Part shown: in pieces, positions 1 to 64,000 of the stretch
Numbering within the stretch: the stretch's first letter is position 1
Layout of the letters: each line of letters begins with the position of its first letter
NCBI GenBank assembly: GCA_019359115.1
Contig: JAHHHW010000071.1
Coordinates: 1-64,000 of the forward strand
Direction of reading: 5' to 3'
Length of the DNA stretch: 64,000 bases
DNA from: Pelatocladus maniniholoensis HA4357-MV3
Lineage (GTDB): Bacteria > Cyanobacteriota > Cyanobacteriia > Cyanobacteriales > Nostocaceae
Made by a program: the position numbers and the translations under genes
The notes under the pieces: generated by a model
Database searches by the model: none
The model's input: the letters and a program-made list of their open reading frames with translations, nothing else
Told to the model about the DNA's origin: nothing

Positions 1-225
1 GATGTTCCATTTACCAATAATCAAGCCGAACGTGACTTGCGGATGATGAAATGTAAGCAGAAAATTTCAGGTGGCTTTCGTTCCTTCGATTTCGCAGTTT
101 CATTTGCCAATATTCGTTCTTTTCTTTTGACTGCATCTAAGCATGGTCTTAATCTCCTGGAAGTGATAAGTAACGCATTACAAGGTAATGTCTCTGTTTT
201 CCTTTCCTCAAATACTACTAGCTAG
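1..225 (+). pseudogene. IS66-family transposase, C-terminal part (cut by window edge)
   Basis: The reading frame is open from base 1 to a TAG at 223-225, so only the last 74 residues are visible. They carry the IS66 C-terminal signature: NNQAERDLRMMK, then KQKISGGFRS, then a helix ending in LLEVISNALQG. IS66 transposases are DDE enzymes that move insertion sequences, and the last catalytic acidic residue lies in the NQAER motif. Whether the element is intact upstream cannot be seen. The helix after FRS looks divergent (FDFAVSFANIRSF instead of an EGA-type stretch). It could be a full gene cut by the window or a decayed copy. Confidence 0.8.
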
Positions 226-655
226 GCAGTTACAGCAATTCTATAAATTGTTGTTCAGCAGATTGATAATTAGTAGCTTTTATTACTCCTATAAATTCAT
301 TTTCTCCCACTTTTGCAGTGGGAGAAAATTCAACTAAGTTGCTTTGCATAGATAATTTAATTGCTTTGCAATCAGTGTTAATGACTTACATTTCATATAC
401 ACTTAGGTTCTCATTTAGTAGTTTTCTCTACCTCTTTCCACAGTTATAAAGAAAATATTAAGTGATAGTTCAAATATACTACGCAAGAGGGAGACGGGAG
501 ATACAAAAGACAAGGGGACAAAGGACAGTGGGGAGTGGAGAGTATGGGGAACGGAGAATAGACAAACAATGCCGAATATCAAAGACTCATCAGCGAAATA
601 CAAATACTTGTTTACGAAAGACGATTCTTAAAGCTCAATGCTCAATGCCCAATAA
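226..655. other. Intergenic stretch, no convincing gene
   Basis: This 430-base AT-rich gap lies between the transposase end and the end of the minus-strand ftsI. It holds a perfect hairpin (299-329) and purine-rich low-complexity sequence near 480-560. The short frames present have no family resemblance or good ribosome binding site. Confidence 0.6.
299..329. terminator. Perfect 12-bp hairpin downstream of the transposase
   Basis: Arms ATTTTCTCCCAC (299-310) and GTGGGAGAAAAT (318-329) enclose a 7-base loop. It lies 74 bases after the transposase stop. The A/T tracts flank both sides but no long T run follows, so it may be a weak bidirectional terminator or part of an IS end. Confidence 0.35.
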
Positions 656-2482
656 CTATTGCCTAATTGCTTGACTTGGTGGAATTTGTTCTATGGTAAT
701 TAATGCTTCCATGACTGCTTTTGCTATGGGTGCGGCGACAGTACTACCATATGTATTGGTTCCTCTCGGCTCATCTACTAATGCTAGTACTACATATCTA
801 GGTGCTTCTACTGGCAGTATACCTAAAAAGCTAGTAACATATGCACCACTGACGTAACCTCCAGAGCGACCTGCTATTTGGGCTGTGCCAGTTTTGCCTG
901 CGATCCGATAACCTGAGATTTGTGAGGGTTTCCCACTTCCTTCATCTACAACTGTTTCCATCATTTCTACTACTTGTTGGGTGGTGATGGCTGAAAAAAT
1001 TTGTCGTGGTTCGGGTGTTGTTGGTGTATAGTGTATTTGATTTTTGCTATCGACCAAACCCTTAATTACATGGGGTGTGACTAATTTCCCACCATTGGCT
1101 AAGGCTCCGTGCATTTGTACTAGTTGCAATGGTGTTAGGGAAAAGCCTTGACCAAAGGAAGTCGTTGCTGGTTCGATGGGTGAAGCGATAAACTTTTCTT
1201 GACTTTTGAGCTGACTAGCTACGATAAAGGGCAAATCTGTAGACAGAGCTTGTCCTAATCCTAATTTTTCTAACCAACCGTAGTAGACAGAAGGTTGCAA
1301 ACGTTGGATAATTTGCACCATGCCGATGTTACTAGAATGTTGGAGAATTTGAGCGATGTTAATACGTCCGTAGCTTTTGTTCTCAGCATTTTTGATCGTG
1401 CGATCGCCTACTTGAATAGAACCTGAGTCATTAAAAGTATCGTTAGCTGTAATTACACCATTTTCTAGAGCGATCGCGACGTTGAGAGGCTTAAAAGTAG
1501 AACCGGGTTCATAGAGATCAGCTACAGTCCAGTTTTTGAACAGTGAAATATCAGCTTTGGAATACTCATTGGGATTATAGGTGGGCAAAGAAGCTAATGC
1601 GAGTAAGGAACCATCCCAAGCATCCATGACAATTACCGCTCCACGTTTAGCGCTGTACTTATCCATCTGTTCTTTGAGTGCAGCACGAGCGATTCTTTGT
1701 AAGCGGCTATCAATTGTCAGTTGTAATTGTAGATCATCAGAATGGGGAAATCCATCTGGCGCATAATCAGGCATCAACGAACCGTTACCAGTTCGACTTA
1801 AGCGCACTGCTTGAACGGAACGTTCTAATAATTTTTCCTGACTATATTCCACCCCTGCCTGACCCCGACGATCAAGATTAACATAGCCGACTACTTCTGC
1901 CACTAAATCTTGTTGTGGATAAAATCGAGAGTATTTTTGAATCAACTCTAAACCATTGAGGCGCAATGCAAAAATTTGATTGGCAATTTCTTCAGGCATT
2001 GCCGATGATAGTAAAATACCACTTTTTTTACTGTCAAATTTATTCTTTAATTCAGTAACGTCTTTATCTACGATTGGCGCTAGCAGTTCTGCAATTTTTT
2101 GGTTAGATTTACTAAATAGTTTGGGATGAGCGTAGACAGTATACACTGGTCGATCTATAGCCAGTACAGTTCGATTGCGGTCTATAACTTGGCGACGAGG
2201 TACAAAAGGCCGCAAATTGACCATTTGTTGGTTTCGCGCTTTCTCCTTCAGCTTAGGCCCTTGTGCAATTTGCAAATTATACAATTTCAGACTCAGCCCC
2301 AACCCAGCAACAATTAATACAGCCCAAACAATTATCAACCGCGATTTCAGATTGGGTGTTCGCGGTTGGCTATTAAAGGTGAACGCAGGTAGAAATCTCC
2401 CTCTTGTTCTCTGACGCCCTCGTTTTTGTGATTCTGTTTTTGGAGGATTTCTGAATCTTCTTCTACTTGGTGATTTTTGCAT
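656..2482 (-). CDS. ftsI: Peptidoglycan transpeptidase, class B penicillin-binding protein (FtsI/PBP3 type)
   Basis: This 608-residue protein cross-links septal peptidoglycan in the periplasm. A basic cytoplasmic tail of about 45 residues is followed by one membrane anchor (about 48-66), a PBP dimerisation domain (about 90-230) and a transpeptidase domain. The active-site motifs are all present: SxxK as STFK at 328-331, SSN at 383-385 and KTGT at 530-533. The length is normal for cyanobacterial FtsI. The ATG at 2482 is clear. The FtsL-like gene lies immediately upstream on the same strand, the usual order in division clusters, so the two probably share a transcript. Confidence 0.93.
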   Translation of the reverse strand: MQKSPSRRRFRNPPKTESQKRGRQRTRGRFLPAFTFNSQPRTPNLKSRLIIVWAVLIVAGLGLSLKLYNLQIAQGPKLKEKARNQQMVNLRPFVPRRQVIDRNRTVLAIDRPVYTVYAHPKLFSKSNQKIAELLAPIVDKDVTELKNKFDSKKSGILLSSAMPEEIANQIFALRLNGLELIQKYSRFYPQQDLVAEVVGYVNLDRRGQAGVEYSQEKLLERSVQAVRLSRTGNGSLMPDYAPDGFPHSDDLQLQLTIDSRLQRIARAALKEQMDKYSAKRGAVIVMDAWDGSLLALASLPTYNPNEYSKADISLFKNWTVADLYEPGSTFKPLNVAIALENGVITANDTFNDSGSIQVGDRTIKNAENKSYGRINIAQILQHSSNIGMVQIIQRLQPSVYYGWLEKLGLGQALSTDLPFIVASQLKSQEKFIASPIEPATTSFGQGFSLTPLQLVQMHGALANGGKLVTPHVIKGLVDSKNQIHYTPTTPEPRQIFSAITTQQVVEMMETVVDEGSGKPSQISGYRIAGKTGTAQIAGRSGGYVSGAYVTSFLGILPVEAPRYVVLALVDEPRGTNTYGSTVAAPIAKAVMEALITIEQIPPSQAIRQ

Positions 2483-2561
2483 AATTATTGTTGGTTGTTG
2501 ATTGTGGGTTGTTGGTTGTTCTACCTACTAACTACCAACCAGCAACCAATAACTATTAAAT
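2483..2561. repeat. Short tandem TTGGTTG-like repeats between ftsL-like gene and ftsI
   Basis: The 79-base gap is built from repeats of TTGGTTG/TTGTTGG and, further on, the complementary AACCAAC-type words, so it can fold on itself. It is one of several low-complexity intergenic arrays in the window and leaves ftsI without a recognisable ribosome binding site. Confidence 0.6.
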
Positions 2562-3161
2562 TTAATATGCCAGTGGTTTAGAGTTTTGCTGTTGTAGTTG
2601 AAAGTTTGATTGAGTAGTTGTGATAGATGGTGACGAGTTAGAATCCTCCTGTGCTGGAGGTAAAAAAATTGCTCCGGTGGGAGATGGTGACACCAGTCCT
2701 GCTGCTGATGTTTGTGCTTCCTGTGCCATTTTATTTTTTAGCACTTCGATTGTTGTTGTTAATTGTCGCTCATCTCGCTGTAAGGTTTGCAGTTTCCGAT
2801 ATGACTGACTCCAAAGTTGTTGGGAATATACAGTCCAACCATAAATTACCAAGGTGGTTGCCACTAAAACAAATGCCACAATTCCTGAATAACGATTTAT
2901 GGCATACAAGCGTAACAACCACATCGGAATTGTTCCTTGTTTGTTTAAATCTGGGACAGGTGTAGAAGTAGATACTGGTTTTTTGGCAGACGAACGTCTA
3001 GATCTTCTGGAGGAAGAGGAAATAGAAGCAGAGAATGTTTTTTCTGTGATAGTCCCAGAGGATCTAGATTGGTTGAATGTGGATGAATTTCTGATCATGA
3101 GAGAATTTCGCTGGAACCAACTGCGTTTTGCAGAAACATCTGATTTGCGAGCAACAGCCAT
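2562..3161 (-). CDS. FtsL-like bitopic septum protein
   Basis: The 199-residue protein has a long basic Ser/Arg-rich cytoplasmic part (about 1-95). One membrane segment follows (YSGIVAFVLVATTLVIYGW, about 108-126), then a short coiled coil rich in Leu, Gln and Lys and a low-complexity Gln/Ser/Pro tail. That topology, plus its position directly upstream of ftsI, is what is known of FtsL-type divisome proteins, which scaffold FtsI and FtsW. Sequence identity in this family is low, so the call rests on topology and context. An earlier TTG start at 3212 would add 17 residues. The ATG at 3161 is preferred because the sequence upstream has no Shine-Dalgarno and looks intergenic. Confidence 0.65.
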   Translation of the reverse strand: MAVARKSDVSAKRSWFQRNSLMIRNSSTFNQSRSSGTITEKTFSASISSSSRRSRRSSAKKPVSTSTPVPDLNKQGTIPMWLLRLYAINRYSGIVAFVLVATTLVIYGWTVYSQQLWSQSYRKLQTLQRDERQLTTTIEVLKNKMAQEAQTSAAGLVSPSPTGAIFLPPAQEDSNSSPSITTTQSNFQLQQQNSKPLAY

Positions 3162-3659
3162 AATTTTTTTAGATATATATTTTGTGCTTGAGAATGAGGA
3201 CAAGGGTGACAAGGAGGAATTTTTCCTCCCTTATCTTTACCCCGATCCCCGATCCCTAGCAAGGGCAAGAGATTGTCTAGAATCTGTTTTTTTGGTACAA
3301 TCTAGGGGGTTATAAAAATTTACGATTATTTTAATGTAGTTAGAGTAAAAATTACTACTGTGTCAAATTGATTTGGACAGATAGTTTTTCACTGTTAACG
3401 ATTTTCCTTTCCCTTGACCAATAATTCATTGATGGTACCAGTCCCCAGACTTATCTGTGGAGTCGATCCAAAATCCAAAATCCAAAATCGATTGACCCGT
3501 TGATTGAAAGATCTATAGTTAGCTTTCTAGGATAAACTAAAAATAAAAAAGTTGTCTTTTAAAAATCTAACCTAAAAATTATTAAAATTAAGCAACAAAT
3601 GAGGTATCTTATTCAACAGGCCTAAAATAGTTTTTGCCGCATTTGGTGACAGAGGAGTT
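3162..3659. other. Intergenic, divergent promoter region
   Basis: This 498-base region separates the minus-strand ftsL-like gene from the plus-strand lipoprotein gene, so promoters for both should lie here. It contains a purine/pyrimidine low-complexity patch (about 3195-3265) and three tandem copies of a 9-base ATCCAAAAT-like unit at about 3467-3490. No gene is supported. Confidence 0.5.
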
Positions 3660-3863
3660 ATGAAAATAAAAATCTTTGGTTTTGCTCTTTTACTTGGTCT
3701 AGCTGCTACTCTCGGAGCCTGTAACGGTGCTAGTGAGACACCTTCCACCACTACCACCACTCCAGGCGAACCCACCGATACTGGCGCTACTACTCCACCC
3801 GCTACCGCCACTCCACCCGCTACTACTACAACTGAGAGTCCTTCTCCTGCAACTACTCCCTAG
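3660..3863 (+). CDS. Small Thr/Pro-rich lipoprotein
   Basis: This 67-residue secreted protein has a lipoprotein signal peptide: MKIKIF, a hydrophobic stretch, then the lipobox LGAC with Cys21. The mature part is almost entirely Thr, Pro, Ala, Ser and Gly (TTTTTTP, TPPATATPPATTTT), with no fold expected. It is probably a flexible surface or outer-membrane-anchored linker peptide and could be glycosylated. A good GAGGAG site sits 5 bases before the ATG. No specific function can be assigned. Confidence 0.75.
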   Translation: MKIKIFGFALLLGLAATLGACNGASETPSTTTTTPGEPTDTGATTPPATATPPATTTTESPSPATTP

Positions 3864-4128
3864 ATTTTGGTCTCAGGTTAGATTACTAAGCGCTTTTGAG
3901 GTCGCTCCTCATACACTGATGATTTATTCTCTACTGCCCGGAGAATGAACTTTTGAGTTGAGTAATGCAAGCTATGGCTAGCTTTACTCAAAATTTTTCA
4001 TATTAACTTTAAAGAATACAGAACAGAAGTTACTGTGAATTTAGCGATCGCCCACCATAGCCGAAAATGTAGCTAAGAAATGGGGGCGATCGCTCCCCAC
4101 TAAAGATTGCTCAGACCCAAATTTTTTG

Positions 4129-4473
4129 TTAGTGAACTGGAATTTGTTGATCTAAAGTTGGTTCAATTTCACAAACGAGTTCATAGTAGGAGGTGGTTGG
4201 AGTGTGAGCAAACAAGTGACTTATCTGTTTTAAGATGTTTTGGTAAGCTTCGCTGTGGTTTGCTTCCATATCATCAATATTTTCCCAGAAAATAATCGCG
4301 ATACCTTTGTCAGTCCCTGGTTGTTGCAGGAGATATGCTTTCTTGAAGCCTTTGGTATACATTGAGACAGCCTGTTCGTAAAGTTGCTTGGCTTCTTCAA
4401 ACTTACCTGGTTTAAACTCTCCTGTAGCTACATAAACATATTGATGTCTGAGAAAATCTTGAAAGTCTGTCAT
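4129..4473 (-). CDS. Dimeric alpha/beta-barrel (ABM-like) protein
   Basis: The 114-residue protein resembles the antibiotic-biosynthesis-monooxygenase / stress-responsive barrel superfamily. It has a beta strand (YVYVATGEFKPG), a helix (FEEAKQLYEQAVSMY), a strand (KKAYLLQQPGTDKGIAIIFWEN) and a helix with a conserved-looking HSEAYQNILKQI. Proteins of this fold act as small-molecule oxygenases or as ligand-binding dimers, and the substrate here is unknown. The start at 4473 is favoured by a strong Shine-Dalgarno (AAGGAGAACACAA, then ATG). A longer frame from 4506 would run into the TTGGTCA-type repeat array, so its extra 11 residues are probably artefactual. Confidence 0.7.
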   Translation of the reverse strand: MTDFQDFLRHQYVYVATGEFKPGKFEEAKQLYEQAVSMYTKGFKKAYLLQQPGTDKGIAIIFWENIDDMEANHSEAYQNILKQISHLFAHTPTTSYYELVCEIEPTLDQQIPVH

Positions 4474-4701
4474 TTGTGTTCTCCTTGGCAGATAGTAATT
4501 GGTCATTAGTCAATGGTCAATAGTAAAAAAAATCGAGACACTTGACACATCCCTATTGACTCTAGACTCCTCAAAGAGTTTTTTCTGCTTGTTGCAGTTT
4601 ATAGGTTTGGTGTAACTCGACTTTCGTTTTTTAATTTTTTATTTTGAATTGGCGATCGCCAAACTCATACTATTTCAGTTTTTTGATGATACAAATATAT
4701 G

Positions 4702-4731
4702 GGTAGGAGCAAACGGCCGTTCGCTCCTACC
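4702..4731. repeat. Palindromic stem-loop
   Basis: Arms GGTAGGAGC (4702-4710) and GCTCCTACC (4723-4731) enclose a second perfect palindrome, AACGGCCGTT (4712-4721). It lies 79 bases downstream of the beta-lactamase-like gene on that gene's strand. No T run follows, so it looks more like a dispersed palindrome than a terminator. Confidence 0.5.
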
Positions 4732-4785
4732 TTATTTGTGCCGACCTATTGACCTCACTTGACCCCTAAAAATAATGGGCAGGAA

Positions 4786-4809
4786 TGAATAACTGATAAC
4801 TGATAACTG
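4786..4809. repeat. CTGATAAC octamer tandem repeat
   Basis: Three contiguous copies of an octamer (AACTGATA in phase) abut the stop codon of the beta-lactamase-like gene. The same octamer array occurs just after the exoprotein stop at about 59732-59763. Confidence 0.6.
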
Positions 4810-6138
4810 TTAAAGTTGTTGTGGCGCACTAGTAGATGCATTGACGCTGTTCTGTTCTATGTAGCTATAAACTAGTCGAGAAACTTGATTAATAAAAGAC
4901 TTTGCTCTTTTATCACCAAAAGGTCTGCGAACCATAATTCCAGCTAGGTAGCGCTTACCTGTTGATGTTTGAATAATACCTGCATCTCCAAGAATAATCC
5001 CAAGTGTACCTGTTTTGTGAGCTATTACCGCACCTTTACCAAGACCTGCTGGTAATAAGCTTCTGTTCTTAACATGACGCATGATATCCAATGCTTGGGA
5101 ACGACTTCCATCATTCAGTAATTGATTATTACTCAGCAAAGCACCTAGTCTGACTAAGTCTTTTGCGCTAGTTGTGTTGGTTCCCTTAAAGTCGCCTAAT
5201 AGATTACGAATCATGGTATTTTGCAGTCCCCAACTCTGAAAGCGCTGATTTAATCTTGCTTTACCACCCAAACGATCAATAATCATATTGGTTGCAGTAT
5301 TATCGCTGATGGTAATCATCTTTGTGGCAGTTTCTAAAACGCTCAGTTTAATTCCTGGGCGTTTGTACTGCAATGTTCCTGAACCTCCAGTCATCAAATC
5401 ACGACGCATGACCAAAGTTTCATTCAGTTTGACTCTACCTGCGTCTACTTCCTGAAACAAAGCTACTAAGATCGGAAACTTAATAGTGCTAGCAGCTGGA
5501 AATACCTTTTCTCCATTCAAATCTAGATAGTTACCTGTATCCAAATCTAGAAAGAATATCCCTGGTTGAAGATAGTTATAGCGAGACATTAATGCTTTAA
5601 CTTGAGTATTTAACTGGGATATGTCTTGACCTAAACGAATTCCTCCGACAAAGGAAGAAGCATCACCTATTTGAATCGGAAACTGTTCTTCACTAGACTT
5701 GTTACTTGCAACTTGCTCAAATGAATTCTTAGAACTTACACGTTCAACAGATGAAAAGTTTACTATCCAGTGAGAAGAAGAATCTCCTTTAATCAATAAT
5801 TTATCTGGAGAAACTGTATAACCACGAGCTAATTCAATTACCATTCTGGTAGTCTTAGCATCAACCTGTCCGATCCGGATTTCTTTGATTGCTGAACCAA
5901 AAGTTTGGCGAACTGTATCACGATTAAGATTTGTTCCAGGTAAATCTAATACTATTCTTGTGGGATTTTTAATTAAAAAAGCTCTTGGTTGAACTCCAGA
6001 ATCAGTTGTTAAATGTAGCTGATTTCGTGCCTGATCGAAGTTCCAAGATTGCAATCTAGCAGCTTTTACTGGAGAAGATAGCAACACAATACTGACGACG
6101 CTAAGTAATAAAAAGCGTAATCTCATCTTGTTATTCAT
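4810..6138 (-). CDS. AMIN-domain protein with class A beta-lactamase-like serine hydrolase domain
   Basis: Residue numbers are from a GTG at 6153. The ATG at 6138 (residue 6) is the better start. A signal peptide ends near residue 31 (SSPVKAARL). An AMIN domain follows (about 33-135), known in other proteins to bind cell-wall or envelope polymers. The C-terminal domain (about 170-430) has SxxK as STIK (222-225), SDN (283-285) and KTGT (380-383), the three motifs of serine beta-lactamases and penicillin-recognising enzymes. The ExxLN omega-loop motif that supplies the deacylating Glu in true class A enzymes is not visible: after MIRNLLGD comes FKGTNTTSAKDL. It may be a periplasmic peptidoglycan hydrolase or penicillin-binding protein rather than a resistance enzyme. 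Confidence 0.8.
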   Translation of the reverse strand: MNNKMRLRFLLLSVVSIVLLSSPVKAARLQSWNFDQARNQLHLTTDSGVQPRAFLIKNPTRIVLDLPGTNLNRDTVRQTFGSAIKEIRIGQVDAKTTRMVIELARGYTVSPDKLLIKGDSSSHWIVNFSSVERVSSKNSFEQVASNKSSEEQFPIQIGDASSFVGGIRLGQDISQLNTQVKALMSRYNYLQPGIFFLDLDTGNYLDLNGEKVFPAASTIKFPILVALFQEVDAGRVKLNETLVMRRDLMTGGSGTLQYKRPGIKLSVLETATKMITISDNTATNMIIDRLGGKARLNQRFQSWGLQNTMIRNLLGDFKGTNTTSAKDLVRLGALLSNNQLLNDGSRSQALDIMRHVKNRSLLPAGLGKGAVIAHKTGTLGIILGDAGIIQTSTGKRYLAGIMVRRPFGDKRAKSFINQVSRLVYSYIEQNSVNASTSAPQQL

Positions 6139-6696
6139 ATGATTTACTTGCACAGATTTTCAGATTTATCTCAGTAGATCCGGAATAAATCTCAGTATTA
6201 TCCGAAAAAGTTAAAAGAGTGATTAAGCTGTTTTAGGAACCGAATTTAGACGGTGAAATTACAGAATAGTTCCAATGCTTGAATAGAATTAAGTTCATAC
6301 CTACAATGAATGAAATTGATAGGCAAGCGAAAATTACCATCCTACTGAATCCTTTGCGAAGTCAATAGATTTGATTTTGTAATATTTATGCGATCGCACC
6401 TTTAATGTTGCATAAAAACTGATGATGTCAAATTTACGTGAAATTGCTTGTGGTTTACTAGCATGTAGATATCATATCAGTATTATTACAATTTTTAAGA
6501 AAAGATTAAATTTTGATTTAATAAAGACAGGATTTAGACAAACAATAACCAAACTCTGATTTTCACTGTAGGGCTAAAGTATGCCTTTGTACTCTTTGAC
6601 TCTTGCCTTCTCCTCGTTTTACGCCATCTCAAAACAATCTGCCAAACTTGTTGCAAAATCAAAAAAATCGAGTATGATAGTAAAGTTGCCAATTAA
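6139..6696. other. Intergenic, no gene seen
   Basis: This AT-rich 558-base gap lies between the divergent beta-lactamase-like gene and tRNA-Leu. It contains the tRNA promoter near its right end and otherwise no recognisable feature. Confidence 0.5.
6651..6678 (+). promoter_or_regulatory. Likely sigma-70-type promoter of tRNA-Leu
   Basis: A -35-like TTGCAA (6651-6656) is followed after 16 bases by TATGAT (6673-6678), 18 bases before the mature tRNA 5' end. Confidence 0.5.
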
Positions 6697-6780
6697 GGGC
6701 GGGTGGCGAAACTGGTAGACGCACCACACTCAAAATGTGGCGAGCTTGCGCTCATAGGAGTTCGATTCTCCTCCTGCCCA
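6697..6780 (+). tRNA. tRNA-Leu (anticodon CAA)
   Basis: This is an 84-nt class II tRNA. The acceptor stem GGGCGGG pairs with CCTGCCC and the discriminator is A at 6780. The D arm contains TGGTAGAC. The anticodon stem CCACA/TGTGG frames the loop CTCAAAA, giving anticodon CAA, which reads UUG. A variable arm (GCGAGCTTGCGCTC) and a standard T loop (TTCGATTC) follow. CCA is not encoded. Confidence 0.95.
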
Positions 6781-7406
6781 TTTAATATAGAAGGAAATTA
6801 TAGAAGTTTGCGATCGCAATTCTTCTAGTATATACTTAGCTCGTTCAACCTAAAGCAGAGTTTTCTGGTAGTGCATTCCAGGCTGAACTATGGAAGAAGA
6901 AAATTAGAGGACATTTATAAAGATTATATTACTTAAAACATTAATTAGATAAAAGTATATACTTCGTACGTAATTCTGCTATTTCTATCCGGATTATATC
7001 TGCGGCATCTTGAAGACTGCTTAGGCAGGTGAAATTTGTACTATTTAGCAACATTTTTGTCAAGTTATATTTTATACAATATTTTTTATATAAAAATATT
7101 TGTGTAATTTTTACTTAAACAACTGCTTATTAATAGTAAGTGAATCTACATATAACAGCTAAAGACTGGAATTCACATAACTGACTCAACTTAGGATTGT
7201 TGTAATATTTGTGACTTTATTCTCAGAAAGCAACGTATAGGTTAATATAAAAAATTTTATTTTAATTTGATGCTTTCAATAAAAATGAATTATAATATAT
7301 TACAGTACTACAAGCTTTAAAATCAGGTTATAAAAATAAGGTAGTTATTAAGTTTTATTTTGTAATCAAACATAGGATTTTTAGTTCAATTTAAGGACAA
7401 TTATTT
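6781..7406. other. Long AT-rich intergenic stretch
   Basis: This stretch of 626 very AT-rich bases follows tRNA-Leu. No reading frame with coding character is apparent. The last 100 bases probably hold the promoter of the small gene or RNA that starts near 7407. Confidence 0.5.
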
Positions 7407-7634
7407 ATGAGACTAAAAAGATGGGAATCTCCTCGCCGACAAGGGAGAAATGATAAAGGTAAAGGCGGTTCAGCAAGAAAACGACAAATCAAAAAACAAC
7501 AGCAAATGCTAAGGCGCAAGCTGAAGACAGACAAAGAAATCAATGATAATAACAATCAGGGAACGGGGGAAGAAAATGTTAGCTTCCCCCCTTTTTTTGG
7601 GCTTTTTCAGGATGATAAAAAACAAAGTTGTTAG
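7407..7634 (+). CDS. Small highly basic hypothetical protein (or a small RNA)
   Basis: This 75-residue frame has a good start: AAGGA about 10 bases before ATG 7407. The N-terminal 50 residues are very rich in Lys, Arg and Gln (RRQGRNDKGKGGSARKRQIKKQQ), like a nucleic-acid-binding peptide. A strong intrinsic terminator (7565-7598) lies inside the last third of the frame, so full-length mRNA would be made only by read-through. Either the protein is real and attenuated, or the transcript is a roughly 200-nt non-coding RNA and the frame is fortuitous. No family is recognised. Confidence 0.35.
   Translation: MRLKRWESPRRQGRNDKGKGGSARKRQIKKQQQMLRRKLKTDKEINDNNNQGTGEENVSFPPFFGLFQDDKKQSC
7565..7598 (+). 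terminator. Intrinsic (rho-independent) terminator
   Basis: Perfect 8-bp stem GGGGGAAG (7565-7572) / CTTCCCCC (7583-7590), a 10-base loop and a run of seven T (7592-7598). It ends whatever transcript covers 7407 onward. Confidence 0.8.
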
Positions 7635-8142
7635 TTTTGCGTTACTGGGTGACAGTTATTGCACTAGCACAGTGCAAGCAATCAAGTCGTCAATATTTTG
7701 CTTAACAAGAAAAATTACAGATTTAAACAAATTAACCTCTGGCAAATATCTATATAACAAGTAGTGTAGACAACGAAAAAATTGTTGTCATTGCTCAGTA
7801 ATAGTTTTTACATAAAGAATTTGTTTTGCTTTTACAGAATCTTCATTAATGTTTGCAAAAAAATCTTAAAGCAATTATAAAGAAAACATGAAGTTTACTA
7901 AAAAGCTACTGACAAGGTATCAATGTGGAGTAAGGTAATATACAGACGGCTTGATTAAATTATTACCAGGGAAGCAGTAATTTACTGTAATTTACTGTAT
8001 ATAACCATTGCATCTCCATGTGTTAACTGCCTACCTTTTCCCAAATATTTCCAAAGCAAAACTTTTAGTAGAAGCTTGAGGTTTTTAGGTTGGGAATGGT
8101 TTTGTGGTTATTTGATTTTATCTGTGACACAAGGAGTGACTT
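7635..8142. other. Intergenic upstream of the polysaccharide locus
   Basis: These 508 AT-rich bases end in the promoter and leader region of the first glycan gene. Direct words such as TTTACTGTAATTTACTGTA (about 7980-7999) are visible. No gene is supported. Confidence 0.45.
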
Positions 8143-8958
8143 ATGGTAGGAATAACTTTTCTACCTACTCAAAAAGTGCTGGAGTTCCCAATTACTGCCT
8201 TACGTTTTGATGAACAAATACAGACGATACTGAGGTGGGCGATCGCGCGCGAGAGCAAGACTGTATGTGTAGCCAATGTGCATATGCTCATGGAAGCTCA
8301 TTGGAATCCAGAGTTCGCTGGCATATTGCAGAATGCAGACTTAGTCACTCCTGATGGTATGCCCTTAGTTTGGATGATGAGGCTTCAAGGAGCGCGATAC
8401 CAAGACCGTGTAGCGGGAATGGATATTTTGCAAGCATCATGTCAGCTAGCTCAAACACTTAACGTAAGTGTTTTTTTTCTGGGTTCTCAAACAGATATTT
8501 TGTCTCGTATGAGGACAAGGTTAGAGACTGAGTTCCCTAACCTAAAGATTGCTGCCATGGAACCCTTACCGTTTCGTCCCTTAACAACCAAAGAAGATGA
8601 AGCCCTGATCCAAAAGATTAACTCCAGTGGCGCTGGTATAGTCTTTGTTTCTTTAGGCTGTCCAAAACAAGAAAAATGGATGAATCAGCATCACGGTAAA
8701 ATTCAGGCAGTGATGATTGGGTTGGGTGGCGTATTTCCAGTATATGCAGGGATTCACAAAAGAGCGCCACGGGTAGTGCGGGATTTAGGTTTTGAATGGT
8801 TATATAGATGGATTCAAGAACCCCGACGCCTTTGGAATCGCTATATGACAACGATCCCACCCTTTGTGTTGCTAGCTTTGAAGCAATTATTGATGTCGAG
8901 TTCGTTTAGTACTCCATTTCATATTCGCGAACGTTATTTGGGATGGAGAGTAGAGTAG
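8143..8958 (+). CDS. WecG/TagA/CpsF-family glycosyltransferase (GT26)
   Basis: The 271-residue enzyme belongs to the family that transfers N-acetylmannosamine(uronate) or a related sugar to a lipid-linked acceptor at the cytoplasmic membrane. Family blocks are visible: TVCVANVHMLMEA, then LVTPDGMPLVW (about 67-77), DRVAGMDIL, a Rossmann-like VFFLGSQTDI, then VFVSLGCPKQEKWM (about 168-181) and GVFPVYAGIHKRAPRV near the C-terminal part. The length is typical. AAGGAG precedes the ATG by 6 bases. As the first gene of the locus it may add an early sugar to the repeat unit. The wecB gene at 44807 could supply a ManNAc donor. Confidence 0.88.
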   Translation: MVGITFLPTQKVLEFPITALRFDEQIQTILRWAIARESKTVCVANVHMLMEAHWNPEFAGILQNADLVTPDGMPLVWMMRLQGARYQDRVAGMDILQASCQLAQTLNVSVFFLGSQTDILSRMRTRLETEFPNLKIAAMEPLPFRPLTTKEDEALIQKINSSGAGIVFVSLGCPKQEKWMNQHHGKIQAVMIGLGGVFPVYAGIHKRAPRVVRDLGFEWLYRWIQEPRRLWNRYMTTIPPFVLLALKQLLMSSSFSTPFHIRERYLGWRVE

Positions 8959-9325
8959 TTGTGAACAACTAATATTTTCCATTCTTGCCAGGAAAATTCT
9001 GATCCCAAGGGAGGTTGTATGACCAAATCAAACTTTCGACTAGGGTTCCTATTCAACCTCCACGTAAGATGCACCTTAAAATCTCTCACTTCTATCACTA
9101 TTTATTTCGTGTTGTTGGACTGAATTGATTCGTGAAAATCGGCTTCAGTAGATTTTTTTCGGAAAAACTCTAATGTAGATTACAAAATATTTCCTGATAT
9201 GAGAATTCCTGGGAGAAGTAACTGAAGGATCAAGTAAAAACAGTATTTTTTCTGAGATGTTAAGTCACCTAAGCTGCAAACTAGCAAGCTTTGTCCAAGT
9301 TGATGTAACACACACGGATAAGTAG
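8959..9325. other. Intergenic, no gene seen
   Basis: This 367-base gap lies between the first transferase and the ABC exporter. No hairpin with a T run and no coding frame is apparent. It probably contains the exporter promoter. Confidence 0.45.
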
Positions 9326-10153
9326 ATGAAGACAAACGAACTAATTATTGAGGCGGGGCGCACTGAAAGACAGTACTGGCAAGATCTGTGGAAATACAGA
9401 GAACTTTTCTACTTTCTCGCGTGGCGTGACATTTTGGTGCGCTACAAGCAAACTGTGATTGGCATGGCCTGGGCATTGATTCGCCCATTTCTCACAATGA
9501 TAGTATTTACCGTTGTATTTGGAAACTTGGCAAAGCTGCCCACTGAAGGTAATACACCTTACCCAATCCTCGTTTATGCGGCAATGTTACCTTGGCAGTT
9601 TTTCTCTGGTGCGCTTAGTGAATGCAGTAACAGCTTAATTAACAATGCTAACTTACTTTCTAAAGTCTACTTTCCGCGTTTGATTGTGCCAACTTCGGCG
9701 GTGATCGTTAGTTTTGTAGACTTCATGATTTCTGGCATGATCTTGCTGGGATTAATGGCTTGGTACAACTTTGTCCCTGATTGGCGTATTCTTACATTAC
9801 CACTATTTATTCTCATTGCCTTTGCAGCCTCAATGGGTGTGGGATTATGGCTAGCGGCTTTAACTGTCGAGTATCGAGATTTCCGCTATATAGTACCTTT
9901 TATCGTCCAGTTTGGTTTGTATATTTCTCCGGTAGGTTTTAGCAGCAAGATTGTCCCAGAGCAATGGCGCTTGCTGTATTCTCTCAACCCAATGGTGGGA
10001 GTAATTGATGGTTTCCGTTGGGCAATTTTGGGTAGTGAATCGCAGGTATATTTACCCGGTTTTGCACTGTCTCTAATGATTGTGTTTCTACTTCTAGGGA
10101 GCGGTATTTGGTATTTCCGTAAGATGGAACGTACTTTTGCTGACGTAATTTAG
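9326..10153 (+). CDS. ABC-2 polysaccharide exporter permease (Wzm/TagG/KpsM type)
   Basis: This 275-residue inner-membrane protein has six predicted hydrophobic segments and the ABC-2 signature seen in Wzm: an amphipathic N-terminus with FYFLAWRDILVRYKQTVIGMAWALIRPFLTM, later LPWQFFSGALSECSNSLINNANLLSKVYFPR and LNPMVGVIDGFRWAILG. With the ATPase 28 bases downstream it forms an exporter that moves lipid-linked O-polysaccharide or capsule to the periplasm. The presence of the exporter argues that at least one glycan of this locus is polymerised in the cytoplasm. Confidence 0.92.
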   Translation: MKTNELIIEAGRTERQYWQDLWKYRELFYFLAWRDILVRYKQTVIGMAWALIRPFLTMIVFTVVFGNLAKLPTEGNTPYPILVYAAMLPWQFFSGALSECSNSLINNANLLSKVYFPRLIVPTSAVIVSFVDFMISGMILLGLMAWYNFVPDWRILTLPLFILIAFAASMGVGLWLAALTVEYRDFRYIVPFIVQFGLYISPVGFSSKIVPEQWRLLYSLNPMVGVIDGFRWAILGSESQVYLPGFALSLMIVFLLLGSGIWYFRKMERTFADVI

Positions 10154-10181
10154 GTATGTGATTGAAGTAGGAGTTAGGCAA

Positions 10182-11450
10182 ATGTCAGATAGTGTAATCA
10201 GAGTTGAGAATCTAAGCAAGAAGTACGTCCTGAGTCACCAGCAAGAAGGACAAAGCAACTATAAATCTTTGCGGGAAGTTGTTAGTAATGGGGCAAAATC
10301 TCTAGGTAAAAAACTGCTCAAGCCTTCTGGGAAAGAAATATATAACTCAAGCATTGAAGAGTTTTGGGCTTTAAAGGATGTTTCGTTTGAAATTAAGCAA
10401 GGCGACAGAGTAGGGATTATTGGGCGTAATGGTGCTGGTAAATCTACACTGTTGAAAATTCTCAGCAGGATTACAGAACCTACGAAAGGAAGAATCAAAA
10501 TTAATGGAAGAATTGCTAGTTTATTAGAGGTAGGGACGGGTTTTCATCCAGAATTGACTGGTAGAGAGAATATTTTTCTCAATGGTGCAATTCTAGGAAT
10601 GAGTAAGGTTGAAATTCAACGTAAATTTGATGAGATTGTTGATTTTGCAGAAATTGAGAAGTTTTTAGATACGCCAGTTAAACGCTATTCATCTGGAATG
10701 TATGTAAGGTTAGCATTTGCCGTAGCTGCTCATCTAGAACCAGAAATATTGATTGTGGATGAAGTGTTGGCAGTAGGGGATGCAACTTTTCAGAAGAAAT
10801 GTCTGGGCAAAATGGGAGAAGTAGCAGAAGGTGGAAGGACTGTAATTTTTGTTAGCCACAATATGCAAGCCATCAGGCGTTTATGCTCTAAAGCTGTTTA
10901 TCTTGAACGAGGAGTCACCAAGAATGTCAGTAGTGTTGAAGATGCTATTCAACGCTACTCTGCTCAATCATCTATGTCAACCTTTGATGTTGACTTGGAT
11001 TCTATGCATAGACCTGATGGGATTGGAGAAAAGGCTCGTTTACTTCGTCTTCGATTAGCTCCAGATACTAATTTCAGCTATGGCGAACCTTTGAAGTTGA
11101 CAATCACTGTCCAGTGTTATCAAAAAATACCCGATTTAGTGATTGGAATCGGTTTTGACACATTAGACGGTAATAGGATCATGACTCTTGACTCTGACCA
11201 CAATCAAGTTCCTTTACAAATTCCAACTGGTATTCATGAAATCCATCTTTGTTTAGATAAAAATCCACTTCATCCAACTATTTATTTAGTTAGTCCGGCG
11301 ATCCATTCAAACAATTTTAATTTGGATTATCTTACTACACCATTAACTTGGGAAGTCAGTTCAGGACCAAGTGATTTAGTTGGAGACAGAGGATTTGGAG
11401 GTTGTCGTCTACCTCTCAAGGCCTTTGTAGCAAATCCCATTAATATTTAG
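10182..11450 (+). CDS. ABC polysaccharide exporter ATPase with Wzt-type C-terminal domain
   Basis: This 422-residue nucleotide-binding subunit is the partner of the preceding permease. Walker A is GRNGAGKST (about residues 83-91), the signature region is KRYSSGMYVRLAFAVAAHLEP and Walker B is ILIVDEVLAVGD, followed by FVSHN. The last 160 residues form an extra beta-rich domain (FSYGEPLKLTITVQC to PLTWEVSSGPSDL) like the Wzt C-terminal domain, which in O9a systems recognises the capped end of the glycan. ATG 10182 is chosen over a GTG at 10158 because TAGGAG lies 8 bases before it. Confidence 0.92.
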   Translation: MSDSVIRVENLSKKYVLSHQQEGQSNYKSLREVVSNGAKSLGKKLLKPSGKEIYNSSIEEFWALKDVSFEIKQGDRVGIIGRNGAGKSTLLKILSRITEPTKGRIKINGRIASLLEVGTGFHPELTGRENIFLNGAILGMSKVEIQRKFDEIVDFAEIEKFLDTPVKRYSSGMYVRLAFAVAAHLEPEILIVDEVLAVGDATFQKKCLGKMGEVAEGGRTVIFVSHNMQAIRRLCSKAVYLERGVTKNVSSVEDAIQRYSAQSSMSTFDVDLDSMHRPDGIGEKARLLRLRLAPDTNFSYGEPLKLTITVQCYQKIPDLVIGIGFDTLDGNRIMTLDSDHNQVPLQIPTGIHEIHLCLDKNPLHPTIYLVSPAIHSNNFNLDYLTTPLTWEVSSGPSDLVGDRGFGGCRLPLKAFVANPINI

Positions 11451-11569
11451 TAAAACTAAAAATCAAATTGTATTTATTGGTATCGATGAATCAACTGGTA
11501 AGACTTTTTGAATTTAGATGTAAAACTATAAGTGAACTTCGTATAACCTTAAAAAGGAGAAATTAAAAA

Positions 11570-12730
11570 GTGCAAATCCCTATTATTAATCGGTCAAAAC
11601 TCAAAAATATTACTATTTTATTACTCTATAAAATTGCACAACTCCTACAACAAAATAAATTTCAAACCAGTAAAGCTCAACTACGTAAGGTAGTCCATAT
11701 TTCTCCTCAGTATTTCAGCAATGATTCGTACATCGGTGGTGGTGAACGCTACCCAACTGCCTTAGCTCAAACTATGGCAACATATGTTAACACTGTACTA
11801 ATTAGCTTTGGCAAGACTCGGCAAACCATAATGCAAGAAAACCTAAGACTAGAGGTTTATAGAAGCATTAGAACACTGCCTGACTTCATCTTCTATATGT
11901 GGGAGTTAGTAACTGCTGATATAGTTCATTGTCATCAATACAAAACATTCATAACAAATCTGACTATTTTAATTAGTGCTTTGTTAGGAAAGCAAGTATT
12001 TGTCACAGACCATGCTGGATGGATGGATAACTATACAGACAGTCTCCCAATAAATAAACTTGTAAATGGCTTTCTCACTGTTTCTGACTGTTCCGCAAAA
12101 TTACTATCACTAAGTGATAAAGTACAGACTATCTATGGTGGCGTAGCTCAACATTTTGTTGATGTAGAAATTAATGAGGAACGTGAGCGCAAGGTTCTTT
12201 TTGTTGGAAGACTGATGCCACATAAAGGAATTAACTATTTAATAGATGCAATAGATAAGAATACACCAGTAGAGATCATTGGTAGAAAATACGATGAAAT
12301 ATATTTTTCTAAATTAAAAGAATTGGCACTTGATAAGCAAATTAAATTCATAACTAACGCCATCGATTCTGAAATTATTGCTGCTTATCGAAGTGCTACT
12401 GTAACAGTACTGCCTTCAGTTGATGTTGATATCAATGGTTGGAAACATGCTGCACCAGAATTATTAGGATTAGTGTTGCTAGAAAGCATGGCTTGTGGAA
12501 CACCAGTCATTTGTACAAATGTAGGAGGTATGCCAGAGATAGTTGTGGATAAAGTCACTGGTTTTATAGTACCTCCAAATGATCCTAAAGCATTAAAGGA
12601 GCGCATTGACTATCTAATTGATAATCCTAATGTAGCAATAAAGATGGGGAAAAAAGCTAGGCAGAGGGTGTTGGAAGAGTTTACATGGGAAGCAGTAGTT
12701 AAGCGTTGCTTAATTGCCTACAATAGCTAA
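11570..12730 (+). CDS. Glycosyltransferase family 4 (GT-B)
   Basis: This 386-residue retaining glycosyltransferase has the C-terminal GT4 block: KVLFVGRLMPHKGINYLIDAI, then the E-x7-E motif (PELLGLVLLES) and GTPVICTNVGGMPEIV. The N-terminal domain holds HISPQYFSNDSYIGGGERY, typical of the acceptor side. It starts with GTG at 11570, supported by AAGGAG about 10 bases upstream. The first 40 residues are hydrophobic and basic and may lie on the membrane. Base composition is clearly more AT-rich than in the ABC genes upstream, suggesting different ancestry. The donor sugar cannot be read from sequence. Confidence 0.85.
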   Translation: MQIPIINRSKLKNITILLLYKIAQLLQQNKFQTSKAQLRKVVHISPQYFSNDSYIGGGERYPTALAQTMATYVNTVLISFGKTRQTIMQENLRLEVYRSIRTLPDFIFYMWELVTADIVHCHQYKTFITNLTILISALLGKQVFVTDHAGWMDNYTDSLPINKLVNGFLTVSDCSAKLLSLSDKVQTIYGGVAQHFVDVEINEERERKVLFVGRLMPHKGINYLIDAIDKNTPVEIIGRKYDEIYFSKLKELALDKQIKFITNAIDSEIIAAYRSATVTVLPSVDVDINGWKHAAPELLGLVLLESMACGTPVICTNVGGMPEIVVDKVTGFIVPPNDPKALKERIDYLIDNPNVAIKMGKKARQRVLEEFTWEAVVKRCLIAYNS

Positions 12731-12793
12731 TTTTAGCAAATGCTCTACTGACTTTTACTGATTGGATATCTGTTTTACAGAATTGCTAAGTTT

Positions 12794-12922
12794 ATGAAAA
12801 AGATTGCTTTTTTTATACAAAATAAAATGACTTCTTAGAGCGGTAGTGAAGAATTATGGTCAGAAACTATTGTCAAAATAAAATGGCTAACCAAGACCTT
12901 GCCAGGCGTAACAAAACGTTAG
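12794..12922 (+). pseudogene. Decayed 5' fragment of a GT4 glycosyltransferase gene
   Basis: Translated in one frame it reads MKKIAFFIQNKMTS, stop, SGSEELWSETIVKI. The intact gene at 14389 begins MQKIAFVSTNEGTSWSGSEELWSQTAIKM. The TGG codon for Trp15 has become TAG (12836-12838) and the frame is lost after about 40 codons. Only the first part of the gene is recognisable. It lies between two transferase genes and, with the intact copy, flanks the AT-rich gene at 12995. Confidence 0.8.
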
Positions 12923-12994
12923 AGATTAGAAGCTAGAGTCAAAAAACTAAGTATTTATTATAACTCTAATAAAGATAAATATATCAGGTTATGT

Positions 12995-14266
12995 ATGACA
13001 AAATATTTTACCGTTAAAACCATACACTATAGTGGACTAACAGATCAGTTGGGAACCCAATTCTCACGCTTGTATTCTCTTGGATGTGTTTGTCAATATG
13101 AATATGTTTATACTCCTTTTTCCTTTCCAAGAAGCCACGGTTATATAGGTAAAGAAAGATTAATAAGGAAAAGCGAAAAACTCATATTTTCGACCTTCCC
13201 TTGGATATATCAGTTATGGTTTACTCGGAAAGTCATGACTAAAATATTAAATTTGTTATACAAATTTTTATATGCAAATGCTTCTTCAAAAAGCAATAAG
13301 GACGAAGTTATTGCAAATTTCTTAGGATTTTATAATTTTGAAAATCAAATAAATGATGATAAATTTAAAGACTATAAATTAATAACTATAGATTTACACC
13401 AAATACTAGAAAGTAGTTCTATCACGAATATTTTGCATTTGAAACATATTATAGAGGATATGTCATCATATCCCTATTTAATATATGAGTTTGTATGTAC
13501 TGATAAAATGCATCCTTTTTTGGATAGAATAGACTTTTTATTGAAGAAATCAGAATTAGAGATTTTTGAATTTAGTAGCCACAAGCTATCTGAAAATTAT
13601 TGGAAAGCAAGGAAGGAAAAACAAATAGTTTCTGGTTTTACAACTGTTAGTGATGAGAAGATTCATCTTGTAGCACATATTAGACTTGGTGATAGCATTA
13701 GTATTCATCTACCCCAAAAAACCCTTTATGTTAATGGTGATTGTGTATTCAACAGTGATAATGAATCAGATGTTAAATCAATCGAAAAAATATTTAATGT
13801 TGATCCTAATCGGAGAGCAGTAGATATTTACCAATACAAAAACTTTTTGGTTAAAACATTTGAAATTTGGGGAAGAGAAAATATTTTTTGCAGCATTATA
13901 TCTGATGGTTATGAAAGAACTTTTAACGTTATTAGAAATTATTTGAAGCAAGGAAAATTGAAGCTTTCTACTACAGAAATGCGACAATTACAAGATTTAG
14001 AAAAAAGTTTGAATGATGATTTTAACGATTTTATTAGGGATTACTCAGACACAAGTATTGTTAGTGAATCCTTGGATAATCTTCTTAAATCTATCCATTA
14101 TCTTGCATCTGCTAAAGTTGTTATTTGGGGAACCGGAGGCTTTGCTTTCTATACACACAAATTATTTAAGAAACATGATAATTTTTCAATGATATTTCAT
14201 GTAAAAGATCAAAGCGATGAAATATTCAAAGAAATGACGAACCTGAAATTTCTCATTCATCCTTGA
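12995..14266 (+). CDS. Putative fucosyltransferase-like glycosyltransferase (orphan)
   Basis: This 423-residue protein cannot be placed confidently. Two features recall the GT11/GT23/O-fucosyltransferase superfamily: an N-terminal YSGLTDQLGTQFSRLYSLG, resembling the GxGNQ(L/M) donor loop, and HIRLGD at 228-233, resembling the HxRxGD motif that contacts GDP-fucose. The last 40 residues (KVVIWGTGGFAFYTH) look like a second nucleotide-binding fold edge. It is very AT-rich and flanked by a dead and a live copy of the same transferase 5' end, both signs of insertion. Its place among transferases supports a sugar-transfer role. The donor is inference only. Confidence 0.6.
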   Translation: MTKYFTVKTIHYSGLTDQLGTQFSRLYSLGCVCQYEYVYTPFSFPRSHGYIGKERLIRKSEKLIFSTFPWIYQLWFTRKVMTKILNLLYKFLYANASSKSNKDEVIANFLGFYNFENQINDDKFKDYKLITIDLHQILESSSITNILHLKHIIEDMSSYPYLIYEFVCTDKMHPFLDRIDFLLKKSELEIFEFSSHKLSENYWKARKEKQIVSGFTTVSDEKIHLVAHIRLGDSISIHLPQKTLYVNGDCVFNSDNESDVKSIEKIFNVDPNRRAVDIYQYKNFLVKTFEIWGRENIFCSIISDGYERTFNVIRNYLKQGKLKLSTTEMRQLQDLEKSLNDDFNDFIRDYSDTSIVSESLDNLLKSIHYLASAKVVIWGTGGFAFYTHKLFKKHDNFSMIFHVKDQSDEIFKEMTNLKFLIHP

Positions 14267-14388
14267 TAAAAAATGCAGACATGTTTACTTTTTAGAACTT
14301 GCCTTATGTTTATTCTCGCCGATTACATTAATAGGAATGTTCGTAATCTCAAACAAAAATCCATAAACAAAAAATATGTTGATAAATT

Positions 14389-15504
14389 ATGCAAAAGATT
14401 GCTTTTGTTTCTACTAATGAAGGAACCTCTTGGAGCGGTAGTGAAGAACTATGGTCTCAAACCGCTATAAAAATGGCTAAACAAGGCTTAACTATTGGTG
14501 CAAATGTCAAAGGTTGGAAACAAGAGTCTAAAAAAATTCAGGAACTTGAGCAGTTTAACTGTTGCGTTGTCCGCAGATGGGATCAAAAAAATCTTATTCA
14601 AAAGTTAGTTTCTAAACTTTATAAACGTGAGTTTATATTTGAGTGGTTGGATAAAATTGACCCTGATTTAGTTGTAATTTCTCAAGGAATCAATTATGAA
14701 GATAAAGGTTGGATGGAGGCTTGCTTGATAAGAAATATTCCCTATGTTGTTATTGTTCACGCTGCTGGTGAACACTTCTGGCCATCCGATGAGTTGGTTG
14801 CAAAAGCAGCAAAGGGTTATCAAAGTGCTGAAAGATGTTATTTCGTGTCTCAGAAAAATTTGGAACTTACAGTAAAACAGCTGGCAACAGAACTTGATAA
14901 TGCCAAGATTATCCGAAATCCATATAAAGTATCTTATGACGTGGCTCCATCGTGGCCTACTGATAAAGGTGTGCTGAGGTTAGCGTGTGTAGCTCGCTTA
15001 GATCCAGAAAGTAAAGGACAAGACATACTGTTCGAGGTACTTCGCTCTAAAAAGTGGAAAAGCAGACCGATTGAAGTCACTCTTTTTGGAGATGGATATC
15101 AGAGAAATACATTAAGACGCTTAAAAGATTTGTGGAGTTTGGATAACGTAAAATTTGGTGGTTTTGTAGATAATGTTGAAGCTATCTGGGCTGACCATCA
15201 TGCCCTTATTTTGCCTTCAAGACTTGAAGGTTTACCTCTATCAATCGTAGAAGCTATGTTGTGCGGCAGATTCTGCATTGTTACTGATGTCGCCGGAAAT
15301 ACAGAATTAATCGAGGATAATATTAACGGTTTTGTGGCTATGGCTCCTAAAACTGAGTGTCTAGATGAGGCAATGGAGAGAGCTTGGCAAAGAAGAGAAT
15401 CATGGCGTGAAATTGGTAAAGAGGCATATGTGAGCGTACGAAAATTAATTCCTCGCGATCCCATACATAGATTTATGAGCGAGATAAAATTACTACTCAA
15501 ATAA
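14389..15504 (+). CDS. Glycosyltransferase family 4 (GT-B)
   Basis: This 371-residue transferase starts with MQKIAFVSTNEGTSWSGSEELW, an N-terminal loop seen in several cyanobacterial GT4 proteins. Its C-terminal donor domain contains RLACVARLDPESKGQDILFEVL, VTLFGDGYQR and the E-x7-E motif in RLEGLPLSIVEAM, followed by CIVTDVAGNTELI. It is probably cytoplasmic or membrane-peripheral and adds one sugar to the growing repeat unit. A dead copy of its 5' end lies 1.6 kb upstream. A GT2 gene follows 61 bases downstream, so the genes are likely co-transcribed. Confidence 0.85.
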   Translation: MQKIAFVSTNEGTSWSGSEELWSQTAIKMAKQGLTIGANVKGWKQESKKIQELEQFNCCVVRRWDQKNLIQKLVSKLYKREFIFEWLDKIDPDLVVISQGINYEDKGWMEACLIRNIPYVVIVHAAGEHFWPSDELVAKAAKGYQSAERCYFVSQKNLELTVKQLATELDNAKIIRNPYKVSYDVAPSWPTDKGVLRLACVARLDPESKGQDILFEVLRSKKWKSRPIEVTLFGDGYQRNTLRRLKDLWSLDNVKFGGFVDNVEAIWADHHALILPSRLEGLPLSIVEAMLCGRFCIVTDVAGNTELIEDNINGFVAMAPKTECLDEAMERAWQRRESWREIGKEAYVSVRKLIPRDPIHRFMSEIKLLLK

Positions 15505-15565
15505 TTCTTTGAAGAAAGTCTAATTAATTGATTATGTTCCATATTATTAAAATTATTTAAAGTAA

Positions 15566-16612
15566 ATGATGAAGACAAAAATCCCTGAAAAAATAGAATA
15601 CCCTCAGATTGCTCCTGTCCCTGAAGGCATTTATAGACCATTATGGTCAGTAATGATTCCTACTTACAATTGCGCTAATTACCTTGTTCAAACTCTTGAG
15701 AGTGTTATGGCACAAGATCCAGGGCCAGAACACATGCAAATTGAGGTTGTAGATGATTGCTCAACTAAAGATGACCCAGAAGCAGTAGTTAAAGAAATTG
15801 GTAAAGGACGAGTATCTTTCTATCGTCAACCTCAAAATGTAGGTGCAATTCGTAACTTCAATACCTGTGTTCAGCGTAGTATAGGTCAATTTCTCCACAT
15901 TCTTCACGGTGATGATTTTGTTGCACCAGATTTTTATTCATCCTATGCAGAGCTTTTCCAATTACACCCAGAAGCTACTTTAATAATTAGCCCTTCAATT
16001 TCTATTGACGAAAATAATCATCACATCCATATTGAGTCACCATTGAATAATAACAATGGAGTCATAATAGACTTTCCAAAAATACAAGCTGTTAAAAATA
16101 CAATTCATACACCCACTGTGGTTATACCTCGCAGAGTTTACGAGGAAATTGGTGGTTATTATCTGCCACTTAGTCATACTGCTGATTGGGAAATGTTTTT
16201 TAGAGCGGGTCTTTATGGCAAGGCGGTTACTTTAGATAGGCAGGTTGCTTATTATCGTGTTCATTCAGGAAGTGACACAAACCGTTTAGCACTTACAGGT
16301 AAAAATATTTGGGAAGCCAAATATACAGTTGATATGTGTATGTATCAATTGCCTGAAAAAGTTCGTGCAGAAATTGTTAAAAACAAATATTCTCACATTG
16401 CAGGTCTAGCTCATTACTTCTACTCAGAGTTAGCCAAGAAAGAAATGTGGAAAAGTAGTTTAATTCATGCGGGCTGGAATCTAAAATTATCTCCAAGAAA
16501 ATATGCCCTTAAAGTTTATTTAATTGCTGTAGCTAGGTATATAATATACGGCATTTTAAGTTTTAATACAACATTACTCAAATTTAGAAAAAATATACCT
16601 ACTCATAGCTAA
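15566..16612 (+). CDS. Glycosyltransferase family 2 (GT-A)
   Basis: This 348-residue inverting transferase has the GT2 opening WSVMIPTYNCANYLVQTLESVMAQ, the acidic IEVVDDCSTKDD and the metal-binding LHGDDF at about residue 115. YYLPLSHTADWEMFFRAG forms the acceptor-side block. The C-terminal 80 residues include a hydrophobic helix (VYLIAVARYIIYGILSF) that probably anchors it to the membrane. An in-frame ATG at 15569 is equally possible, as neither has a strong ribosome site. Confidence 0.87.
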   Translation: MMKTKIPEKIEYPQIAPVPEGIYRPLWSVMIPTYNCANYLVQTLESVMAQDPGPEHMQIEVVDDCSTKDDPEAVVKEIGKGRVSFYRQPQNVGAIRNFNTCVQRSIGQFLHILHGDDFVAPDFYSSYAELFQLHPEATLIISPSISIDENNHHIHIESPLNNNNGVIIDFPKIQAVKNTIHTPTVVIPRRVYEEIGGYYLPLSHTADWEMFFRAGLYGKAVTLDRQVAYYRVHSGSDTNRLALTGKNIWEAKYTVDMCMYQLPEKVRAEIVKNKYSHIAGLAHYFYSELAKKEMWKSSLIHAGWNLKLSPRKYALKVYLIAVARYIIYGILSFNTTLLKFRKNIPTHS

Positions 16613-16644
16613 ATACATTGAAATATAGTAACTATTCCTAATAT

Positions 16645-17925
16645 ATGAAAATAGCTGTTATTAGTAAATCTGATAGAAATGGAGGTGGAGCAAGCAGAGT
16701 TGCAGAGAATTTGGCTACCTGGTTAAATGACGCTGGACACTCAACCGAGCATTTTATTGCCTTTAAGTACAAAGAGCCTCTCTCATTCCAACACAGTCTT
16801 TACGGAGAAGGTTTTCAACTAAAACTCTGTAAAAATATTCATCAAAAAACTAATAAATATGGTTTTAGAGAGTTATTACCAGTTGAATACTGGTTTAACC
16901 TCAACAAGGTTCTTGATAATTACGATATCGTCCATTTTCATGACCTCTTTACTGCTATTTCTCCAATCACTCTAGCTCTAACTTCCCGGCGTAAACCGAC
17001 ATTTTTCACAGTACATGACTGTTCTGCGTTCACTGGCGGTTGTATGTACCCGATGGAGTGTGAAAAGTTTACTAGTTACTGTCATCGATGTCCACAACTA
17101 CCTCAAGATGGATGGAAAAATAAACTAAGCGATCGCACACGAGAAGTTCAAGCAATCAAACGATGGGTTGCTGGAAAATTTAATATTCGCTATATCTTTC
17201 CTAGCCATTGGATGCTTCAGGAAGCTCAACAAGCTCTTAAATTCAAATCATCACCTGTGGTAATTCCTAATGGTCTTGATTTAAGCATCTTTCCTATAGT
17301 GAATAAAGTAGAAGCAAAAAATAGTTTAGGTATTCCAGAAAACCGCAAAGTAGTGGCAATTTCTGCACATGTTCTTGACGATCCCCGTAAAGGTGTGAAG
17401 TATGCGATCGCCGCACTTCAAAGTGTACGTGATTTATCTCCATTCGTAATAGCTGTAGGACTTTGTAATGATGAATTAAAGCAAGCGTTAGAGGGACTTG
17501 AATTCAAAGAAATGGGTTACATTTCAAACCCTAATTTATTAGCAAAAGTCTACTCAGCAGCAGACATCATGCTTTTTTGTACCCTTGCTGATAACCTACC
17601 ACTCACTGTTCTAGAAGCAATGGCTGCATCTACTCCAGTCGTTGGTTTTTCCACAGGAGGTGTTCCAGAGATGATTCAGAATGGACAAAACGGTATTCTA
17701 GTTGAGCCTACAAATCAGCAAGCATTAAATCAAGCCTTACGCCAAGCCTTATTGTCGCCTGATTTAGAAGTAATGGGTGAGCAAGCAAGAAGAGATGTTG
17801 AAAATAAGTTTTCAAATACTGTATTTCTTGAAAAGCATCTGCAACTCTATCAGAATTTTGAGCATTCATTGTCGAAAACTGACCTAGAGTCTGTTATTTC
17901 AACAGAACCTGCAATCAATCCATAA
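16645..17925 (+). CDS. Glycosyltransferase family 4 (WcaC-like)
   Basis: The 426-residue protein has the N-terminal MKIAVISKSDRNGGGASRVAENLATWL and the cysteine-rich insert FTGGCMYPMECEKFTSYCHRCPQLP, a hallmark of a GT4 branch that includes colanic-acid WcaC. The donor domain has VVAISAHVLDDPRKGVKYAI and ADNLPLTVLEAMAASTPVVGFSTGGVPEMI. The first acidic residue of the E-x7-E motif is Asp here. The four cysteines could bind a metal, although this is not proven for the family. It sits 32 bases after the GT2 gene, probably in one operon. Confidence 0.86.
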   Translation: MKIAVISKSDRNGGGASRVAENLATWLNDAGHSTEHFIAFKYKEPLSFQHSLYGEGFQLKLCKNIHQKTNKYGFRELLPVEYWFNLNKVLDNYDIVHFHDLFTAISPITLALTSRRKPTFFTVHDCSAFTGGCMYPMECEKFTSYCHRCPQLPQDGWKNKLSDRTREVQAIKRWVAGKFNIRYIFPSHWMLQEAQQALKFKSSPVVIPNGLDLSIFPIVNKVEAKNSLGIPENRKVVAISAHVLDDPRKGVKYAIAALQSVRDLSPFVIAVGLCNDELKQALEGLEFKEMGYISNPNLLAKVYSAADIMLFCTLADNLPLTVLEAMAASTPVVGFSTGGVPEMIQNGQNGILVEPTNQQALNQALRQALLSPDLEVMGEQARRDVENKFSNTVFLEKHLQLYQNFEHSLSKTDLESVISTEPAINP

Positions 17926-17976
17926 GTCAAACCTTGCACTTTTTGTTAAATCCTCTAGCACATTGGTGAGACTCTC

Positions 17977-20010
17977 ATGAAAAAGATTGTTTACTCATTT
18001 GACGTATTTGATACATCCATAACCCGAATTTGGGCAAAACCAACTGACCTATTCTGGGAATTAGGTGATCAACTCCGAAAAGATAATTTAATTCAAATGG
18101 CACCTGAATCTTGGTCTCACCTAAGAATGGAGGCTGAAAGAATTGCTAGAGAAACTGGACCTGTTTATGAAATAGGACTAGAAGAAATTTATGAACAAAT
18201 TGCTAGTTCTTTAAACTGGTCAACAGATGAAGTTGAAAGGGCAAAACAAAAAGAAATAGAAATTGAGCTATCGAGTTTACGTCCAGTACCTGCTACGCAA
18301 AAACGCATTCAGTCGCTCTATCAAGCGAATGAAAGAGTAATTTATATTTCGGATATGTATCTGTCTGAAGAAGTTATTCGGAATTTCTTGAAAGAAAACA
18401 AAGTTTGGACTCCAGGCAGTACTTTATACGTTTCATCTGAAACAAGAATTAATAAGGGAAGTGGTGAGTTATTTAAATACTGTTTGATACAAGAAGGAGT
18501 CAAACGAGAACAGTTTAAACATGTTGGAGATAACCGACAAGCTGATATAAAAGTTCCGAAAAAGCTTGGTATTCCAGTTGAATATTTTACTCAAGCTCAC
18601 CTGAATCGCTATGAGCAAAAAATTGCAGAAACAACTCAATTTTCTTTAAAGTTTAGATCCCTACTCGCTGGAGCCAGTAGGCTTACCCGTTTGCAGTCTC
18701 AAGAAACAAACAATCATCAAAAAGTTATTTGGGAAACGACAGCAAGTGCTGTTGCTCCAATTCTATTTGGTTTCGTGTACTGGTGTTTAGTCGAAGCCCA
18801 ACAAAGAGGACTTCAAAGATTATACTTTGTCGCCAGAGATGGGCAGATACTGCACAAAATAGCTCAGGTGATCTGCCAAAATTGGGGGTTTGCAATTGAC
18901 TGCCGTTATTTATATGGTTCGCGTCAAGCGTGGCACATGCCTGCAATTCAGAAGATTGGTGAAGATGAGCTTGATTGGATTTTGGTTGCGACTGGTTCAC
19001 TTGATCGCTTTTTATCAATTCGCTCTTTATGTGACCGAGTAAACATCTCACCCGATCAAATCAAAGATGTTCTGAATCGCTATGGCTTTTCAACAGAAAA
19101 ATGGGATCTCAATCTTCAGCAGCACGAACGCGACTTGATGCAGAATATTTTTACAGAGAAAGAAGTTACCGATCTGATCATCGCAACTGCTGCTAGCTAT
19201 CGCGATCAGGCGATTGGTTATTTCCGTCAAGAAGGGATAGGTGATGGAGTTCCCTTTGGTTTTGTCGATATTGGCTGGAGTGGACGCACACAAAGATCTT
19301 TGAGTAAATTACTGAACATTGCTGGTATTTATCCCGAATCTGGCATTTATGGTTTTTATTTTGCGCTTCAAGAGCGAGTTAAGCCATTTAAGGAAGATCA
19401 ATCACTTGCTTATTTTTATGATGTAGATCAACCATCTGGCGATCGCTATTTTCTATGTAAGTACAGATGCTTGTTCGAGCTGTTCATGTCAGCAGATCAT
19501 GGTAGCACTACCAGATATGAGCGACGCGATAACCAATATGTCCCTATTCTTCGTCAACCAAAAAACGAAGAAGCGATTAACTGGGGATTATATGTCTTGC
19601 AAAATGCGACGGTTGAATTTGCAAAGCAACTAACAACTAATTTGGACGTGCAGGAATGTACAATTAATCTTTTTTATGAAGCGACTGAAATTTTGTCAAG
19701 AGAGTTTGTCTTAGAACCTTCCTATCAGGAAGCAGAAGTATTTGGCTCCTTTGTCATGGCTGGAGATATAACTGAAAATTCTTTCTATGAACTAGCACCT
19801 ATTTACAATTTAGTTGATTGGTGTAAATTACTGCTTTTTAGTAAGCATCGACATCCAGATGTTTGGTTTACAGCCTCAGTTGTAAGAGCTAATCCAATCA
19901 TGAAAACCTTGTTTGGAGTCAAGACAGTTAATAAAATCCGCCAAATCAGGAGAAAATTTATCAAGCCAAAGCTTGCTAATTCAACTCAACAAATAAGTCA
20001 ACCTACTTAA
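17977..20010 (+). CDS. HAD-superfamily protein of polysaccharide loci (COG5610-like), two-domain
   Basis: This 677-residue protein opens with VYSFDVFDTSITR, the HAD nucleophile motif DxD (DVFDT), then VIYISDMYLSEEVI (second HAD motif) and KHVGDNRQADIKVPKKLGI (acidic motif IV). The N-terminal 230 residues are therefore a phosphatase-type domain. The remaining 450 residues contain LYFVARDGQILHKIAQVI, FGFVDIGWSGRTQRSLSKLL and an FCKYRCLFELFMS-like region. They form a domain common in O-antigen and capsule clusters, often next to transferases, without an established activity. A glycan-phosphate trimming role is inference. ATG 17977 begins the HAD fold directly. Confidence 0.75.
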   Translation: MKKIVYSFDVFDTSITRIWAKPTDLFWELGDQLRKDNLIQMAPESWSHLRMEAERIARETGPVYEIGLEEIYEQIASSLNWSTDEVERAKQKEIEIELSSLRPVPATQKRIQSLYQANERVIYISDMYLSEEVIRNFLKENKVWTPGSTLYVSSETRINKGSGELFKYCLIQEGVKREQFKHVGDNRQADIKVPKKLGIPVEYFTQAHLNRYEQKIAETTQFSLKFRSLLAGASRLTRLQSQETNNHQKVIWETTASAVAPILFGFVYWCLVEAQQRGLQRLYFVARDGQILHKIAQVICQNWGFAIDCRYLYGSRQAWHMPAIQKIGEDELDWILVATGSLDRFLSIRSLCDRVNISPDQIKDVLNRYGFSTEKWDLNLQQHERDLMQNIFTEKEVTDLIIATAASYRDQAIGYFRQEGIGDGVPFGFVDIGWSGRTQRSLSKLLNIAGIYPESGIYGFYFALQERVKPFKEDQSLAYFYDVDQPSGDRYFLCKYRCLFELFMSADHGSTTRYERRDNQYVPILRQPKNEEAINWGLYVLQNATVEFAKQLTTNLDVQECTINLFYEATEILSREFVLEPSYQEAEVFGSFVMAGDITENSFYELAPIYNLVDWCKLLLFSKHRHPDVWFTASVVRANPIMKTLFGVKTVNKIRQIRRKFIKPKLANSTQQISQPT

Positions 20011-20077
20011 CCTCTACTCTGGCTATCGTTTTTTCGAGAAATTAATTTACCCTACCTTAGTTCTAAGAGCATACAGC

Positions 20078-20458
20078 ATGTACATCAATACAGAGCTGAA
20101 ACAACAAAGAAATAATTTGAGGTTAGAAACTATTGAACTGCAAGTTCAGTCAGAAGCAAAAAATTGCCAGGGCGATAGTTTAGCATTACTTGCATTACTA
20201 CGGTTGCTAGAGGGTTTACATCGAGAAATTAGAGATAGTCTCTTTCTGGAATCTTTGCCCAGTAATCGCCAGGGCCTTTACACCTTATTAAAAAATATTG
20301 AAGAGGAAGGTGGTTGGCCATACATTTATCGCATGAAATTACAATCTCTACTAGCAAATTTAGCAGAAAACACTTTCAGTGAGTTAGAAAGTGAAAAAAA
20401 TACACAATCTTTAGTTGAATGTGAAAGTTCAAAACCTCTTAGTGTTAAACAAGGATAA
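20078..20458 (+). CDS. Hypothetical protein, helix-rich, upstream of glf
   Basis: This 126-residue protein is Leu, Glu and Gln rich, with probable long helices (LALLALLRLLEGLHREIRDSLFLESLP) and no transmembrane or signal segment. No family is recognised. The stop is 5 bases before the glf ATG, so it is translationally close to glf and probably in the same operon. Codon usage matches the neighbours. Confidence 0.6.
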   Translation: MYINTELKQQRNNLRLETIELQVQSEAKNCQGDSLALLALLRLLEGLHREIRDSLFLESLPSNRQGLYTLLKNIEEEGGWPYIYRMKLQSLLANLAENTFSELESEKNTQSLVECESSKPLSVKQG

Positions 20459-20463
20459 ACTCT

Positions 20464-21591
20464 ATGAAATTTGATTGGTTAATAATAGGTGCTGGATATT
20501 CTGCGTGTGTGCTGGCTGAGAGAATTGCCACTCAACTTGCACAGAGAGTTTTAATTGTAGAACGGCGAGACCACATCGGTGGCAACGCCTACGATTATTA
20601 CAACGAGCATGGCATTTTAGTACATAAATATGGTCCCCATATTTTCCACACGAAATCAAAAAAAGTTTGGGATTATCTCTCACAATTTACAGAGTGGAGA
20701 CATTACTATCACCATGTACTTGGAGTATTAGAGGGAAAAAAAGTTCCTATTCCTTTTAATCTAAATTCCCTCTATGCTCTTTTTCCACCAAAATATGCAG
20801 AAAAACTAGAAAATTTACTTCTAGAAAACTTTGGTTTTGGAGTCAAAGTACCCATTTTAAAACTACGTGAAAGTGCAAGCGGGGATCTCACTTTTTTAGC
20901 TGAGTATATCTATGACAATGTCTTCCTTCGCTACACCATGAAGCAGTGGGGAGTCAAACCAGAAGAACTGGATAGGGGAGTCACAGGACGTGTTCCAGTC
21001 TACATCAGTCGAGATAACCGTTATTTTCAAGATCCGTACCAAGCTATGCCCAAGCTTGGCTATACTGAAATGTTTCGTCGAATATTGGCTCATCCCAATA
21101 TTAAAATACTTCTAAATACAGATTACCGCGAGATTATCAACGACGTTCAGTTTAATCGGATAATTTGCACTGGTCCGATTGATACATTCTTTGATTATAT
21201 GTATGGTGAATTGCCATACCGTAGTATAAATTTTGAGTTTGAGACTTTAGATCAAGAATGGTATCAAGAAGTTGGAACAGTCAATTACCCCAACGATTAC
21301 GATATTACTCGTATCACTGAACAGAAATACTTGTCAGGACAAATTTCTCCTAAAACTACTTTGGTGAGGGAATATCCTCAAGCTTATATACCTGGAAAAA
21401 ATGATCCTTATTATCCAATTCTGAATGAAGAAAATCGCGATCGCCTTGACCTTTACCTTAAAGAAGTAGAGAAATTGAACGGAACAGTACTTTTTGCAGG
21501 AAGACTTGCAGATTACAAGTACTACGATATGGATCAAGCTGTGTTAAGAGCGCTTGGTCTATTTGAAAAAGAAATAGCAACTATTATTTAG
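20464..21591 (+). CDS. glf: UDP-galactopyranose mutase
   Basis: This 375-residue flavoenzyme interconverts UDP-galactopyranose and UDP-galactofuranose. The N-terminal FAD-binding fold is DWLIIGAGYSACVLAERIA, followed by IVERRDHIGGNAYDYY and HKYGPHIFHTKSKKVWDYLSQF, all diagnostic. YTMKQWGVKPEELD and the GxVNYPNDY-like segment (TVNYPNDYDITRITE) line the active site, and the C-terminal GRLADYKYYDMDQAVLRAL is the conserved FAD-ribityl block. The length is standard. Its presence predicts that the glycan of this locus contains galactofuranose and that one neighbouring transferase uses UDP-Galf. Confidence 0.96.
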   Translation: MKFDWLIIGAGYSACVLAERIATQLAQRVLIVERRDHIGGNAYDYYNEHGILVHKYGPHIFHTKSKKVWDYLSQFTEWRHYYHHVLGVLEGKKVPIPFNLNSLYALFPPKYAEKLENLLLENFGFGVKVPILKLRESASGDLTFLAEYIYDNVFLRYTMKQWGVKPEELDRGVTGRVPVYISRDNRYFQDPYQAMPKLGYTEMFRRILAHPNIKILLNTDYREIINDVQFNRIICTGPIDTFFDYMYGELPYRSINFEFETLDQEWYQEVGTVNYPNDYDITRITEQKYLSGQISPKTTLVREYPQAYIPGKNDPYYPILNEENRDRLDLYLKEVEKLNGTVLFAGRLADYKYYDMDQAVLRALGLFEKEIATII

Positions 21592-21690
21592 GATTGATTA
21601 TACGTCCTAAACTATTAGGTACATGAAAGAGTTGGGTAGAAACATTTTTTTGTAGAATAAATCGCAGATTACATAGAGATATTAATTAAG

Positions 21691-22713
21691 ATGACAATTA
21701 GTAAACCAAAACAACTATCTCAGAAGTCAAATACTCGGCTTACAAAGGTACCTATCAAACTTGAAGCTAATGCCAGCTTATTAATGAGATGGATAACCTG
21801 GTTAAACTTTAATGGTTCTTACAAATTTATTGATAGAAGTAAGGGTAGTCAGCGCCTTCTCGTTATACTTGCTGGTTACAAAGAGTTTCTATGGCCTCTA
21901 ACTTTAAATAGAATAGCCAAGTTTATTCCATCAGATATTGATGTATGTATAGCTTCTTCTGGCTTGTATGTTGATGCTTTAGCACAGTTAGCAGAAAATC
22001 TAGGCTGGTCATATCTTTATACAAAAGACAACAAAGTTGCGCTAGTTCAAAACTTAGCAATAGCGAACCATCAACAAGCAAAATGGATTTACAAATTAGA
22101 CGAAGATATTTTCATTTCTGAGGGATTTTTCGATGATCTGCAAGAAGGATATTTACGTATTCAAGAAGAAGGGTTATACTCTCCTGGAGTTTGCGCTCCT
22201 ATCCTGAATGTCAATGGTTATTCGTACATTAATTTTCTAAAAACTATTGCAGCTGAGAAAGAATATAAAGAGAAATTTGGCGAATTTATACATGCTGCTA
22301 GTGATATTAAAGCACAATCTGATGGAGAAGCCGCTAAGTGGTTATGGGGAAAAAGCTTACCGTTTGATGATACGGCTAATTATATCAGAACACAGCCTTT
22401 TAGTTATTCACCTGTACCACATCGCTTCAGCATAGGAGCTATTTTATTTGAAAAGGAACTTTGGGAAAAATTTGGCGGCTTGCGAACTTCTTTTTCCCAA
22501 GGTGGTCTTGGGATAGATGAGTCACATCTATGTAAAGATTGCATGAGCTTGTCTAGACCAATCATTGTTCTCAACAATGTCTTTGCTGGACACTTCTCAT
22601 TTCGACCTCAAGAAGCTGCTATGAGGCAATATTTACAAGAAATATATTCTCAAATTTGTTTAAAGACAACCTCATCAGAATCTAAAGAGGTATTATCAAG
22701 TCCAGCAAAATAA
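21691..22713 (+). CDS. GT-A-like putative glycosyltransferase
   Basis: This 340-residue protein is probably cytoplasmic. After about 50 residues comes QRLLVILAGYKEFLWPLTLNRIAKFIP, a Rossmann-like start. Then WIYKLDEDIFIS (about residues 131-142) looks like a GT-A metal-binding DxD, and GGLGIDESHLCKDC could be the acceptor/base region. It does not match GT2 closely, so the family stays open. Its position after glf and before a GT2 suggests a role in the same glycan. Upstream there is a 99-base gap without a strong ribosome site. Confidence 0.65.
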   Translation: MTISKPKQLSQKSNTRLTKVPIKLEANASLLMRWITWLNFNGSYKFIDRSKGSQRLLVILAGYKEFLWPLTLNRIAKFIPSDIDVCIASSGLYVDALAQLAENLGWSYLYTKDNKVALVQNLAIANHQQAKWIYKLDEDIFISEGFFDDLQEGYLRIQEEGLYSPGVCAPILNVNGYSYINFLKTIAAEKEYKEKFGEFIHAASDIKAQSDGEAAKWLWGKSLPFDDTANYIRTQPFSYSPVPHRFSIGAILFEKELWEKFGGLRTSFSQGGLGIDESHLCKDCMSLSRPIIVLNNVFAGHFSFRPQEAAMRQYLQEIYSQICLKTTSSESKEVLSSPAK

Positions 22714-22746
22714 CACAAATTTATGGAGTATTGAATTCAAAAACTC

Positions 22747-23832
22747 ATGCAAGAAGTGCAAACTGAAAAACTGCAACCCATTCAAATGTCCCGGCTTCCT
22801 GATAGCCCATTAGTATCTGTAGTAATTGCCAACTACAACTATGACAAATACATTAGTGAGACTTTAGAAAGTGTCTTGAGCCAGACATATCAAAACTTTG
22901 AAATCATCGTTTGTGATGATGGTTCCACTGATAACTCCTGTGATGTCATTGCAAACTATGTTCGTAAGGACTCTAGGATAAAACTCATCAGTAAACAAAA
23001 TGGTGGAGTTGCTAGCGCCTTAAATGCAGCATACAGGGAAAGTAAAGGTCAAATCATTTGCTTACTTGATGCAGATGATGTCTGGATGGATAGAAAGTTG
23101 GAAAAAGTTGTGGAGGCTTTCAAGTCCGATCCTCAATATGGCTTTGTCATTCATAATGTCATGCAAATAGATGGTCAGGGAAACTTGCTGAGACCGACTC
23201 CTATGTTTAAGCATTTATCTTCGGGTTGGATTGCACTTGAGGCTTTAGAAAATGGTGGTTCTCCGCAAGATGTACCTCCAGCATCTGCATTAAGTGTGCG
23301 ACGAGAAATCGCTGAATTGATATTTCCTCTCAATGAAATATTTCGACGTAATGCAGATAGTTTAGTTTCCTATTTAGCACCATTTATCACTGTAATTGAA
23401 TCTATTCCAGAGGCGTTAAGTAAATTCCGCTTTCATGGAGGAAATACAACCAGTCAGGTAACTTCCACCGTTGATTCTCTAGAACGGAGCCAAAGTGTTT
23501 TTGAAGCTGTCCATAGAGAACAAAAACTGTTTTTAAGACGTGTCTATGGTGAGGTATTTGCACAAAAGCTCACAAGTCTGAGCCTGAATTTGCTAGTTTG
23601 TCACGATCGCTATTTAATTGCCCGTCTCAAAGGTATACCAAAAGCGAAGAGGCAAGAAATTCATCGCCAGCTTGTAAATCACCCACAATTCTATAGTTTT
23701 AGTTCTCCTCATCAAAAATGGTTGTTGAAGTGGGGTGAATATCTACCAGATATCCTTTTTGCCCCTGTGTTCAAACTAGTTTATGGTTCGGGTAAACTAA
23801 AGTCTTGGGTGAGGAAACTACTAGCGCGTTGA
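22747..23832 (+). CDS. Glycosyltransferase family 2 (GT-A)
   Basis: This 361-residue classical GT2 has SPLVSVVIANYNYDKYISETLESVLSQTYQ, then IIVCDDGSTDNSCDVI and the DxD motif in LLDADDVWMDRKLEKVVE (about residue 110). The second half is all-helical and may contact membrane or acceptor. No transmembrane anchor is obvious. It follows the GT-A-like gene by 33 bases, in operon-like spacing. Confidence 0.9.
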   Translation: MQEVQTEKLQPIQMSRLPDSPLVSVVIANYNYDKYISETLESVLSQTYQNFEIIVCDDGSTDNSCDVIANYVRKDSRIKLISKQNGGVASALNAAYRESKGQIICLLDADDVWMDRKLEKVVEAFKSDPQYGFVIHNVMQIDGQGNLLRPTPMFKHLSSGWIALEALENGGSPQDVPPASALSVRREIAELIFPLNEIFRRNADSLVSYLAPFITVIESIPEALSKFRFHGGNTTSQVTSTVDSLERSQSVFEAVHREQKLFLRRVYGEVFAQKLTSLSLNLLVCHDRYLIARLKGIPKAKRQEIHRQLVNHPQFYSFSSPHQKWLLKWGEYLPDILFAPVFKLVYGSGKLKSWVRKLLAR

Positions 23833-23928
23833 CTCACGATCAGCTATGTACAAAGATGGCGATCGCTACTAGTATTATCTAAAGAAATAAAAATCATAAA
23901 TTGCGTTTATGATTAGGAGATAAATATC

Positions 23929-24669
23929 ATGTCTTCAAACAATGTATCTAGTGGTAATACAATTGATGAACTTTATGAACGATATAATGAACTGTCTGGT
24001 AGACCAACAGTTAAAGATAAGCTCGCAAAAGAAAAAATTTTTAAATCATTTCAACGTACTTTAAAAAACTGGCTCCCCACAGATCGATCAATCAAAATTT
24101 TAGATGTAGGTTGTGGTGAGGGAGCCTTACTCACATTTTTAAAAGAAAAAGGATATAACAATCTTACAGGCTTAGATATTTCAGAGCAAAATGTAGCTAT
24201 TTGCCAAGAATTGGGATTAACATTTGTCCAAAAATTTGATGCAAAACAACTAAATGAATTTGAAAAAGCAGAAGAGTTTGATGTGATTTTCGCCCTCGAT
24301 ATTCTAGAACATTTACCAAAGCAATCAGCATCTCAATTTCTCAAACAAATTCGAGAAAAACTCAAACCCAATGGCTGCGTCGTCATTCAAACTCCCAATA
24401 TGGGTAGTATATTTGGTTGTTTGTACAGATATAATGACCTTTCTCACGAATTCGGAGTTGCAGAAAACACTCTTCTTAATCTCCTATTAATAGCTGGATT
24501 TGAATCTAATAAAGTTGAGATCAAACCCCAGTGGGCTGCATCAACACTCTTAGGACGTCTAAAAGAAGCATACTTGTGCTTATTGCACCAACTCATTTTT
24601 ATTGCAGAAGGAGCAGGTCGTCCCAAAATACCAACAAAAAATCTCTTGGCTCGAGCATATCGTTCATAG
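23929..24669 (+). CDS. Class I SAM-dependent methyltransferase
   Basis: This 246-residue enzyme has motif I ILDVGCGEGALLTFLKEKG (about 59-77), motif II NLTGLDIS, an acidic DVIFALDILEHLP (about 119-131) and RGKLKPNG-like KLKPNGCVVIQTPN. It resembles methyltransferases of O-antigen and capsule loci that methylate sugars or cap chains. With a Wzm/Wzt exporter, terminal methylation is a known stop signal in O9/O8-type systems, so a chain-capping role is a reasonable inference. TTAGGAGATAAATATC precedes the ATG. Confidence 0.85.
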   Translation: MSSNNVSSGNTIDELYERYNELSGRPTVKDKLAKEKIFKSFQRTLKNWLPTDRSIKILDVGCGEGALLTFLKEKGYNNLTGLDISEQNVAICQELGLTFVQKFDAKQLNEFEKAEEFDVIFALDILEHLPKQSASQFLKQIREKLKPNGCVVIQTPNMGSIFGCLYRYNDLSHEFGVAENTLLNLLLIAGFESNKVEIKPQWAASTLLGRLKEAYLCLLHQLIFIAEGAGRPKIPTKNLLARAYRS

Positions 24670-24732
24670 AGGTCTTCTTGATAAATTGCTGTATGACAAA
24701 ATCATGTTCCAATACACTCAAAATTCCCTAGA

Positions 24733-25905
24733 ATGATGAACTCTAAGCTACGCGTACTTTTTATCAGTCACACCTATGTAGTAGGAGTGAACCAGGGAAA
24801 ATTGAATGCGATCGCCGAAACAAATAAAGTCGAAGTTGGCTTGCTAACTCCTAGTAACTGGAAAGCTCTGGAGTGGAATCGCTTTTTTGAGGTAGAAAAA
24901 CCCTACCCCAAAATCAAAATTTATACAGCACCTGTATTATTTACAGGTCGTGGTGGCGCTCACATTTATCCACCTTGGAAAATTTGGCAAGTAGTTAACG
25001 ATTTTCAACCCGATCTAGTGCAAGTTGAGGAAGAAGTCTTTTCTCTGTGTGCTTTTGAGCTAGCAGTTTGGAGCCGACTCACAGGTAAGCCATTGGTCGT
25101 ATTTGGTTGGGAGAACATGGAACGTAACCTACCAAAACCGCGCCATTGGGTACGCCAATTTGTCCTCAATACCGCACAGTTAATACTTCCTGGTAATCAA
25201 GATGGCGCAAATTTGCTGCGTCAGTGGGGTTACACTGGCTTGATGGAAGTTATGCCTCAGATGGGAGTGGATACTAGTTTATTCAGTCCGCGATTATCCG
25301 AGGGAGGCAAAAATCAAGAGTTTCGCATCGGCTTTCTCGGAAGATTGGTTCCAGAAAAAGGTATTGACACTATATTTGCAGCCGCTCGGCTTCTGAGAGA
25401 ACGGAGTTTAAAGTATCAAATTATTATTTGTGGTTCCGGATCATACGAAGAATCACTGAGGCAAGAAGCACAGAAACAGCAGATTGCCGATTTAGTCATC
25501 TGGCGGGGATCAGTACGCCACGAACAAGCACCAGAGGAACTGAGCCAGTTTCATGTCTTAGTTCTGCCTTCACGCACCACTGATACTTGGAAAGAACAAT
25601 TTGGTCATGTGTTAATTGAAGCAATGGCAATGGGTGTGCCGATTGTTGGCTCTAATAGTGGGGAAATTGCCAACGTCATCGGTCAAAATGATCTGGTGTT
25701 TCCAGAAGGAGATGCTCACACACTAGCGGCAATTTTAGAAAAGATGATCCGCGAACCAAATTGGCGACAAGAACTAAGAAACTATGTCATTTCGAGAGTT
25801 GAACAACACTATACTCATGAACGAATAGCCGAACGCTTAATCAACCTCTGGAATATATTACTCAATCAAAACAAAGGAGAGTATGCCATTAGTGTTAATA
25901 GTTGA
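24733..25905 (+). CDS. Glycosyltransferase family 4 (GT-B)
   Basis: This 390-residue transferase has LRVLFISHTYVVGVNQGKL at its start and a GT4 donor domain: FRIGFLGRLVPEKGIDTIFAAARLL, IICGSGSYEESL and the E-x7-E motif as WKEQFGHVLIEAMAMGVPIVGSNSGEI. The first domain contains DLVQVEEEVFSLCAFELA. A second in-frame ATG at 24736 is equally possible. It is in tandem with a second GT4 gene whose frame starts within 60 bases, so the two are surely co-transcribed. Confidence 0.88.
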   Translation: MMNSKLRVLFISHTYVVGVNQGKLNAIAETNKVEVGLLTPSNWKALEWNRFFEVEKPYPKIKIYTAPVLFTGRGGAHIYPPWKIWQVVNDFQPDLVQVEEEVFSLCAFELAVWSRLTGKPLVVFGWENMERNLPKPRHWVRQFVLNTAQLILPGNQDGANLLRQWGYTGLMEVMPQMGVDTSLFSPRLSEGGKNQEFRIGFLGRLVPEKGIDTIFAAARLLRERSLKYQIIICGSGSYEESLRQEAQKQQIADLVIWRGSVRHEQAPEELSQFHVLVLPSRTTDTWKEQFGHVLIEAMAMGVPIVGSNSGEIANVIGQNDLVFPEGDAHTLAAILEKMIREPNWRQELRNYVISRVEQHYTHERIAERLINLWNILLNQNKGEYAISVNS

Positions 25906-25961
25906 GCCAAAGTCCTTTGAGTTTAGCTTTGATCAAATTAAATTGCAGGAATAGGGTAAAA

Positions 25962-27146
25962 ATGCGTGTAGTAATTGTGCGTACAATGCCCAATTTTAGT
26001 ATGGATGTCTATGCTGATGGTCTGATTTCGGGACTACGAACTGTAAGACCTGATTGGGAAATTGTTGATTTAGCACCCCACCCCGTAGATAGAAAAAGTC
26101 GATCTTGGACTTTGCGAGCCAAAAAATTCTATGAGCGTTTCTGGGGTTTTCCAGGCAAGGTACAAAAACAACCAGGAGATATTTTTCATATTATCGACCA
26201 TAGCGAAGCTCATATTATTAATTGGTTAAAAAATCAGGGTAAACCTGCCTTTGTTACCTGTCACGACTTAATTAACTTCTTCTACCGTAATAATCTTCAG
26301 GGTTCAGTACAGTTGCCAATCATCAGCAGTGGTATGTGGCAAAAGTCTGTGCAAACCATGCGATATGCAGATCATATCATTGCTGTCTCTTCTACTACAG
26401 CTAAAGACACAGCTCAAATATTGAATATTAATTGCGATCGCATTGCTGTTGTTCCTAATGCTGTTGAAGCTATATATCAACCTCTACCTAAACACCAAGC
26501 AGAGTCTTTTCGCCAGCAACATAATATTTCACCTGAGACATTTTGTCTATTAAATGTTGGTTCAGATCATCCACGTAAAAATATTTCTACTATTCTGACA
26601 GTCGTCAAAATTTTGAAAGAACAAGGGCTACCAATCCAGTTTTGGAAAGCAGGCTCAGACTTCAAACCCGATCAGAAACAATATATCCAAACTCATGGGC
26701 TAGAAAACTATATAAAGTATTTAGGACAACCAGATAAAGCTACTTTGGTAAAAATTTATAATGCTGCTAATTGTTTGATTGCACCCTCATTACATGAAGG
26801 ATTTGGCATCACAATTATAGAAGCAATGGCCTGCGGCATACCGGTGATTACCTCTCAAGTTTCTGCTATGCCGGAAGTAGTCGATAATGCTGGAATTTTG
26901 ATAGATCCCACAAATCCTCAAGAAATAGCAGATGCTGTGTGTCGTCTTTACAGCGACCCTGTATACTATCAAGAATTAGTTGAGAAAGGTCTATCAAGAG
27001 TCAAATCATTTACCTGGGAAAAAACCGCAGAGCAAATTGCTCAAATATATGAGAAATCACTAAAAATAAAAGCAACTCAAGTTTTATATCCATCACAACA
27101 ACCAAAAGGCGAAGTTACCAAACCCTCCTTACCAAATTCAACTTGA
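25962..27146 (+). CDS. Glycosyltransferase family 4 (GT-B)
   Basis: This 394-residue transferase starts from the ATG at 25962, which opens a Rossmann strand (MRVVIVRTMPNFSMDVYADGLI). A longer frame from a TTG at 25902 overlaps the previous gene and lacks support. The donor domain has FCLLNVGSDHPRKNISTILTVV, LVKIYNAANCLIAPSLHEGFGITIIEAMACGIPVITSQVSAMPEVV with an intact E-x7-E, and NAGILIDPTNPQEIADAV. A low-complexity tail follows. The acceptor is unknown. Confidence 0.88.
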   Translation: MRVVIVRTMPNFSMDVYADGLISGLRTVRPDWEIVDLAPHPVDRKSRSWTLRAKKFYERFWGFPGKVQKQPGDIFHIIDHSEAHIINWLKNQGKPAFVTCHDLINFFYRNNLQGSVQLPIISSGMWQKSVQTMRYADHIIAVSSTTAKDTAQILNINCDRIAVVPNAVEAIYQPLPKHQAESFRQQHNISPETFCLLNVGSDHPRKNISTILTVVKILKEQGLPIQFWKAGSDFKPDQKQYIQTHGLENYIKYLGQPDKATLVKIYNAANCLIAPSLHEGFGITIIEAMACGIPVITSQVSAMPEVVDNAGILIDPTNPQEIADAVCRLYSDPVYYQELVEKGLSRVKSFTWEKTAEQIAQIYEKSLKIKATQVLYPSQQPKGEVTKPSLPNST

Positions 27147-27333
27147 TAACAATAAACTAAAGCCTCTGTCTCTTATATTCAAGATACGTATTTAAACCTA
27201 AATATGATTATTGCTATCAATATCACTATATTCCAATACGCTTGCTGATCAACACTACAATCCTTTGTAGAGACCGGATAAATACGGTTTCATTCCTAAA
27301 AAATTAGTATTTTATTATACTCAAGAGGTATTT
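27147..27333. other. Intergenic, no gene seen
   Basis: This 187-base gap separates two GT4 genes and is longer than the other gaps of this part of the locus. It may hold an internal promoter. AAGAGG lies just before the next ATG. Confidence 0.4.
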
Positions 27334-28599
27334 ATGAAAATCCTGATATCTGCCTACTCATGTGAACCAGGTAGGGGTTCTGAACCTGGTGTAGGTTGGA
27401 GTGTTGCACGAGAAGTCGCCAAATACCATGAAGTCTGGGTATTGACTAGACCTGATGAAAGTGGTGACATCATTGAAGCAGAATTAGCTCGTAATCCAGT
27501 CCCTAACTTGCATTTTGCATATTTTAATTTACCCATATTGGGGGGGGTGTGGCGTTGGAACCAATCAGGGGCGATGCAAATTCACTACTATCTTTGGCAA
27601 ATTCAAGCATATTTTGTTGCCCGTCGCCTGCATCGTCAAATTGGCTTTGATGCCATTCACCATGTCACTTTTGTGAAATATTCCAATCCTAGTTTCCTGT
27701 CACTGTTGCCTGTTCCCTTTATTTGGGGCCCGGTGGGTGGTGGAGAATCTGCACCAAAGGCTTTTTGGAAAGATTTTAGTCTACGTGCCAAAGCTTATGA
27801 AACTGCACGCAGCTTGGTTCGCTGGGTTGGTGAACTTGATCCATTTGTCCATATGACTGCCAAAAAAAGTACTCTCATTCGAGCCACGACAGAAGATACA
27901 GCCGAACGCATTCGCAAAATGGGTGTCAATCAAGTAGAGGTGATTTGCGAATCAGGTTTACCCAAAGAAGAAATTCTCAATCTTGCTCAGTGTTTAATGC
28001 CCACTGACTCCACCGTCAGATTTATTAGTATGGGTAGACTCTTGCATTGGAAAGGTTTTCACCTGGGATTACATGCTTTTGCTAAAGCCAATTTGCCGAA
28101 TAGCGAGTACTGGATTCTAGGTGATGGGCCTGAGCGTCAAAACCTACAAAACCTGGCTGAAAAACTGGGAATTGCCGAAAAGGTAAAATTTTGGGGAAGG
28201 CTACCAAGAGAGCAAAGCTTAGAGAAATTGAGTGAGTGTATCGCATTGGTTCACCCTAGCCTCCATGATTCTGGTGGTTGGGTTTGTCTGGAAGCAATGG
28301 CAGCAGGTCGCCCAGTCTTGTGTCTAGATTTGGGGGGCCCGGCTGTGCAAGTGACATCCGCCACTGGCTTTAAAGTTCCTGCTCACACACCTGAACAAGC
28401 TGCACAGGATTTGGCGTCAGCAATGATCCATTTAGCGCAAGATCCAGAATTGAGAAGTCAAATGAGCCAAGCGGCACAAACCAGAGTCAAAGAGGTGTTT
28501 GACCGAGAAGTGATGGGTGCAGCCTTAGCTCAACTCTATGAAGAAATTGTAGGGCGTCGCACTCCTCAAACTGAACCGATATTACTTAACTCTAACTAG
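27334..28599 (+). CDS. Glycosyltransferase family 4 (GT-B)
   Basis: This 421-residue protein starts MKILISAYSCEPGRGSEPGVGWSVAREVAK, a signature of a GT4 subgroup frequent in cyanobacterial exopolysaccharide loci. PFIWGPVGGGESAPKAFWKDF lies in the middle and the donor domain reads VRFISMGRLLHWKGFHLGLHAF, YWILGDGPER and HPSLHDSGGWVCLEAMAAGRPVLCLDLGGPAVQV. The first acidic residue of E-x7-E is Asp. The ribosome site AAGAGG is good. Confidence 0.9.
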   Translation: MKILISAYSCEPGRGSEPGVGWSVAREVAKYHEVWVLTRPDESGDIIEAELARNPVPNLHFAYFNLPILGGVWRWNQSGAMQIHYYLWQIQAYFVARRLHRQIGFDAIHHVTFVKYSNPSFLSLLPVPFIWGPVGGGESAPKAFWKDFSLRAKAYETARSLVRWVGELDPFVHMTAKKSTLIRATTEDTAERIRKMGVNQVEVICESGLPKEEILNLAQCLMPTDSTVRFISMGRLLHWKGFHLGLHAFAKANLPNSEYWILGDGPERQNLQNLAEKLGIAEKVKFWGRLPREQSLEKLSECIALVHPSLHDSGGWVCLEAMAAGRPVLCLDLGGPAVQVTSATGFKVPAHTPEQAAQDLASAMIHLAQDPELRSQMSQAAQTRVKEVFDREVMGAALAQLYEEIVGRRTPQTEPILLNSN

Positions 28600-28621
28600 T
28601 CTATTGTGGGAATAACCTCGT

Positions 28622-29797
28622 ATGCGTATTCTAAGTATCCACAATAGCTACCAAATTCGCGGCGGAGAAGACGAGTGCCACGAGGCTGAGGTCAACCTTT
28701 TACGAGAGATGGGGCATCAAGTCGAAGTTTACGAAGAAAATAACGATCGCCTTGCCAATTTGAGTAAGCTAGATGTCGCTGCCAAAACAGTTTGGTCAGA
28801 TGAAGCCTACCAGACTGTCAGGCTTAGGTTACAACAACAGCCCTGTGATGTTGTTCACGTCCAGAATTTTTTCCCCCTGATTTCGCCTTCAGTGTATTAT
28901 GCAGCCAAAGCACAGAAAGTCCCTGTAGTTCAGACTTTACACAATTACCGTTTTCTGTGTCCAAATGCGTTGTTTTTCCGGGAAGGTAACATTTGTGAAG
29001 ACTGCTTGGGGCTACCTGTTCCCTATCCAGGAGTCTTGCATGGTTGTTATCGCAACAGCAAAGTGGCAAGTGTTGGTGTCACTACAATGCTGAGTGTGCA
29101 TAGACTGATGAACACTTGGGTAAAAACGGTGGATCTATACATCGCTCTGACTGAATTTGCTCGCCAAAAATTTATTGCTGGTGGTCTGCCAGCAGATAAA
29201 ATTGTGGTTAAACCAAACTTTGTCAGTCCTGAACCTGCGATTGGTAAGGGAAGTGGTGGCTATGCCCTTTTTGTAGGTAGACTTTCTGTAGAAAAGGGTT
29301 TAGACACCCTGTTAAAAGCTTGGGAACATCTCGATGTAAAAATACCTCTCAAAATTGTAGGGGATGGCCCTTTAGCTCACGAAGTGATAGCAGCTGTCAA
29401 ACGACATTCCTATATAGAATGGCTAGGACGCAGACCAATGTCAGAAGTCCATGATTTGATGGGAGAAGCGATGTTTTTAGTCTTTCCCTCGAAATGGTAT
29501 GAAACCTTTGGGCGTGTAGCAGTTGAGGCATTTGCTAAAGGAACTCCCGTGATTGCTACCAATATCGGTGCTGTCGCAGAATTGGTAGATCCTGGTCGAA
29601 CTGGGCTTCATTTCCGTCGTGGTGATGCAGATAATTTAGCTACTCAGGTAGAGTGGATTCTAGCAAACCCAGCAAAGCTTGCTGACATGCGCCAAGAAGC
29701 ACGAGCAGAGTTTGAAGCAAAGTACACAGTTCAGAAAAATTACCAAAAACTAATGGAAATTTATACCAAAATGCAAAACTTTGGTGGCAAAAATTAA
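28622..29797 (+). CDS. Glycosyltransferase family 4 (GT-B)
   Basis: This 391-residue transferase has MRILSIHNSYQIRGGEDECHEAEVNLLREMGH, then the Cys-containing LHNYRFLCPNALFFREGNICEDCLG, characteristic of one GT4 branch. GYALFVGRLSVEKGLDTLLKAW, LKIVGDGPLAHEVI and PSKWYETFGRVAVEAFAKGTPVIATNIGAVAELV give an intact E-x7-E. It starts 22 bases after the previous stop and ends 18 bases before the polymerase-like gene, so these are in one operon. Confidence 0.9.
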   Translation: MRILSIHNSYQIRGGEDECHEAEVNLLREMGHQVEVYEENNDRLANLSKLDVAAKTVWSDEAYQTVRLRLQQQPCDVVHVQNFFPLISPSVYYAAKAQKVPVVQTLHNYRFLCPNALFFREGNICEDCLGLPVPYPGVLHGCYRNSKVASVGVTTMLSVHRLMNTWVKTVDLYIALTEFARQKFIAGGLPADKIVVKPNFVSPEPAIGKGSGGYALFVGRLSVEKGLDTLLKAWEHLDVKIPLKIVGDGPLAHEVIAAVKRHSYIEWLGRRPMSEVHDLMGEAMFLVFPSKWYETFGRVAVEAFAKGTPVIATNIGAVAELVDPGRTGLHFRRGDADNLATQVEWILANPAKLADMRQEARAEFEAKYTVQKNYQKLMEIYTKMQNFGGKN

Positions 29798-29815
29798 CTA
29801 AATTCAGGGGGATAG

Positions 29816-31210
29816 ATGAACACCGGGATAGGGGTTTACAAAAAACAGGAAGGATACATTAAAAATTCACTTCTCATACTACTAGCTTTTGCTACCGCTT
29901 TTTTCCCCCGGATTCTTAATTCTATTGGCTTCCCCTCACCAATCAATTTTGTTCACTTCGTCATCGTTCCAATAGCTTGTGGAATTGTAGTCACTAAAAC
30001 TAAGGTAAGAAATAAAAACCAAATTTCAATTGCTAAAGCAGTTCTAGTTAGTTTTTTAATTCTCCTCGGAACTATGACCGCCAGCGCCTTTTTAAATAAA
30101 GCTGGGCTAATTAATATCTTCTTATCGTTGATGTTGCTGAGTGAGCCATTTCTAGTCTTACTGGCAATAATTTGTATTCCTATTTCTCAAGAAAACTTTA
30201 AAAAATTTAGAGTTTGGATACTACGTTTCGGTTGTTTTCATATTTTCTTAGCGATCGCCCAACATTTTCTAATCACCATTGGACGTTTAAGAGTTACTGA
30301 AATGCAACCAACAGACAATGTTCAAGGAGTTTTCTATCTCACAGGCTCCGGTCATGTTGTTGCTGCTTCTGTATCTATGTGCTTTGGTTTGTATTATTTA
30401 ATCAGTGCCAAGACTGCTCCAATATGGTTACGACTTTCTGTGATTGTTGCTGCCTTTTTTCAGTTATTATTCGCTGACGCTAAACAGGTACTTTTAGTTT
30501 GGCTACTAGCTTGGTTTATATTAATTCTGATTAAATTACAAGATCTGAGAAAAACAATACAATATTTGATAGCTGCAATTTTAATTTGTTACGGATTGTG
30601 GTGGTGCATAGGAAATGTAGAAGCATTTGCCGCTTTTAATACTTGGATCAGACCAGGGCTTTATGGTCCTGATGGTGAAGCGACATTACTTAAGTTAGCA
30701 CCAATTAGAATTATTCCGACATTTTATAAATCGTCCTTAAATTGGTTGCTTGGTCTTGGTCCAGGTCATACAGTTGGGCGATTAGGGGGATGGATGTTAA
30801 AGGACTACTCATCTTTATTAAAACCATTGGGTGCTACTATCCATCCTGCTAGCCAGGCTGTTTGGGATGCTTGGAGTGAAACTGCTTGGTTAGACTCTAG
30901 CTTTTTCGCTCCACTTTGGGGATGGGCTGGTATTTGGGGAGATTTTGGATTTCTAGGTTTAGGAGCTTATTTATATCTTGCATCTATCGTCTGGTATCGA
31001 ATTTGCTTGGATGACTTTTGCAAATTTACAATGCTGACTGTGTTGATTTATGGTTTCATTTTCACTCAGCTAGAAGAACCTGGCTATATGCTCTCAATGG
31101 CTATGTTAATTGGTATGCGATGGCATGAGTTACAAATTTTGAAGTACTCGCGCTTTTATAATGCACAATTGGGTACAGAAGCAAATAGACAATTAAAGGC
31201 TGAAATTTAA
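29816..31210 (+). CDS. O-antigen ligase / Wzy-like polytopic membrane protein
   Basis: This 464-residue protein has about ten to twelve hydrophobic segments and a large periplasmic loop between about 260 and 365 that contains WLLGLGPGHTVGRLGG. This is the layout of the O-antigen ligase / polymerase (Wzy_C) family, which joins glycan units or transfers the glycan to an acceptor in the periplasm. The locus also has a Wzm/Wzt exporter, where a Wzy polymerase is not needed, so a ligase role is somewhat more likely, but both are possible. A ribosome site of type AGGGGGAT precedes ATG 29816. It ends the plus-strand locus and converges with the lasso cluster. Confidence 0.8.
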   Translation: MNTGIGVYKKQEGYIKNSLLILLAFATAFFPRILNSIGFPSPINFVHFVIVPIACGIVVTKTKVRNKNQISIAKAVLVSFLILLGTMTASAFLNKAGLINIFLSLMLLSEPFLVLLAIICIPISQENFKKFRVWILRFGCFHIFLAIAQHFLITIGRLRVTEMQPTDNVQGVFYLTGSGHVVAASVSMCFGLYYLISAKTAPIWLRLSVIVAAFFQLLFADAKQVLLVWLLAWFILILIKLQDLRKTIQYLIAAILICYGLWWCIGNVEAFAAFNTWIRPGLYGPDGEATLLKLAPIRIIPTFYKSSLNWLLGLGPGHTVGRLGGWMLKDYSSLLKPLGATIHPASQAVWDAWSETAWLDSSFFAPLWGWAGIWGDFGFLGLGAYLYLASIVWYRICLDDFCKFTMLTVLIYGFIFTQLEEPGYMLSMAMLIGMRWHELQILKYSRFYNAQLGTEANRQLKAEI

Positions 31211-31520
31211 ATTATAAAACAATACACTTGGTGTTAAGTCCACAATCCTTTGTAGAGCAATATGGTTGGTGTTAAGCCCACAATTATTTGTACCAGACGC
31301 GAAATTTCGCGTCTCTACAGACCAAATTTTTATACTAAAAATCCTTAACACCAAGCGTAAGCTGTTCAGCATTTAAATCGAGCGAGCAATCTCGACACAG
31401 TAAGCAGTATAGCTCTCAAAAATCCTAGTTTAAATGCACATCAGCTTATTGAATTATAAAAGATAAAAATTTTCAGATCTCTATCTTGAAATTACTTATT
31501 TTTTTGTCGTATTATTATAA
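31211..31520. other. Convergent intergenic region with palindromic element
   Basis: This gap between the polysaccharide locus and the minus-strand lasso cluster holds a palindromic repeat element (31227-31355). The rest is AT-rich without genes. No clear T-run terminator is seen. Confidence 0.6.
31227..31355. repeat. Palindromic MITE-like repeat, copy A
   Basis: Ends CTTGGTGTTAAG (31227-31238) and CTTAACACCAAG (31344-31355) are perfect inverted repeats. Inside, TGGTGTTAAG(T/C)CCACAAT is directly repeated (31229 and 31267), and a perfect 18-bp palindrome spans 31296-31313 (GACGCGAAATTTCGCGTC), followed by TCTAC. The GACGCG...CGCGTCTCTAC core recurs at 46921-46996 and 56525-56554, and a related core lies at 43969-43997. 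Confidence 0.65.
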
Positions 31521-32651
31521 TTATTCGTCTAGTAAAATACTTTTATCTCTAATTAACCAACGCCAGAATAACTCTAAATACAAAATTTTATTGTGCAAAC
31601 GCTCTCTTACCTGAATATGATAGCGAGTGTTTTGCATAAATTTATGATTAGTATTAGTTTTATTAAGTATATCCAGACAAATTTCTGAAGCTAATTTTGC
31701 GACTTTGTGATCATTCGTAATTTTATTGATAACTCCTATCGGTAAATTTATTCCTATCAACTGACGTGTGAGAAAAAGACCGAGAAAAAGCATTCTTTTA
31801 CAATCAAAATCATTAGCTTTTTGAATCACTATTTCCCAATTAATTTCGGTGTTCTGTCTAAGTAACTCTGCAATATCAGCTAACCAACTGAGTTTTTCCC
31901 AACGATGTCTTGATGCATGATTAGTGAGCAATAGTAACCAATCTTCTGCCGAGAAACTGTAGATTTCCATCCCACCAAGGCTAGATGAATGGAGATTTTC
32001 CCAAATATACTTGACTTCAATTGCAGATGTATAGCGTGGTGTAATTCGCCAATGAATTTCCACCATTATTCCCTTGCTATCATTTATAAAGTTATAGGTA
32101 TGCTTACTTTTATCTTTTAAATAATTAATTTCCTCAACTTCTGTCAATTGAATTTTTGGTCTGTATCCTCTAGTAATTAGGAGATTTTTGAATTTCAAAA
32201 CATCCTGTTGTTGCACCAATATATCTAAATCACAGAACTGACGCAGTCCAATATTTCCATATAGTAAATTCGCTAAAACAGGACCCTTATAAGGAACAGC
32301 GAGAATCTCATTTTCTTGCAATAGACGTAAGAGTTGTACAAGTTCCCCAGTTAGCATTAAACTGCGTTGAGCATTTGTGTAGAAAATATTGCGAAGTTGA
32401 TTGAGGACATTTTTCGGAACAATATCTGGTGCGATCGCATTCAAATTAGTATATAAAAGCGGCATGAGACCATGCTTATATGCATTACCGATGACATCTT
32501 GCCAGTCTAAATCTGCTCGTTGAATCAAACTTTTTATTTCTTCAGTTTTGGCTACATCTATTTTAGTAGAAGCACAACAAAGCAGTAGCTGCATTTCAGG
32601 ACGAATATTAACACCTAAAATATTGGTATTTAACTTTGGTAGAGTTTGCAT
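31521..32651 (-). CDS. Nucleotidyltransferase-family protein of lasso-peptide cluster (NTP_transf_5-like)
   Basis: This 376-residue protein has VPYKGPVLANLLYGNIGLRQFCDLDILV (about residues 119-146), the GxxxxxxLYxxxxxRxxxDxDxLV pattern of the nucleotidyltransferase-like family found beside lasso and other RiPP genes. FINDSKGIMVEIHWRI supplies a further acidic strand. Members of this family are frequent accessory genes of lasso clusters, and the reaction is usually unassigned. It is the last gene of the minus-strand cluster, 51 bases after the ABC transporter, so it may be the final tailoring enzyme. It converges with the polysaccharide locus. Confidence 0.75.
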   Translation of the reverse strand: MQTLPKLNTNILGVNIRPEMQLLLCCASTKIDVAKTEEIKSLIQRADLDWQDVIGNAYKHGLMPLLYTNLNAIAPDIVPKNVLNQLRNIFYTNAQRSLMLTGELVQLLRLLQENEILAVPYKGPVLANLLYGNIGLRQFCDLDILVQQQDVLKFKNLLITRGYRPKIQLTEVEEINYLKDKSKHTYNFINDSKGIMVEIHWRITPRYTSAIEVKYIWENLHSSSLGGMEIYSFSAEDWLLLLTNHASRHRWEKLSWLADIAELLRQNTEINWEIVIQKANDFDCKRMLFLGLFLTRQLIGINLPIGVINKITNDHKVAKLASEICLDILNKTNTNHKFMQNTRYHIQVRERLHNKILYLELFWRWLIRDKSILLDE

Positions 32652-32702
32652 TTGCTTTTATTCACTTTAATATAAGTCTATGATTTATTGATTTTCAGTT
32701 AG

Positions 32703-34541
32703 TTAAACAATCCCATTTTCAATTTTCTGACTTGAACTGGACTCCATTTGCGCTTGCCAAGACTGAGCATAAAGTCCGCCTAAAGTCAATAATTCTCTAT
32801 GATTGCCAGACTCTACAATTCGACCAGCACGCATCACGTGAATCATATCTGCCTGCATCGCCAGAGTGAAACGGTGAGTAATCACAACAGCAGTACGTCC
32901 TGCTGCTAAGGAACGGAAACGTTCTAACCAATCGTATTCAGCCCAGGGGTCCATAGCACTTGTGGGTTCATCTAAAATAATGATTTGAGCGCGTCTAAAA
33001 AAAGCTCGCGCTAGCGCTAGACGTTGCCATTGACCTCCACTTAAATCGGTTCCTGATGGAAACAACTTACCCAACATCGTGTTGTAACCCAAGGGTAAGC
33101 GCATAATCTTATCGTGAATACCCGATGCTTGAGCTGCGGCTTCAATTTCTGTCTGATTTGATACTGCTGTGATATCTCCCAAAGCAATATTTTCACCTGC
33201 TGTAGTGTAGTAAGGAATAGGAGATTGGAATAAAACAGTAATTAATCTACGCAATTTTGTGACAGCAAATTCACACAAATTGATACCATCTAATTCAATT
33301 CTTCCTGAGTCAGGATCATAAAAACGGCACAAAAGCTTAATGAGTGTACTTTTGCCTGCACCATTATCACCAACGATCGCCACAATTTTGCCAGCAGGAA
33401 TCGTCAAGTTAAAATTCTCTAAAACTACTTCCTCTGTGCCAGGATAGCGGAATGTAACTTGGTCAAATCTGATTTCTTGCTTGAGTGTTGAGGGTACTGG
33501 GACTGGGTTAGATGGATCTACAATTTGCGGCTGAATTTGTAAAAAATCAAATAAATTACTAATAAACAGGCTATTACGATAAATTTGTGCCAAGTTGTCC
33601 AACAGAGATTTTACAATTCCCTGTCCCTGATTAAATGCCTGGTAGAAAAGGGCTAAGTCTCCTAAAGTTAGAACTCCTAATAATACTTGCCGTCCCATCC
33701 AAGCAAGCGCACAACCAGTCACAAATAAAGCTATGATACCAGCAACAAAGCGACCTAATGTTTGCTCTTTGATGAGTTTTAGCTGTTCGTGTCGAAGTTG
33801 CCGACGCAATTTTTGGTACAACGATTGAAAGTAATCACCAAAATCAAACAATCGTACTTCCGCCGCCGTTGCGGAGTTGGTCAATAGCAGATCGTAGTAC
33901 ATTAACCAACGGCGTTGAGTTGTAGTTCTTTGTGACCATTGATACTGAAGTTTGTTTACACGTAGTAGCACATAGAACGCAGGTAAGGCACTAATCACAA
34001 GAATGATCGGCAGCCAAAAACCATAAGGAAGCAAGATTGCAGCCATGGTAAACAAGGTAATCGTATTCTGGGCTAGACTACCTGTACTTTCTAATAAAGC
34101 AAGCGATCGCCCAGCTGCACCCCCCCGCGCCCGTTCAAGTTGATCGTAATACTCAGATGATTCATAACAACCATAATCAATAGCAACTGATTGTTTGTGA
34201 ATCAATTCACTGATATGATCTTGAACCAGTTCTGACTGCGCTGTACTAATCAATCCGCTAGCACCTTGCAGAAATTGCGTGAGTAGCAATACAACAGCCA
34301 TCAAACCTACAGGTATCAGCACTGTCTGAATATTGTCCCAGGAAATACCAGCACCAACACCTGCAACCAGACTATTCACTACATAGCGAGTCAAATAAAC
34401 CGTGACTCCAGGAAGTAATCCTTGCACCAATAGCAGTAATATCCAGGCTAGAGTCCAATAGCCAGAAGCAGCCCAAACCAATCTCACTGTGATTACGAGA
34501 TTATTCAGTATCGTCTTCGCACTACGTATTTGGCTATTCAA
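32703..34541 (-). CDS. ABC transporter, fused permease-ATPase (lasso peptide exporter, D protein)
   Basis: This 612-residue half-transporter has an N-terminal membrane domain with about six hydrophobic segments (residues 20-330). The ATPase domain has Walker A VGDNGAGKST, signature LSGGQWQRLALARAF and Walker B IIILDEPTSAMDPWAEY, and ITHRF is the switch region. There is no C39 peptidase domain, consistent with lasso systems where B2 removes the leader before export. It probably works as a homodimer that exports the mature peptides and gives self-protection. It follows the kinase-like gene by 40 bases. Confidence 0.9.
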   Translation of the reverse strand: MNSQIRSAKTILNNLVITVRLVWAASGYWTLAWILLLLVQGLLPGVTVYLTRYVVNSLVAGVGAGISWDNIQTVLIPVGLMAVVLLLTQFLQGASGLISTAQSELVQDHISELIHKQSVAIDYGCYESSEYYDQLERARGGAAGRSLALLESTGSLAQNTITLFTMAAILLPYGFWLPIILVISALPAFYVLLRVNKLQYQWSQRTTTQRRWLMYYDLLLTNSATAAEVRLFDFGDYFQSLYQKLRRQLRHEQLKLIKEQTLGRFVAGIIALFVTGCALAWMGRQVLLGVLTLGDLALFYQAFNQGQGIVKSLLDNLAQIYRNSLFISNLFDFLQIQPQIVDPSNPVPVPSTLKQEIRFDQVTFRYPGTEEVVLENFNLTIPAGKIVAIVGDNGAGKSTLIKLLCRFYDPDSGRIELDGINLCEFAVTKLRRLITVLFQSPIPYYTTAGENIALGDITAVSNQTEIEAAAQASGIHDKIMRLPLGYNTMLGKLFPSGTDLSGGQWQRLALARAFFRRAQIIILDEPTSAMDPWAEYDWLERFRSLAAGRTAVVITHRFTLAMQADMIHVMRAGRIVESGNHRELLTLGGLYAQSWQAQMESSSSQKIENGIV

Positions 34542-34581
34542 AGTCTTAAAACCTAAATTAAATAAACAACTATCAATCTGG

Positions 34582-35487
34582 TTATACGGCTAGGAAATTG
34601 GTGCGTTCGGAGTCTTGATCACTCAGTTGGGCAACATCATCTTCTACTAAATTTACTAGCTGGGGTAGATCTATCAGTGAAGGCTTTCTGAGAAAGCGAC
34701 AGAAAGATACCTCCCTAACCAAAGTTGTGCATTTATCGAAATGAGATTTAGCAAAGTCTTGATTTGTGAGTAAACTCGTTGCACGAGTGTGACGCAATAA
34801 CTCAGCAAAAGCCTCTTGGGGCGATAAGCTAATAATCTCGTGACCTGTTCCCTTGTCTAGAACATAAATTCGTTGCAATGGCAAGGGTGTACTCTGAAAT
34901 CCTTTGGTAAATTTATAAGATAGTTTTGAGGCATTGGGAAACAGAGCAGGTAAACTCTCGCGACTGTATCCTAAAGAAGCGGCTGCATCAGGTAGAAGTT
35001 TGACTTGTGGAAAAGCAGGGAAGACAATGGGACTACCTGCGTCAGTTTGAATAGCCATGACATCATCTGTCACAATGTCATAGCCTTGAGCATGAAAGGC
35101 TTTTGCTAAGGTGGATTTCCCCCATCCGGAAGCACCCATAAACGCCACAACTTTGTTGTTAATTGCAACACTACTAGCATGAAGTACCAATAGCCCTCGT
35201 TGTTGCAGCAATACTGCCATTACAGAACCAGGTATGCTTACACGTAGCTTATACTCATCAACACCCGGTTCGGGTTCGATAATCACCTCTTGTCCAGCCC
35301 GAAAGAAAAATTTACCAATTCCTGGTAAGTCACCAAAGATATGATTCTGTTGAGTCAGTGTCTCTTCGGAGATAGTACCCAAGCTCCCTAGACGTAGAAC
35401 GACATCTGGTGAACCTTCAGCAACTGGGAGTTCAGGTAAATAAATCTCCGAGTGGATACAGAGATTATAAGCGGTGTAAATATACAT
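34582..35487 (-). CDS. HPr-kinase-like (HprK-related) protein of lasso cluster
   Basis: The 301-residue protein (from ATG 35487; a TTG at 35502 adds 5 residues) has the HprK C-terminal fold. LLVLHASSVAINNKVVAFMGASGWGKSTLAKAFHAQG carries Walker A GASGWGKST, then IVTDDVMAI, the two acids of which normally bind metal. The first 100 residues are beta-rich and differ from true HPr kinase. There is no HPr or other phosphotransferase gene nearby. In the paeninodin cluster a homologue phosphorylates the C-terminal Ser of the lasso peptide (known for that system). Neither precursor here ends in Ser, so its target is uncertain. Internal DDS sites are one possibility. Confidence 0.8.
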   Translation of the reverse strand: MYIYTAYNLCIHSEIYLPELPVAEGSPDVVLRLGSLGTISEETLTQQNHIFGDLPGIGKFFFRAGQEVIIEPEPGVDEYKLRVSIPGSVMAVLLQQRGLLVLHASSVAINNKVVAFMGASGWGKSTLAKAFHAQGYDIVTDDVMAIQTDAGSPIVFPAFPQVKLLPDAAASLGYSRESLPALFPNASKLSYKFTKGFQSTPLPLQRIYVLDKGTGHEIISLSPQEAFAELLRHTRATSLLTNQDFAKSHFDKCTTLVREVSFCRFLRKPSLIDLPQLVNLVEDDVAQLSDQDSERTNFLAV

Positions 35488-35948
35488 TATTTCTATGAGC
35501 AATATTTAAATTTTGAGGAAAAAGGCGTTGTCTAATTTCAGCAAAAATTTTCAACTGAATTAGTGTTTTCATACTAAATCTCTGAAAAACTAGCAGCAGT
35601 TGATAGAGTGTTGTCTACTACTGGTCTGTCAACGTAACTTTGAAGGGTAAGTAGCCGCTTTGCGTCTACGTGTCTACCCGAAGGGTGAACTTTAGTCATC
35701 TATGAGCGCTTAAGCGCTCACCACGAACCCAGCTTGCGTTGACTTAGAAGACCTTAAGGGGTTTATAGATCCCCGACTTCAGTTGAGAAGTCGGGGATCT
35801 GAACACCCGCGATTCATCAAAATTAATGCGATAGACAACTAGTCTTGGATCTGACAATAGACAACGCCTTTATCGCTAAAGGTTAATGTTCTACCAAGAA
35901 CAACTTAACCTCACAAGTAGTAACCTCAACTTATTTCACAGCAATTAT
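35488..35948. other. Intergenic region, mostly a MITE-like insertion
   Basis: This gap between precursor A1 and the kinase-like gene is far longer than the other gaps of the cluster. Almost all of it is the element described at 35521-35871. The remaining bases next to the precursor contain a weak hairpin at 35867-35882 and no gene. Confidence 0.7.
35521..35871. mobile_element. MITE-like element with imperfect terminal inverted repeats
   Basis: The left end AAAGGCGTTGTCTA (35521-35534) is the exact reverse complement of the right end (35858-35871), and 19 of the outer 21 bases match if mismatches are allowed. Inside are two perfect palindromes: GAGCGCTTAAGCGCTC (35704-35719) and a 14-bp stem GATCCCCGACTTC-type hairpin (35767-35800, loop AGTTGA). 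No coding frame lies within. No clear target duplication is visible. A similar TCATCAAAATTAATG(C/G)GA(T/C)AGAC word occurs near 44160. Confidence 0.55.
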
Positions 35949-36143
35949 CTAGGGTTTTGCCGGGCTTTTTGTGCAGTCCTGACCAGTAGGACCACAATTG
36001 ACATCAAGGGAATCGTCATTTGTTTCTACTACTCGACCGTTGAAGACAAGTAAATCCTTAAAGGCACGATTTCCAGCTGCTTGAGTCAGCTTTTCCAAAT
36101 TCCCGTGAACAATCATTTTTGGGGTGCTATATGTTTGTTTCAT
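35949..36143 (-). CDS. Lasso peptide precursor A1
   Basis: This 64-residue RiPP precursor has leader residues 1-21 that fit the lasso leader pattern YxxPx(L/M)xxxGxxxxxTx: Tyr5, Pro8, Met10, Gly14 and Thr20, with Gln21 at the -1 site. Cutting after Gln21 gives a core starting AAGNRAFKD, in which Asp is residue 9 and could close a nine-residue ring with Ala1. Starting at Gly3 instead would give a seven-residue ring with the same Asp. A tail of about 34 residues follows, with NG, an acidic NDDS and CGPTGQDC (C-x6-C). It lacks any signal peptide. A strong GGAG lies 9 bases before the ATG. It is paralogous to the next precursor. Confidence 0.88.
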   Translation of the reverse strand: MKQTYSTPKMIVHGNLEKLTQAAGNRAFKDLLVFNGRVVETNDDSLDVNCGPTGQDCTKSPAKP

Positions 36144-36232
36144 TGTCTAAATCTCCTGTGTTTTTTGTTTCTACCCTGTTGGATCTACGACATAGCCAGA
36201 ACTAATGATTTCAGCTTGTCTGAAAGCTGTTA

Positions 36233-36430
36233 TTAATTTCCTGCTGGACGGTTTTCACAGTTACCAGTATTGGTATCGCAGAAGATATCTTGCGAATCGT
36301 CACTCTGAATATTACTTGGGTTCCCGTTGAAGAAAAGAACGTCTTTTGTAAGGTTTCTTCCGGCAACTTGAGTCAACTCTGCCAGATTGCCATGGACAAT
36401 CATCTTGGGAGTGTTGTATGTTTGTTTCAT
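36233..36430 (-). CDS. Lasso peptide precursor A2
   Basis: This 65-residue paralogue of A1 lies 89 bases upstream of it. The leader is almost identical (MKQTYNTPKMIVHGNLAELTQ), with the same Tyr5, Pro8, Met10, Gly14 and Thr20. After Gln21 the core would begin VAGRNLTKD, with Asp again at position 9. Val1 would be unusual for a lasso peptide, so Gly3 as first residue (ring of seven) is a real alternative. The tail shares FNG, SDDS and a C-x6-C (CDTNTGNC) with A1. TAGGAG precedes the ATG by 8 bases. Confidence 0.87.
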   Translation of the reverse strand: MKQTYNTPKMIVHGNLAELTQVAGRNLTKDVLFFNGNPSNIQSDDSQDIFCDTNTGNCENRPAGN

Positions 36431-36556
36431 TGTTAATCTCCTAGTTGTTTGTTTTTAGGTAGCGCTGCCCTGAATTGGGCTTACGGTGCTGCTTGGTGAT
36501 AAGGTTTAAGCTCCAAGCTCACAACCTGCCAAGAACACTGAATACTTCTTGAATAT
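36431..36556. promoter_or_regulatory. Gap between cyclase gene and precursor A2
   Basis: This 126-base gap may allow separate, higher expression of the precursors. No terminator hairpin is obvious. The leader region carries the ribosome site of A2. Confidence 0.35.
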
Positions 36557-38575
36557 TTATGGCGTAGGTTGTCTGTGGCGAAACCACAAAGCCAAGACAA
36601 TTGCTTGCCAAACCGTCATAGTGTTTTCCTCTGATACCTTCTGCTCTGATATCATGCGGCGATAAGCTGCTTGCAGGTAATCAGGCTCAATGTACTCTTC
36701 AATAGCTTTTAGGTGATCTGAAATCACTTCATCAAGAAGCTGACGATGAAGAGTTAGCATACCGTGCATGAAGTTAGAAGTCATATTGGCTTTGCCTCCT
36801 CGCCACCGCACAGCTTCCGGTAGAATACCTATCAAAGCACGACGCATCACCATTCGTCCCAATCCTTGGCTGAGTTTCTGTTCTGCTGGGAGTGCCAAAC
36901 AAAACTCTACTAATCGCTTATCCAAAAAAGGATGACGAGCTTCAAGGGAAAATGGTGCTGCATATCGGTCTAGCTGTTCTAGTATGTAGGGAAATATGCC
37001 TTGCGAAAGGTCGCGCCAGTGTTGTTCTCTAGTTGTGAGTGGTGGTTGATTAGAATTGTCGAGTGCTAAGATGCGCTCATCCAAACCGATGCGTTGAGCA
37101 AAACTAGAGTTGACAAGGGGTGCAAGTGGTGATTTTGATGGAGTACGCCCTCGCCATCTTTGCCAAAGCTGACGTATGGATTTGGGAATTAGGGATTTGA
37201 GTCCATAATTGACGAGTAGATATTTGCGAGAGATGTTGAAAGAGTGATGAATTTGATTTACTGCAAAGGCGAAAGTCAACCAGCGAAACTGTCTAGCTTG
37301 TTTTTGCAGTTCAGCGATACCATAAGCTTTCAGCAGTGATTGGGGCGAAGCTTCTAAGTTTTGGGCTACTCCTTGGGCTTCTGCAACAAAAGTTGACCAC
37401 TTTCCTTGATGCGCTAATTCTCTTAGTCTTGGGACACCATGACAAACTGTTGTATCACCATCAAGACCGTCAAAGACTATTCGCACACCCGCCTGTTTAG
37501 CTGCTTGATTTAGTCTCCAAGGATAAAAATGACTAGGACCGAGGAGGGCTTCATCTTCATATTGCCAAATCTCTTTAATGTCTGACAACGGACCAAATTG
37601 GTCAGCTTTGACATAGTGAGGAATCAAACCTCCTTGCTCTAAAACAGCGTTGATGTAAGTACGTTCATCACATTCAGTTACTTCATCAAAAATGTTGGAA
37701 AAAGTGTGTAATTGGGTATCTCCTTGCTGGGCAAGCAATTCACGAACAACACAGGTGATGGAGGAAGAGTCTAGCCCACCACTTAAATGAGAGCCAATCG
37801 GGAAAGCACTACGCATACGACACCGCACTGCTTCGGTAAAAATTTTCCGAAATTCCTCAGCATATGCCTCATCTGAATCTAGCTTAATTTCTCGGTGAGG
37901 ATCTAGTGTCCAGTAACACCAAGAACGTATCCCTGAGTGACTCACTACCATGCTGTGAGCAGGAGGAAGCCGTAAAATATCTTGGTAAGTCGTGATGGCT
38001 TTATCTTCCATCATTAATGCTAAGAAGTCAGCTATTCTCACTTCGTTGATTTGGCGCGGAACTTGCTGTAAGCAGAAAAGCGCTTTAATCTCAGAGGCAA
38101 ATATAAAGGCTTGACCTAGCTGATGGTAATAGTAAAAAGGTTTGACTCCAAAATGATCTCTGCTACAAAAGAGAATTTGCTGACGTTGATCCCAAATGGC
38201 AAAGGCAAAATCGCCAAGCAAATGTTCTGAACATTCTTCGCCCCATTTTTCATAAGCAGCCAATATGATCTGGCTATCAGTGATTTTATCGTGGGGAAGA
38301 TGATCAAATTGTAATATTTTTAAAAGTTCATCGCGATTATCTATGCGAGCATCAGATGTAATAATTATATCACTTGTTTTATTGACTAAAGGTAATTTTT
38401 CGATTAAGGATTCAGGTGTAGTCCACAGCATTCGATGTGCAAAACCCACAGCCCCATTTACCCAAATGTCCGTACCGTCTAAACCTCGGTGTGCTAAGAC
38501 TTCAAGCATGAGTCCTAAATCTTCCCTGTCTACAGGATGATGATTAGGGTGGTAAATGCCCATGATTCCACTCAT
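36557..38575 (-). CDS. Lasso peptide cyclase, asparagine-synthetase-like (C protein)
   Basis: This 672-residue enzyme adenylates the side-chain carboxylate of the ring-forming Asp/Glu and joins it to the core N-terminus. The N-terminal glutaminase-like domain starts MSGIMGIYHPN and has no Cys2, so glutamine hydrolysis is not expected. The synthetase domain carries the ATP motif SGGLDSS (265-271). It contains the AsnB-like ending LEARHPFLDKRLVEFCLALP and RRALIGILPEAVRWRGGK. Its length fits lasso cyclases. The ATG at 38575 overlaps the stop of the B2 gene by 4 bases, so translational coupling is likely. Confidence 0.92.
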   Translation of the reverse strand: MSGIMGIYHPNHHPVDREDLGLMLEVLAHRGLDGTDIWVNGAVGFAHRMLWTTPESLIEKLPLVNKTSDIIITSDARIDNRDELLKILQFDHLPHDKITDSQIILAAYEKWGEECSEHLLGDFAFAIWDQRQQILFCSRDHFGVKPFYYYHQLGQAFIFASEIKALFCLQQVPRQINEVRIADFLALMMEDKAITTYQDILRLPPAHSMVVSHSGIRSWCYWTLDPHREIKLDSDEAYAEEFRKIFTEAVRCRMRSAFPIGSHLSGGLDSSSITCVVRELLAQQGDTQLHTFSNIFDEVTECDERTYINAVLEQGGLIPHYVKADQFGPLSDIKEIWQYEDEALLGPSHFYPWRLNQAAKQAGVRIVFDGLDGDTTVCHGVPRLRELAHQGKWSTFVAEAQGVAQNLEASPQSLLKAYGIAELQKQARQFRWLTFAFAVNQIHHSFNISRKYLLVNYGLKSLIPKSIRQLWQRWRGRTPSKSPLAPLVNSSFAQRIGLDERILALDNSNQPPLTTREQHWRDLSQGIFPYILEQLDRYAAPFSLEARHPFLDKRLVEFCLALPAEQKLSQGLGRMVMRRALIGILPEAVRWRGGKANMTSNFMHGMLTLHRQLLDEVISDHLKAIEEYIEPDYLQAAYRRMISEQKVSEENTMTVWQAIVLALWFRHRQPTP

Positions 38576-39012
38576 AGCTTGACTCCTTCTAATGTTGGCA
38601 AAGGAATGAAGCGCGAAAGGTCACTAAGATTACCAATCACAATCTTTCCCTGATGTTCTATCCAAGCATGAGCTTCTAGGATTCCTGAGTTGTCTTTGGC
38701 GACACCAATACGCAGTTGACAAGGGTGTTTATACCGATTCATCAGGACTTGTGTAGTCAAAGCACGAGCTAAACACTTGACTCCAAGCATGTAACGACTA
38801 GCTACGTTTACAGCCCAAACAATCTTGCGGATAGATACTTGGTTTGTAGTTTGCGGGTGGACTGGTTGACTGATTCTTGCTAACAGTTTTAAGAGGGTAC
38901 GAAACGGCAGTAACCACAATCCCAGGCGCATAGCCGCTAGTAAAATTAAAGTCATGATTAATAAATGGCGATCGCCTGCATCAAACCTCAAAAATTTAAA
39001 CAGTAGCGTCAT
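38572..39012 (-). CDS. Lasso leader peptidase, transglutaminase-like (B2 protein)
   Basis: This 146-residue protease of the lasso B2 family removes the leader while the cyclase acts. Catalytic Cys80 is in GVKCLARALTTQVLM and His115 is in EAHAWIEHQGK, both as in known family members. The family's usual third residue, an Asp after HAW, is not obvious (VIGN follows). An N-terminal hydrophobic stretch (LIMTLILLAAMRLGLWLLPF) could touch the membrane. It overlaps B1 by 17 bases and C by 4 bases, a tight operon. The standalone B2, with a separate B1, is the usual arrangement outside proteobacteria. Confidence 0.88.
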   Translation of the reverse strand: MTLLFKFLRFDAGDRHLLIMTLILLAAMRLGLWLLPFRTLLKLLARISQPVHPQTTNQVSIRKIVWAVNVASRYMLGVKCLARALTTQVLMNRYKHPCQLRIGVAKDNSGILEAHAWIEHQGKIVIGNLSDLSRFIPLPTLEGVKL

Positions 39013-39310
39013 TTTGAATATTTATTAGTTCCGCACCTAGAAGTTCTTCAAGCAATGCAAGCAAATCGCGATCGCACTGTTCAACTTCGACTTCGTACTC
39101 TGCCAAGATCGCCGCTTTAATATCCTTCACCGTTTTGGGTGTTTGAATCAAATTCCAAATTCTTGCTCCCACCTCATTCAAACCGTGATACATACCAGAT
39201 TTCAGATTGAGAATTACTGCTTCACCCCCTAAATCAGAGGAAATTTGCTCAACAGATGCCACAATGATTGAATTTTCTGAAATTTTTTGCTCTACTGCTT
39301 TGAAGTTCAT
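38996..39310 (-). CDS. PqqD-like RiPP recognition element protein (lasso B1)
   Basis: This 104-residue protein has a PqqD/RRE fold that binds the leader peptide and presents it to B2 and C. The family core SGMYHGLNEVGARIWNLI is plain, followed by the helical VKDIKAAILAEYEVEVEQCDRDLLALLEELL. Numbering starts at ATG 39310, the first ATG that precedes the folded domain. A longer frame from a TTG at 39349 has no ribosome site. It is the first gene of the cluster, so the promoter should lie in the 600 bases upstream. Confidence 0.88.
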   Translation of the reverse strand: MNFKAVEQKISENSIIVASVEQISSDLGGEAVILNLKSGMYHGLNEVGARIWNLIQTPKTVKDIKAAILAEYEVEVEQCDRDLLALLEELLGAELINIQNDATV

Positions 39311-39402
39311 CTTCTCTACATTTTCCTTTGGCTGTATTTGTGAATCCAATTGTGCCTGTTAAAACGGCACTACTTTATTCAGGCTCAAAATGACCGCAAA
39401 TT

Positions 39403-39440
39403 TGTGTAAAAAAAGCAAAATTTGATCAAAATTTTACACA
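39403..39440. promoter_or_regulatory. Inverted repeat upstream of the lasso operon
   Basis: TGTGTAAAA (39403-39411) and TTTTACACA (39432-39440) are perfect inverted repeats separated by 20 bases that are themselves AT-rich. It lies about 93 bases before the B1 ATG, a plausible operator position. No regulator gene lies in the cluster. Confidence 0.35.
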
Positions 39441-39471
39441 GTTAACCATAGTCTTACGATCTGCTTCTATG

Positions 39472-39514
39472 TACCGATGGGAAACACGCATAGTATATGT
39501 GTTTTACATCGGTA
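39472..39514. promoter_or_regulatory. Imperfect inverted repeat upstream of the lasso operon
   Basis: TACCGATGGGAAACAC (39472-39487) and GTGTTTTACATCGGTA (39499-39514) pair in 14 of 16 positions across an 11-base spacer. It could be an operator or a transcript stem-loop. Confidence 0.35.
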
Positions 39515-39916
39515 TCCATCGCAAAAAAAGATACAGTTATGGGTAACTGATTTTTCGGTTTTTAAGTATTTTTTTCTTTCAACTATGAACGGAGTTTTAC
39601 TTTTACTCTCAACCCTGGTATAAATTTGCAAAATCTTACCGTAAAACTGAGTTCTTAAATTATGCAGTGGTAGATATTTAGTAAATTAACAACCCTGAAT
39701 GTGGAAGATGCTTACGTAATTTTCTCATACCATAATATACATCATAGCCGTCATGTACTTATAATTCATCAAAAAAACACAATTAGGTTAATATTGAGTA
39801 AAGTTTTACCAAATAAAAATCAACTAAATTACTGCAAGTGTTTGCTAATCCTAAGTTTTTTGAAAATAGAAACAGAGGCATAGCAAAATAAAATTTACAA
39901 GCGACTACTTATAAAA

Positions 39917-40243
39917 TTAAAAATTTTCAACTATCCCTTGACTTAGTAAAGCTATCCACATGTCTGATGGTTCTGAGTAGTAATCAATTTCCTCAACTTG
40001 ATATCGATAAAAGCGACGATCATTTTCTAAAATAATCCAGTCGCCACGCTTGACGCCTTTACACTGCGCTGTCATATAACCTTTATTTAAATCATCTATC
40101 GGTTCAAATACATAGTCACGCCCACAAATAAATCCCCGAAAGTCATGCGTTTTATGCTTTTGGAACGTCGGTGTAGTGAAGATAAATTGCATGACGAAGT
40201 CATAAATAACACTGATGCTCATCCCTGACCGACTAAAAGGCAT
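39917..40243 (-). CDS. Conserved hypothetical cyanobacterial protein
   Basis: From ATG 40243 the protein has 108 residues. The frame runs upstream to an ATG at 40303, and a third ATG lies at 40222 (MSISVIYDFV), none with a clear ribosome site. The core reads FTTPTFQKHKTHDFRGFICGRDYVFEPIDDLNKGYMTAQCKGVKRGDWIIL, then RRFYRYQVEEIDYY and WIALL. It is soluble, with a strand-rich OB-like look. No function is known to me. It is oriented away from the tRNA-Gln region and has no operon partner. Confidence 0.7.
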   Translation of the reverse strand: MPFSRSGMSISVIYDFVMQFIFTTPTFQKHKTHDFRGFICGRDYVFEPIDDLNKGYMTAQCKGVKRGDWIILENDRRFYRYQVEEIDYYSEPSDMWIALLSQGIVENF

Positions 40244-40303
40244 AACTATTGATTTATAAATAAAATTTATATGCAATTTTAATGCTGTTGACAGATTAAA
40301 CAT

Positions 40304-40601
40304 TCAACTAACAACTAGTCTCAAGCTACAGACAATCAAGAACCTTTGATTTTAGCTTGATGTTTCTAGTTCTCCACTTGTAAATGACACTGGAACTAGC
40401 CAAAATTGCTGGATGCACACATTTAGATTGCAGCCAGATTTAAAGAATGTCAACTGTAATCGCACTGGCATAAATCAAGGCATTGTTCTAATGTTGGTGG
40501 TTGTTAATCATGCTTAATGCCCACTCCTCAAAATTTTTGGGTGAGACTACTTGACACAACCATAGCTAAAACTGCTATATTGTTAAACAGCGAAAACGCG
40601 A
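40304..40601. other. Intergenic region upstream of tRNA-Gln
   Basis: These 298 bases lie between a divergent hypothetical gene and tRNA-Gln. The tRNA promoter lies at its right end, and no other feature is visible. Confidence 0.5.
40551..40581 (+). promoter_or_regulatory. Likely promoter of tRNA-Gln
   Basis: TTGACA (40551-40556) and TATATT (40576-40581) are separated by 19 bases (18 if CTATAT is used) and end 20 bases before the tRNA. Confidence 0.6.
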
Positions 40602-40673
40602 TGGGGCGTAGCCAAGTGGTAAGGCAGCGGGTTTTGGTCCCGCCATCCCTAGGTTCGAATCCTAGCGCCCCAG
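40602..40673 (+). tRNA. tRNA-Gln (anticodon UUG)
   Basis: This is a 72-nt tRNA. The acceptor stem TGGGGCG pairs with CGCCCCA and the discriminator is G. The D arm contains AGTGGTAAGGC. The anticodon stem GCGGG/CCCGC encloses TTTTGGT, so the anticodon is TTG. The T arm CTAGGTTCGAATCCTAG is standard. CCA is not encoded. Confidence 0.95.
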
Positions 40674-41609
40674 TTAATTTAATAAATATGTTTATAGCGG
40701 TTAGTTGATTGTTGGCTATGTGGCTATGGTTTAGTTGTAGTTATAACTAAATTCAGATGAGCGATCGCTATATAGTAGAGTATAAAAAATCTATCAAAAC
40801 AATCCTGGAGGATGAGAACCCTTTGTTTCTCTTTAAAAAAATTCTCTAACTGCTTCTTGCAAGGGTAGATATGGAATTGTGTTGAGAAGTATTTTGGGAA
40901 CCGTCAACACGTAAAATATTCATAGTTGGAAGATACCAAAGTCGCCGTACAGCCATGAGAATGATGGAGGTGGTTAGGACTGTTTGAACCGCTCAGAGCT
41001 TAATAGGGCAGAACGTGTACGGAAAAGTAATCAAACTGCCTGCGGGAGGCGGGCGGCTGCGCGGGTTCTTCTTTGAGAAGATAAACGGTGCAAACCGAGA
41101 GATGCTGTGTAAGACCAATTTGTACTCGTACAAGGAGGCTGCGGCAAGTGAGACGCGAAACGATGATGGTTGTTTCTTTGAAGCTACGGCTTCAGCGAAG
41201 CAAGCCGGAGTACTTCACAAGTAACATACATCTCGATTGAAGATCTAGATAAAACTACCAATCTACCTTACGAAATGTTACTGTGTAGGCATAGCAATAC
41301 TTCTGGGTTCAGGGGAAAAGGAACGGATATTTATCTTACCCGCTCCGGAAAACCTATACAGAGCTAGCCAAAGCTAGTCATATCTATTGACAGACATTTT
41401 TAAGACTTGAGACAGGGTGACAACAAATTCAAAATTAGGAATTCAGTATTTAGAATTACCTCACGATTAAAGTAGGGGACACCTGAAACAGAAAATAAAT
41501 TTTGTTGATAATCTATCAAACTGTGGGCTTTTATTTTTGACATTTATTAATTCTGAATTCTGAATTCCCAATTATTTCTGTGAGGAATGTAGTTCAATAT
41601 ACTAAGATT
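40674..41609. other. 936 bases without a supported protein gene
   Basis: This is the longest gene-free stretch of the window apart from edges. Its middle (about 40900-41230) is clearly more GC-rich and hairpin-rich than the flanks and is described as a candidate structured RNA. The right part (41230-41579) is ordinary intergenic DNA upstream of the BY-kinase gene, with AATTCAGAATTC-type repeats near 41440-41575. Confidence 0.6.
40900..41230 (+). ncRNA. Candidate structured RNA (HEARO/omega-like or other)
   Basis: Stems visible include GGCAG/CTGCC (41007-41011 with 41036-41040), a GC-rich run near 41038-41065, GAAGC-TACG-GCTTC (about 41179-41192) and an overlapping CGGCTT/AAGCCG pairing. Coding signs are poor: the only frame (GTG 41015 to 41224) has no ribosome site and no family. 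The size and hairpin density recall the large HEARO-type RNAs that accompany IscB/IsrB genes in cyanobacteria and also occur alone, but I recognise this only loosely and no IscB gene is present. Strand is assumed. Confidence 0.35.
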
Positions 41610-43829
41610 ATGCTGAAATCAGACAAATCTCATCACCCGTTGTTAACAGCCAACTCTGCTCAATTAAATGATGCTGATGAAGGTGGATTAAATTTAGGTC
41701 AAGTAGGAGCAGCTCTTCGTCGGCGAGCATTGTTAATAGCTGGTGCAACTAGCTTAGTCGCAACCGCAGGGGTATTAAAAGCAGAAACAGATCCACCAAT
41801 ATACCAAGGCAGCTTTGAAATTTTAACTAAGCCTGTGACTGGTGAGAGTAAGGCTATAGCTAATGTTCCTCAAACTATAGGGGATACCGACGCGATCGCA
41901 GCTCCAGAAACGACTGAGCAAACCAAGACAACAATTGCAGTTTTACAAAGCCGTGGAGTCCTAGAGCCAGTCATCAAAAAGCTTCAGACTAAGTACCCAG
42001 AAATAGAATACGACTATGTAATTGACAACTTAGTGATTGAGCCTAAAGAGCAAAATATTTTAGAGGTTCAATACATCGATCCAGATCAGCAGCTAGTTAC
42101 TGATTTGTTAAACACCATTAAAAATGCTTATCTGGAGTACAGTTTAGCAGAACGCCGTAACGACGTTGAGCAGGCAATTAAATTTGTAGAAAAACAAAGA
42201 AAGCCATTAGAACAACGAGTCCAAGACTGGCAAGAAAGACTGCGAACCATCAGACAAAAGAATAATTTAGTCGAGCCAGAACAAAAAGCACAGGAAGTCT
42301 CTACTCATGTTGCCACACTGACACAGCAGCAACTAGAAAATCGTGTGATGCTAGAACAAATGCGAGCTCAATATCAGGACTTGCAAAAAGAGTTATTGCA
42401 ACAAACAGGTGCATCAGCAAGTAATTCTCTGCTCAGTGACAACGCCCGCTATCAAAAAATTCTCGATCAACTTCAGCAAACGGATGCGGAAATTGCCAAA
42501 AGAGGATCTATATTTACTGGGCAAGAAGAAGGTATGGTGCGTCTTTCCGAACAGAGAGACACAATGATCTCAATGTTAGAAGGAGAAAGAGCAAGGGTAA
42601 ACAGAGATTTTCAAAGCCGCATTCGGGAGTTGGAAGCACGTGATTTTGCCATTACTGAAAAAATAGATAATCTCAATGGCTATTTGCGAGCTTTAGCAGC
42701 AGTTAGTCGTGATTACGATAATATCCAGCGAGAATTAAAAATTGCCACCGAGGGCTTAAGTCAATTTACCGCCAAGCAACAAGCATTGCAAATCGAATAC
42801 GCTCAAAGATTGCAACCTTGGAAATTACTAGATCCTCAATTGACAAAAGTGGATGATCCTGACGCCATCTCAGATAGTGCTAAGAGAAATCTATTATTGG
42901 GAGGAATGTTAGGTTTGCTGATGGGCGTAGGAGCTGCTTTAGTAGTTGATAAACTCAGCAATGTTTTCTACACATCTAAGGAACTCAAAGAAACCATCGG
43001 ACTTCCATTGTTAGGAGTTGTTCCTCTAAGGAAAGAAATAGCTCTTTCCACAAATGCAGGTAATACTTCTGGTGGTTTGCAGCAAGCAACTCGCGCTTCA
43101 TTCTTTGAAGTATTTCGCTCTCTCTACACCAATATTCTGCTTTTAGGTTCTGATACACCAATTCGTTCACTAGTAATAAGTTCCGCAGGACAAGGCGACG
43201 GGAAATCAACAGTTGCTGTCCATTTAGCCTTAGCAGCAGCAGCAATGGGACACCGAGTCTTGCTTGTGGATGCAAATTTACGTTCTCCCAACCTACACCA
43301 ACGGGTAGGGTTAATGAATATTCAGGGATTAACTGACGTTATTTCTTCAGACTTAGACTGGAGCAACGTGATTGAGCGATCGCCAATTGAAGACAATCTC
43401 TACGTCCTCTCTGCTGGTCCTATTCCCCCAGATTCGATCAGGTTACTCGCGTCTCAAAAAATGCAGGACTTAATGCAAGACCTACATAGTAGTTTTGATT
43501 TAGTGATTTACGACACACCACCTCTCGTTGGATTTGCTGACGCAACTTTATTGGCAGCTAACACGAACGGTATGGTATTAGTCGCTGGTTTAGGTAAGTT
43601 GAAGCGTACCGTCTTCCAACAAGCATTAGAAGAGCTACAAATATCTGGCACACCCATCTTAGGGTTGGTAGCCAACAAGTCAAGAGACGCCGCACTTGCT
43701 TCCTATACCTACTATCAGCAATATTACAGACAGAGCATGAGCGTAGAACGTGTAGGTGACGACGATGACACAGACGACACAAATCACTCTGCGCCGACTT
43801 CTTCTTCTGTAAGAAAAGTTAAAGGATAG
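41610..43829 (+). CDS. Wzc-like polysaccharide co-polymerase with BY-kinase domain
   Basis: The protein has about 739 residues. An N-terminal Wzz/GumC chain-length domain with a membrane helix (ALLIAGATSLVATAGVLKA) is followed by a long coiled coil (residues about 190-390) and a second membrane helix (LLLGGMLGLLMGVGAALVV). The C-terminal BY-kinase has Walker A SSAGQGDGKST, Walker A' VLLVDANLRSP and Walker B DLVIYDTPP. A tyrosine cluster follows (YTYYQQYY). Known members autophosphorylate and control polysaccharide length and export. A GTG at 41580 is an alternative start. It lies 10 kb from the transferase locus, so the link is inference. Confidence 0.9.
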   Translation: MLKSDKSHHPLLTANSAQLNDADEGGLNLGQVGAALRRRALLIAGATSLVATAGVLKAETDPPIYQGSFEILTKPVTGESKAIANVPQTIGDTDAIAAPETTEQTKTTIAVLQSRGVLEPVIKKLQTKYPEIEYDYVIDNLVIEPKEQNILEVQYIDPDQQLVTDLLNTIKNAYLEYSLAERRNDVEQAIKFVEKQRKPLEQRVQDWQERLRTIRQKNNLVEPEQKAQEVSTHVATLTQQQLENRVMLEQMRAQYQDLQKELLQQTGASASNSLLSDNARYQKILDQLQQTDAEIAKRGSIFTGQEEGMVRLSEQRDTMISMLEGERARVNRDFQSRIRELEARDFAITEKIDNLNGYLRALAAVSRDYDNIQRELKIATEGLSQFTAKQQALQIEYAQRLQPWKLLDPQLTKVDDPDAISDSAKRNLLLGGMLGLLMGVGAALVVDKLSNVFYTSKELKETIGLPLLGVVPLRKEIALSTNAGNTSGGLQQATRASFFEVFRSLYTNILLLGSDTPIRSLVISSAGQGDGKSTVAVHLALAAAAMGHRVLLVDANLRSPNLHQRVGLMNIQGLTDVISSDLDWSNVIERSPIEDNLYVLSAGPIPPDSIRLLASQKMQDLMQDLHSSFDLVIYDTPPLVGFADATLLAANTNGMVLVAGLGKLKRTVFQQALEELQISGTPILGLVANKSRDAALASYTYYQQYYRQSMSVERVGDDDDTDDTNHSAPTSSSVRKVKG

Positions 43830-43926
43830 TTGTTTGATAGTTGGTATTAACTACCAACCATCAACCATCAATAATCAGTTACTAACTATTACTGGTCTAT
43901 CGCATTAATTCTGAGGGGTTATAGAT

Positions 43927-44039
43927 CAATACGGTTTAGTTAAGGATTTTTCGTCATAATTTAGGCATGTAGAGACGTTGCAGTGCAACGTCTCTACAGG
44001 GTTTAAATGCAAATCGATTGTTTTATCCGAACCGTATTG
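43927..44039. repeat. Palindromic MITE-like repeat, copy B
   Basis: Ends CAATACGGTT (43927-43936) and AACCGTATTG (44030-44039) are inverted repeats. The core is a 14-bp stem (43969-43982 with 43984-43997) built on GTAGAGACGTTGCA. GGATTTTTCGTCATAATTT beside it reappears inverted at 46921-46996. Confidence 0.65.
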
Positions 44040-44081
44040 GATTATATAGGGCTTCTCGGTTGTGTGCAATACGCTGCGCCC

Positions 44082-44101
44082 AGACGTTACATGTAACGTC
44101 T
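44082..44101. repeat. 20-bp perfect palindrome of the GACGTTACATGTAACGTC type
   Basis: AGACGTTACATGTAACGTCT is a perfect palindrome that ends in the CTCTAC tail common to the other dispersed copies. Confidence 0.6.
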
Positions 44102-44184
44102 CTACATTGTTTGTGGCGGTGTATTTGATTCAAATGAGAACTGCTATAGATTCCCGACTCATCAAAATTAATGGGACAGACCAC

Positions 44185-44664
44185 TTACTTATCCGGTGAT
44201 TTTAAAGCACGATCTAGTATTTGCCGCGCCTCTTCAGCTTTCGCCTTTGCTTCCTGATAACGTAGATTCGCCTGAGCAAAAGTTTTGAGAATTTTAAAGC
44301 CTTCCTTGAGGCGAGCAATTTCCTCTTCTGTTACAGAATTATCTGAGAAGAGGATATCAATTTGTTTACGAATTTCCAATGCTTCGGCGCGTGAATCTTG
44401 GACTTTCAGCTTCAGCGTAGCTAGGTTACTGAGAATCTGAACAGCTTGGGTAATTTCGTCTTCGCTGTTCTTAGTATCCATTGATACTTCTTTTACCTCT
44501 ATCAATTGTTTGGCACTAAATCCGTCTTCGAGTTCTGTAGGTAAATCACCTTCATCCATGAGTTGCATCAGCTGATCCATAGCTTTCTCACGGGCTTTGG
44601 CTGAATCTTTACCAGGTACAGTGAGAATAATATCTGGGCTTTGAGCGAGAGTGTACTGAACCAT
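44185..44664 (-). CDS. Conserved hypothetical cyanobacterial protein, coiled-coil rich
   Basis: This 159-residue soluble protein has an N-terminal ubiquitin-like-size part (VQYTLAQSPDIILTVPGKDSAKAREKAMDQLMQLMDEGDLP) followed by long charged helices (RAEALEIRKQIDILFSDNSVTEEEIARLKEGFKILKTF). The ending ANLRYQEAKAKAEEARQILDRAL is strongly helical. No catalytic motif or membrane segment is visible. It is oriented like wecB, 142 bases downstream of it, and a shared transcript is possible. Function unknown. Confidence 0.7.
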   Translation of the reverse strand: MVQYTLAQSPDIILTVPGKDSAKAREKAMDQLMQLMDEGDLPTELEDGFSAKQLIEVKEVSMDTKNSEDEITQAVQILSNLATLKLKVQDSRAEALEIRKQIDILFSDNSVTEEEIARLKEGFKILKTFAQANLRYQEAKAKAEEARQILDRALKSPDK

Positions 44665-44806
44665 ATTTATGCAAGAAACTTGCTACTGCTTTGAAAGCCG
44701 ATTAATTTTAGCATAAAGGAAGCAATTGGGGGATACGGGAGACAAGGGGGAAAATAAATACCAACGCCCCATACCCAATCGCCGATCCCTGATCCCCAAT
44801 CCCCGA

Positions 44807-45922
44807 TTACCCATTCCCCAAGTAATTCTGCACTATCTGCAAAATTCGTTCTGCTGCGTGGCCATCTCCAAAGGGATTGATTGCATTTGCCATTGCTGCA
44901 TAAGCGGCTGGGTTACTCAGTAATTCTACGGCGTTAGCAACTATAGTCTCTGATCTAGTTCCGACAAGTTTAGCTGTCCCAGCAGTAACAGCTTCTGGTC
45001 TTTCTGTTGTTTCTCGTAAAACCAAAACTGGTTTACCTAAACTGGGTGCTTCTTCTTGCAAACCACCAGAGTCAGTCAGCAGAAGGTGCGATCGCATAAT
45101 CGCCCCTACCAGTTCACCATAGTCTAAAGGTTCTGTTAAAAAAATCCGAGGGTGATTGCCCAAACTTGCCTGTAATGGTTCTCGTACCGTAGGATTGCGG
45201 TGTAGTGGCAATAGTAAGACTGTGTCTGGAAACTTATCTAATATCTGTAAAAATCCTTGCGTGATTCCTTGCAGTGGTTCTCCCCAATTCTCCCGGCGAT
45301 GCACAGTCGCTAGTAAAACACGATATTTATTCCATTCCAAACCAGGTATATTACAAGCAGGTTCCTTTGCTGCTACATTCAACAATGCGTCAATCACCGT
45401 GTTCCCGGTCATGTGAATTTGACCCAAAACACCAGAATTTTTTAAGTTTTCCACAGCTAAAGGTGTTGGCGCAAAATGCAATTGAGTCAGTTGTGAAATC
45501 AGCCTTCTATTAGCTTCTTCGGGAAAAGGATTAAATAAGTTATCTGTTCTTAACCCAGCTTCTACATGACCAACAGGAATTTTTTGATAAAAGGCTGCCA
45601 ATGTTGCTGCAAATGCTGTGGTAGTATCTCCTTGCACCAAAATGAAATCTGGTTTATTTTCTTGAAATAATTCTTCTAATCCTCGCAAGGTGCGGCAAGT
45701 TATATCAGTTAAAGACTGTTGTCGTTGCATAATTTCTAAATCACGATCTGCTGTGAGGTCGAAAAGCCGCATAACTTGTTCAACCATTTCGCGATGCTGT
45801 CCAGTCAAAATAACTTGCGTTTCAAACCCTGGAAAGTCTTGGAAAATTTGAATTACCGGAGCTAGTTTAATCGCTTCTGGACGAGTACCTAAAATTATGT
45901 AAACGAGTTTGTTATTAGTCAT
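44807..45922 (-). CDS. wecB: UDP-N-acetylglucosamine 2-epimerase (non-hydrolysing)
   Basis: This 371-residue enzyme converts UDP-GlcNAc to UDP-ManNAc, a donor precursor for surface glycans and for WecG-type transferases such as the one at 8143. The family blocks are KLVYIILGTRPEAIKLAPVI, VGHVEAGLRTDNLFNPFPEEANR, VILATVHRRENWG-like VLLATVHRRENWGEPL and LLTDSGGLQEEAPSLGKPVLVLRETTERPEAV. Length is typical. The start codon sits inside a TTGGTCA-type repeat array, so no ribosome binding site is seen. Confidence 0.95.
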   Translation of the reverse strand: MTNNKLVYIILGTRPEAIKLAPVIQIFQDFPGFETQVILTGQHREMVEQVMRLFDLTADRDLEIMQRQQSLTDITCRTLRGLEELFQENKPDFILVQGDTTTAFAATLAAFYQKIPVGHVEAGLRTDNLFNPFPEEANRRLISQLTQLHFAPTPLAVENLKNSGVLGQIHMTGNTVIDALLNVAAKEPACNIPGLEWNKYRVLLATVHRRENWGEPLQGITQGFLQILDKFPDTVLLLPLHRNPTVREPLQASLGNHPRIFLTEPLDYGELVGAIMRSHLLLTDSGGLQEEAPSLGKPVLVLRETTERPEAVTAGTAKLVGTRSETIVANAVELLSNPAAYAAMANAINPFGDGHAAERILQIVQNYLGNG

Positions 45923-45989
45923 TGGTCATTGGTCATTAGTCATTGGTCAATAATCAATGGTCAATGGTCAATGGTCAATAGTCAATAAT
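45911..45989. repeat. Heptamer repeat array (TTGGTCA / TTAGTCA)
   Basis: About eleven imperfect heptamers of the type (A)TTGGTCA, partly inverted as CAATGGTCAA, cover 79 bases. The wecB start codon (ATG at 45920-45922 on the minus strand) and its first codons (ATG ACT AAT AAC) are themselves repeat units. Similar arrays lie at about 4498-4520 and 54545-54640. Confidence 0.7.
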
Positions 45990-46044
45990 TGTGAAGTTCA
46001 ACTTATGTTCAATAATTACAAATGACAAATGACAAAAAAGCATG

Positions 46045-46065
46045 AAAAAACCCGGTAAAACCGGG
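46045..46065 (-). terminator. Intrinsic terminator after the 46100-46474 gene
   Basis: On the minus strand the stem CCCGGT/ACCGGG with a three-base loop is followed by six T. It sits about 35 bases beyond the stop of the small membrane protein. Confidence 0.85.
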
Positions 46066-46099
46066 CAGGATGCACTGTTTGTCGAATTTAGCGATTAGG

Positions 46100-46474
46100 T
46101 TACAGTTCGATGTCACAAGTGAGTGGACAAGCTGCATAGACTGTCTTCTGCATTTGTTCTGTTTCTCCATGCAACCAGCTCAACCACTTCACTTCTTTGG
46201 GATGAATACCCTTAGCTGTCAGCACACTTGCACCGATAACAACAGACAAAATATTAAACAGAATTAAACCACCTGCCACAACTAAAACGGCACTAACAGG
46301 CATCACAGATTGCAGAACAATAGATAACAGACATCCGACCGTAGCCATGAAAACAACCAAAGGAAAACCGACAACCAGCAAGCATACTGCCAATGTGAAA
46401 GACCATATCAAAAAGCTTTTAACCATTAATAAGGAATCTGTCTTGCTGAAATTAGCTGTTTGTGAGAGAGCCAT
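46100..46474 (-). CDS. Small conserved membrane protein
   Basis: This 124-residue protein has three hydrophobic segments (about 19-41, 44-62 and 65-85): KSFLIWSFTLAVCLLVVGFPLVVFM, GCLLSIVLQSVM and VLVVAGGLILFNILSVVIGASVL. The C-terminal 35 residues are soluble with conserved-looking HPKEVKWLSWLHGE and three Cys. TAGGAG lies 8 bases before the ATG, so the start is firm. It has its own strong terminator, so it is a single-gene unit. Function is not recognised. Confidence 0.7.
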   Translation of the reverse strand: MALSQTANFSKTDSLLMVKSFLIWSFTLAVCLLVVGFPLVVFMATVGCLLSIVLQSVMPVSAVLVVAGGLILFNILSVVIGASVLTAKGIHPKEVKWLSWLHGETEQMQKTVYAACPLTCDIEL

Positions 46475-47281
46475 AAGTGTATCTCCTAAATACGCAAATC
46501 TGTTTGGAATTCAGAAGTCTTTCGTTGATATTGAAAAACAAAGGGATCAACTATTAGTGAAGTTCAGTATATAAAAACTAGTTGAGAAGATGAGCATTTA
46601 GTTAATAAAATTAACAGTTATATTTTTTTTATTATGGACAACCTTAAATATAGATATATTTGCTAAAAACTTATTTCTGCCATCTATCCTTGGACAGAGA
46701 ATATCTAAAAACTAACTAATTAGATATATATCAAAGAATTCTCTTCTAGTTTTCTTAATATTCCTTATCAAAATCAAACATAAATCTCATAATCTTGAGA
46801 TGTGTCTAGTGCAGCAAAATGAAGGTGGAGAACACCATGTAAGCTCATTCTCTGACTGAAGCTATTCTTCACCACACCAAATTACTTAGACATTTGATGA
46901 AATGTCTGTGACATTTTAACCCTGTAGAGAGGCGTAGTAATATCCCGCAGGGTAATTTCGCGTCTCTACATGCCAAAATTATGACGAAAAATCCTATCCC
47001 TTGCAGTATTGACCTAAATTGAAAATTAGTAGACTTTTTATTGGTTTTAGTTCCTACTTTGCTTCTATGTAATATTACTAGGCACATTTAATATAGATGT
47101 TATGTTAAATATATATTTGTCAGCAAAATAAAGATTGTTAACTTAAGCCAAAGAAAAATCTTGGTAAAAAAGAATACTTTAACAAAAGTTAAGGAGATTG
47201 AACATAATTCAGCATTCAGCGATCGCACACAGCAAATCACTCCCAGATTAAAAACTTGGGACTAATCAATTGTAAAGATAC
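46475..47281. other. Long intergenic region upstream of pilT
   Basis: This 807-base divergent region separates the small membrane protein and pilT. It is AT-rich, with one palindromic repeat copy (46921-46996). A HIP1-like GCGATCGC lies at about 47219. No gene is supported, and promoters for both flanking genes should be here. Confidence 0.5.
46921..46996. repeat. Palindromic repeat, copy C (inverted, partly decayed)
   Basis: CCTGTAGAGA at the left and TCGCGTCTCTACATGCCAAAATTATGACGAAAAATCC at the right match copy B in the opposite orientation. The inner palindrome is damaged (TAGTAATATCCCGCAGGGTAA). Confidence 0.55.
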
Positions 47282-48595
47282 ATGTCAGAATCACAAAATC
47301 CATTAAATTCGGTTCCAACTCCAGCCCGTGGTGTTCCTCCACTTCCGCCCCCACCACCAACAATCAGTACACAGGGTCAGTGTACACAAACTTTGGAAAT
47401 ACCAGTTGACAAAAGTCGTACTGCTCAGTCTGCAATACCACCATCGCCAACACCTAGTCCTGCTTCTGCACATCGTCCTGGGACACCACCACCAGTACCT
47501 AATCCCAGTTCAGCCCGTGTTAAGAGCAACACTCTACACCCAAGTTTAAATCAGTTAATACGAGAAGCTTATGATAATGGCATATCTGATATTCACTTAG
47601 GTGTAGGCGAACCACCCCGCTTGCGTAACCGTGGAGAAATCCAAACCACAGATTATCCAGAAACGGATAAAGAGACTTTTATAAATTGGATGCGGGAAGT
47701 ATTGACAGAAGCAGAAATTCAACGGTTTGAAGAACACCTAGAATTCGACGGTGCAACTCAATATGAATTTGCCCGTGTGCGGATCAATATCTTTGATTCT
47801 CTCAAAGGCTATGCTATGGTCATGCGGTTAATTCCACTCAAAATCTTAACCATTGACCAGTTACGCTTACCCCCTGTTTTTAGGGATATTTCCCACTACC
47901 ACAAAGGCTTGATCTTGGTGACAGGCCCGACAGGTTCTGGTAAATCTACCACGATGGCAGCGATGATTGACTACATTAACAAAGAGATGCCCAAACATAT
48001 CATCACCATCGAAGACCCTATTGAATTTGTTCACAGAAGTCAAAAGTCCTTGATCAAACAACGGGAAGTGGGAATGCACACCCTAAAATTTGACAACGCC
48101 TTAAAAGCTGCTTTGCGGGAAGACCCAGACTTGATTCTAGTGGGGGAAATGCGAGACAAAGAAACCGTGAATACAGCCTTAAAAGCGGCTCAAACTGGTC
48201 ACTTAGTTATGGGGACCCTGCATACTAACAGCGCAGTGAAAACGATTGAACGTATCCTCAATCTTTACTCAGGCGATGAGCAAGATGCTATGCGAGTGGC
48301 TATTTCGGAATCTTTAGTAGCAGTGATTGCTCAAGGTTTGTGTCGTACAACAGATGGTAAGCGTGCTGCCTTTCACGATATTCTAATAAACACAGAAGCC
48401 GTTAAAGACTGGATCAAAGATGGTAAATACGATGAAATTACTGAATTAATGAAACAGGCCGGTTTTGACGGCATGATTACTATGAACCAGTCTCTGTTCA
48501 ACCTCTATACTGAAGGTCGCATCACCGAAGAAACAGCCTTGGAGATGTCGCCCACTCCCAACGAAATGGCTCAGATGCTTCGAGGTCGAGTTTAA
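47282..48595 (+). CDS. pilT: Type IV pilus retraction ATPase
   Basis: This 437-residue hexameric ATPase at the inner face of the pilus machine depolymerises the pilus during twitching and DNA uptake. An 80-residue Pro/Ser-rich extension precedes the PAS-like N-domain (ISDIHLGVGEPPRLRNRGEI). Walker A is GPTGSGKS at 215-222, the Asp box is ITIEDPIEFVH, the Walker B region is DPDLILVGEMRDKETV and the His box is TGHLVMGTLHTNSA. AIRNLIRE-type ending is replaced by NQSLFNLYTEGRITEETALEMSPTPNEMAQML. The N-terminal extension is longer than in proteobacterial PilT but usual for cyanobacteria. Confidence 0.95.
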   Translation: MSESQNPLNSVPTPARGVPPLPPPPPTISTQGQCTQTLEIPVDKSRTAQSAIPPSPTPSPASAHRPGTPPPVPNPSSARVKSNTLHPSLNQLIREAYDNGISDIHLGVGEPPRLRNRGEIQTTDYPETDKETFINWMREVLTEAEIQRFEEHLEFDGATQYEFARVRINIFDSLKGYAMVMRLIPLKILTIDQLRLPPVFRDISHYHKGLILVTGPTGSGKSTTMAAMIDYINKEMPKHIITIEDPIEFVHRSQKSLIKQREVGMHTLKFDNALKAALREDPDLILVGEMRDKETVNTALKAAQTGHLVMGTLHTNSAVKTIERILNLYSGDEQDAMRVAISESLVAVIAQGLCRTTDGKRAAFHDILINTEAVKDWIKDGKYDEITELMKQAGFDGMITMNQSLFNLYTEGRITEETALEMSPTPNEMAQMLRGRV

Positions 48596-48711
48596 GAATG
48601 AGGGATAGGGGATAGGGGGCTGGGGATTGGGAAATAATAAAAACAAAACTATAGTTGTCCTACACTAGCTTCTAATTCCTAGTTGACATTTAACCTCCAG
48701 CCCCTAACCGA
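48596..48711. repeat. G-rich low-complexity patch after pilT
   Basis: GGGATAGGGGATAGGGGGCTGGGGATTGGGAAATAA-like purine repeats follow the pilT stop. The same GGGGATNGGGGAT words are seen after proS. Confidence 0.5.
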
Positions 48712-49476
48712 TTGATTCCCTTGACTTCAGATAGACTAATCCTACCCCAGTTATTCAAAGGCATTGCGCTGTTCACGCCTGGAGGAGATTTAATTTATTG
48801 TATTGATCCCGGTAAGCAAGGCCGATGGCATTTACACTTATGTGCAACTTTACAAGAGATCTTAGATTTACCAGAACCGCCTCATTTTTTAGTACCTTGC
48901 TACACAGCAACTATTGATCACTGGTTAGATCCACGTACACAAAAAATACGTACTTTTGCCGAAGCTTATCCAGCTGTGATGCGACATCAAGCAATACTGA
49001 ATGCCATTTTTGGTACAGGGGATATCTTATGGCAAAGCGCACCTTGGCAAGAAGGATTATGCGATCGCATAGTATTAACTAGTTACCGCTCTTCGTTCCC
49101 GCAACTTTGGGAGGATCATGACCTAATCGTACGTCTAGATCCTTTTGAAGCAGTACCATACTACCAAGAAGCAACTACACTACAAATACAACCAAACGCC
49201 CAAGGTTATGTCCTACGTCTATTTGTTGCTGGACATAGCCCCGGTATCGAACGTATTCTTGAGAGTCTCCACGATCTATTAGAACAATACCTTAGTCAAC
49301 CTTATACTTTAAAAGTCATTGATGTTATCAGCCATCCAGAACAAGCAGAAACAAATCAAGTCACAGCAACCCCCACCCTTGTAAAAGTTTGGCCTCTTCC
49401 TATTCGACGTATTGTGGGCGACTTGGATAATGTAGATAAAATTTTGCAGATGTTGGGTGCAAAAGAACAGAGTTAA
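48712..49476 (+). CDS. Protein with C-terminal KaiB-like (SasA N-domain-like) domain
   Basis: This 254-residue protein from a TTG at 48712 is the first possible start after an upstream stop. The last 95 residues read YVLRLFVAGHSPGIERILESLHDLLEQYL, then YTLKVIDVISHPEQAETNQVTATPTLVKVWPLPIRRIVGDL, the thioredoxin-like KaiB/SasA fold with its TPTL loop. The first 160 residues hold LFTPGGDLIYCIDPGKQGRWHLHLCATLQEIL and a DHWLDPRTQKIRTF region with no family I can name. There is no kinase domain. The fold suggests binding to KaiC or a paralogue, which is inference. It follows pilT by 116 bases. Confidence 0.75.
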   Translation: MIPLTSDRLILPQLFKGIALFTPGGDLIYCIDPGKQGRWHLHLCATLQEILDLPEPPHFLVPCYTATIDHWLDPRTQKIRTFAEAYPAVMRHQAILNAIFGTGDILWQSAPWQEGLCDRIVLTSYRSSFPQLWEDHDLIVRLDPFEAVPYYQEATTLQIQPNAQGYVLRLFVAGHSPGIERILESLHDLLEQYLSQPYTLKVIDVISHPEQAETNQVTATPTLVKVWPLPIRRIVGDLDNVDKILQMLGAKEQS

Positions 49477-49539
49477 CTGCATAACCAGTATGACCGCTTA
49501 AACTGTCACGAATGGGTAGTGCGATCGCCACAATCACCT

Positions 49540-50940
49540 TTATTTCATAATCAAACCTTCCATTGCATCCTGCAAATCTTTGGTAAAATCTGCAACTGCT
49601 AGTCTTGCACCTTGACGGCTTCCCTTATACACTGGATACCGTTCGGAAATCGATAGCGGTTCACCCACAGTGATTTTCGCTGTTTGTTTACCCAAAAGCG
49701 GAGGCTGGAAAGGATTACCGCCTCTAATTCTAGTAACAACATCCCAGATTAATAATGTTGTTTCAGCAAAGCGTTCGGCGGTAGGTTTTTCCTGTACATA
49801 ATTACCTGTAACAGCAACCAAACTTTCGACTAAACGCATGTGCCACATTCGCAAATTAGCTTCTTCAGCAATGCGATCGCCTAAATCTCTTTCTAAAGAT
49901 GACAGTGATTTTACATCTTTATAATCTTCTCTGAAAATATAATTCCAACCTGCCTGTTCTACTCGGCGACAACGGTCGTTAAAATTTCCTTTAGGCTGTA
50001 AATCAAAATAATTTTCTGCTACTTGTAAAACTATATTTAAAAGTGTATTTAAACGCGTGGCTATTAGTTCGTTTATATCTTGGGATTGCGTTTGAATTTC
50101 TGGCAATTTTTGATGATAAAAGCGTGTATAAAAATCCTCCATTAAACTTAGTAAACGTTCTGCTAAACGTAATAAACGAGGATAGAAGGAGTGGGGAGGT
50201 GGAGAGGTGCTTGGAGTGTAAGAAGAGATTTCTTGATATAGAGGTAAACCACAGTAGCTTTCTAATTGAGTTAACAAATTGGCGATCGCATCCCAAGGAG
50301 CTGCAACATAACTGTATTGAATTCCGATTGGTACAATGAGAACTTGTTCATCTCGTCCAGCTTTTTGCAAGTCTTCCGCACACCAAAAACCCATTTGAGC
50401 GATTCCGGGTTCGAGGGGATTAACAATCTCTGAAAGCCCATTGGTAGCGCCTTCTGGTGCAGCAGCCATTGGGAAGCGTCCATTGGTGAACAAATCTCGT
50501 GCTAATCGCAAACCCGTCCAGTCTGCTTTACCCCGTTGAATGGGTGTTGCACCTAAACGAGAAGCGATCCAGCCAACTTGATTTCCAGCCCATAATGTAA
50601 TACCGCGATCGTAGATAAAATGAGCATGGGTTGGATGCTGTAACGATATTCTCTGCTGTCGTGCTAACCTTGGCACGAGTTGGGAAAGCAAGTAGCCCAA
50701 GCACAGTGGATCTGTAGCTTGAGGATGGCGAAATGCTATCAAAAAACGAATCTTTCCCTCTTGAAACTGGCGATAGAGATTTACCAAAACCTCTACTTTA
50801 TTTGCTTCAACTTGGCTAATTGCTGTTTTCCAGCGTAAGTAACTGGCTAAACCTAGCTGAATCACTCGTAAAACTGAGGGATTAAATGCTGGCGGAATAA
50901 ATTCTAGAGGTGGCTGTGCTTGATTAATGACATCAGGCAA
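49540..50940 (-). CDS. 1-acyl-glycerol-3-phosphate acyltransferase-like protein
   Basis: This 466-residue protein contains the PlsC-type motif H-x4-D as HPQATD (72-77) in FLIAFRHPQATDPLCLG, and block III-like MAAAPEGATN (APEG at 161-164), the counterpart of the EGTR motif. IVPIGIQYSYV corresponds to block IV. The C-terminal 220 residues are helical, with no known domain. It is longer than PlsC (about 240 residues). It likely acts on lipid acyl groups at the membrane, with acceptor unknown. The ATG at 50940 is clear. It is divergent from proS with a 121-base gap. Confidence 0.8.
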   Translation of the reverse strand: MPDVINQAQPPLEFIPPAFNPSVLRVIQLGLASYLRWKTAISQVEANKVEVLVNLYRQFQEGKIRFLIAFRHPQATDPLCLGYLLSQLVPRLARQQRISLQHPTHAHFIYDRGITLWAGNQVGWIASRLGATPIQRGKADWTGLRLARDLFTNGRFPMAAAPEGATNGLSEIVNPLEPGIAQMGFWCAEDLQKAGRDEQVLIVPIGIQYSYVAAPWDAIANLLTQLESYCGLPLYQEISSYTPSTSPPPHSFYPRLLRLAERLLSLMEDFYTRFYHQKLPEIQTQSQDINELIATRLNTLLNIVLQVAENYFDLQPKGNFNDRCRRVEQAGWNYIFREDYKDVKSLSSLERDLGDRIAEEANLRMWHMRLVESLVAVTGNYVQEKPTAERFAETTLLIWDVVTRIRGGNPFQPPLLGKQTAKITVGEPLSISERYPVYKGSRQGARLAVADFTKDLQDAMEGLIMK

Positions 50941-51061
50941 GGTAATGTTCTCCGATGATAGCGAAATGTATGAAGTATGAAGGGTGAAATATAAAAATTT
51001 AATTTTTTTATCTTCAAACTTCTGTAGTTAGATATTAGCAACACTGAAAAAGGGACAAACG

Positions 51062-52909
51062 ATGCGACTGTCAAAAATGTTATTCGTTACACTGCGGGAC
51101 GATCCAGCAGATGCTGAAATCCCCAGTCATAAATTACTACTCCGCGCAGGTTACATTCGTCGCATCGGTAGTGGTGTTTACGCCTATCTTCCACTGATGT
51201 GGCGAGTATTACAAAAAGTCTCCCAGATTGTGCGGGAAGAAATGAACGCCACTGGCGCCCAAGAATGTCTTTTACCGCAATTACAACCTTCAGAACTATG
51301 GCGTGAATCTGGCAGATGGGATACTTATACTAAAGCTGAGGGTATCATGTTCGCCTTCAGCGATCGCCGCCAACAAGAATTAGCATTAGGGCCGACTCAC
51401 GAGGAAGTGATCACGACCATTGCCCGTGATATGATTCGCTCTTACCGTCAACTGCCATTACATCTGTATCAAATTCAAACTAAGTTTCGTGATGAAATTC
51501 GTCCCCGTTTTGGTTTGATGCGTGGACGAGAATTTATTATGAAAGACGGCTATTCTTTCCATGTGGATGAAGAAAGCTTGAAAGAAACTTATCAGGATAT
51601 GTACCAAGCCTACAGCAATATGTTGCGGCGTTCTGGTTTGGCTTTTCGTCCTGTGGAAGCAGATTCTGGGGCGATTGGTGGTTCTGGTTCCACAGAATTT
51701 ATGGTACTGGCTGAAGCTGGGGAAGATGAAGTCCTGTACACTGAAGATGGTAAGTACGCCGCCAATGTCGAAAAAGCTGTATCTTTACCTGCTGAGGCGG
51801 AATCTTCCAGCTTTAACAGTTATGAAAAAAGGGAAACTCCGAAAACCGACACTATCGAGAAAGTTTGTAATTTTCTCAAATGTTCTCCCACCCAAGTTGT
51901 GAAAAATGTTCTTTACGAAGCAGTTTATGATACTGGCACAACAGTATTGGTATTAGTAAGTATCCGGGGTGATCAAGAAGTTAACGAAGTTAAGTTACAA
52001 AATGAGTTAACAAAATTAGCTTCCCAATATAGTGGAAACGCAGTGATCAAGTTAGCAGTACCCGACGCAGACGCCCAGAAAAAATGGGCAACGAAAACTT
52101 TGCCTTTGGGTTATATTGCACCTGATATTGCTGATGATTACATTCAACCCCTCCCCAACCGGAGCCAACTTACCCCCATCAACGGGGAGAATGAGGGGGG
52201 TTCAGTCCATCCAAAGTTTTTGCGTTTGGTAGATCAAACCGCCGTTGATTTAAAGAACTTTGTCACAGGTGCAAATGAATCTGGTTATCACGTAGTCGGA
52301 GCAAATTGGCAAACGCAATTTAAAATACCTGAAGTTTTAGTAGATATACGTAAAGCTAGAGCAGGCGATCGCGCTATACACAACCCCGAAAAAACTTTAA
52401 AAAGCGCTCGTGGGATTGAAGTCGGGCATATTTTCCAATTGGGTTCAAAATACTCCAAAGCAATGGGAGCGACTTATACCAACGAACAGGGTGAAGAAAA
52501 ACCTCTGGTGATGGGTTGTTATGGTGTGGGAGTATCACGACTGGCACAAGCAGCAGTAGAACAATCTTACGATAAAGACGGAATTATTTGGCCTGTAGCG
52601 ATCGCACCTTATCATGCTATCATCACAATTCCCAATATTAACGACGCCCAACAAGTAGAAATCGCCGAAAAACTTTATACAGAACTCAATCAAGCTGGAA
52701 TCGAAACTTTACTCGATGACCGCAATGAACGAGCAGGAGTAAAATTCAAAGATGCAGATTTGATTGGTATACCTTATAGAATTGTCACAGGACGAGCGAT
52801 CGCTAATGGCAAAGTCGAAGTAGTTGAAAGAAAAAGCCGCAATTCTCACGAAATCCCCATCACTGAAATTGTATCTACTCTTAAAGGGTGGATAGGAGAT
52901 AGGGGATAG
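51062..52909 (+). CDS. proS: Prolyl-tRNA synthetase
   Basis: This 615-residue class II aminoacyl-tRNA synthetase attaches Pro to tRNA-Pro. Class II motifs appear: motif 2 in [26 protein letters not shown] and motif 3 in [34 protein letters not shown] precedes the INS editing domain (about 210-410), and an anticodon-binding domain ([57 protein letters not shown]) ends the protein. Within the INS domain a proline- and glycine-rich stretch (about residues 362-380) is encoded by repeat-like DNA. Its C-terminus runs into an intergenic G-rich repeat (KGWIGDRG). Confidence 0.95.
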
Positions 52910-53057
52910 GAGATTGGGGATCGGGGATCTAGGATCGGGGATCGGGGATTGGTGTTTATTCTATTTCTTGTCTCCCGTGTCTCCCGTGTCCTCCTTGTCC
53001 TCGGTGTCTCCCTTGTCCTCCTTGTCCCCTTTCCCCGCTCCCCGCTCCCTGCTCCCT
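52890..53057. repeat. G-rich and C/T-rich tandem repeat patches between proS and the DUF2993 gene
   Basis: GGGGATNGGGGAT words cover about 52893-52955 and include the end of the proS reading frame. CTTGTCTCCCGTGTC-type pyrimidine repeats follow to about 53055. No gene lies here. Confidence 0.65.
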
Positions 53058-53067
53058 TCAAAATAAT

Positions 53068-53868
53068 ATGGAACTTCTGACAATTCTTATATCTAGCCTA
53101 TTGGGTATAGTTGCTCCTGTAGGAGTGGTAATTGATCAGACTGCTGAAAATGCCATCAGATCGCAGTTTTCTACAGTGGAAGAACTACAAGTAAGAGTAG
53201 ATAATGCTCCTAGTTATCAATTACTGCAAGGTAAAGTGGAAAGAGTGTTAATTGCAGGGCGTTCTTTGCAATTAAAACAACAAGATTTTCGCATCGCAGT
53301 TTTAGAACTGGAGACTGATCAAATAGAATTTGAGCCAAGTAGTATCAGGCAAAAATTACCCAAATTAAAACAACCTTTGCAGGCTGGAGTACGTTTGGTT
53401 GTCACAGAGCAAGATATCAATAAAGTTTTACAATCACCAGAGTTTCTTAAGAGGGTACAAAAGTTTAATAAACGGAATTCTTCTGCTTTGCAACTTGCTC
53501 AAGCTTCTAATTTTGTCAATCCCAAGGTAGAATTTCTAGCCAATAACAGATTTATTTTTCAGGTAGAATTACAAAGCGATGAGGAGCTAATACCCCTTTT
53601 ATTTAAAATTAATTCTGGATTAAGTATCGTTGGTGGCAGACAATTTCAGCTAGTTGATCCACAAGTATCACTAGATGGAGAAGAGTTTCCAGCAGAATTT
53701 CTCAATTTGATTATTAGTAACATAAATCAACAATTAGATTTACGTAATTTGGAAGGTGACGGATTACAAATGCGAATTCTAAAATGGAAAATGAAGCCAG
53801 GGAAATTGGAAGTGGCAGCATTTTTTAGAGTAGAACCATCCTCTAAGTTGTTGGAAACTCGCCGTTAG
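53068..53868 (+). CDS. DUF2993 (LmeA-like) protein
   Basis: The 266-residue protein starts with a hydrophobic segment (LLTILISSLLGIVAPVGVVIDQ), probably a signal or anchor. The rest is a beta-rich domain typical of the DUF2993 family. It contains LQVRVDNAPSYQLLQGKVERVLIAGRSLQL, the most recognisable stretch, and GEEFPAEFLNLIISNINQQLDLRNL towards the end. The family includes LmeA-like lipoprotein/lipid-binding proteins, and members are abundant in cyanobacteria with unassigned roles. It probably sits in the periplasm or thylakoid lumen membrane. The gene lies 69 bases before a GerMN gene on the same strand. Confidence 0.8.
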   Translation: MELLTILISSLLGIVAPVGVVIDQTAENAIRSQFSTVEELQVRVDNAPSYQLLQGKVERVLIAGRSLQLKQQDFRIAVLELETDQIEFEPSSIRQKLPKLKQPLQAGVRLVVTEQDINKVLQSPEFLKRVQKFNKRNSSALQLAQASNFVNPKVEFLANNRFIFQVELQSDEELIPLLFKINSGLSIVGGRQFQLVDPQVSLDGEEFPAEFLNLIISNINQQLDLRNLEGDGLQMRILKWKMKPGKLEVAAFFRVEPSSKLLETRR

Positions 53869-53937
53869 TAAGTCTCGTCTTTAACTAAACTCCTCTTCAC
53901 TTAGCATAGTATCAAGAGTTCAAGGAAGGTTTTGTAT

Positions 53938-54546
53938 ATGAGTCAGCAACAAGAATCTAAACGGGTTTCTTCTGGTTTAGTAGCAGCTATTTCAGCAGCA
54001 GTTGTGGTGGTAGGAGGCGGAGTCGGGTTGTTAACCTGGAATTCCACTCAAAACCCCAACCCTACACCATCGGAACGCCTTGTACCCGGAAATCCGCCAC
54101 AGGTAGGAAATGAACAAACAACCCAAATTTATTGGTTACAAGACACTGGCAAAAATTTTCAACTGGTTTCTCAATCGATCCAGGTTTCGGCAAATCGTAA
54201 CCAACCCAACCAATTTTTAACAGCAGCTTTCCAACGCTTATTAGAAGGGCCTACAGAAGGAAGTAAGGGTTCGAGTACAATTCCTCAAGGAACAAAAGTC
54301 TTGGGTGTAGACGTTCAAGGTGATACTGTTCGTGTCAATTTGTCTGGAGAATTTACTAGTGGCGGTGGAAGCACTTCTATGCAAGGGCGGCTCGGTCAAA
54401 TTGTTTACACAGCCACTAGTTTAAATCCGAATGCTAAAGTATATATTGATGTAGACAGCAAACAACTTGATGTATTAGGTGGCGAAGGTTTGGAGTTGGA
54501 ACAACCACTCACACGCCAAAACTTTAATGAAAATTTTCAACCTTAA
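53938..54546 (+). CDS. GerMN-domain protein with N-terminal membrane anchor
   Basis: This 202-residue protein has an N-terminal helix (SGLVAAISAAVVVVGGGVGLLTW, about 9-31) that anchors it. A GerMN domain follows: TQIYWLQDTGKNFQLVSQSIQV, FLTAAFQRLLEGPTEGSKGSSTIPQGTKVLGVDVQGDTVRVNLSGEF and QIVYTATSLNPNAKVYIDVDSKQLDVLGGEGLE. Such proteins are common in cyanobacteria and are found beside cell-wall genes, with no established activity. ATG 53938 is preferred, with GGAAGG 8 bases upstream, over a TTG at 53932. Confidence 0.8.
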   Translation: MSQQQESKRVSSGLVAAISAAVVVVGGGVGLLTWNSTQNPNPTPSERLVPGNPPQVGNEQTTQIYWLQDTGKNFQLVSQSIQVSANRNQPNQFLTAAFQRLLEGPTEGSKGSSTIPQGTKVLGVDVQGDTVRVNLSGEFTSGGGSTSMQGRLGQIVYTATSLNPNAKVYIDVDSKQLDVLGGEGLELEQPLTRQNFNENFQP

Positions 54547-54642
54547 TCATTGGTCATTGGTCATTGGTTATTTGATTAGGACTTGGTAGTTTGTGGTTGA
54601 TTATAACAATCAAATGACTAATGACTAATGACTAATGACAAA
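54547..54642. repeat. Heptamer repeats between the GerMN and arsR-like genes
   Basis: TCATTGGTCATTGGTCATTGG (54549-54568) and AATGACTAATGACTAATGAC (54616-54640) are opposite-strand copies of the same heptamer. They could pair to form one stem over the gap between these convergent genes. Confidence 0.6.
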
Positions 54643-54987
54643 CTACTTTGTATTCAACACACGAAAACTCCGAGCTTGTTGTTCTAACCTGCTGGCGAGG
54701 CGATCGCAAACTCGGTTACATAATTCAAAAATCATCTCGTCTTCCACCCGGTAGTAGGCACAAGTTCCTTCACTGCGACGGCTCAAAATTCCCGCTTGCC
54801 ACATTACCTTCAGGTGCTTTGACACATTTGCTTGTGACGTTTGGGTTGCCTCTACCAACTCTTGTACGCATTTTTCATCATCCCGCAATAAATGCAACAA
54901 TCGCAGGCGCATTGGTTCACTCAACAGGCTAAAGTATTCAGCTACTTGTTGCACAACTTCTGGCGGTATAGGCAACGTTTGTTTCAT
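54643..54987 (-). CDS. ArsR-family winged-helix transcriptional regulator
   Basis: This 114-residue repressor-type protein has the ArsR HTH: FSLLSEPMRLRLLHLL, then ELVEATQTSQANVSKHLKVMWQAGILSRRSEGTCAYYRVED. Two Cys in ELCNRVCDRL near the C-terminus and one in ECVQEL-like KCVQELVE could sense metal or thiol state, but the classic SmtB CVC box is absent. It is a plausible one-gene regulon, since the neighbours are not metal genes. ATG 54987 is used and a GTG at 54990 is 1 residue longer. The target is unknown. Confidence 0.85.
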   Translation of the reverse strand: MKQTLPIPPEVVQQVAEYFSLLSEPMRLRLLHLLRDDEKCVQELVEATQTSQANVSKHLKVMWQAGILSRRSEGTCAYYRVEDEMIFELCNRVCDRLASRLEQQARSFRVLNTK

Positions 54988-55056
54988 CACGATTGTTTCG
55001 GAAGAACTGAACTGAGAAATTTTACAGATTTAGACATTAGTAATATAGATTAATAC

Positions 55057-55608
55057 TTAATCTGGATTAATTCGCATCAAAGGTTGACCATATTCTACAG
55101 GTTCGCCATTTTGAACGAGAATTTCGATCACTTGTCCGGATACTTCGGCTTCGATTTCATTCATCAGTTTCATGGCTTCAATAATACACACAGTTTGACC
55201 GCTACGGATGCGATCGCCCACTTCTACAAATGTTGCTTCTCCAGGTGCAGGAGAACGATAAAATGTTCCCACCATTGGGGAAGTAACTGCTGTAAATTTT
55301 TTTTGCTCTAGCGGTGAGGGAGTTGCTGGTGATTGTACATCTGTATTAGCTGGAGTATCAACAGTACGGCTTGCTGTCGCGTCTGATGTAGCAGAAGATG
55401 CTATTGGTGGAGTTGGCATGACAAGCGGTAATTCTGAGCCAGTACTAACGCCTGAAGACACTACGTTTGTCGATGATACACCAGAAGTGGTGTTTATATT
55501 TTTACGTACTGTGATTTCAAAATTGTCGCTTTTAAGTGTTACTTCTGTAATATCTGTTTTGGCAATAGTTTCCAATAATTGACGAATTTCATTAAAGTCC
55601 AATGGCAC
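55057..55608 (-). CDS. accB: Biotin carboxyl carrier protein of acetyl-CoA carboxylase
   Basis: This 183-residue subunit carries biotin for the first step of fatty acid synthesis. The biotinylation motif EAMKLMN has Lys147. N-terminal IRQLLETIAKTDITEVTLKSDNFEITVRK is the AccB-specific region, followed by a Ser/Thr/Pro/Ala-rich linker (about 38-100) and the lipoyl-like barrel. The pair efp-accB, in this order on this strand, is widespread in cyanobacteria. The length is usual. The gap to efp contains a hairpin. Confidence 0.96.
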   Translation of the reverse strand: MPLDFNEIRQLLETIAKTDITEVTLKSDNFEITVRKNINTTSGVSSTNVVSSGVSTGSELPLVMPTPPIASSATSDATASRTVDTPANTDVQSPATPSPLEQKKFTAVTSPMVGTFYRSPAPGEATFVEVGDRIRSGQTVCIIEAMKLMNEIEAEVSGQVIEILVQNGEPVEYGQPLMRINPD

Positions 55609-55734
55609 AGCTTTAATTACCTCATAATGCGTTAAAAAAGGCAGTAGACGCGGAGCAGCTTGGTATATGCAGTTAATGACGAATGTACTGGTAGATAGAC
55701 TTTTTGGTAAAGATTAAATATTAAGTGAGGCAGG

Positions 55735-55775
55735 GATGGAAATCCCCGCTAGGGATAGAAATACAGATTTCCATC
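55735..55775. promoter_or_regulatory. Hairpin in the efp-accB gap
   Basis: GATGGAAATC (55735-55744) and GATTTCCATC (55766-55775) form a perfect 10-bp stem, and the loop has a CCCGCTAGGG sub-palindrome. No T run follows on the transcribed strand, so it may be a transcript leader element of accB rather than a terminator. Confidence 0.35.
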
Positions 55776-55791
55776 TTTGCTGAGTTATGAT

Positions 55792-56349
55792 TTACTCCCT
55801 GCCCAGGTATGTGTCATTCCGGGTGTCAATGCGGATACGTTCTCCTTGGCTAATAAACAGAGGAACCATCACAACTGCACCAGTTTCTACTGTTGCAGGT
55901 TTACTGCCACCAGTAGCTGTGTCACCTTTAACACCAGGATCAGTTTGCACCACTTCTAGCACCACAGAGTTAGGTAGTTCTACTTCTAGTACTTGTTCAC
56001 CCCAACGGACGACGTTAGCTTCCATACCTTCTTTGAGGTACTTGACGCGATCGCCAATTTGGGCTGCGCTTAATCTACCTTCCTCATAGGTTTCCATATC
56101 CATAAAGACGTAATCATCGGCGTCTTTATAGGTATGCTGCATCGTACTTTTTTCCAAAGTCGCTTGTGGTACAGTTTCCCCTGCTCGGAACGTCCTTTCT
56201 ACAACGCTCCCACTTTGGACATTTTTCAACTTTGTCCGTACAAATGCGGAACCTTTTCCAGGCTTAACGTGGAGGAATTCCACTACCCGCCATACAGATC
56301 CATCTAAAACAATAGAGACACCAGGTCGAAAGTCGTTACTGGAGATCAT
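55792..56349 (-). CDS. efp: Translation elongation factor P
   Basis: The 185-residue protein begins [47 protein letters not shown], the highly conserved EF-P KOW-like domain I. The PGKGSA loop contains the Lys that in other bacteria is modified. Two OB-fold domains follow ([30 protein letters not shown] and [63 protein letters not shown]). It relieves ribosome stalling at proline stretches. The frame could extend to 56397, but ATG 56349 is the family start. Confidence 0.96.
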
Positions 56350-56524
56350 GAAGCTTTCAAAGTTTGGAAGACAATCGGCATTTATTGTACCCCTCAAAAG
56401 GAGAAATTAGTCATTAAGTCATAAAAGAAGGTAGCTATGCTGGAGGCCAAAGTCAGAAGGGTAGGAATTTTGGCGTTGCTGATTTCATGTATGATGCAGG
56501 ATTTGAGGTGATTCCAAAACCTTT

Positions 56525-56554
56525 GTACCAGACGCGATATATCGCGTCTGGTAC
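56525..56554. repeat. 30-bp perfect palindrome, dispersed repeat copy D
   Basis: The halves GTACCAGACGCGATA and TATCGCGTCTGGTAC are exact reverse complements. TTTGTACCAGACGCGA is shared with copy A at 31288-31303. Confidence 0.7.
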
Positions 56555-56624
56555 ATCTAGATTCATACTGCGATTCAGCAAGGCGGGAATTTTCACCTAT
56601 CAATAAAGAAGAGGGAAAGAAAAG

Positions 56625-56646
56625 AAAAAAGGCGATCGCCTTTTTT
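56625..56646 (-). terminator. HIP1-centred bidirectional terminator-like hairpin
   Basis: Six A, GGCGATCGCC and six T form a 9-bp stem with a GATC loop. Both strands end in a T run, so it can stop transcripts from the CHAT gene (137 bases beyond its stop) as well as opposite transcription. Confidence 0.5.
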
Positions 56647-56782
56647 CTTTTCCATGCTTAAAAACTCTTTCTTGTATCCTTTTTCTAGTTCCCTCCGGGA
56701 CGCGCGTGCGAACAGGGCTAGAGTTATTCCTTACACCCCTACACCCTTACACGTGTCAAGCTTTCAATTACAACTACTTACT

Positions 56783-59641
56783 TTACTGCCAGTTGCCTAC
56801 AACCACAAATGGAGCCCAGAAGTGGGGATTGCTGTATTGCTTTTCGCTGAGAAGAGTTAGTTGTGCTTCCTTGAGTGCTTGCGCTTTGCTGATTTTACTC
56901 TGCTTGGCTTTTTTTAACTGGCTATACAACTCACCCATGAGTTTAGCTGTGCTTTTATCTTCCACTGACCATAAGCTTGCCATTGTACTACGCGCACCAG
57001 ATCGTACTGCTACTCCCGCAAGTCCTAAAGCAGCACGTTGATCACCGATCGCTGTTTCACAAGCACTGAGAACTAATAATTCTATGGGACTACGGGAAAT
57101 TAGGGCGTTGTTTCGTAGTAGATTACCTAATTGTTTAACATTCAAGCGTTTATCCCAAAACAAGATAAAAGTATCGTCAGCGATCGAACTAAATTGAGCA
57201 TGAGTTGCTAGATGAACAATAGAAACATCTGAATTGAGAATTTGATTTTGAATCTCTTTGATCGTAAATTTTTCGTTCAGGAGTGGTTTAGTTGCAATTC
57301 CTAATTCTGTGATTTGTTCTAGTTCCGATTCTACTTCAGCTAATTCTTTAAAACCTTGATGTGCTTCGCTTATTCCTGCTGTGATGGCTTTGATATTAAT
57401 GTCTGCTAGTGGTTTTGGATTAATTAACTGCAAACCAGGAGCTAAAGCAATGGCATATTTTTGTAATAAATATTTTTCGCCATCGTGTAGTACAGACATG
57501 GGAATATTTCTTAGTTTTTCATCCAAAACAAATACTAATGTTTCAACATTGCTGTTTTCTAAGTCTTGTTGGATAGGTCTAACTAGCCAATCATATACTT
57601 TTTGGTACAAAGGCAAAGATTCTTCAAGCTTAGTATCAGGGTTTTTGAGAAAAGCCTGTATTTGTTCTACGGTCTCCTCTAATTCTTGTTTGGGAATTTC
57701 AGTACTGTAAAGACGTAGAATTCGATCACTTTGAGCTTTTTTGCTTTGAGCTTTATTGCTTGGAGATGGATTTGGTAGGCTGAGAATTACTTCTAAGCTT
57801 TCCATCTCTGACTGTTGTTTATTTGACAAAACAATTGGATAAATTACTGCGGCTTTAGTGTCTATTTGGTCGATTTGTGTGCGATTTGCTTCTACACAAG
57901 CTTCACGGAAAAAGTTATTAAGTTCAGCCAATTGTAGAGATTCTAATACATCTCTGGCTTGAGTTAATCGTTTCTGTCTTTCGTCCTCTTTTCCCGCTTT
58001 TTTCAATGATTGAGCATATTCCAATTCTAGTTCGACGAGTTGGCGATAAACAGGTTCTACACTAGATCGAAAAGAAAACTGTACTTCTGGGTTAACTGCT
58101 ACTAAATCACTGCGTAATGATTGTAGGGCGTCATAAGCTTTAGTTGAAGCTGCGATCGCATCTTGTAAATTTCCTTGCTCTTTGTGTATCCTACCTAATT
58201 GCCAGAAATATTGATAGGATATATGCGGTGATTCGAGGCTGGAAACTATACTCAAAGCTTGTCTGGTAAAATTTTCTGCTTGAGATAAATCTTCTTGACT
58301 ACCTCTTTGTTCATATAACGCACCGCGATTTCCAATCGCATATGCTTGAGCTGGTTTATCTCCCAATTTTTTGGCTTGGGTGGCTGCTTGTTCTAAAATC
58401 TGATCGATTTGGTTAAAACTTGGCAGTTGTGAATCTTGCTTTTGCTGAAATTTTTCGAGTTGAATTAGTTCTGCTAAACTTTGAGAATAGTTTATTTGCT
58501 CGTAAATTCCTGTGCGACTAGGAGAAAACTGAACGTCTTGAAGATTTTGAGATAACCAAAAAGCTTTAGCTTCTTTATATTTTTCTGGATCAGATTTTGC
58601 CTGTTTTAATAAGAGGCTGAGTTGATTTAGTTGTGCTTTTTGTCGTGTAGTTGATGATGTAGTCAGCTTTGCTGATTGGATATAAGCATTTACAGCCTCT
58701 TGATAATAATTTTCTCTTCTGCGGCGAACTCTTTCATTTTCAGCTAAGGTTTTAATTGTGTTACCAATACTGAGATAAGTGGCTGCTTGTTCTTGAGGAG
58801 AGTTTAATTTATCGGCTAAATTTAAACTACTTGCTAAGACGATTTGAGATTGTTCTGGCTGACCAATAAAACGTAGTAGTTCCCCTAGGCTTCTCAAAGC
58901 TATCATTGTGGTTTCAGAAGAAGATTTACTTGTAACTTTTTGGATTTTTTCTGTTAACTCTTCTGATGATAATTGATTAAACTCTTGACAATTGCTCACT
59001 CCCATCTCTGGATTTAAGACTTCTAACAAAGTTTTGCAAGCACGGGGAAAAAGACCCAAATCTTGCATAACTTGGGTTTGGTTAATTTTGTTTTGTGCTA
59101 ATTTTGCAGGTTCTTTGATTTGACTATAAATTTTTGCTGCTTCTTGCCAACTTTCAAGGCTTTGTGTCGATTGTCCAATATCTCTTTGTAAATAACCTTG
59201 AATATCTAAAGCTTGCGCAAAAATTTTCTGTTTGTCTTGACTTTGGGGCTGAATTTGCAGTACTAATAAACTGTCTTGGCTAGCTTTGATGGCTTTTTCC
59301 CACTGTCCGAGTTGTTGATAAGTCAATGAAAGATTGCTCAAAGCCATTGCTTGATTTAAATTATCTTTTTGAGTAGAAAATGCAGATACTGCTTTTTCCC
59401 AAACAGCTGCTGCTTCTTGGAACTGGCCAGAACGGTATAACTGAGTAGCTTGGTTAACTAGCTGTTGTGTATTTGACTGAGTTTGTACAATTTGAGTTGC
59501 TTGCGAAACCTTAGCAATCACAAGCGGTGCAGTAGATGCAAAGATAAACAGTAAAATTGCTAGAAACAGCGATCGCTTATGATAAATTCTTTTAAATTGA
59601 CTAGTTAAATTACGATTAAACATCTTTCCGTTTGGTTTCAT
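56783..59641 (-). CDS. Secreted TPR-CHAT domain protein
   Basis: This 952-residue protein has a signal peptide (SLFLAILLFIFASTAPLVIAKVSQ) followed by TPR-type helical repeats (about 60-560: NQATQLYRSGQFQEAAAVWEKA, QAMALSNLSLTYQQLGQWEKAIKA). A C-terminal CHAT caspase-like domain follows, with the catalytic pair His814 (HLATHAQF) and Cys861 (LVLSACETAIG). SLWSVEDKSTAKLM and NPHFWAPFVVVGNWQ complete the fold. CHAT proteases cleave partner proteins in several bacteria. Here the gene directly follows the exoprotein gene (122 bases), a pair frequent in cyanobacteria, so export or processing of the exoprotein is a plausible but unproven job. Confidence 0.9.
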   Translation of the reverse strand: MKPNGKMFNRNLTSQFKRIYHKRSLFLAILLFIFASTAPLVIAKVSQATQIVQTQSNTQQLVNQATQLYRSGQFQEAAAVWEKAVSAFSTQKDNLNQAMALSNLSLTYQQLGQWEKAIKASQDSLLVLQIQPQSQDKQKIFAQALDIQGYLQRDIGQSTQSLESWQEAAKIYSQIKEPAKLAQNKINQTQVMQDLGLFPRACKTLLEVLNPEMGVSNCQEFNQLSSEELTEKIQKVTSKSSSETTMIALRSLGELLRFIGQPEQSQIVLASSLNLADKLNSPQEQAATYLSIGNTIKTLAENERVRRRRENYYQEAVNAYIQSAKLTTSSTTRQKAQLNQLSLLLKQAKSDPEKYKEAKAFWLSQNLQDVQFSPSRTGIYEQINYSQSLAELIQLEKFQQKQDSQLPSFNQIDQILEQAATQAKKLGDKPAQAYAIGNRGALYEQRGSQEDLSQAENFTRQALSIVSSLESPHISYQYFWQLGRIHKEQGNLQDAIAASTKAYDALQSLRSDLVAVNPEVQFSFRSSVEPVYRQLVELELEYAQSLKKAGKEDERQKRLTQARDVLESLQLAELNNFFREACVEANRTQIDQIDTKAAVIYPIVLSNKQQSEMESLEVILSLPNPSPSNKAQSKKAQSDRILRLYSTEIPKQELEETVEQIQAFLKNPDTKLEESLPLYQKVYDWLVRPIQQDLENSNVETLVFVLDEKLRNIPMSVLHDGEKYLLQKYAIALAPGLQLINPKPLADINIKAITAGISEAHQGFKELAEVESELEQITELGIATKPLLNEKFTIKEIQNQILNSDVSIVHLATHAQFSSIADDTFILFWDKRLNVKQLGNLLRNNALISRSPIELLVLSACETAIGDQRAALGLAGVAVRSGARSTMASLWSVEDKSTAKLMGELYSQLKKAKQSKISKAQALKEAQLTLLSEKQYSNPHFWAPFVVVGNWQ

Positions 59642-59763
59642 CTTATATTCCCAATACTATTATTTGTTGTTTGGTGATGGTTAATATAATAAGTAGAAAT
59701 CAGTTAACAGTTAACAGTAAGTAATAGAATTTGATAACTGATAACTGATAACTGATAACTGAT
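59642..59763. repeat. CTGATAAC octamer array downstream of the exoprotein gene
   Basis: Four tandem copies of the octamer TGATAAC(T) at about 59732-59763 touch the exoprotein stop. Shorter ACAGTTAAC repeats lie left of them. The array is the same type as that at 4786-4809. Confidence 0.6.
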
Positions 59764-62700
59764 TTAAAACGGTGCAGGACAAGACGCAGGTACTTTACTA
59801 CTGCGCTGAGAACCAGAGGTTGTGGGATCATAGGCTGTAAGAACAACCTCGCCTTTTTCGTTGAATATCCACCCTTGAGCAGGAATAATTTGTTTAGTTG
59901 CAGTTTGAATCTTAGGTGGATTATTAGTTACATTTTGAGGATTATTGCTACTGGTAATAGGCTGTAGCAAATCAACACGCACATTGTCACTGCTGAAGCT
60001 GTCGTTAGGACTAGATGGAATACCACCGCGCCCAGATAGTACAAAAGAACTATTAGAACCTTTTTGACAGGGATTTTGAGCGATTTGGTTGCTGGGGTCT
60101 GTAGTGTTTTCTGGTAATTCACTTAATCCCTGAGTCGGGTCAATATCTAATGTGTTGAGGTTAACATTGCCAGAAATACCCGATTCCGAACTGGCGGTAA
60201 TATCGCTGAGAGGTGTAGAGAAATCACGCGGTTGAATACCAAAGATCGCGTCAGTTTGGATATTAATGTTACCCCCGCTACCACTAAATGCGTCTGCTTT
60301 GATATCACTATTTTCTTGGGGTAAAGCTACGAGCAAGCCAGTGTTAATGTTGATATTACCGCCATTACCAGCACCCTGATTTCTCCCAGCAGTGGCAGAT
60401 ATGAGACTATTACGGCGTAATAACAACACATCGTTAATATCTAGTGTGATATTACCACCTGTAGCACTACCGCTTTCAGCTGTGATTGTTCCCCTGTCTA
60501 GGGTGAGATTACCAGCTTGTATATTTATATTACCTGCTTCTCCTGTACCCGAACTGGTTGCTGAAATAATCCCACCATCTTTGATTGTGACTTGTTTGGG
60601 GTCAATGAAAATGCTACCACCTTTGCCTGTGGAACCTTCAGTTGTGTTAGCAAAAATACCGCTTTGCGCGCCTTGATTACTTATTATGTCATCTATTGTG
60701 TCGTCTGGTGAAGCAAATTTTTTAGCTTGTTCAATTCGTTGATTAAAGTTGGGGTCACTACCACTAATAGTTAGATTATCAGATACTTTGAGGGTAATAT
60801 CTCCAGCAGCACCACTACCACGAGAAGTTGTCAGTACTTGTCCACCATCAGTAGCTGTAAAGTTTTTGGCGTTAATAGTGATGCTACCCCCACTACCATC
60901 ATTCCATGTTGATGCATCTACGACTGCGCCGTTCGCGATCCTGAAGTCACCTGTGGTAATAGTAATATCACCTGCTGCTTGAGGCTGAGTTGCGATTGTT
61001 CCTCTTTCAGCGCTGGCAAATATACCACTAGAGAATCCTGTAGAACCAGTGCCAGAAATATCGATAAAATCTTTAGCATTGATTACAAGGTTTCCTGCTT
61101 TTCCTTTTCCAGCTTGTAAACCGTTTGCTGCGCGAAAAACAATAGCACCAATCTCACTACCATCAGTGAGGGTGAGGGATTTGGTATCAATATTGATATC
61201 ACCTCCAAGTCCTTCACCTCCTTGTTCTACATTGCTTCTGATTTGGCTGGAATTAGTAAGTTTAATCGGACCATCAACCTTTAGTGAGATATCACCTGCA
61301 TTTCCCTTGCCAAAAGTACTACTAATGATTAGACCACGATTTGCCAAAGAAAGTGATCCTGCATTAATCGAGATATCACCACCTTTGCGATCGCCACTTG
61401 ATTGAGGTACTACACCTGCAACAATACTGGAAATTTGAGTAGAAATATTATTGCTTCCAATTCCATCAACTGAGAGTGTATCGCCAGCCTTAATTTTGAT
61501 CGCACCTGCATTTCCTTGTCCAAAAGTACTGGTGCTAATTCGAGCGCCATTTTTGAGAAACAGGTTGTTTGCACTCAGGTCGATACTACCACCATTACCA
61601 TTACCATTTGTATCTACTTCACTAGCAATAGCACTAGGCTGTTGGTTACTTCCAACTCCATCAAGAATGGCATCTTTAATAATGTTAATGGTGATGTTCC
61701 CAGCATCTCCCTTGCTAAAAGTACTAGCAATGATTTGACCACCATTTGTCAAAGAAAGTGATCCTGCATTAATCGAGATATCACCACCTTTGCGATCGCC
61801 ACTTGATTGAGGTACTACACCACCAACAAGACTGGAAATCGAACTAGAAACATTATTGGTTCCAAGTCCATCAACTGAGAGTGTATCGCCAGCCGTAATT
61901 TTGATCGCGCCTGCATTTCCTTGTCCAAAGGTACTAACGCTAATTCGAGCACCATTTCTCAAAAAGAGGTTGTTTGCACTGATGTCTATACTACCTGCAT
62001 TACCTTCACTTGGGTTTACTGCTTCGCTTGCAACACCACTAGGATTTCCGTTGCTTGCTATTCCATCAAAAATGGCATCTTTGATAACATTAATGTTTAT
62101 AAAACCAGCATCTCCCTTGCCAAAAGTACTGGAATTAAATTGACTTCCGTCAGTTAACAACAGTGAACCCGTCTTAACTTGGATATTACCTGCTTTACCG
62201 TCTCCCTCTGTTTGGGAACGCAGTCGAGAAGTACCTCGAACATTTAGAGACTCAGAAATGTTCAAGTTAATATTCCCTGCATTAGGGGGGCCATTTTCTC
62301 CTGTAAAGCCAAAAGTACCAGTAAATAGTTGCGAGCCATTGTCTAGGGAAAGCGATCGCGCAGTAATTTCAATATCGCCTCCTTGTCCGGTACCAATTAA
62401 ATCAACTCCAGATATATTTGAATTGCCAAAAACAGAAGTACTGACTAAGCTCTGATCAAAGGAAACATTTGCATTCGGACTATCAATAATAATTTTTCCT
62501 GCATTCCCAGATGCAAAGGTAGCAGCTTGGATGGTAGAGTTGCCACTAACGGAAACAGACTCAGAAGCTTTGATGCGGATATTTCCTGCATTTCCCTTTG
62601 CAGTTGTGGAGGTAGCTAATGCAGCAAAGTTGGATAAAGATAGCGATCGCGTATCGATCACAACATCATTAGCACTACCTGTAGATGAGGAACCAACAGT

Positions 62701-63840
62701 ACTACTGATTCCGCTACTTTGTCCCTCTAATCCCTGCAAGGATACTTTATCTGTTGCTGTAATATTTACTTTTCCTGCATTACCTTCTCCAAAACTCAAA
62801 GAACCAATAATAAAATTACCAGTTCCTTCCAAACTATTGGCATTGATAATCACATTTCCGGCGTTACCTTTTCCTGAAGAAAATACTACATTTCTGATTC
62901 GACTAGTGTTAGTATTTCCCTCAATTTTCACTGCTCCTGATGCATTAACGACAATATCGCCAGCTTGAGATGAAAGCGTTCCCGAACCTGATGCAATTCC
63001 AGCAATCAGATCTCCACCCTCAAACAGATCGAAATTGCGAGCATTGACATTAATACTACCTCCCCCTTCACCAGCTACATTGACTGTAGCCAAGTTTGCT
63101 AGTGAGACATCAGCTTTTGTCACATTACTGGGAAAACTCAAGCTACCATCAGGATTCAACCCAACTGTTCCTGCTTGTGATAATCCTCCTAATTCAACTC
63201 TTGCTCCTGGTGCATACACAATTCCTTGATCTAAGCTGACGTTACCACCTACTAATGCCAGTGTCTTTCCTGGTTGCACTCCAAAACCAATAGTGTTTAC
63301 ATTATGAGTGATACCGTCAGGATTATCCCGAAATCTCAAACCAATGGGAATATTAATGGTTAATTGCGGAACTGCTTGCGGGTTACTGGCACTGAATTCA
63401 AAATTGTCAAATAATACACTATCGGCTGTAGTGCTAAAAAATGAACCACCACGCAAATCTAGACTTGCATTCGGCCCAAAAGAAATTCCTCTTGGGTTAA
63501 TCAAAAATAAATTAGCGTTACCTACAACACCAAGAACGCCCTGAATACTTGAGGGATTACCACCTGTGACTCTGGTAAGAATATTAGCAATACCAGCAGG
63601 ATTGGAAAAATAAACACCCCTACCTGCATTCACGTTGAAATCTTGAAAACTGTGAAATAAATTTGAGTTGCGAGTTGATCCACCAGTGATCAGATCAACC
63701 CCATCAACAACATTAGGATTAACAACAGAACTTTCCGCACCCAAGCTGCTATCTGGGGTAAGTTGCGCTATAGCTTTATGTATAGGTGCAAGATAGCCTA
63801 AAGTCAGCAGGGATAAGATCAAGAAGAAGAGCGATCGCAT
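59764..63840 (-). CDS. Filamentous-haemagglutinin-like TPS exoprotein
   Basis: This 1358-residue protein has a signal peptide to about residue 26. The TPS domain follows (about 28-260) with the hallmark NPRGI (115-119) in NANLFLINPRGISFGPNASLDLRGGSFF, which folds with a partner TpsB pore. The rest is a repetitive right-handed beta-helix of about 20-residue units such as GNAGNI(I/T)INA and LTNGAxISxSTFG. A near-duplicated block of 405 bases lies at about 61291-62110. The C-terminus (SKVPASCPAPF) has one Cys. No TpsB gene lies in this window. It probably is a surface adhesin or secreted matrix protein. The CHAT gene is next. Confidence 0.9.
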   Translation of the reverse strand: MRSLFFLILSLLTLGYLAPIHKAIAQLTPDSSLGAESSVVNPNVVDGVDLITGGSTRNSNLFHSFQDFNVNAGRGVYFSNPAGIANILTRVTGGNPSSIQGVLGVVGNANLFLINPRGISFGPNASLDLRGGSFFSTTADSVLFDNFEFSASNPQAVPQLTINIPIGLRFRDNPDGITHNVNTIGFGVQPGKTLALVGGNVSLDQGIVYAPGARVELGGLSQAGTVGLNPDGSLSFPSNVTKADVSLANLATVNVAGEGGGSINVNARNFDLFEGGDLIAGIASGSGTLSSQAGDIVVNASGAVKIEGNTNTSRIRNVVFSSGKGNAGNVIINANSLEGTGNFIIGSLSFGEGNAGKVNITATDKVSLQGLEGQSSGISSTVGSSSTGSANDVVIDTRSLSLSNFAALATSTTAKGNAGNIRIKASESVSVSGNSTIQAATFASGNAGKIIIDSPNANVSFDQSLVSTSVFGNSNISGVDLIGTGQGGDIEITARSLSLDNGSQLFTGTFGFTGENGPPNAGNINLNISESLNVRGTSRLRSQTEGDGKAGNIQVKTGSLLLTDGSQFNSSTFGKGDAGFININVIKDAIFDGIASNGNPSGVASEAVNPSEGNAGSIDISANNLFLRNGARISVSTFGQGNAGAIKITAGDTLSVDGLGTNNVSSSISSLVGGVVPQSSGDRKGGDISINAGSLSLTNGGQIIASTFSKGDAGNITINIIKDAILDGVGSNQQPSAIASEVDTNGNGNGGSIDLSANNLFLKNGARISTSTFGQGNAGAIKIKAGDTLSVDGIGSNNISTQISSIVAGVVPQSSGDRKGGDISINAGSLSLANRGLIISSTFGKGNAGDISLKVDGPIKLTNSSQIRSNVEQGGEGLGGDINIDTKSLTLTDGSEIGAIVFRAANGLQAGKGKAGNLVINAKDFIDISGTGSTGFSSGIFASAERGTIATQPQAAGDITITTGDFRIANGAVVDASTWNDGSGGSITINAKNFTATDGGQVLTTSRGSGAAGDITLKVSDNLTISGSDPNFNQRIEQAKKFASPDDTIDDIISNQGAQSGIFANTTEGSTGKGGSIFIDPKQVTIKDGGIISATSSGTGEAGNINIQAGNLTLDRGTITAESGSATGGNITLDINDVLLLRRNSLISATAGRNQGAGNGGNININTGLLVALPQENSDIKADAFSGSGGNINIQTDAIFGIQPRDFSTPLSDITASSESGISGNVNLNTLDIDPTQGLSELPENTTDPSNQIAQNPCQKGSNSSFVLSGRGGIPSSPNDSFSSDNVRVDLLQPITSSNNPQNVTNNPPKIQTATKQIIPAQGWIFNEKGEVVLTAYDPTTSGSQRSSKVPASCPAPF
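61291..62110 (-). repeat. Tandem duplication inside the exoprotein gene
   Basis: Two copies of about 405 bases differ little: TGCGATCGCCACTTGATTGA occurs at 61386 and again at 61791, and the pattern in between (SGDRKGGDISINAGSLSL, NNLFLxNGARISxSTFGQGNAGAIK) repeats with period 135 codons. It extends the beta-helix by one long block. Confidence 0.75.
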
Positions 63841-63935
63841 ATTAGGTTTCCTGGGATTTTATAGTAGTCTGTTGATCTTCTCTGTTGTTTATTAAACAGT
63901 TATTGAACTAGGAAATCTACTACTCTTAAAAAGCC

Positions 63936-64000
63936 TTAAAAACCAGCAGCACAAACCGCAGTAGTACGAGAATTGCGTTGATAACTGTGTGCTGTGGGAT
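63936..64000 (-). CDS. Probable 3' end of a second exoprotein-type gene (cut by window edge)
   Basis: One frame reads PTAHSYQRNSRTTAVCAAGF, then TAA at 63936-63938. It resembles the last residues of the exoprotein at 59764 (GSQRSSKVPASCPAPF): an Arg/Ser stretch, one Cys and Phe at the end. Only 21 codons are visible, so identity is tentative. If true, two exoprotein genes stand in tandem here, with the first further right. The gap to the next gene's start is 95 bases. Confidence 0.45.
   Translation of the reverse strand, partial: PTAHSYQRNSRTTAVCAAGF

Follow-up and report, generated by a model that had tools for sequence, protein, structure and literature searches.

The locus analysed here raises the question of what peptide system is encoded on the minus strand at positions 31521-39310 of the window (the whole stretch of 64,000 nucleotides from Pelatocladus maniniholoensis HA4357-MV3 that was analysed), and how this system is related to the genes around it and to its counterparts in other bacteria. 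Gene content, motifs, conservation, locus context and mosaic identity were observed directly, and we consider it quite probable that the locus is a complete two-precursor cyanobacterial lasso cluster, placed in an exopolysaccharide locus, whose core-reading part is exchanged by recombination. The exopolysaccharide setting, an internal Ser motif and the mosaic structure go beyond the initial annotation. The eight lasso-cluster genes listed by that annotation were all found in the claimed order, every ORF is open, and the tight overlaps described for B1, B2 and C amount to 17 bases (B1/B2) and 4 bases (B2/C). The features are as follows.

38996..39310, minus strand: B1, stand-alone PqqD-type RRE, predicted leader binding; PF05402 74.4 bits, NF033536 78.4 bits (slightly below the cut-off of 80 bits); ORF extendable upstream to a TTG at 39349
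38572..39012, minus strand: B2, transglutaminase-like putative leader peptidase, Cys80/His115; NF033537 120 bits (cut-off 33 bits)
36557..38575, minus strand: C, predicted lasso macrolactam synthetase, asparagine synthetase homologue; NF033535 1069 bits (cut-off 525 bits)
36233..36430, minus strand: A1 precursor; NF033528 51.3 bits (cut-off 33 bits); Y(-17)/T(-2) spacing, family comparison
35949..36143, minus strand: A2 precursor; NF033528 44.8 bits, also above the cut-off; Y(-17)/T(-2) spacing, family comparison
34582..35502, minus strand: K, predicted HprK/PEPCK-like peptide kinase; catalytic residues, spacing as in BsfK; the Met encoded at 35487 is the start in several homologues
32703..34541, minus strand: D, ABC exporter; roughly residues 1-360 make up the membrane part, and the ATPase domain starts at residue 374 (PF00005, ABC_tran, at residues 374-528)
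31521..32651, minus strand: N, NTP_transf_5 nucleotidyltransferase-like enzyme; PF14907 217 bits; DLD motif at 141-143
29816..31210, plus strand: Wzy-like polytopic membrane protein, convergent with N; named from context, with no Pfam match at E 0.1
41580..43829, plus strand: Wzz chain-length regulator with ParA-type ATPase domain, divergent upstream of B1; PF02706, PF10609
20464..29797, plus strand: exopolysaccharide genes by domain matches (UDP-galactopyranose mutase, five glycosyltransferases, of which one is GT2 and four are GT4, and a methyltransferase), with one unmatched ORF
33458..38551: proposed exchangeable block (nearly all of C, A1, A2, K and the membrane half of D)

The cluster contains an RRE protein (B1), a Cys/His peptidase (B2) and an asparagine-synthetase-like enzyme (C). 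The PqqD-type character of B1 was borne out by PF05402 (74 bits). Cys80 and His115 of B2 are invariant across 13 aligned sequences, and SGGLDSS was confirmed at residues 265-271 of C, where S265, G266, G267, D269 and S270 are invariant in an alignment of 10 sequences and L268 and S271 nearly invariant. Loss of the catalytic residues of B2 or C, named beforehand as grounds for rejecting the assignment, was looked for in the alignments, and the residues were present. Both precursors have the YxxPxL-type lasso leader pattern that had been noted, with Y(-17), P(-14), T(-2) and Asp at core position 9; Met stands at -12 instead of the usual Leu. The claim of a complete lasso system therefore stands at the level of sequence, by gene set, motifs and family scores.

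The residue 12 positions after the His of B2, which we take to be the third catalytic Asp in McjB-type peptidases, is Gly in 85 of the 86 B2 sequences in which the HAW/HAF motif could be read. The window B2 lacks this Asp, yet we take the residue as not defining for lasso clusters. Its loss was considered as a novelty and dropped, because among the four outgroup B2 sequences with a readable motif Gly likewise occurs in Priestia, Butyrivibrio and Antarctobacter (Asp in Sulfitobacter). The Priestia outgroup cluster with this Gly is annotated as paeninodin family.

The predicted core of A1 (VAGRNLTKD..., 44 aa, bases 36236-36367) would form a Val1-Asp9 ring and that of A2 (AAGNRAFKD..., 43 aa, bases 35952-36080) an Ala1-Asp9 ring, each followed by a tail with two Cys. 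Of 133 unique cores, 120 have Asp at position 9. Because core position 1 is mostly not Gly (Gly1 in just 9/133; Val in A1 and Ala in A2), the predicted cleavage site depends on the T(-2) rule. An alternative count that takes the Gly two places further on, at core position 3, as the true residue 1, giving a ring of 7, was tried and rejected, since the T(-2)/Y(-17) spacing sets residue 1 two places earlier and since the Gly1-Asp9 relatives L082 and L180 have an equal T-to-Asp distance. Some relatives have Asp at core position 8 or 10, and neither count of residue 1 is perfect.

A Ser past residue 12 was found in 119 of 120 long cores. The motif [GD]S is present in 115 of the 120 (shuffle mean 69, maximum 84) and [GD]S.[DN] in 89 (mean 16, maximum 28 in 500 shuffles), with shuffles that ignore the relatedness of the sequences. 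The motif Ser is Ser25 in A1 (bases 36293-36295) and Ser24 in A2 (bases 36009-36011); it is internal, with 19 residues following, and the precursors end in Asn (A1) and Pro (A2). Its codon is TCN in 106 of 115 cases vs 201 of 385 for other core Ser, a pattern that would be expected of one ancestral site. In a C-terminal-Ser cyanobacterial group, the Ser is final or has 3 or 6 residues after it (LTFS, LTFSGTF, LTFSETPMRG). From this conservation we infer that the internal, near-invariant [GD]S Ser is probably the kinase site, in place of the C-terminal Ser of paeninodin.

By sequence comparison, K has H108-G123-G126-G128-K129-S130-D146-D147, which include the His, Lys, Asp and Asp expected of such a kinase (H108, K129, D146 and D147). 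It is weakly HprK-like: its Pfam and NCBIfam matches lie below all curated cut-offs, and when PDB sequences were searched by profile, nine weak matches (E 0.0017-0.0076) over P-loop regions turned up, three of them HprK sequences and others dephospho-CoA kinases and ABC proteins. The structure model of K matches PEPCK and HprK structures; since the model is poor (pLDDT 58.6), these matches are supporting evidence at most. In N, D141 and D143 are invariant (8 sequences), and the best structural matches of its model (pLDDT 85.8) are nucleotidyltransferases, none at E 0.001 or better; its sequence had no PDB match at E 0.01. Both genes had been called extra. This did not hold, because K adjoins 97 of 99 cyclases (a count including seven loci taken twice) and is standard in the family, and N is common, being present in 50 and absent from 40 of 90 clusters (nine rows dropped). 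Plasmids were searched with B2 for lasso clusters lacking a kinase, which could have served as a control for the polysaccharide link; the five records obtained all have a kinase and so supplied no such control. In the kinase and cyclase trees, 69 internal-Ser clusters fall on one side of a branch (support 95 and 62; six diverged clusters put aside), but the internal-Ser label was partly set by cyclase score, so the grouping is no independent evidence.

The lasso cluster is located inside an exopolysaccharide locus, between the Wzy-like and Wzz genes. Wzz divergently upstream of the lasso genes was found in 30 of 81 related loci vs 0 of 20 control regions, and the counts for the Wzy-like gene, which converges on the lasso genes elsewhere too, were also 30/81 vs 0/20. 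GT4 genes occurred in 26/81 loci vs 2/20 controls, GT2 genes in 0/81 vs 1/20, and any of the four polysaccharide gene kinds in 42/81 vs 3/20. None of the kinds sought was found in the other 39 of the 81 loci. The Moorena loci holding the cyclases nearest to that of the window belong to these 39.

Compared with congeners, the flanking and outer genes of the window are mostly 85-94% identical, whereas C, K and the membrane half of D are 50-68% identical. Against G527, G529 and G528, respectively, the identities (%) are 91, 91 and 92 for the Wzy-like protein, 94, 93 and 94 for Wzz, 88, 89 and 86 for N, 89, 90 and 85 for B1, and 92, 92 and 77 for B2, vs 61, 61 and 56 for C and 56, 55 and 50 for K. 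D is divided, with 92, 92 and 75 for the ATPase and 68, 68 and 54 for the membrane part. Sharp breaks in identity were detected at 33458 and 38551 against both G527 and G529, one about 13 residues ahead of the ATPase domain of D and the other about eight codons into C; none of 300 permutations, which ignore rate differences among sites, was as high. Over 979 cluster pairs, the identities of C and K correlate with r 0.96 and those of B1 and B2 with 0.78, vs 0.56 for C-B1, 0.34 for C-N and 0.28 for K-N. The same pattern for C-A-K was seen in a second genus. Given the conserved outer genes, the divergent interior and the sharp breaks, C-A-K behaves as an exchangeable cassette, and the part fixing peptide identity seems to have been swapped among related bacteria as one block. 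The D ATPase of G528 is likewise divergent (75%), so the edge of the block varies.

Could such a mosaic arise with no exchange, if selection simply drove C, K and the membrane domain of the exporter to evolve faster than their constrained neighbours? Rapid diversification can occur in specificity enzymes of conflict systems, and the window block has no single donor among the loci compared: the nearest C is from Moorena (69%), and the nearest K (59%) and D membrane part (73%) are from other loci. We nevertheless regard this explanation as highly improbable. For C, K and the D membrane part of G528, relatives of 82-89% occur in other genera, whereas the closest counterparts of its Wzy-like protein, Wzz, B1 and N are those of congeners. 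Unswapped congener pairs keep C and K as well as B1 and N (96, 91, 92 and 89, respectively, for L121/L122; 95, 92, 94 and 93 for L124/L125), and the two halves of D are alike in L121/L122 (membrane part 95, ATPase 97), which argues that rate differences among sites are too small to explain the drop in identity. The sharpness of the breaks and their positions near the starts of the D ATPase and of C also speak for exchange. A pseudo-cluster or non-lasso RiPP, yielding an unthreaded macrolactam or no product, would fit the unusually long tails, the non-Gly residue 1 and the Asp at position 8 or 10 in some relatives; it is very unlikely in view of the open ORFs, a cyclase score far over the family cut-off and the near-constant Asp9.

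The other two alternatives bear on function. The kinase might not act on the Ser of the DDS motif, which would then serve threading, plug placement or C-terminal trimming while another residue is phosphorylated. We think this unlikely given the conservation and codon pattern of that Ser and its place at, or 3 or 6 residues from, the end in the C-terminal-Ser group, although the kinase family leaves the site unfixed, as Ser3 for BsfK (PMC10368454, available part) and S3 for LppK (PMC13381572, available part) indicate. It is possible, though we lean against it, that the polysaccharide neighbourhood is a passive insertion hot spot unrelated to peptide function. The 39 loci lacking such a neighbourhood would agree with a hot spot, and so would 10 of 20 genomes in which the Wzy-like gene has no lasso genes beside it: in these ten, Wzz shares the strand of the Wzy-like gene and is 0.2-1.4 kb from it in nine and 4.3 kb in one, an arrangement like that of an unoccupied site. 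Of the other genomes, three carry a distant (33%) Wzz on the opposite strand and seven have no Wzz in the stretch. What argues for a functional connection is that Wzz is divergent from the lasso genes in all 30 of 30 loci, that N goes with the Wzy-like gene (24/36 clusters with N vs 0/24 without; a phylogenetic pair test of N against Wzz had few pairs only), and that all nine plasmid loci with an annotated cyclase, out of 13, have an annotated polysaccharide or sugar gene nearby, a count without a matched control.

For the favoured reading, an exchangeable lasso cluster in an exopolysaccharide locus, we propose the following enzymatic steps, phosphorylation site and export. B1 would bind the YxxPxL-like leader, K would phosphorylate the precursor at its internal DDS-motif Ser (Ser25 of A1, Ser24 of A2), and N may decorate the phosphate on this Ser. 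B2 would cleave two residues past the leader Thr position (T at -2), and C would activate Asp9 and join it to the amino group of Val1 or Ala1, so that a ring of nine residues is formed and some 35 residues remain as a tail, which may carry a disulfide. D would export the product. Recombination between strains would swap the core-reading part, made up of C, A and K, to which this genus adds the membrane half of D, while the leader-reading B1 and B2, N and the polysaccharide genes would remain. A broader and rather doubtful extension is a split system, with a constant half (B1/B2, N and the exporter ATPase) and an exchangeable half (C, the precursors, K and the exporter membrane domain), in which peptide identity would be swapped alongside surface-sugar type; the N-elaborated phospho-Ser might couple the peptide to sugar or hold it in the slime layer, as a diversifying surface peptide in competition or kin recognition. 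If these proposals are true, leader-reading and core-reading lasso enzymes are naturally marked out, a cut point in the exporter for a change of cargo is indicated as a guide to hybrid lasso pathways, and one conserved Ser is named as the candidate kinase site. The link of kinase-type lasso clusters with surface polysaccharide, in print for Bacilli (PMC13381572, available part), would extend to cyanobacteria.

Several parts of this locus have known counterparts. A Roseofilum lasso cluster has been described in PMC9967302, the available part of which calls cyanobacterial lasso peptides underexplored, and the available part of a Chlorogloeopsis paper (PMC11392904) also mentions lasso peptides; in the available part of PMC13352647 the word cyanobacteria is absent. 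Among the open-access matches listed, titles and abstract beginnings held no account of the cyanobacterial architecture or the exchange. NCBIfam already models both the precursor family, as lasso_cyano (NF033528), and the cyclase family, as lass_lactam_cya (NF033535), and A1, A2 and C all score above the curated cut-offs; the NF033528 model spans residues 1-35, and the Ser motif of the core tail, the cluster make-up and the locus context lie outside it. According to the available part of PMC7533575, complete lasso clusters of rumen Firmicutes have kinases (85%), glycosyltransferases (36%) and, in some, a nucleotidyltransferase; that part treats Firmicutes alone, without a Wzy/Wzz layout or cassette exchange. 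The LPP RiPPs and paeninodin-like clusters in capsular loci of Bacilli likewise place a kinase, NTP transferase, RRE and exporter among polysaccharide genes; in the available part of PMC13381572 the core gene set of the LPP RiPPs comprises a signal-peptidase-like enzyme, RRE, kinase, NTP transferase and transporter, with no cyclase, and the polysaccharide link is given for Bacilli, with cassette exchange undescribed. BsfK of Bradymonas sediminis has kinase residues spaced identically to those of K (offset 40 throughout) and, according to the available part of PMC10368454, phosphorylates a non-C-terminal Ser, core Ser3 in the ring of BsfA, whose leader has Ile(-2) where the window precursors have Thr(-2). 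Paeninodin and pseudomycoidin (PadeK; PsmK, PsmN) share with the window cluster the HprK-like kinase residues and a nucleotidyltransferase gene, which in the window is N, by its PF14907 match; a review links PsmN to hexose addition on phospho-Ser (PMC9266682, available part). The phosphorylated Ser of paeninodin and pseudomycoidin is C-terminal, whereas the candidate Ser of the window is internal in precursors ending in Asn and Pro, and we did not file the cluster as a member of the paeninodin type.

To verify whether the genes at 31521-39310 form a genuine lasso-peptide cluster, we compared each of them with family profiles of NCBIfam and Pfam and examined the catalytic residues in alignments. 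From position 39310 down to 31521, the gene order is as follows.

B1, minus strand, RRE protein, matching PqqD/RRE families (NCBIfam, Pfam)
B2, minus strand, leader peptidase, matching NF033537
C, minus strand, lasso cyclase, matching NF033535 with 1069 bits (cut-off 525)
A1, minus strand, precursor, matching NF033528 (lasso_cyano) with 51.3 bits (cut-off 33)
A2, minus strand, precursor, matching NF033528 with 44.8 bits (cut-off 33)
K, minus strand, HprK-like kinase, with only weak HprK matches (NCBIfam, Pfam)
D, minus strand, ABC exporter by family profiles
N, minus strand, nucleotidyltransferase-like enzyme, matching PF14907 (Pfam)

The Cys80 and His115 of B2 and the SGGLDSS loop of C, both reported in the initial annotation, were confirmed in the alignments, and the gene set, profiles and alignments together bear out its lasso call. 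The only two lasso_cyano matches in the whole genome are these precursors. A hairpin-like inverted repeat, GATCCCCGACTTC / GAAGTCGGGGATC, lies between the A2 and K genes at 35767-35800. We concluded that this is a real lasso cluster of an already-known family with an ordinary gene list, and that its chief interest lies in its setting and in an exchangeable, apparently core-reading block more than in that list.

An evenly drawn set of 386 cyanobacterial genomes contained 19 with an NF033528 match at E 0.001 and 10 above its cut-off; the cyclase cut-off was exceeded in 17. Within the window's family, 90 of 217 genomes matched NF033528, 63 of them above the cut-off. The neighbourhoods of related clusters were fetched and annotated using profiles built on the genes of the window. 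A kinase was found downstream of 97 of the 99 cyclases (7 loci were fetched twice) and N in 50 of 90 clusters (nine rows dropped); thus the kinase and the transferase, previously described as "extra", are a normal and a common part of such clusters, respectively. Of the two cyclases without a kinase, one is at a locus (L033) whose contig stops before the kinase position and the other belongs to the first of two adjoining clusters (L126).

The cluster was compared with those of three congener genomes (G527, G529 and G528) by best local alignments, D being divided 15 residues before the P-loop.

Protein identity of the window to G527, G529 and G528 (%)
Wzy-like protein: 91, 91, 92
N: 88, 89, 86
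D, ATPase: 92, 92, 75
D, membrane part: 68, 68, 54
K: 56, 55, 50
C: 61, 61, 56
B2: 92, 92, 77
B1: 89, 90, 85
Wzz: 94, 93, 94

At the DNA level, identity drops from about 90% to some 50-75% over the stretch from about 33.4 to 38.5 kb, and lower still between genes. Compared with G527 and G529, the best single breaks lay at 33458, about 13 residues ahead of the annotated D ATPase domain, and at 38551, about eight codons inside C; none of 300 permutations scored as high. Against G528 the breaks were at 33425 (weaker) and at 38868, within B2. The nearest relative of the window C is from Moorena (69%), and the nearest kinase (59%) and D membrane part (73%) come from other loci, so no single donor was seen. 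For G528, other genera hold relatives of C, K and the D membrane part at 82-89% identity and of the D ATPase at 94-96%, while the closest relatives of the G528 Wzy-like protein, N, B1 and Wzz are from congeners.

A similar mosaic was observed in a second genus, where two loci (L078 and L161) share 99% identity in B1, 93% in B2, 95% in N and 98% in Wzz, but only 55% in C and 39% in K. Here the precursor switches from a C-terminal-Ser to an internal-Ser type, D lies upstream of B1 and outside the exchange, and DNA similarity extends about 800 bases into C; the N of L161 is split across two reading frames. Three loci of a third genus (L126, L146 and L147) are looser candidates. For the 979 pairs of clusters in which all five proteins were present, identities correlated at 0.96 for C-K, 0.78 for B1-B2, 0.56 for C-B1, 0.34 for C-N and 0.28 for K-N. 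Among the 19 pairs with B1 of at least 85% and N of at least 80% identity, C was at least 80% in 10, intermediate in 1 and below 65% in 8, the last being non-independent and drawn from two genera.

Recognisable precursors, found at 92 of the 99 cyclases, gave 133 unique cores. With core positions counted by the Y(-17)/T(-2) leader spacing given in a passage of PMC10368454, position 9 is Asp in 120 and position 3 Gly in 111; position 1 is occupied by Ala in 43, Ile in 31, Val in 18, Phe in 10, Gly in 9 and other residues in the remainder. Of the 120 cores of at least 30 residues, 119 carry a Ser past residue 12, 115 contain [GD]S (shuffle mean 69) and 89 contain [GD]S.[DN] (shuffle mean 16). 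The motif Ser is encoded by TCN in 106 of 115 cases and by AGY in 9, compared with 201 TCN and 184 AGY for other core Ser residues. In a small cyanobacterial group the precursor terminates in Ser (LTFS, TS, IVS) or 3 or 6 residues beyond LTFS. Beside homologous kinases outside the cyanobacteria, Ser-terminated precursors occur in Sulfitobacter (one of two candidates), Paracoccus, Priestia and Azospirillum oryzae; no terminal Ser was found in those of Halopiger, Butyrivibrio, Antarctobacter and Azospirillum TSH100, the last having one residue beyond Ser. From these sequence patterns we infer that the internal Ser is a putative kinase site. That the cyclase, the kinase and, in the window's genus, the exporter membrane domain move together with the core is what one would expect of parts that read it; leader reading would fall to B1 and B2, and N would have phosphate or sugar as its target. 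The exchange pattern agrees with the internal-Ser idea, short of proof.

The cluster is flanked by genes for Wzz and for a polytopic protein without a Pfam match, called Wzy-like from its context, and adjoined by four GT4 genes, one GT2 gene and a UDP-galactopyranose mutase gene. Between B1 and Wzz, a 128-residue ORF (39917-40303), 84-89% identical in three congeners, had no family match in NCBIfam or Pfam. Wzz was found in 30 of 81 related loci, in every case upstream of the cyclase and on the other strand; the Wzy-like gene was likewise found in 30, and neither gene in any of 20 control regions, which were sampled from large contigs at base 1,000,001. GT4 homologues were present in 26 of 81 versus 2 of 20, and any of the four polysaccharide gene kinds in 42 versus 3; none of the four was found in 39 lasso loci. 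When 130 of 423 flanking and 130 of 248 control ORFs were scanned with Pfam, Glyco_trans_1_4 was hit 18 and 3 times, and Wzz 7 times and, among the 25 families listed, not at all, respectively. Where the flank was long enough (60 cyclase loci), the Wzy-like gene was near 24 of 36 with N versus 0 of 24 without, and Wzz near 22 versus 2, to which shared ancestry may contribute. The Wzy-like gene occurs in 84 genomes of the window's family. In 20 of these, chosen without an NF033528 match among the family matches listed, Wzz was on the same strand at a distance of 0.2-4.3 kb in 10, was represented by a remote homologue (33%) on the other strand in 3, and was not found in the fetched stretch in 7. 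Glycosyltransferases are reported near 36% of complete lasso clusters of rumen Firmicutes in a passage of PMC7533575, and a passage of PMC13381572 links paeninodin-like clusters of Bacilli to capsular polysaccharide loci, with a biofilm role as speculation.

Several other loci were observed. Four proteins of about 400 residues beside a lasso exporter (L149:1625-2863, L154:6424-7635, L166:5490-6767, L178:12721-13947) end in a PqqD domain, two with a Pribosyltran match just over the cut-off, and the remainder of their sequence has no family assignment; they may represent a further tailoring enzyme that carries its own RRE. A tandem array of five genes at L091:10143-14982, each with a PqqD-domain match, lies upstream of a diverged lasso-like cyclase accompanied by a kinase and N; the one gene scanned combines a 2OG-Fe(II) oxygenase with the PqqD domain. 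An archaeal cluster (L181, Halopiger xanaduensis plasmid pHALXA01) comprises cyclase, B2, B1, kinase (33% to the window K), N, flippase and exporter, and its candidate precursor has a GS motif followed by further residues. Small peptides with lasso-type leaders and GGSGGFGTT-like cores lacking an acidic residue at 7-9 (L013, L016, L017, L018, L028, L029) are perhaps of another RiPP type. Near the Moorena cluster lies a second HprK-like protein (L031:14433-15566, 377 aa; Hpr_kinase_C 29.9 bits, below cut-off).

The AlphaFold model of K is poor, yet PEPCK and HprK structures were among its matches. The model of N is good and resembles nucleotidyltransferases; a structural search with it returned no match at E 0.001 or better. 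A passage of the review PMC9266682 connects PsmN, the nucleotidyltransferase of the pseudomycoidin cluster, with hexoses attached to phospho-Ser. The catalytic residues of K are H108, G123, G126, G128, K129, S130, D146 and D147, and this strict pattern is kept in 87 of 102 kinases; the 15 exceptions have the first Gly changed to Ala (10), the first Asp changed to Glu (2), a second Gly changed, the second Asp changed, or the gene cut by a contig end (one each). Each of these K positions is exactly 40 lower than the corresponding residue given for BsfK, the Bradymonas sediminis kinase, in PMC10368454, so that the residue spacing of the two kinases is identical.
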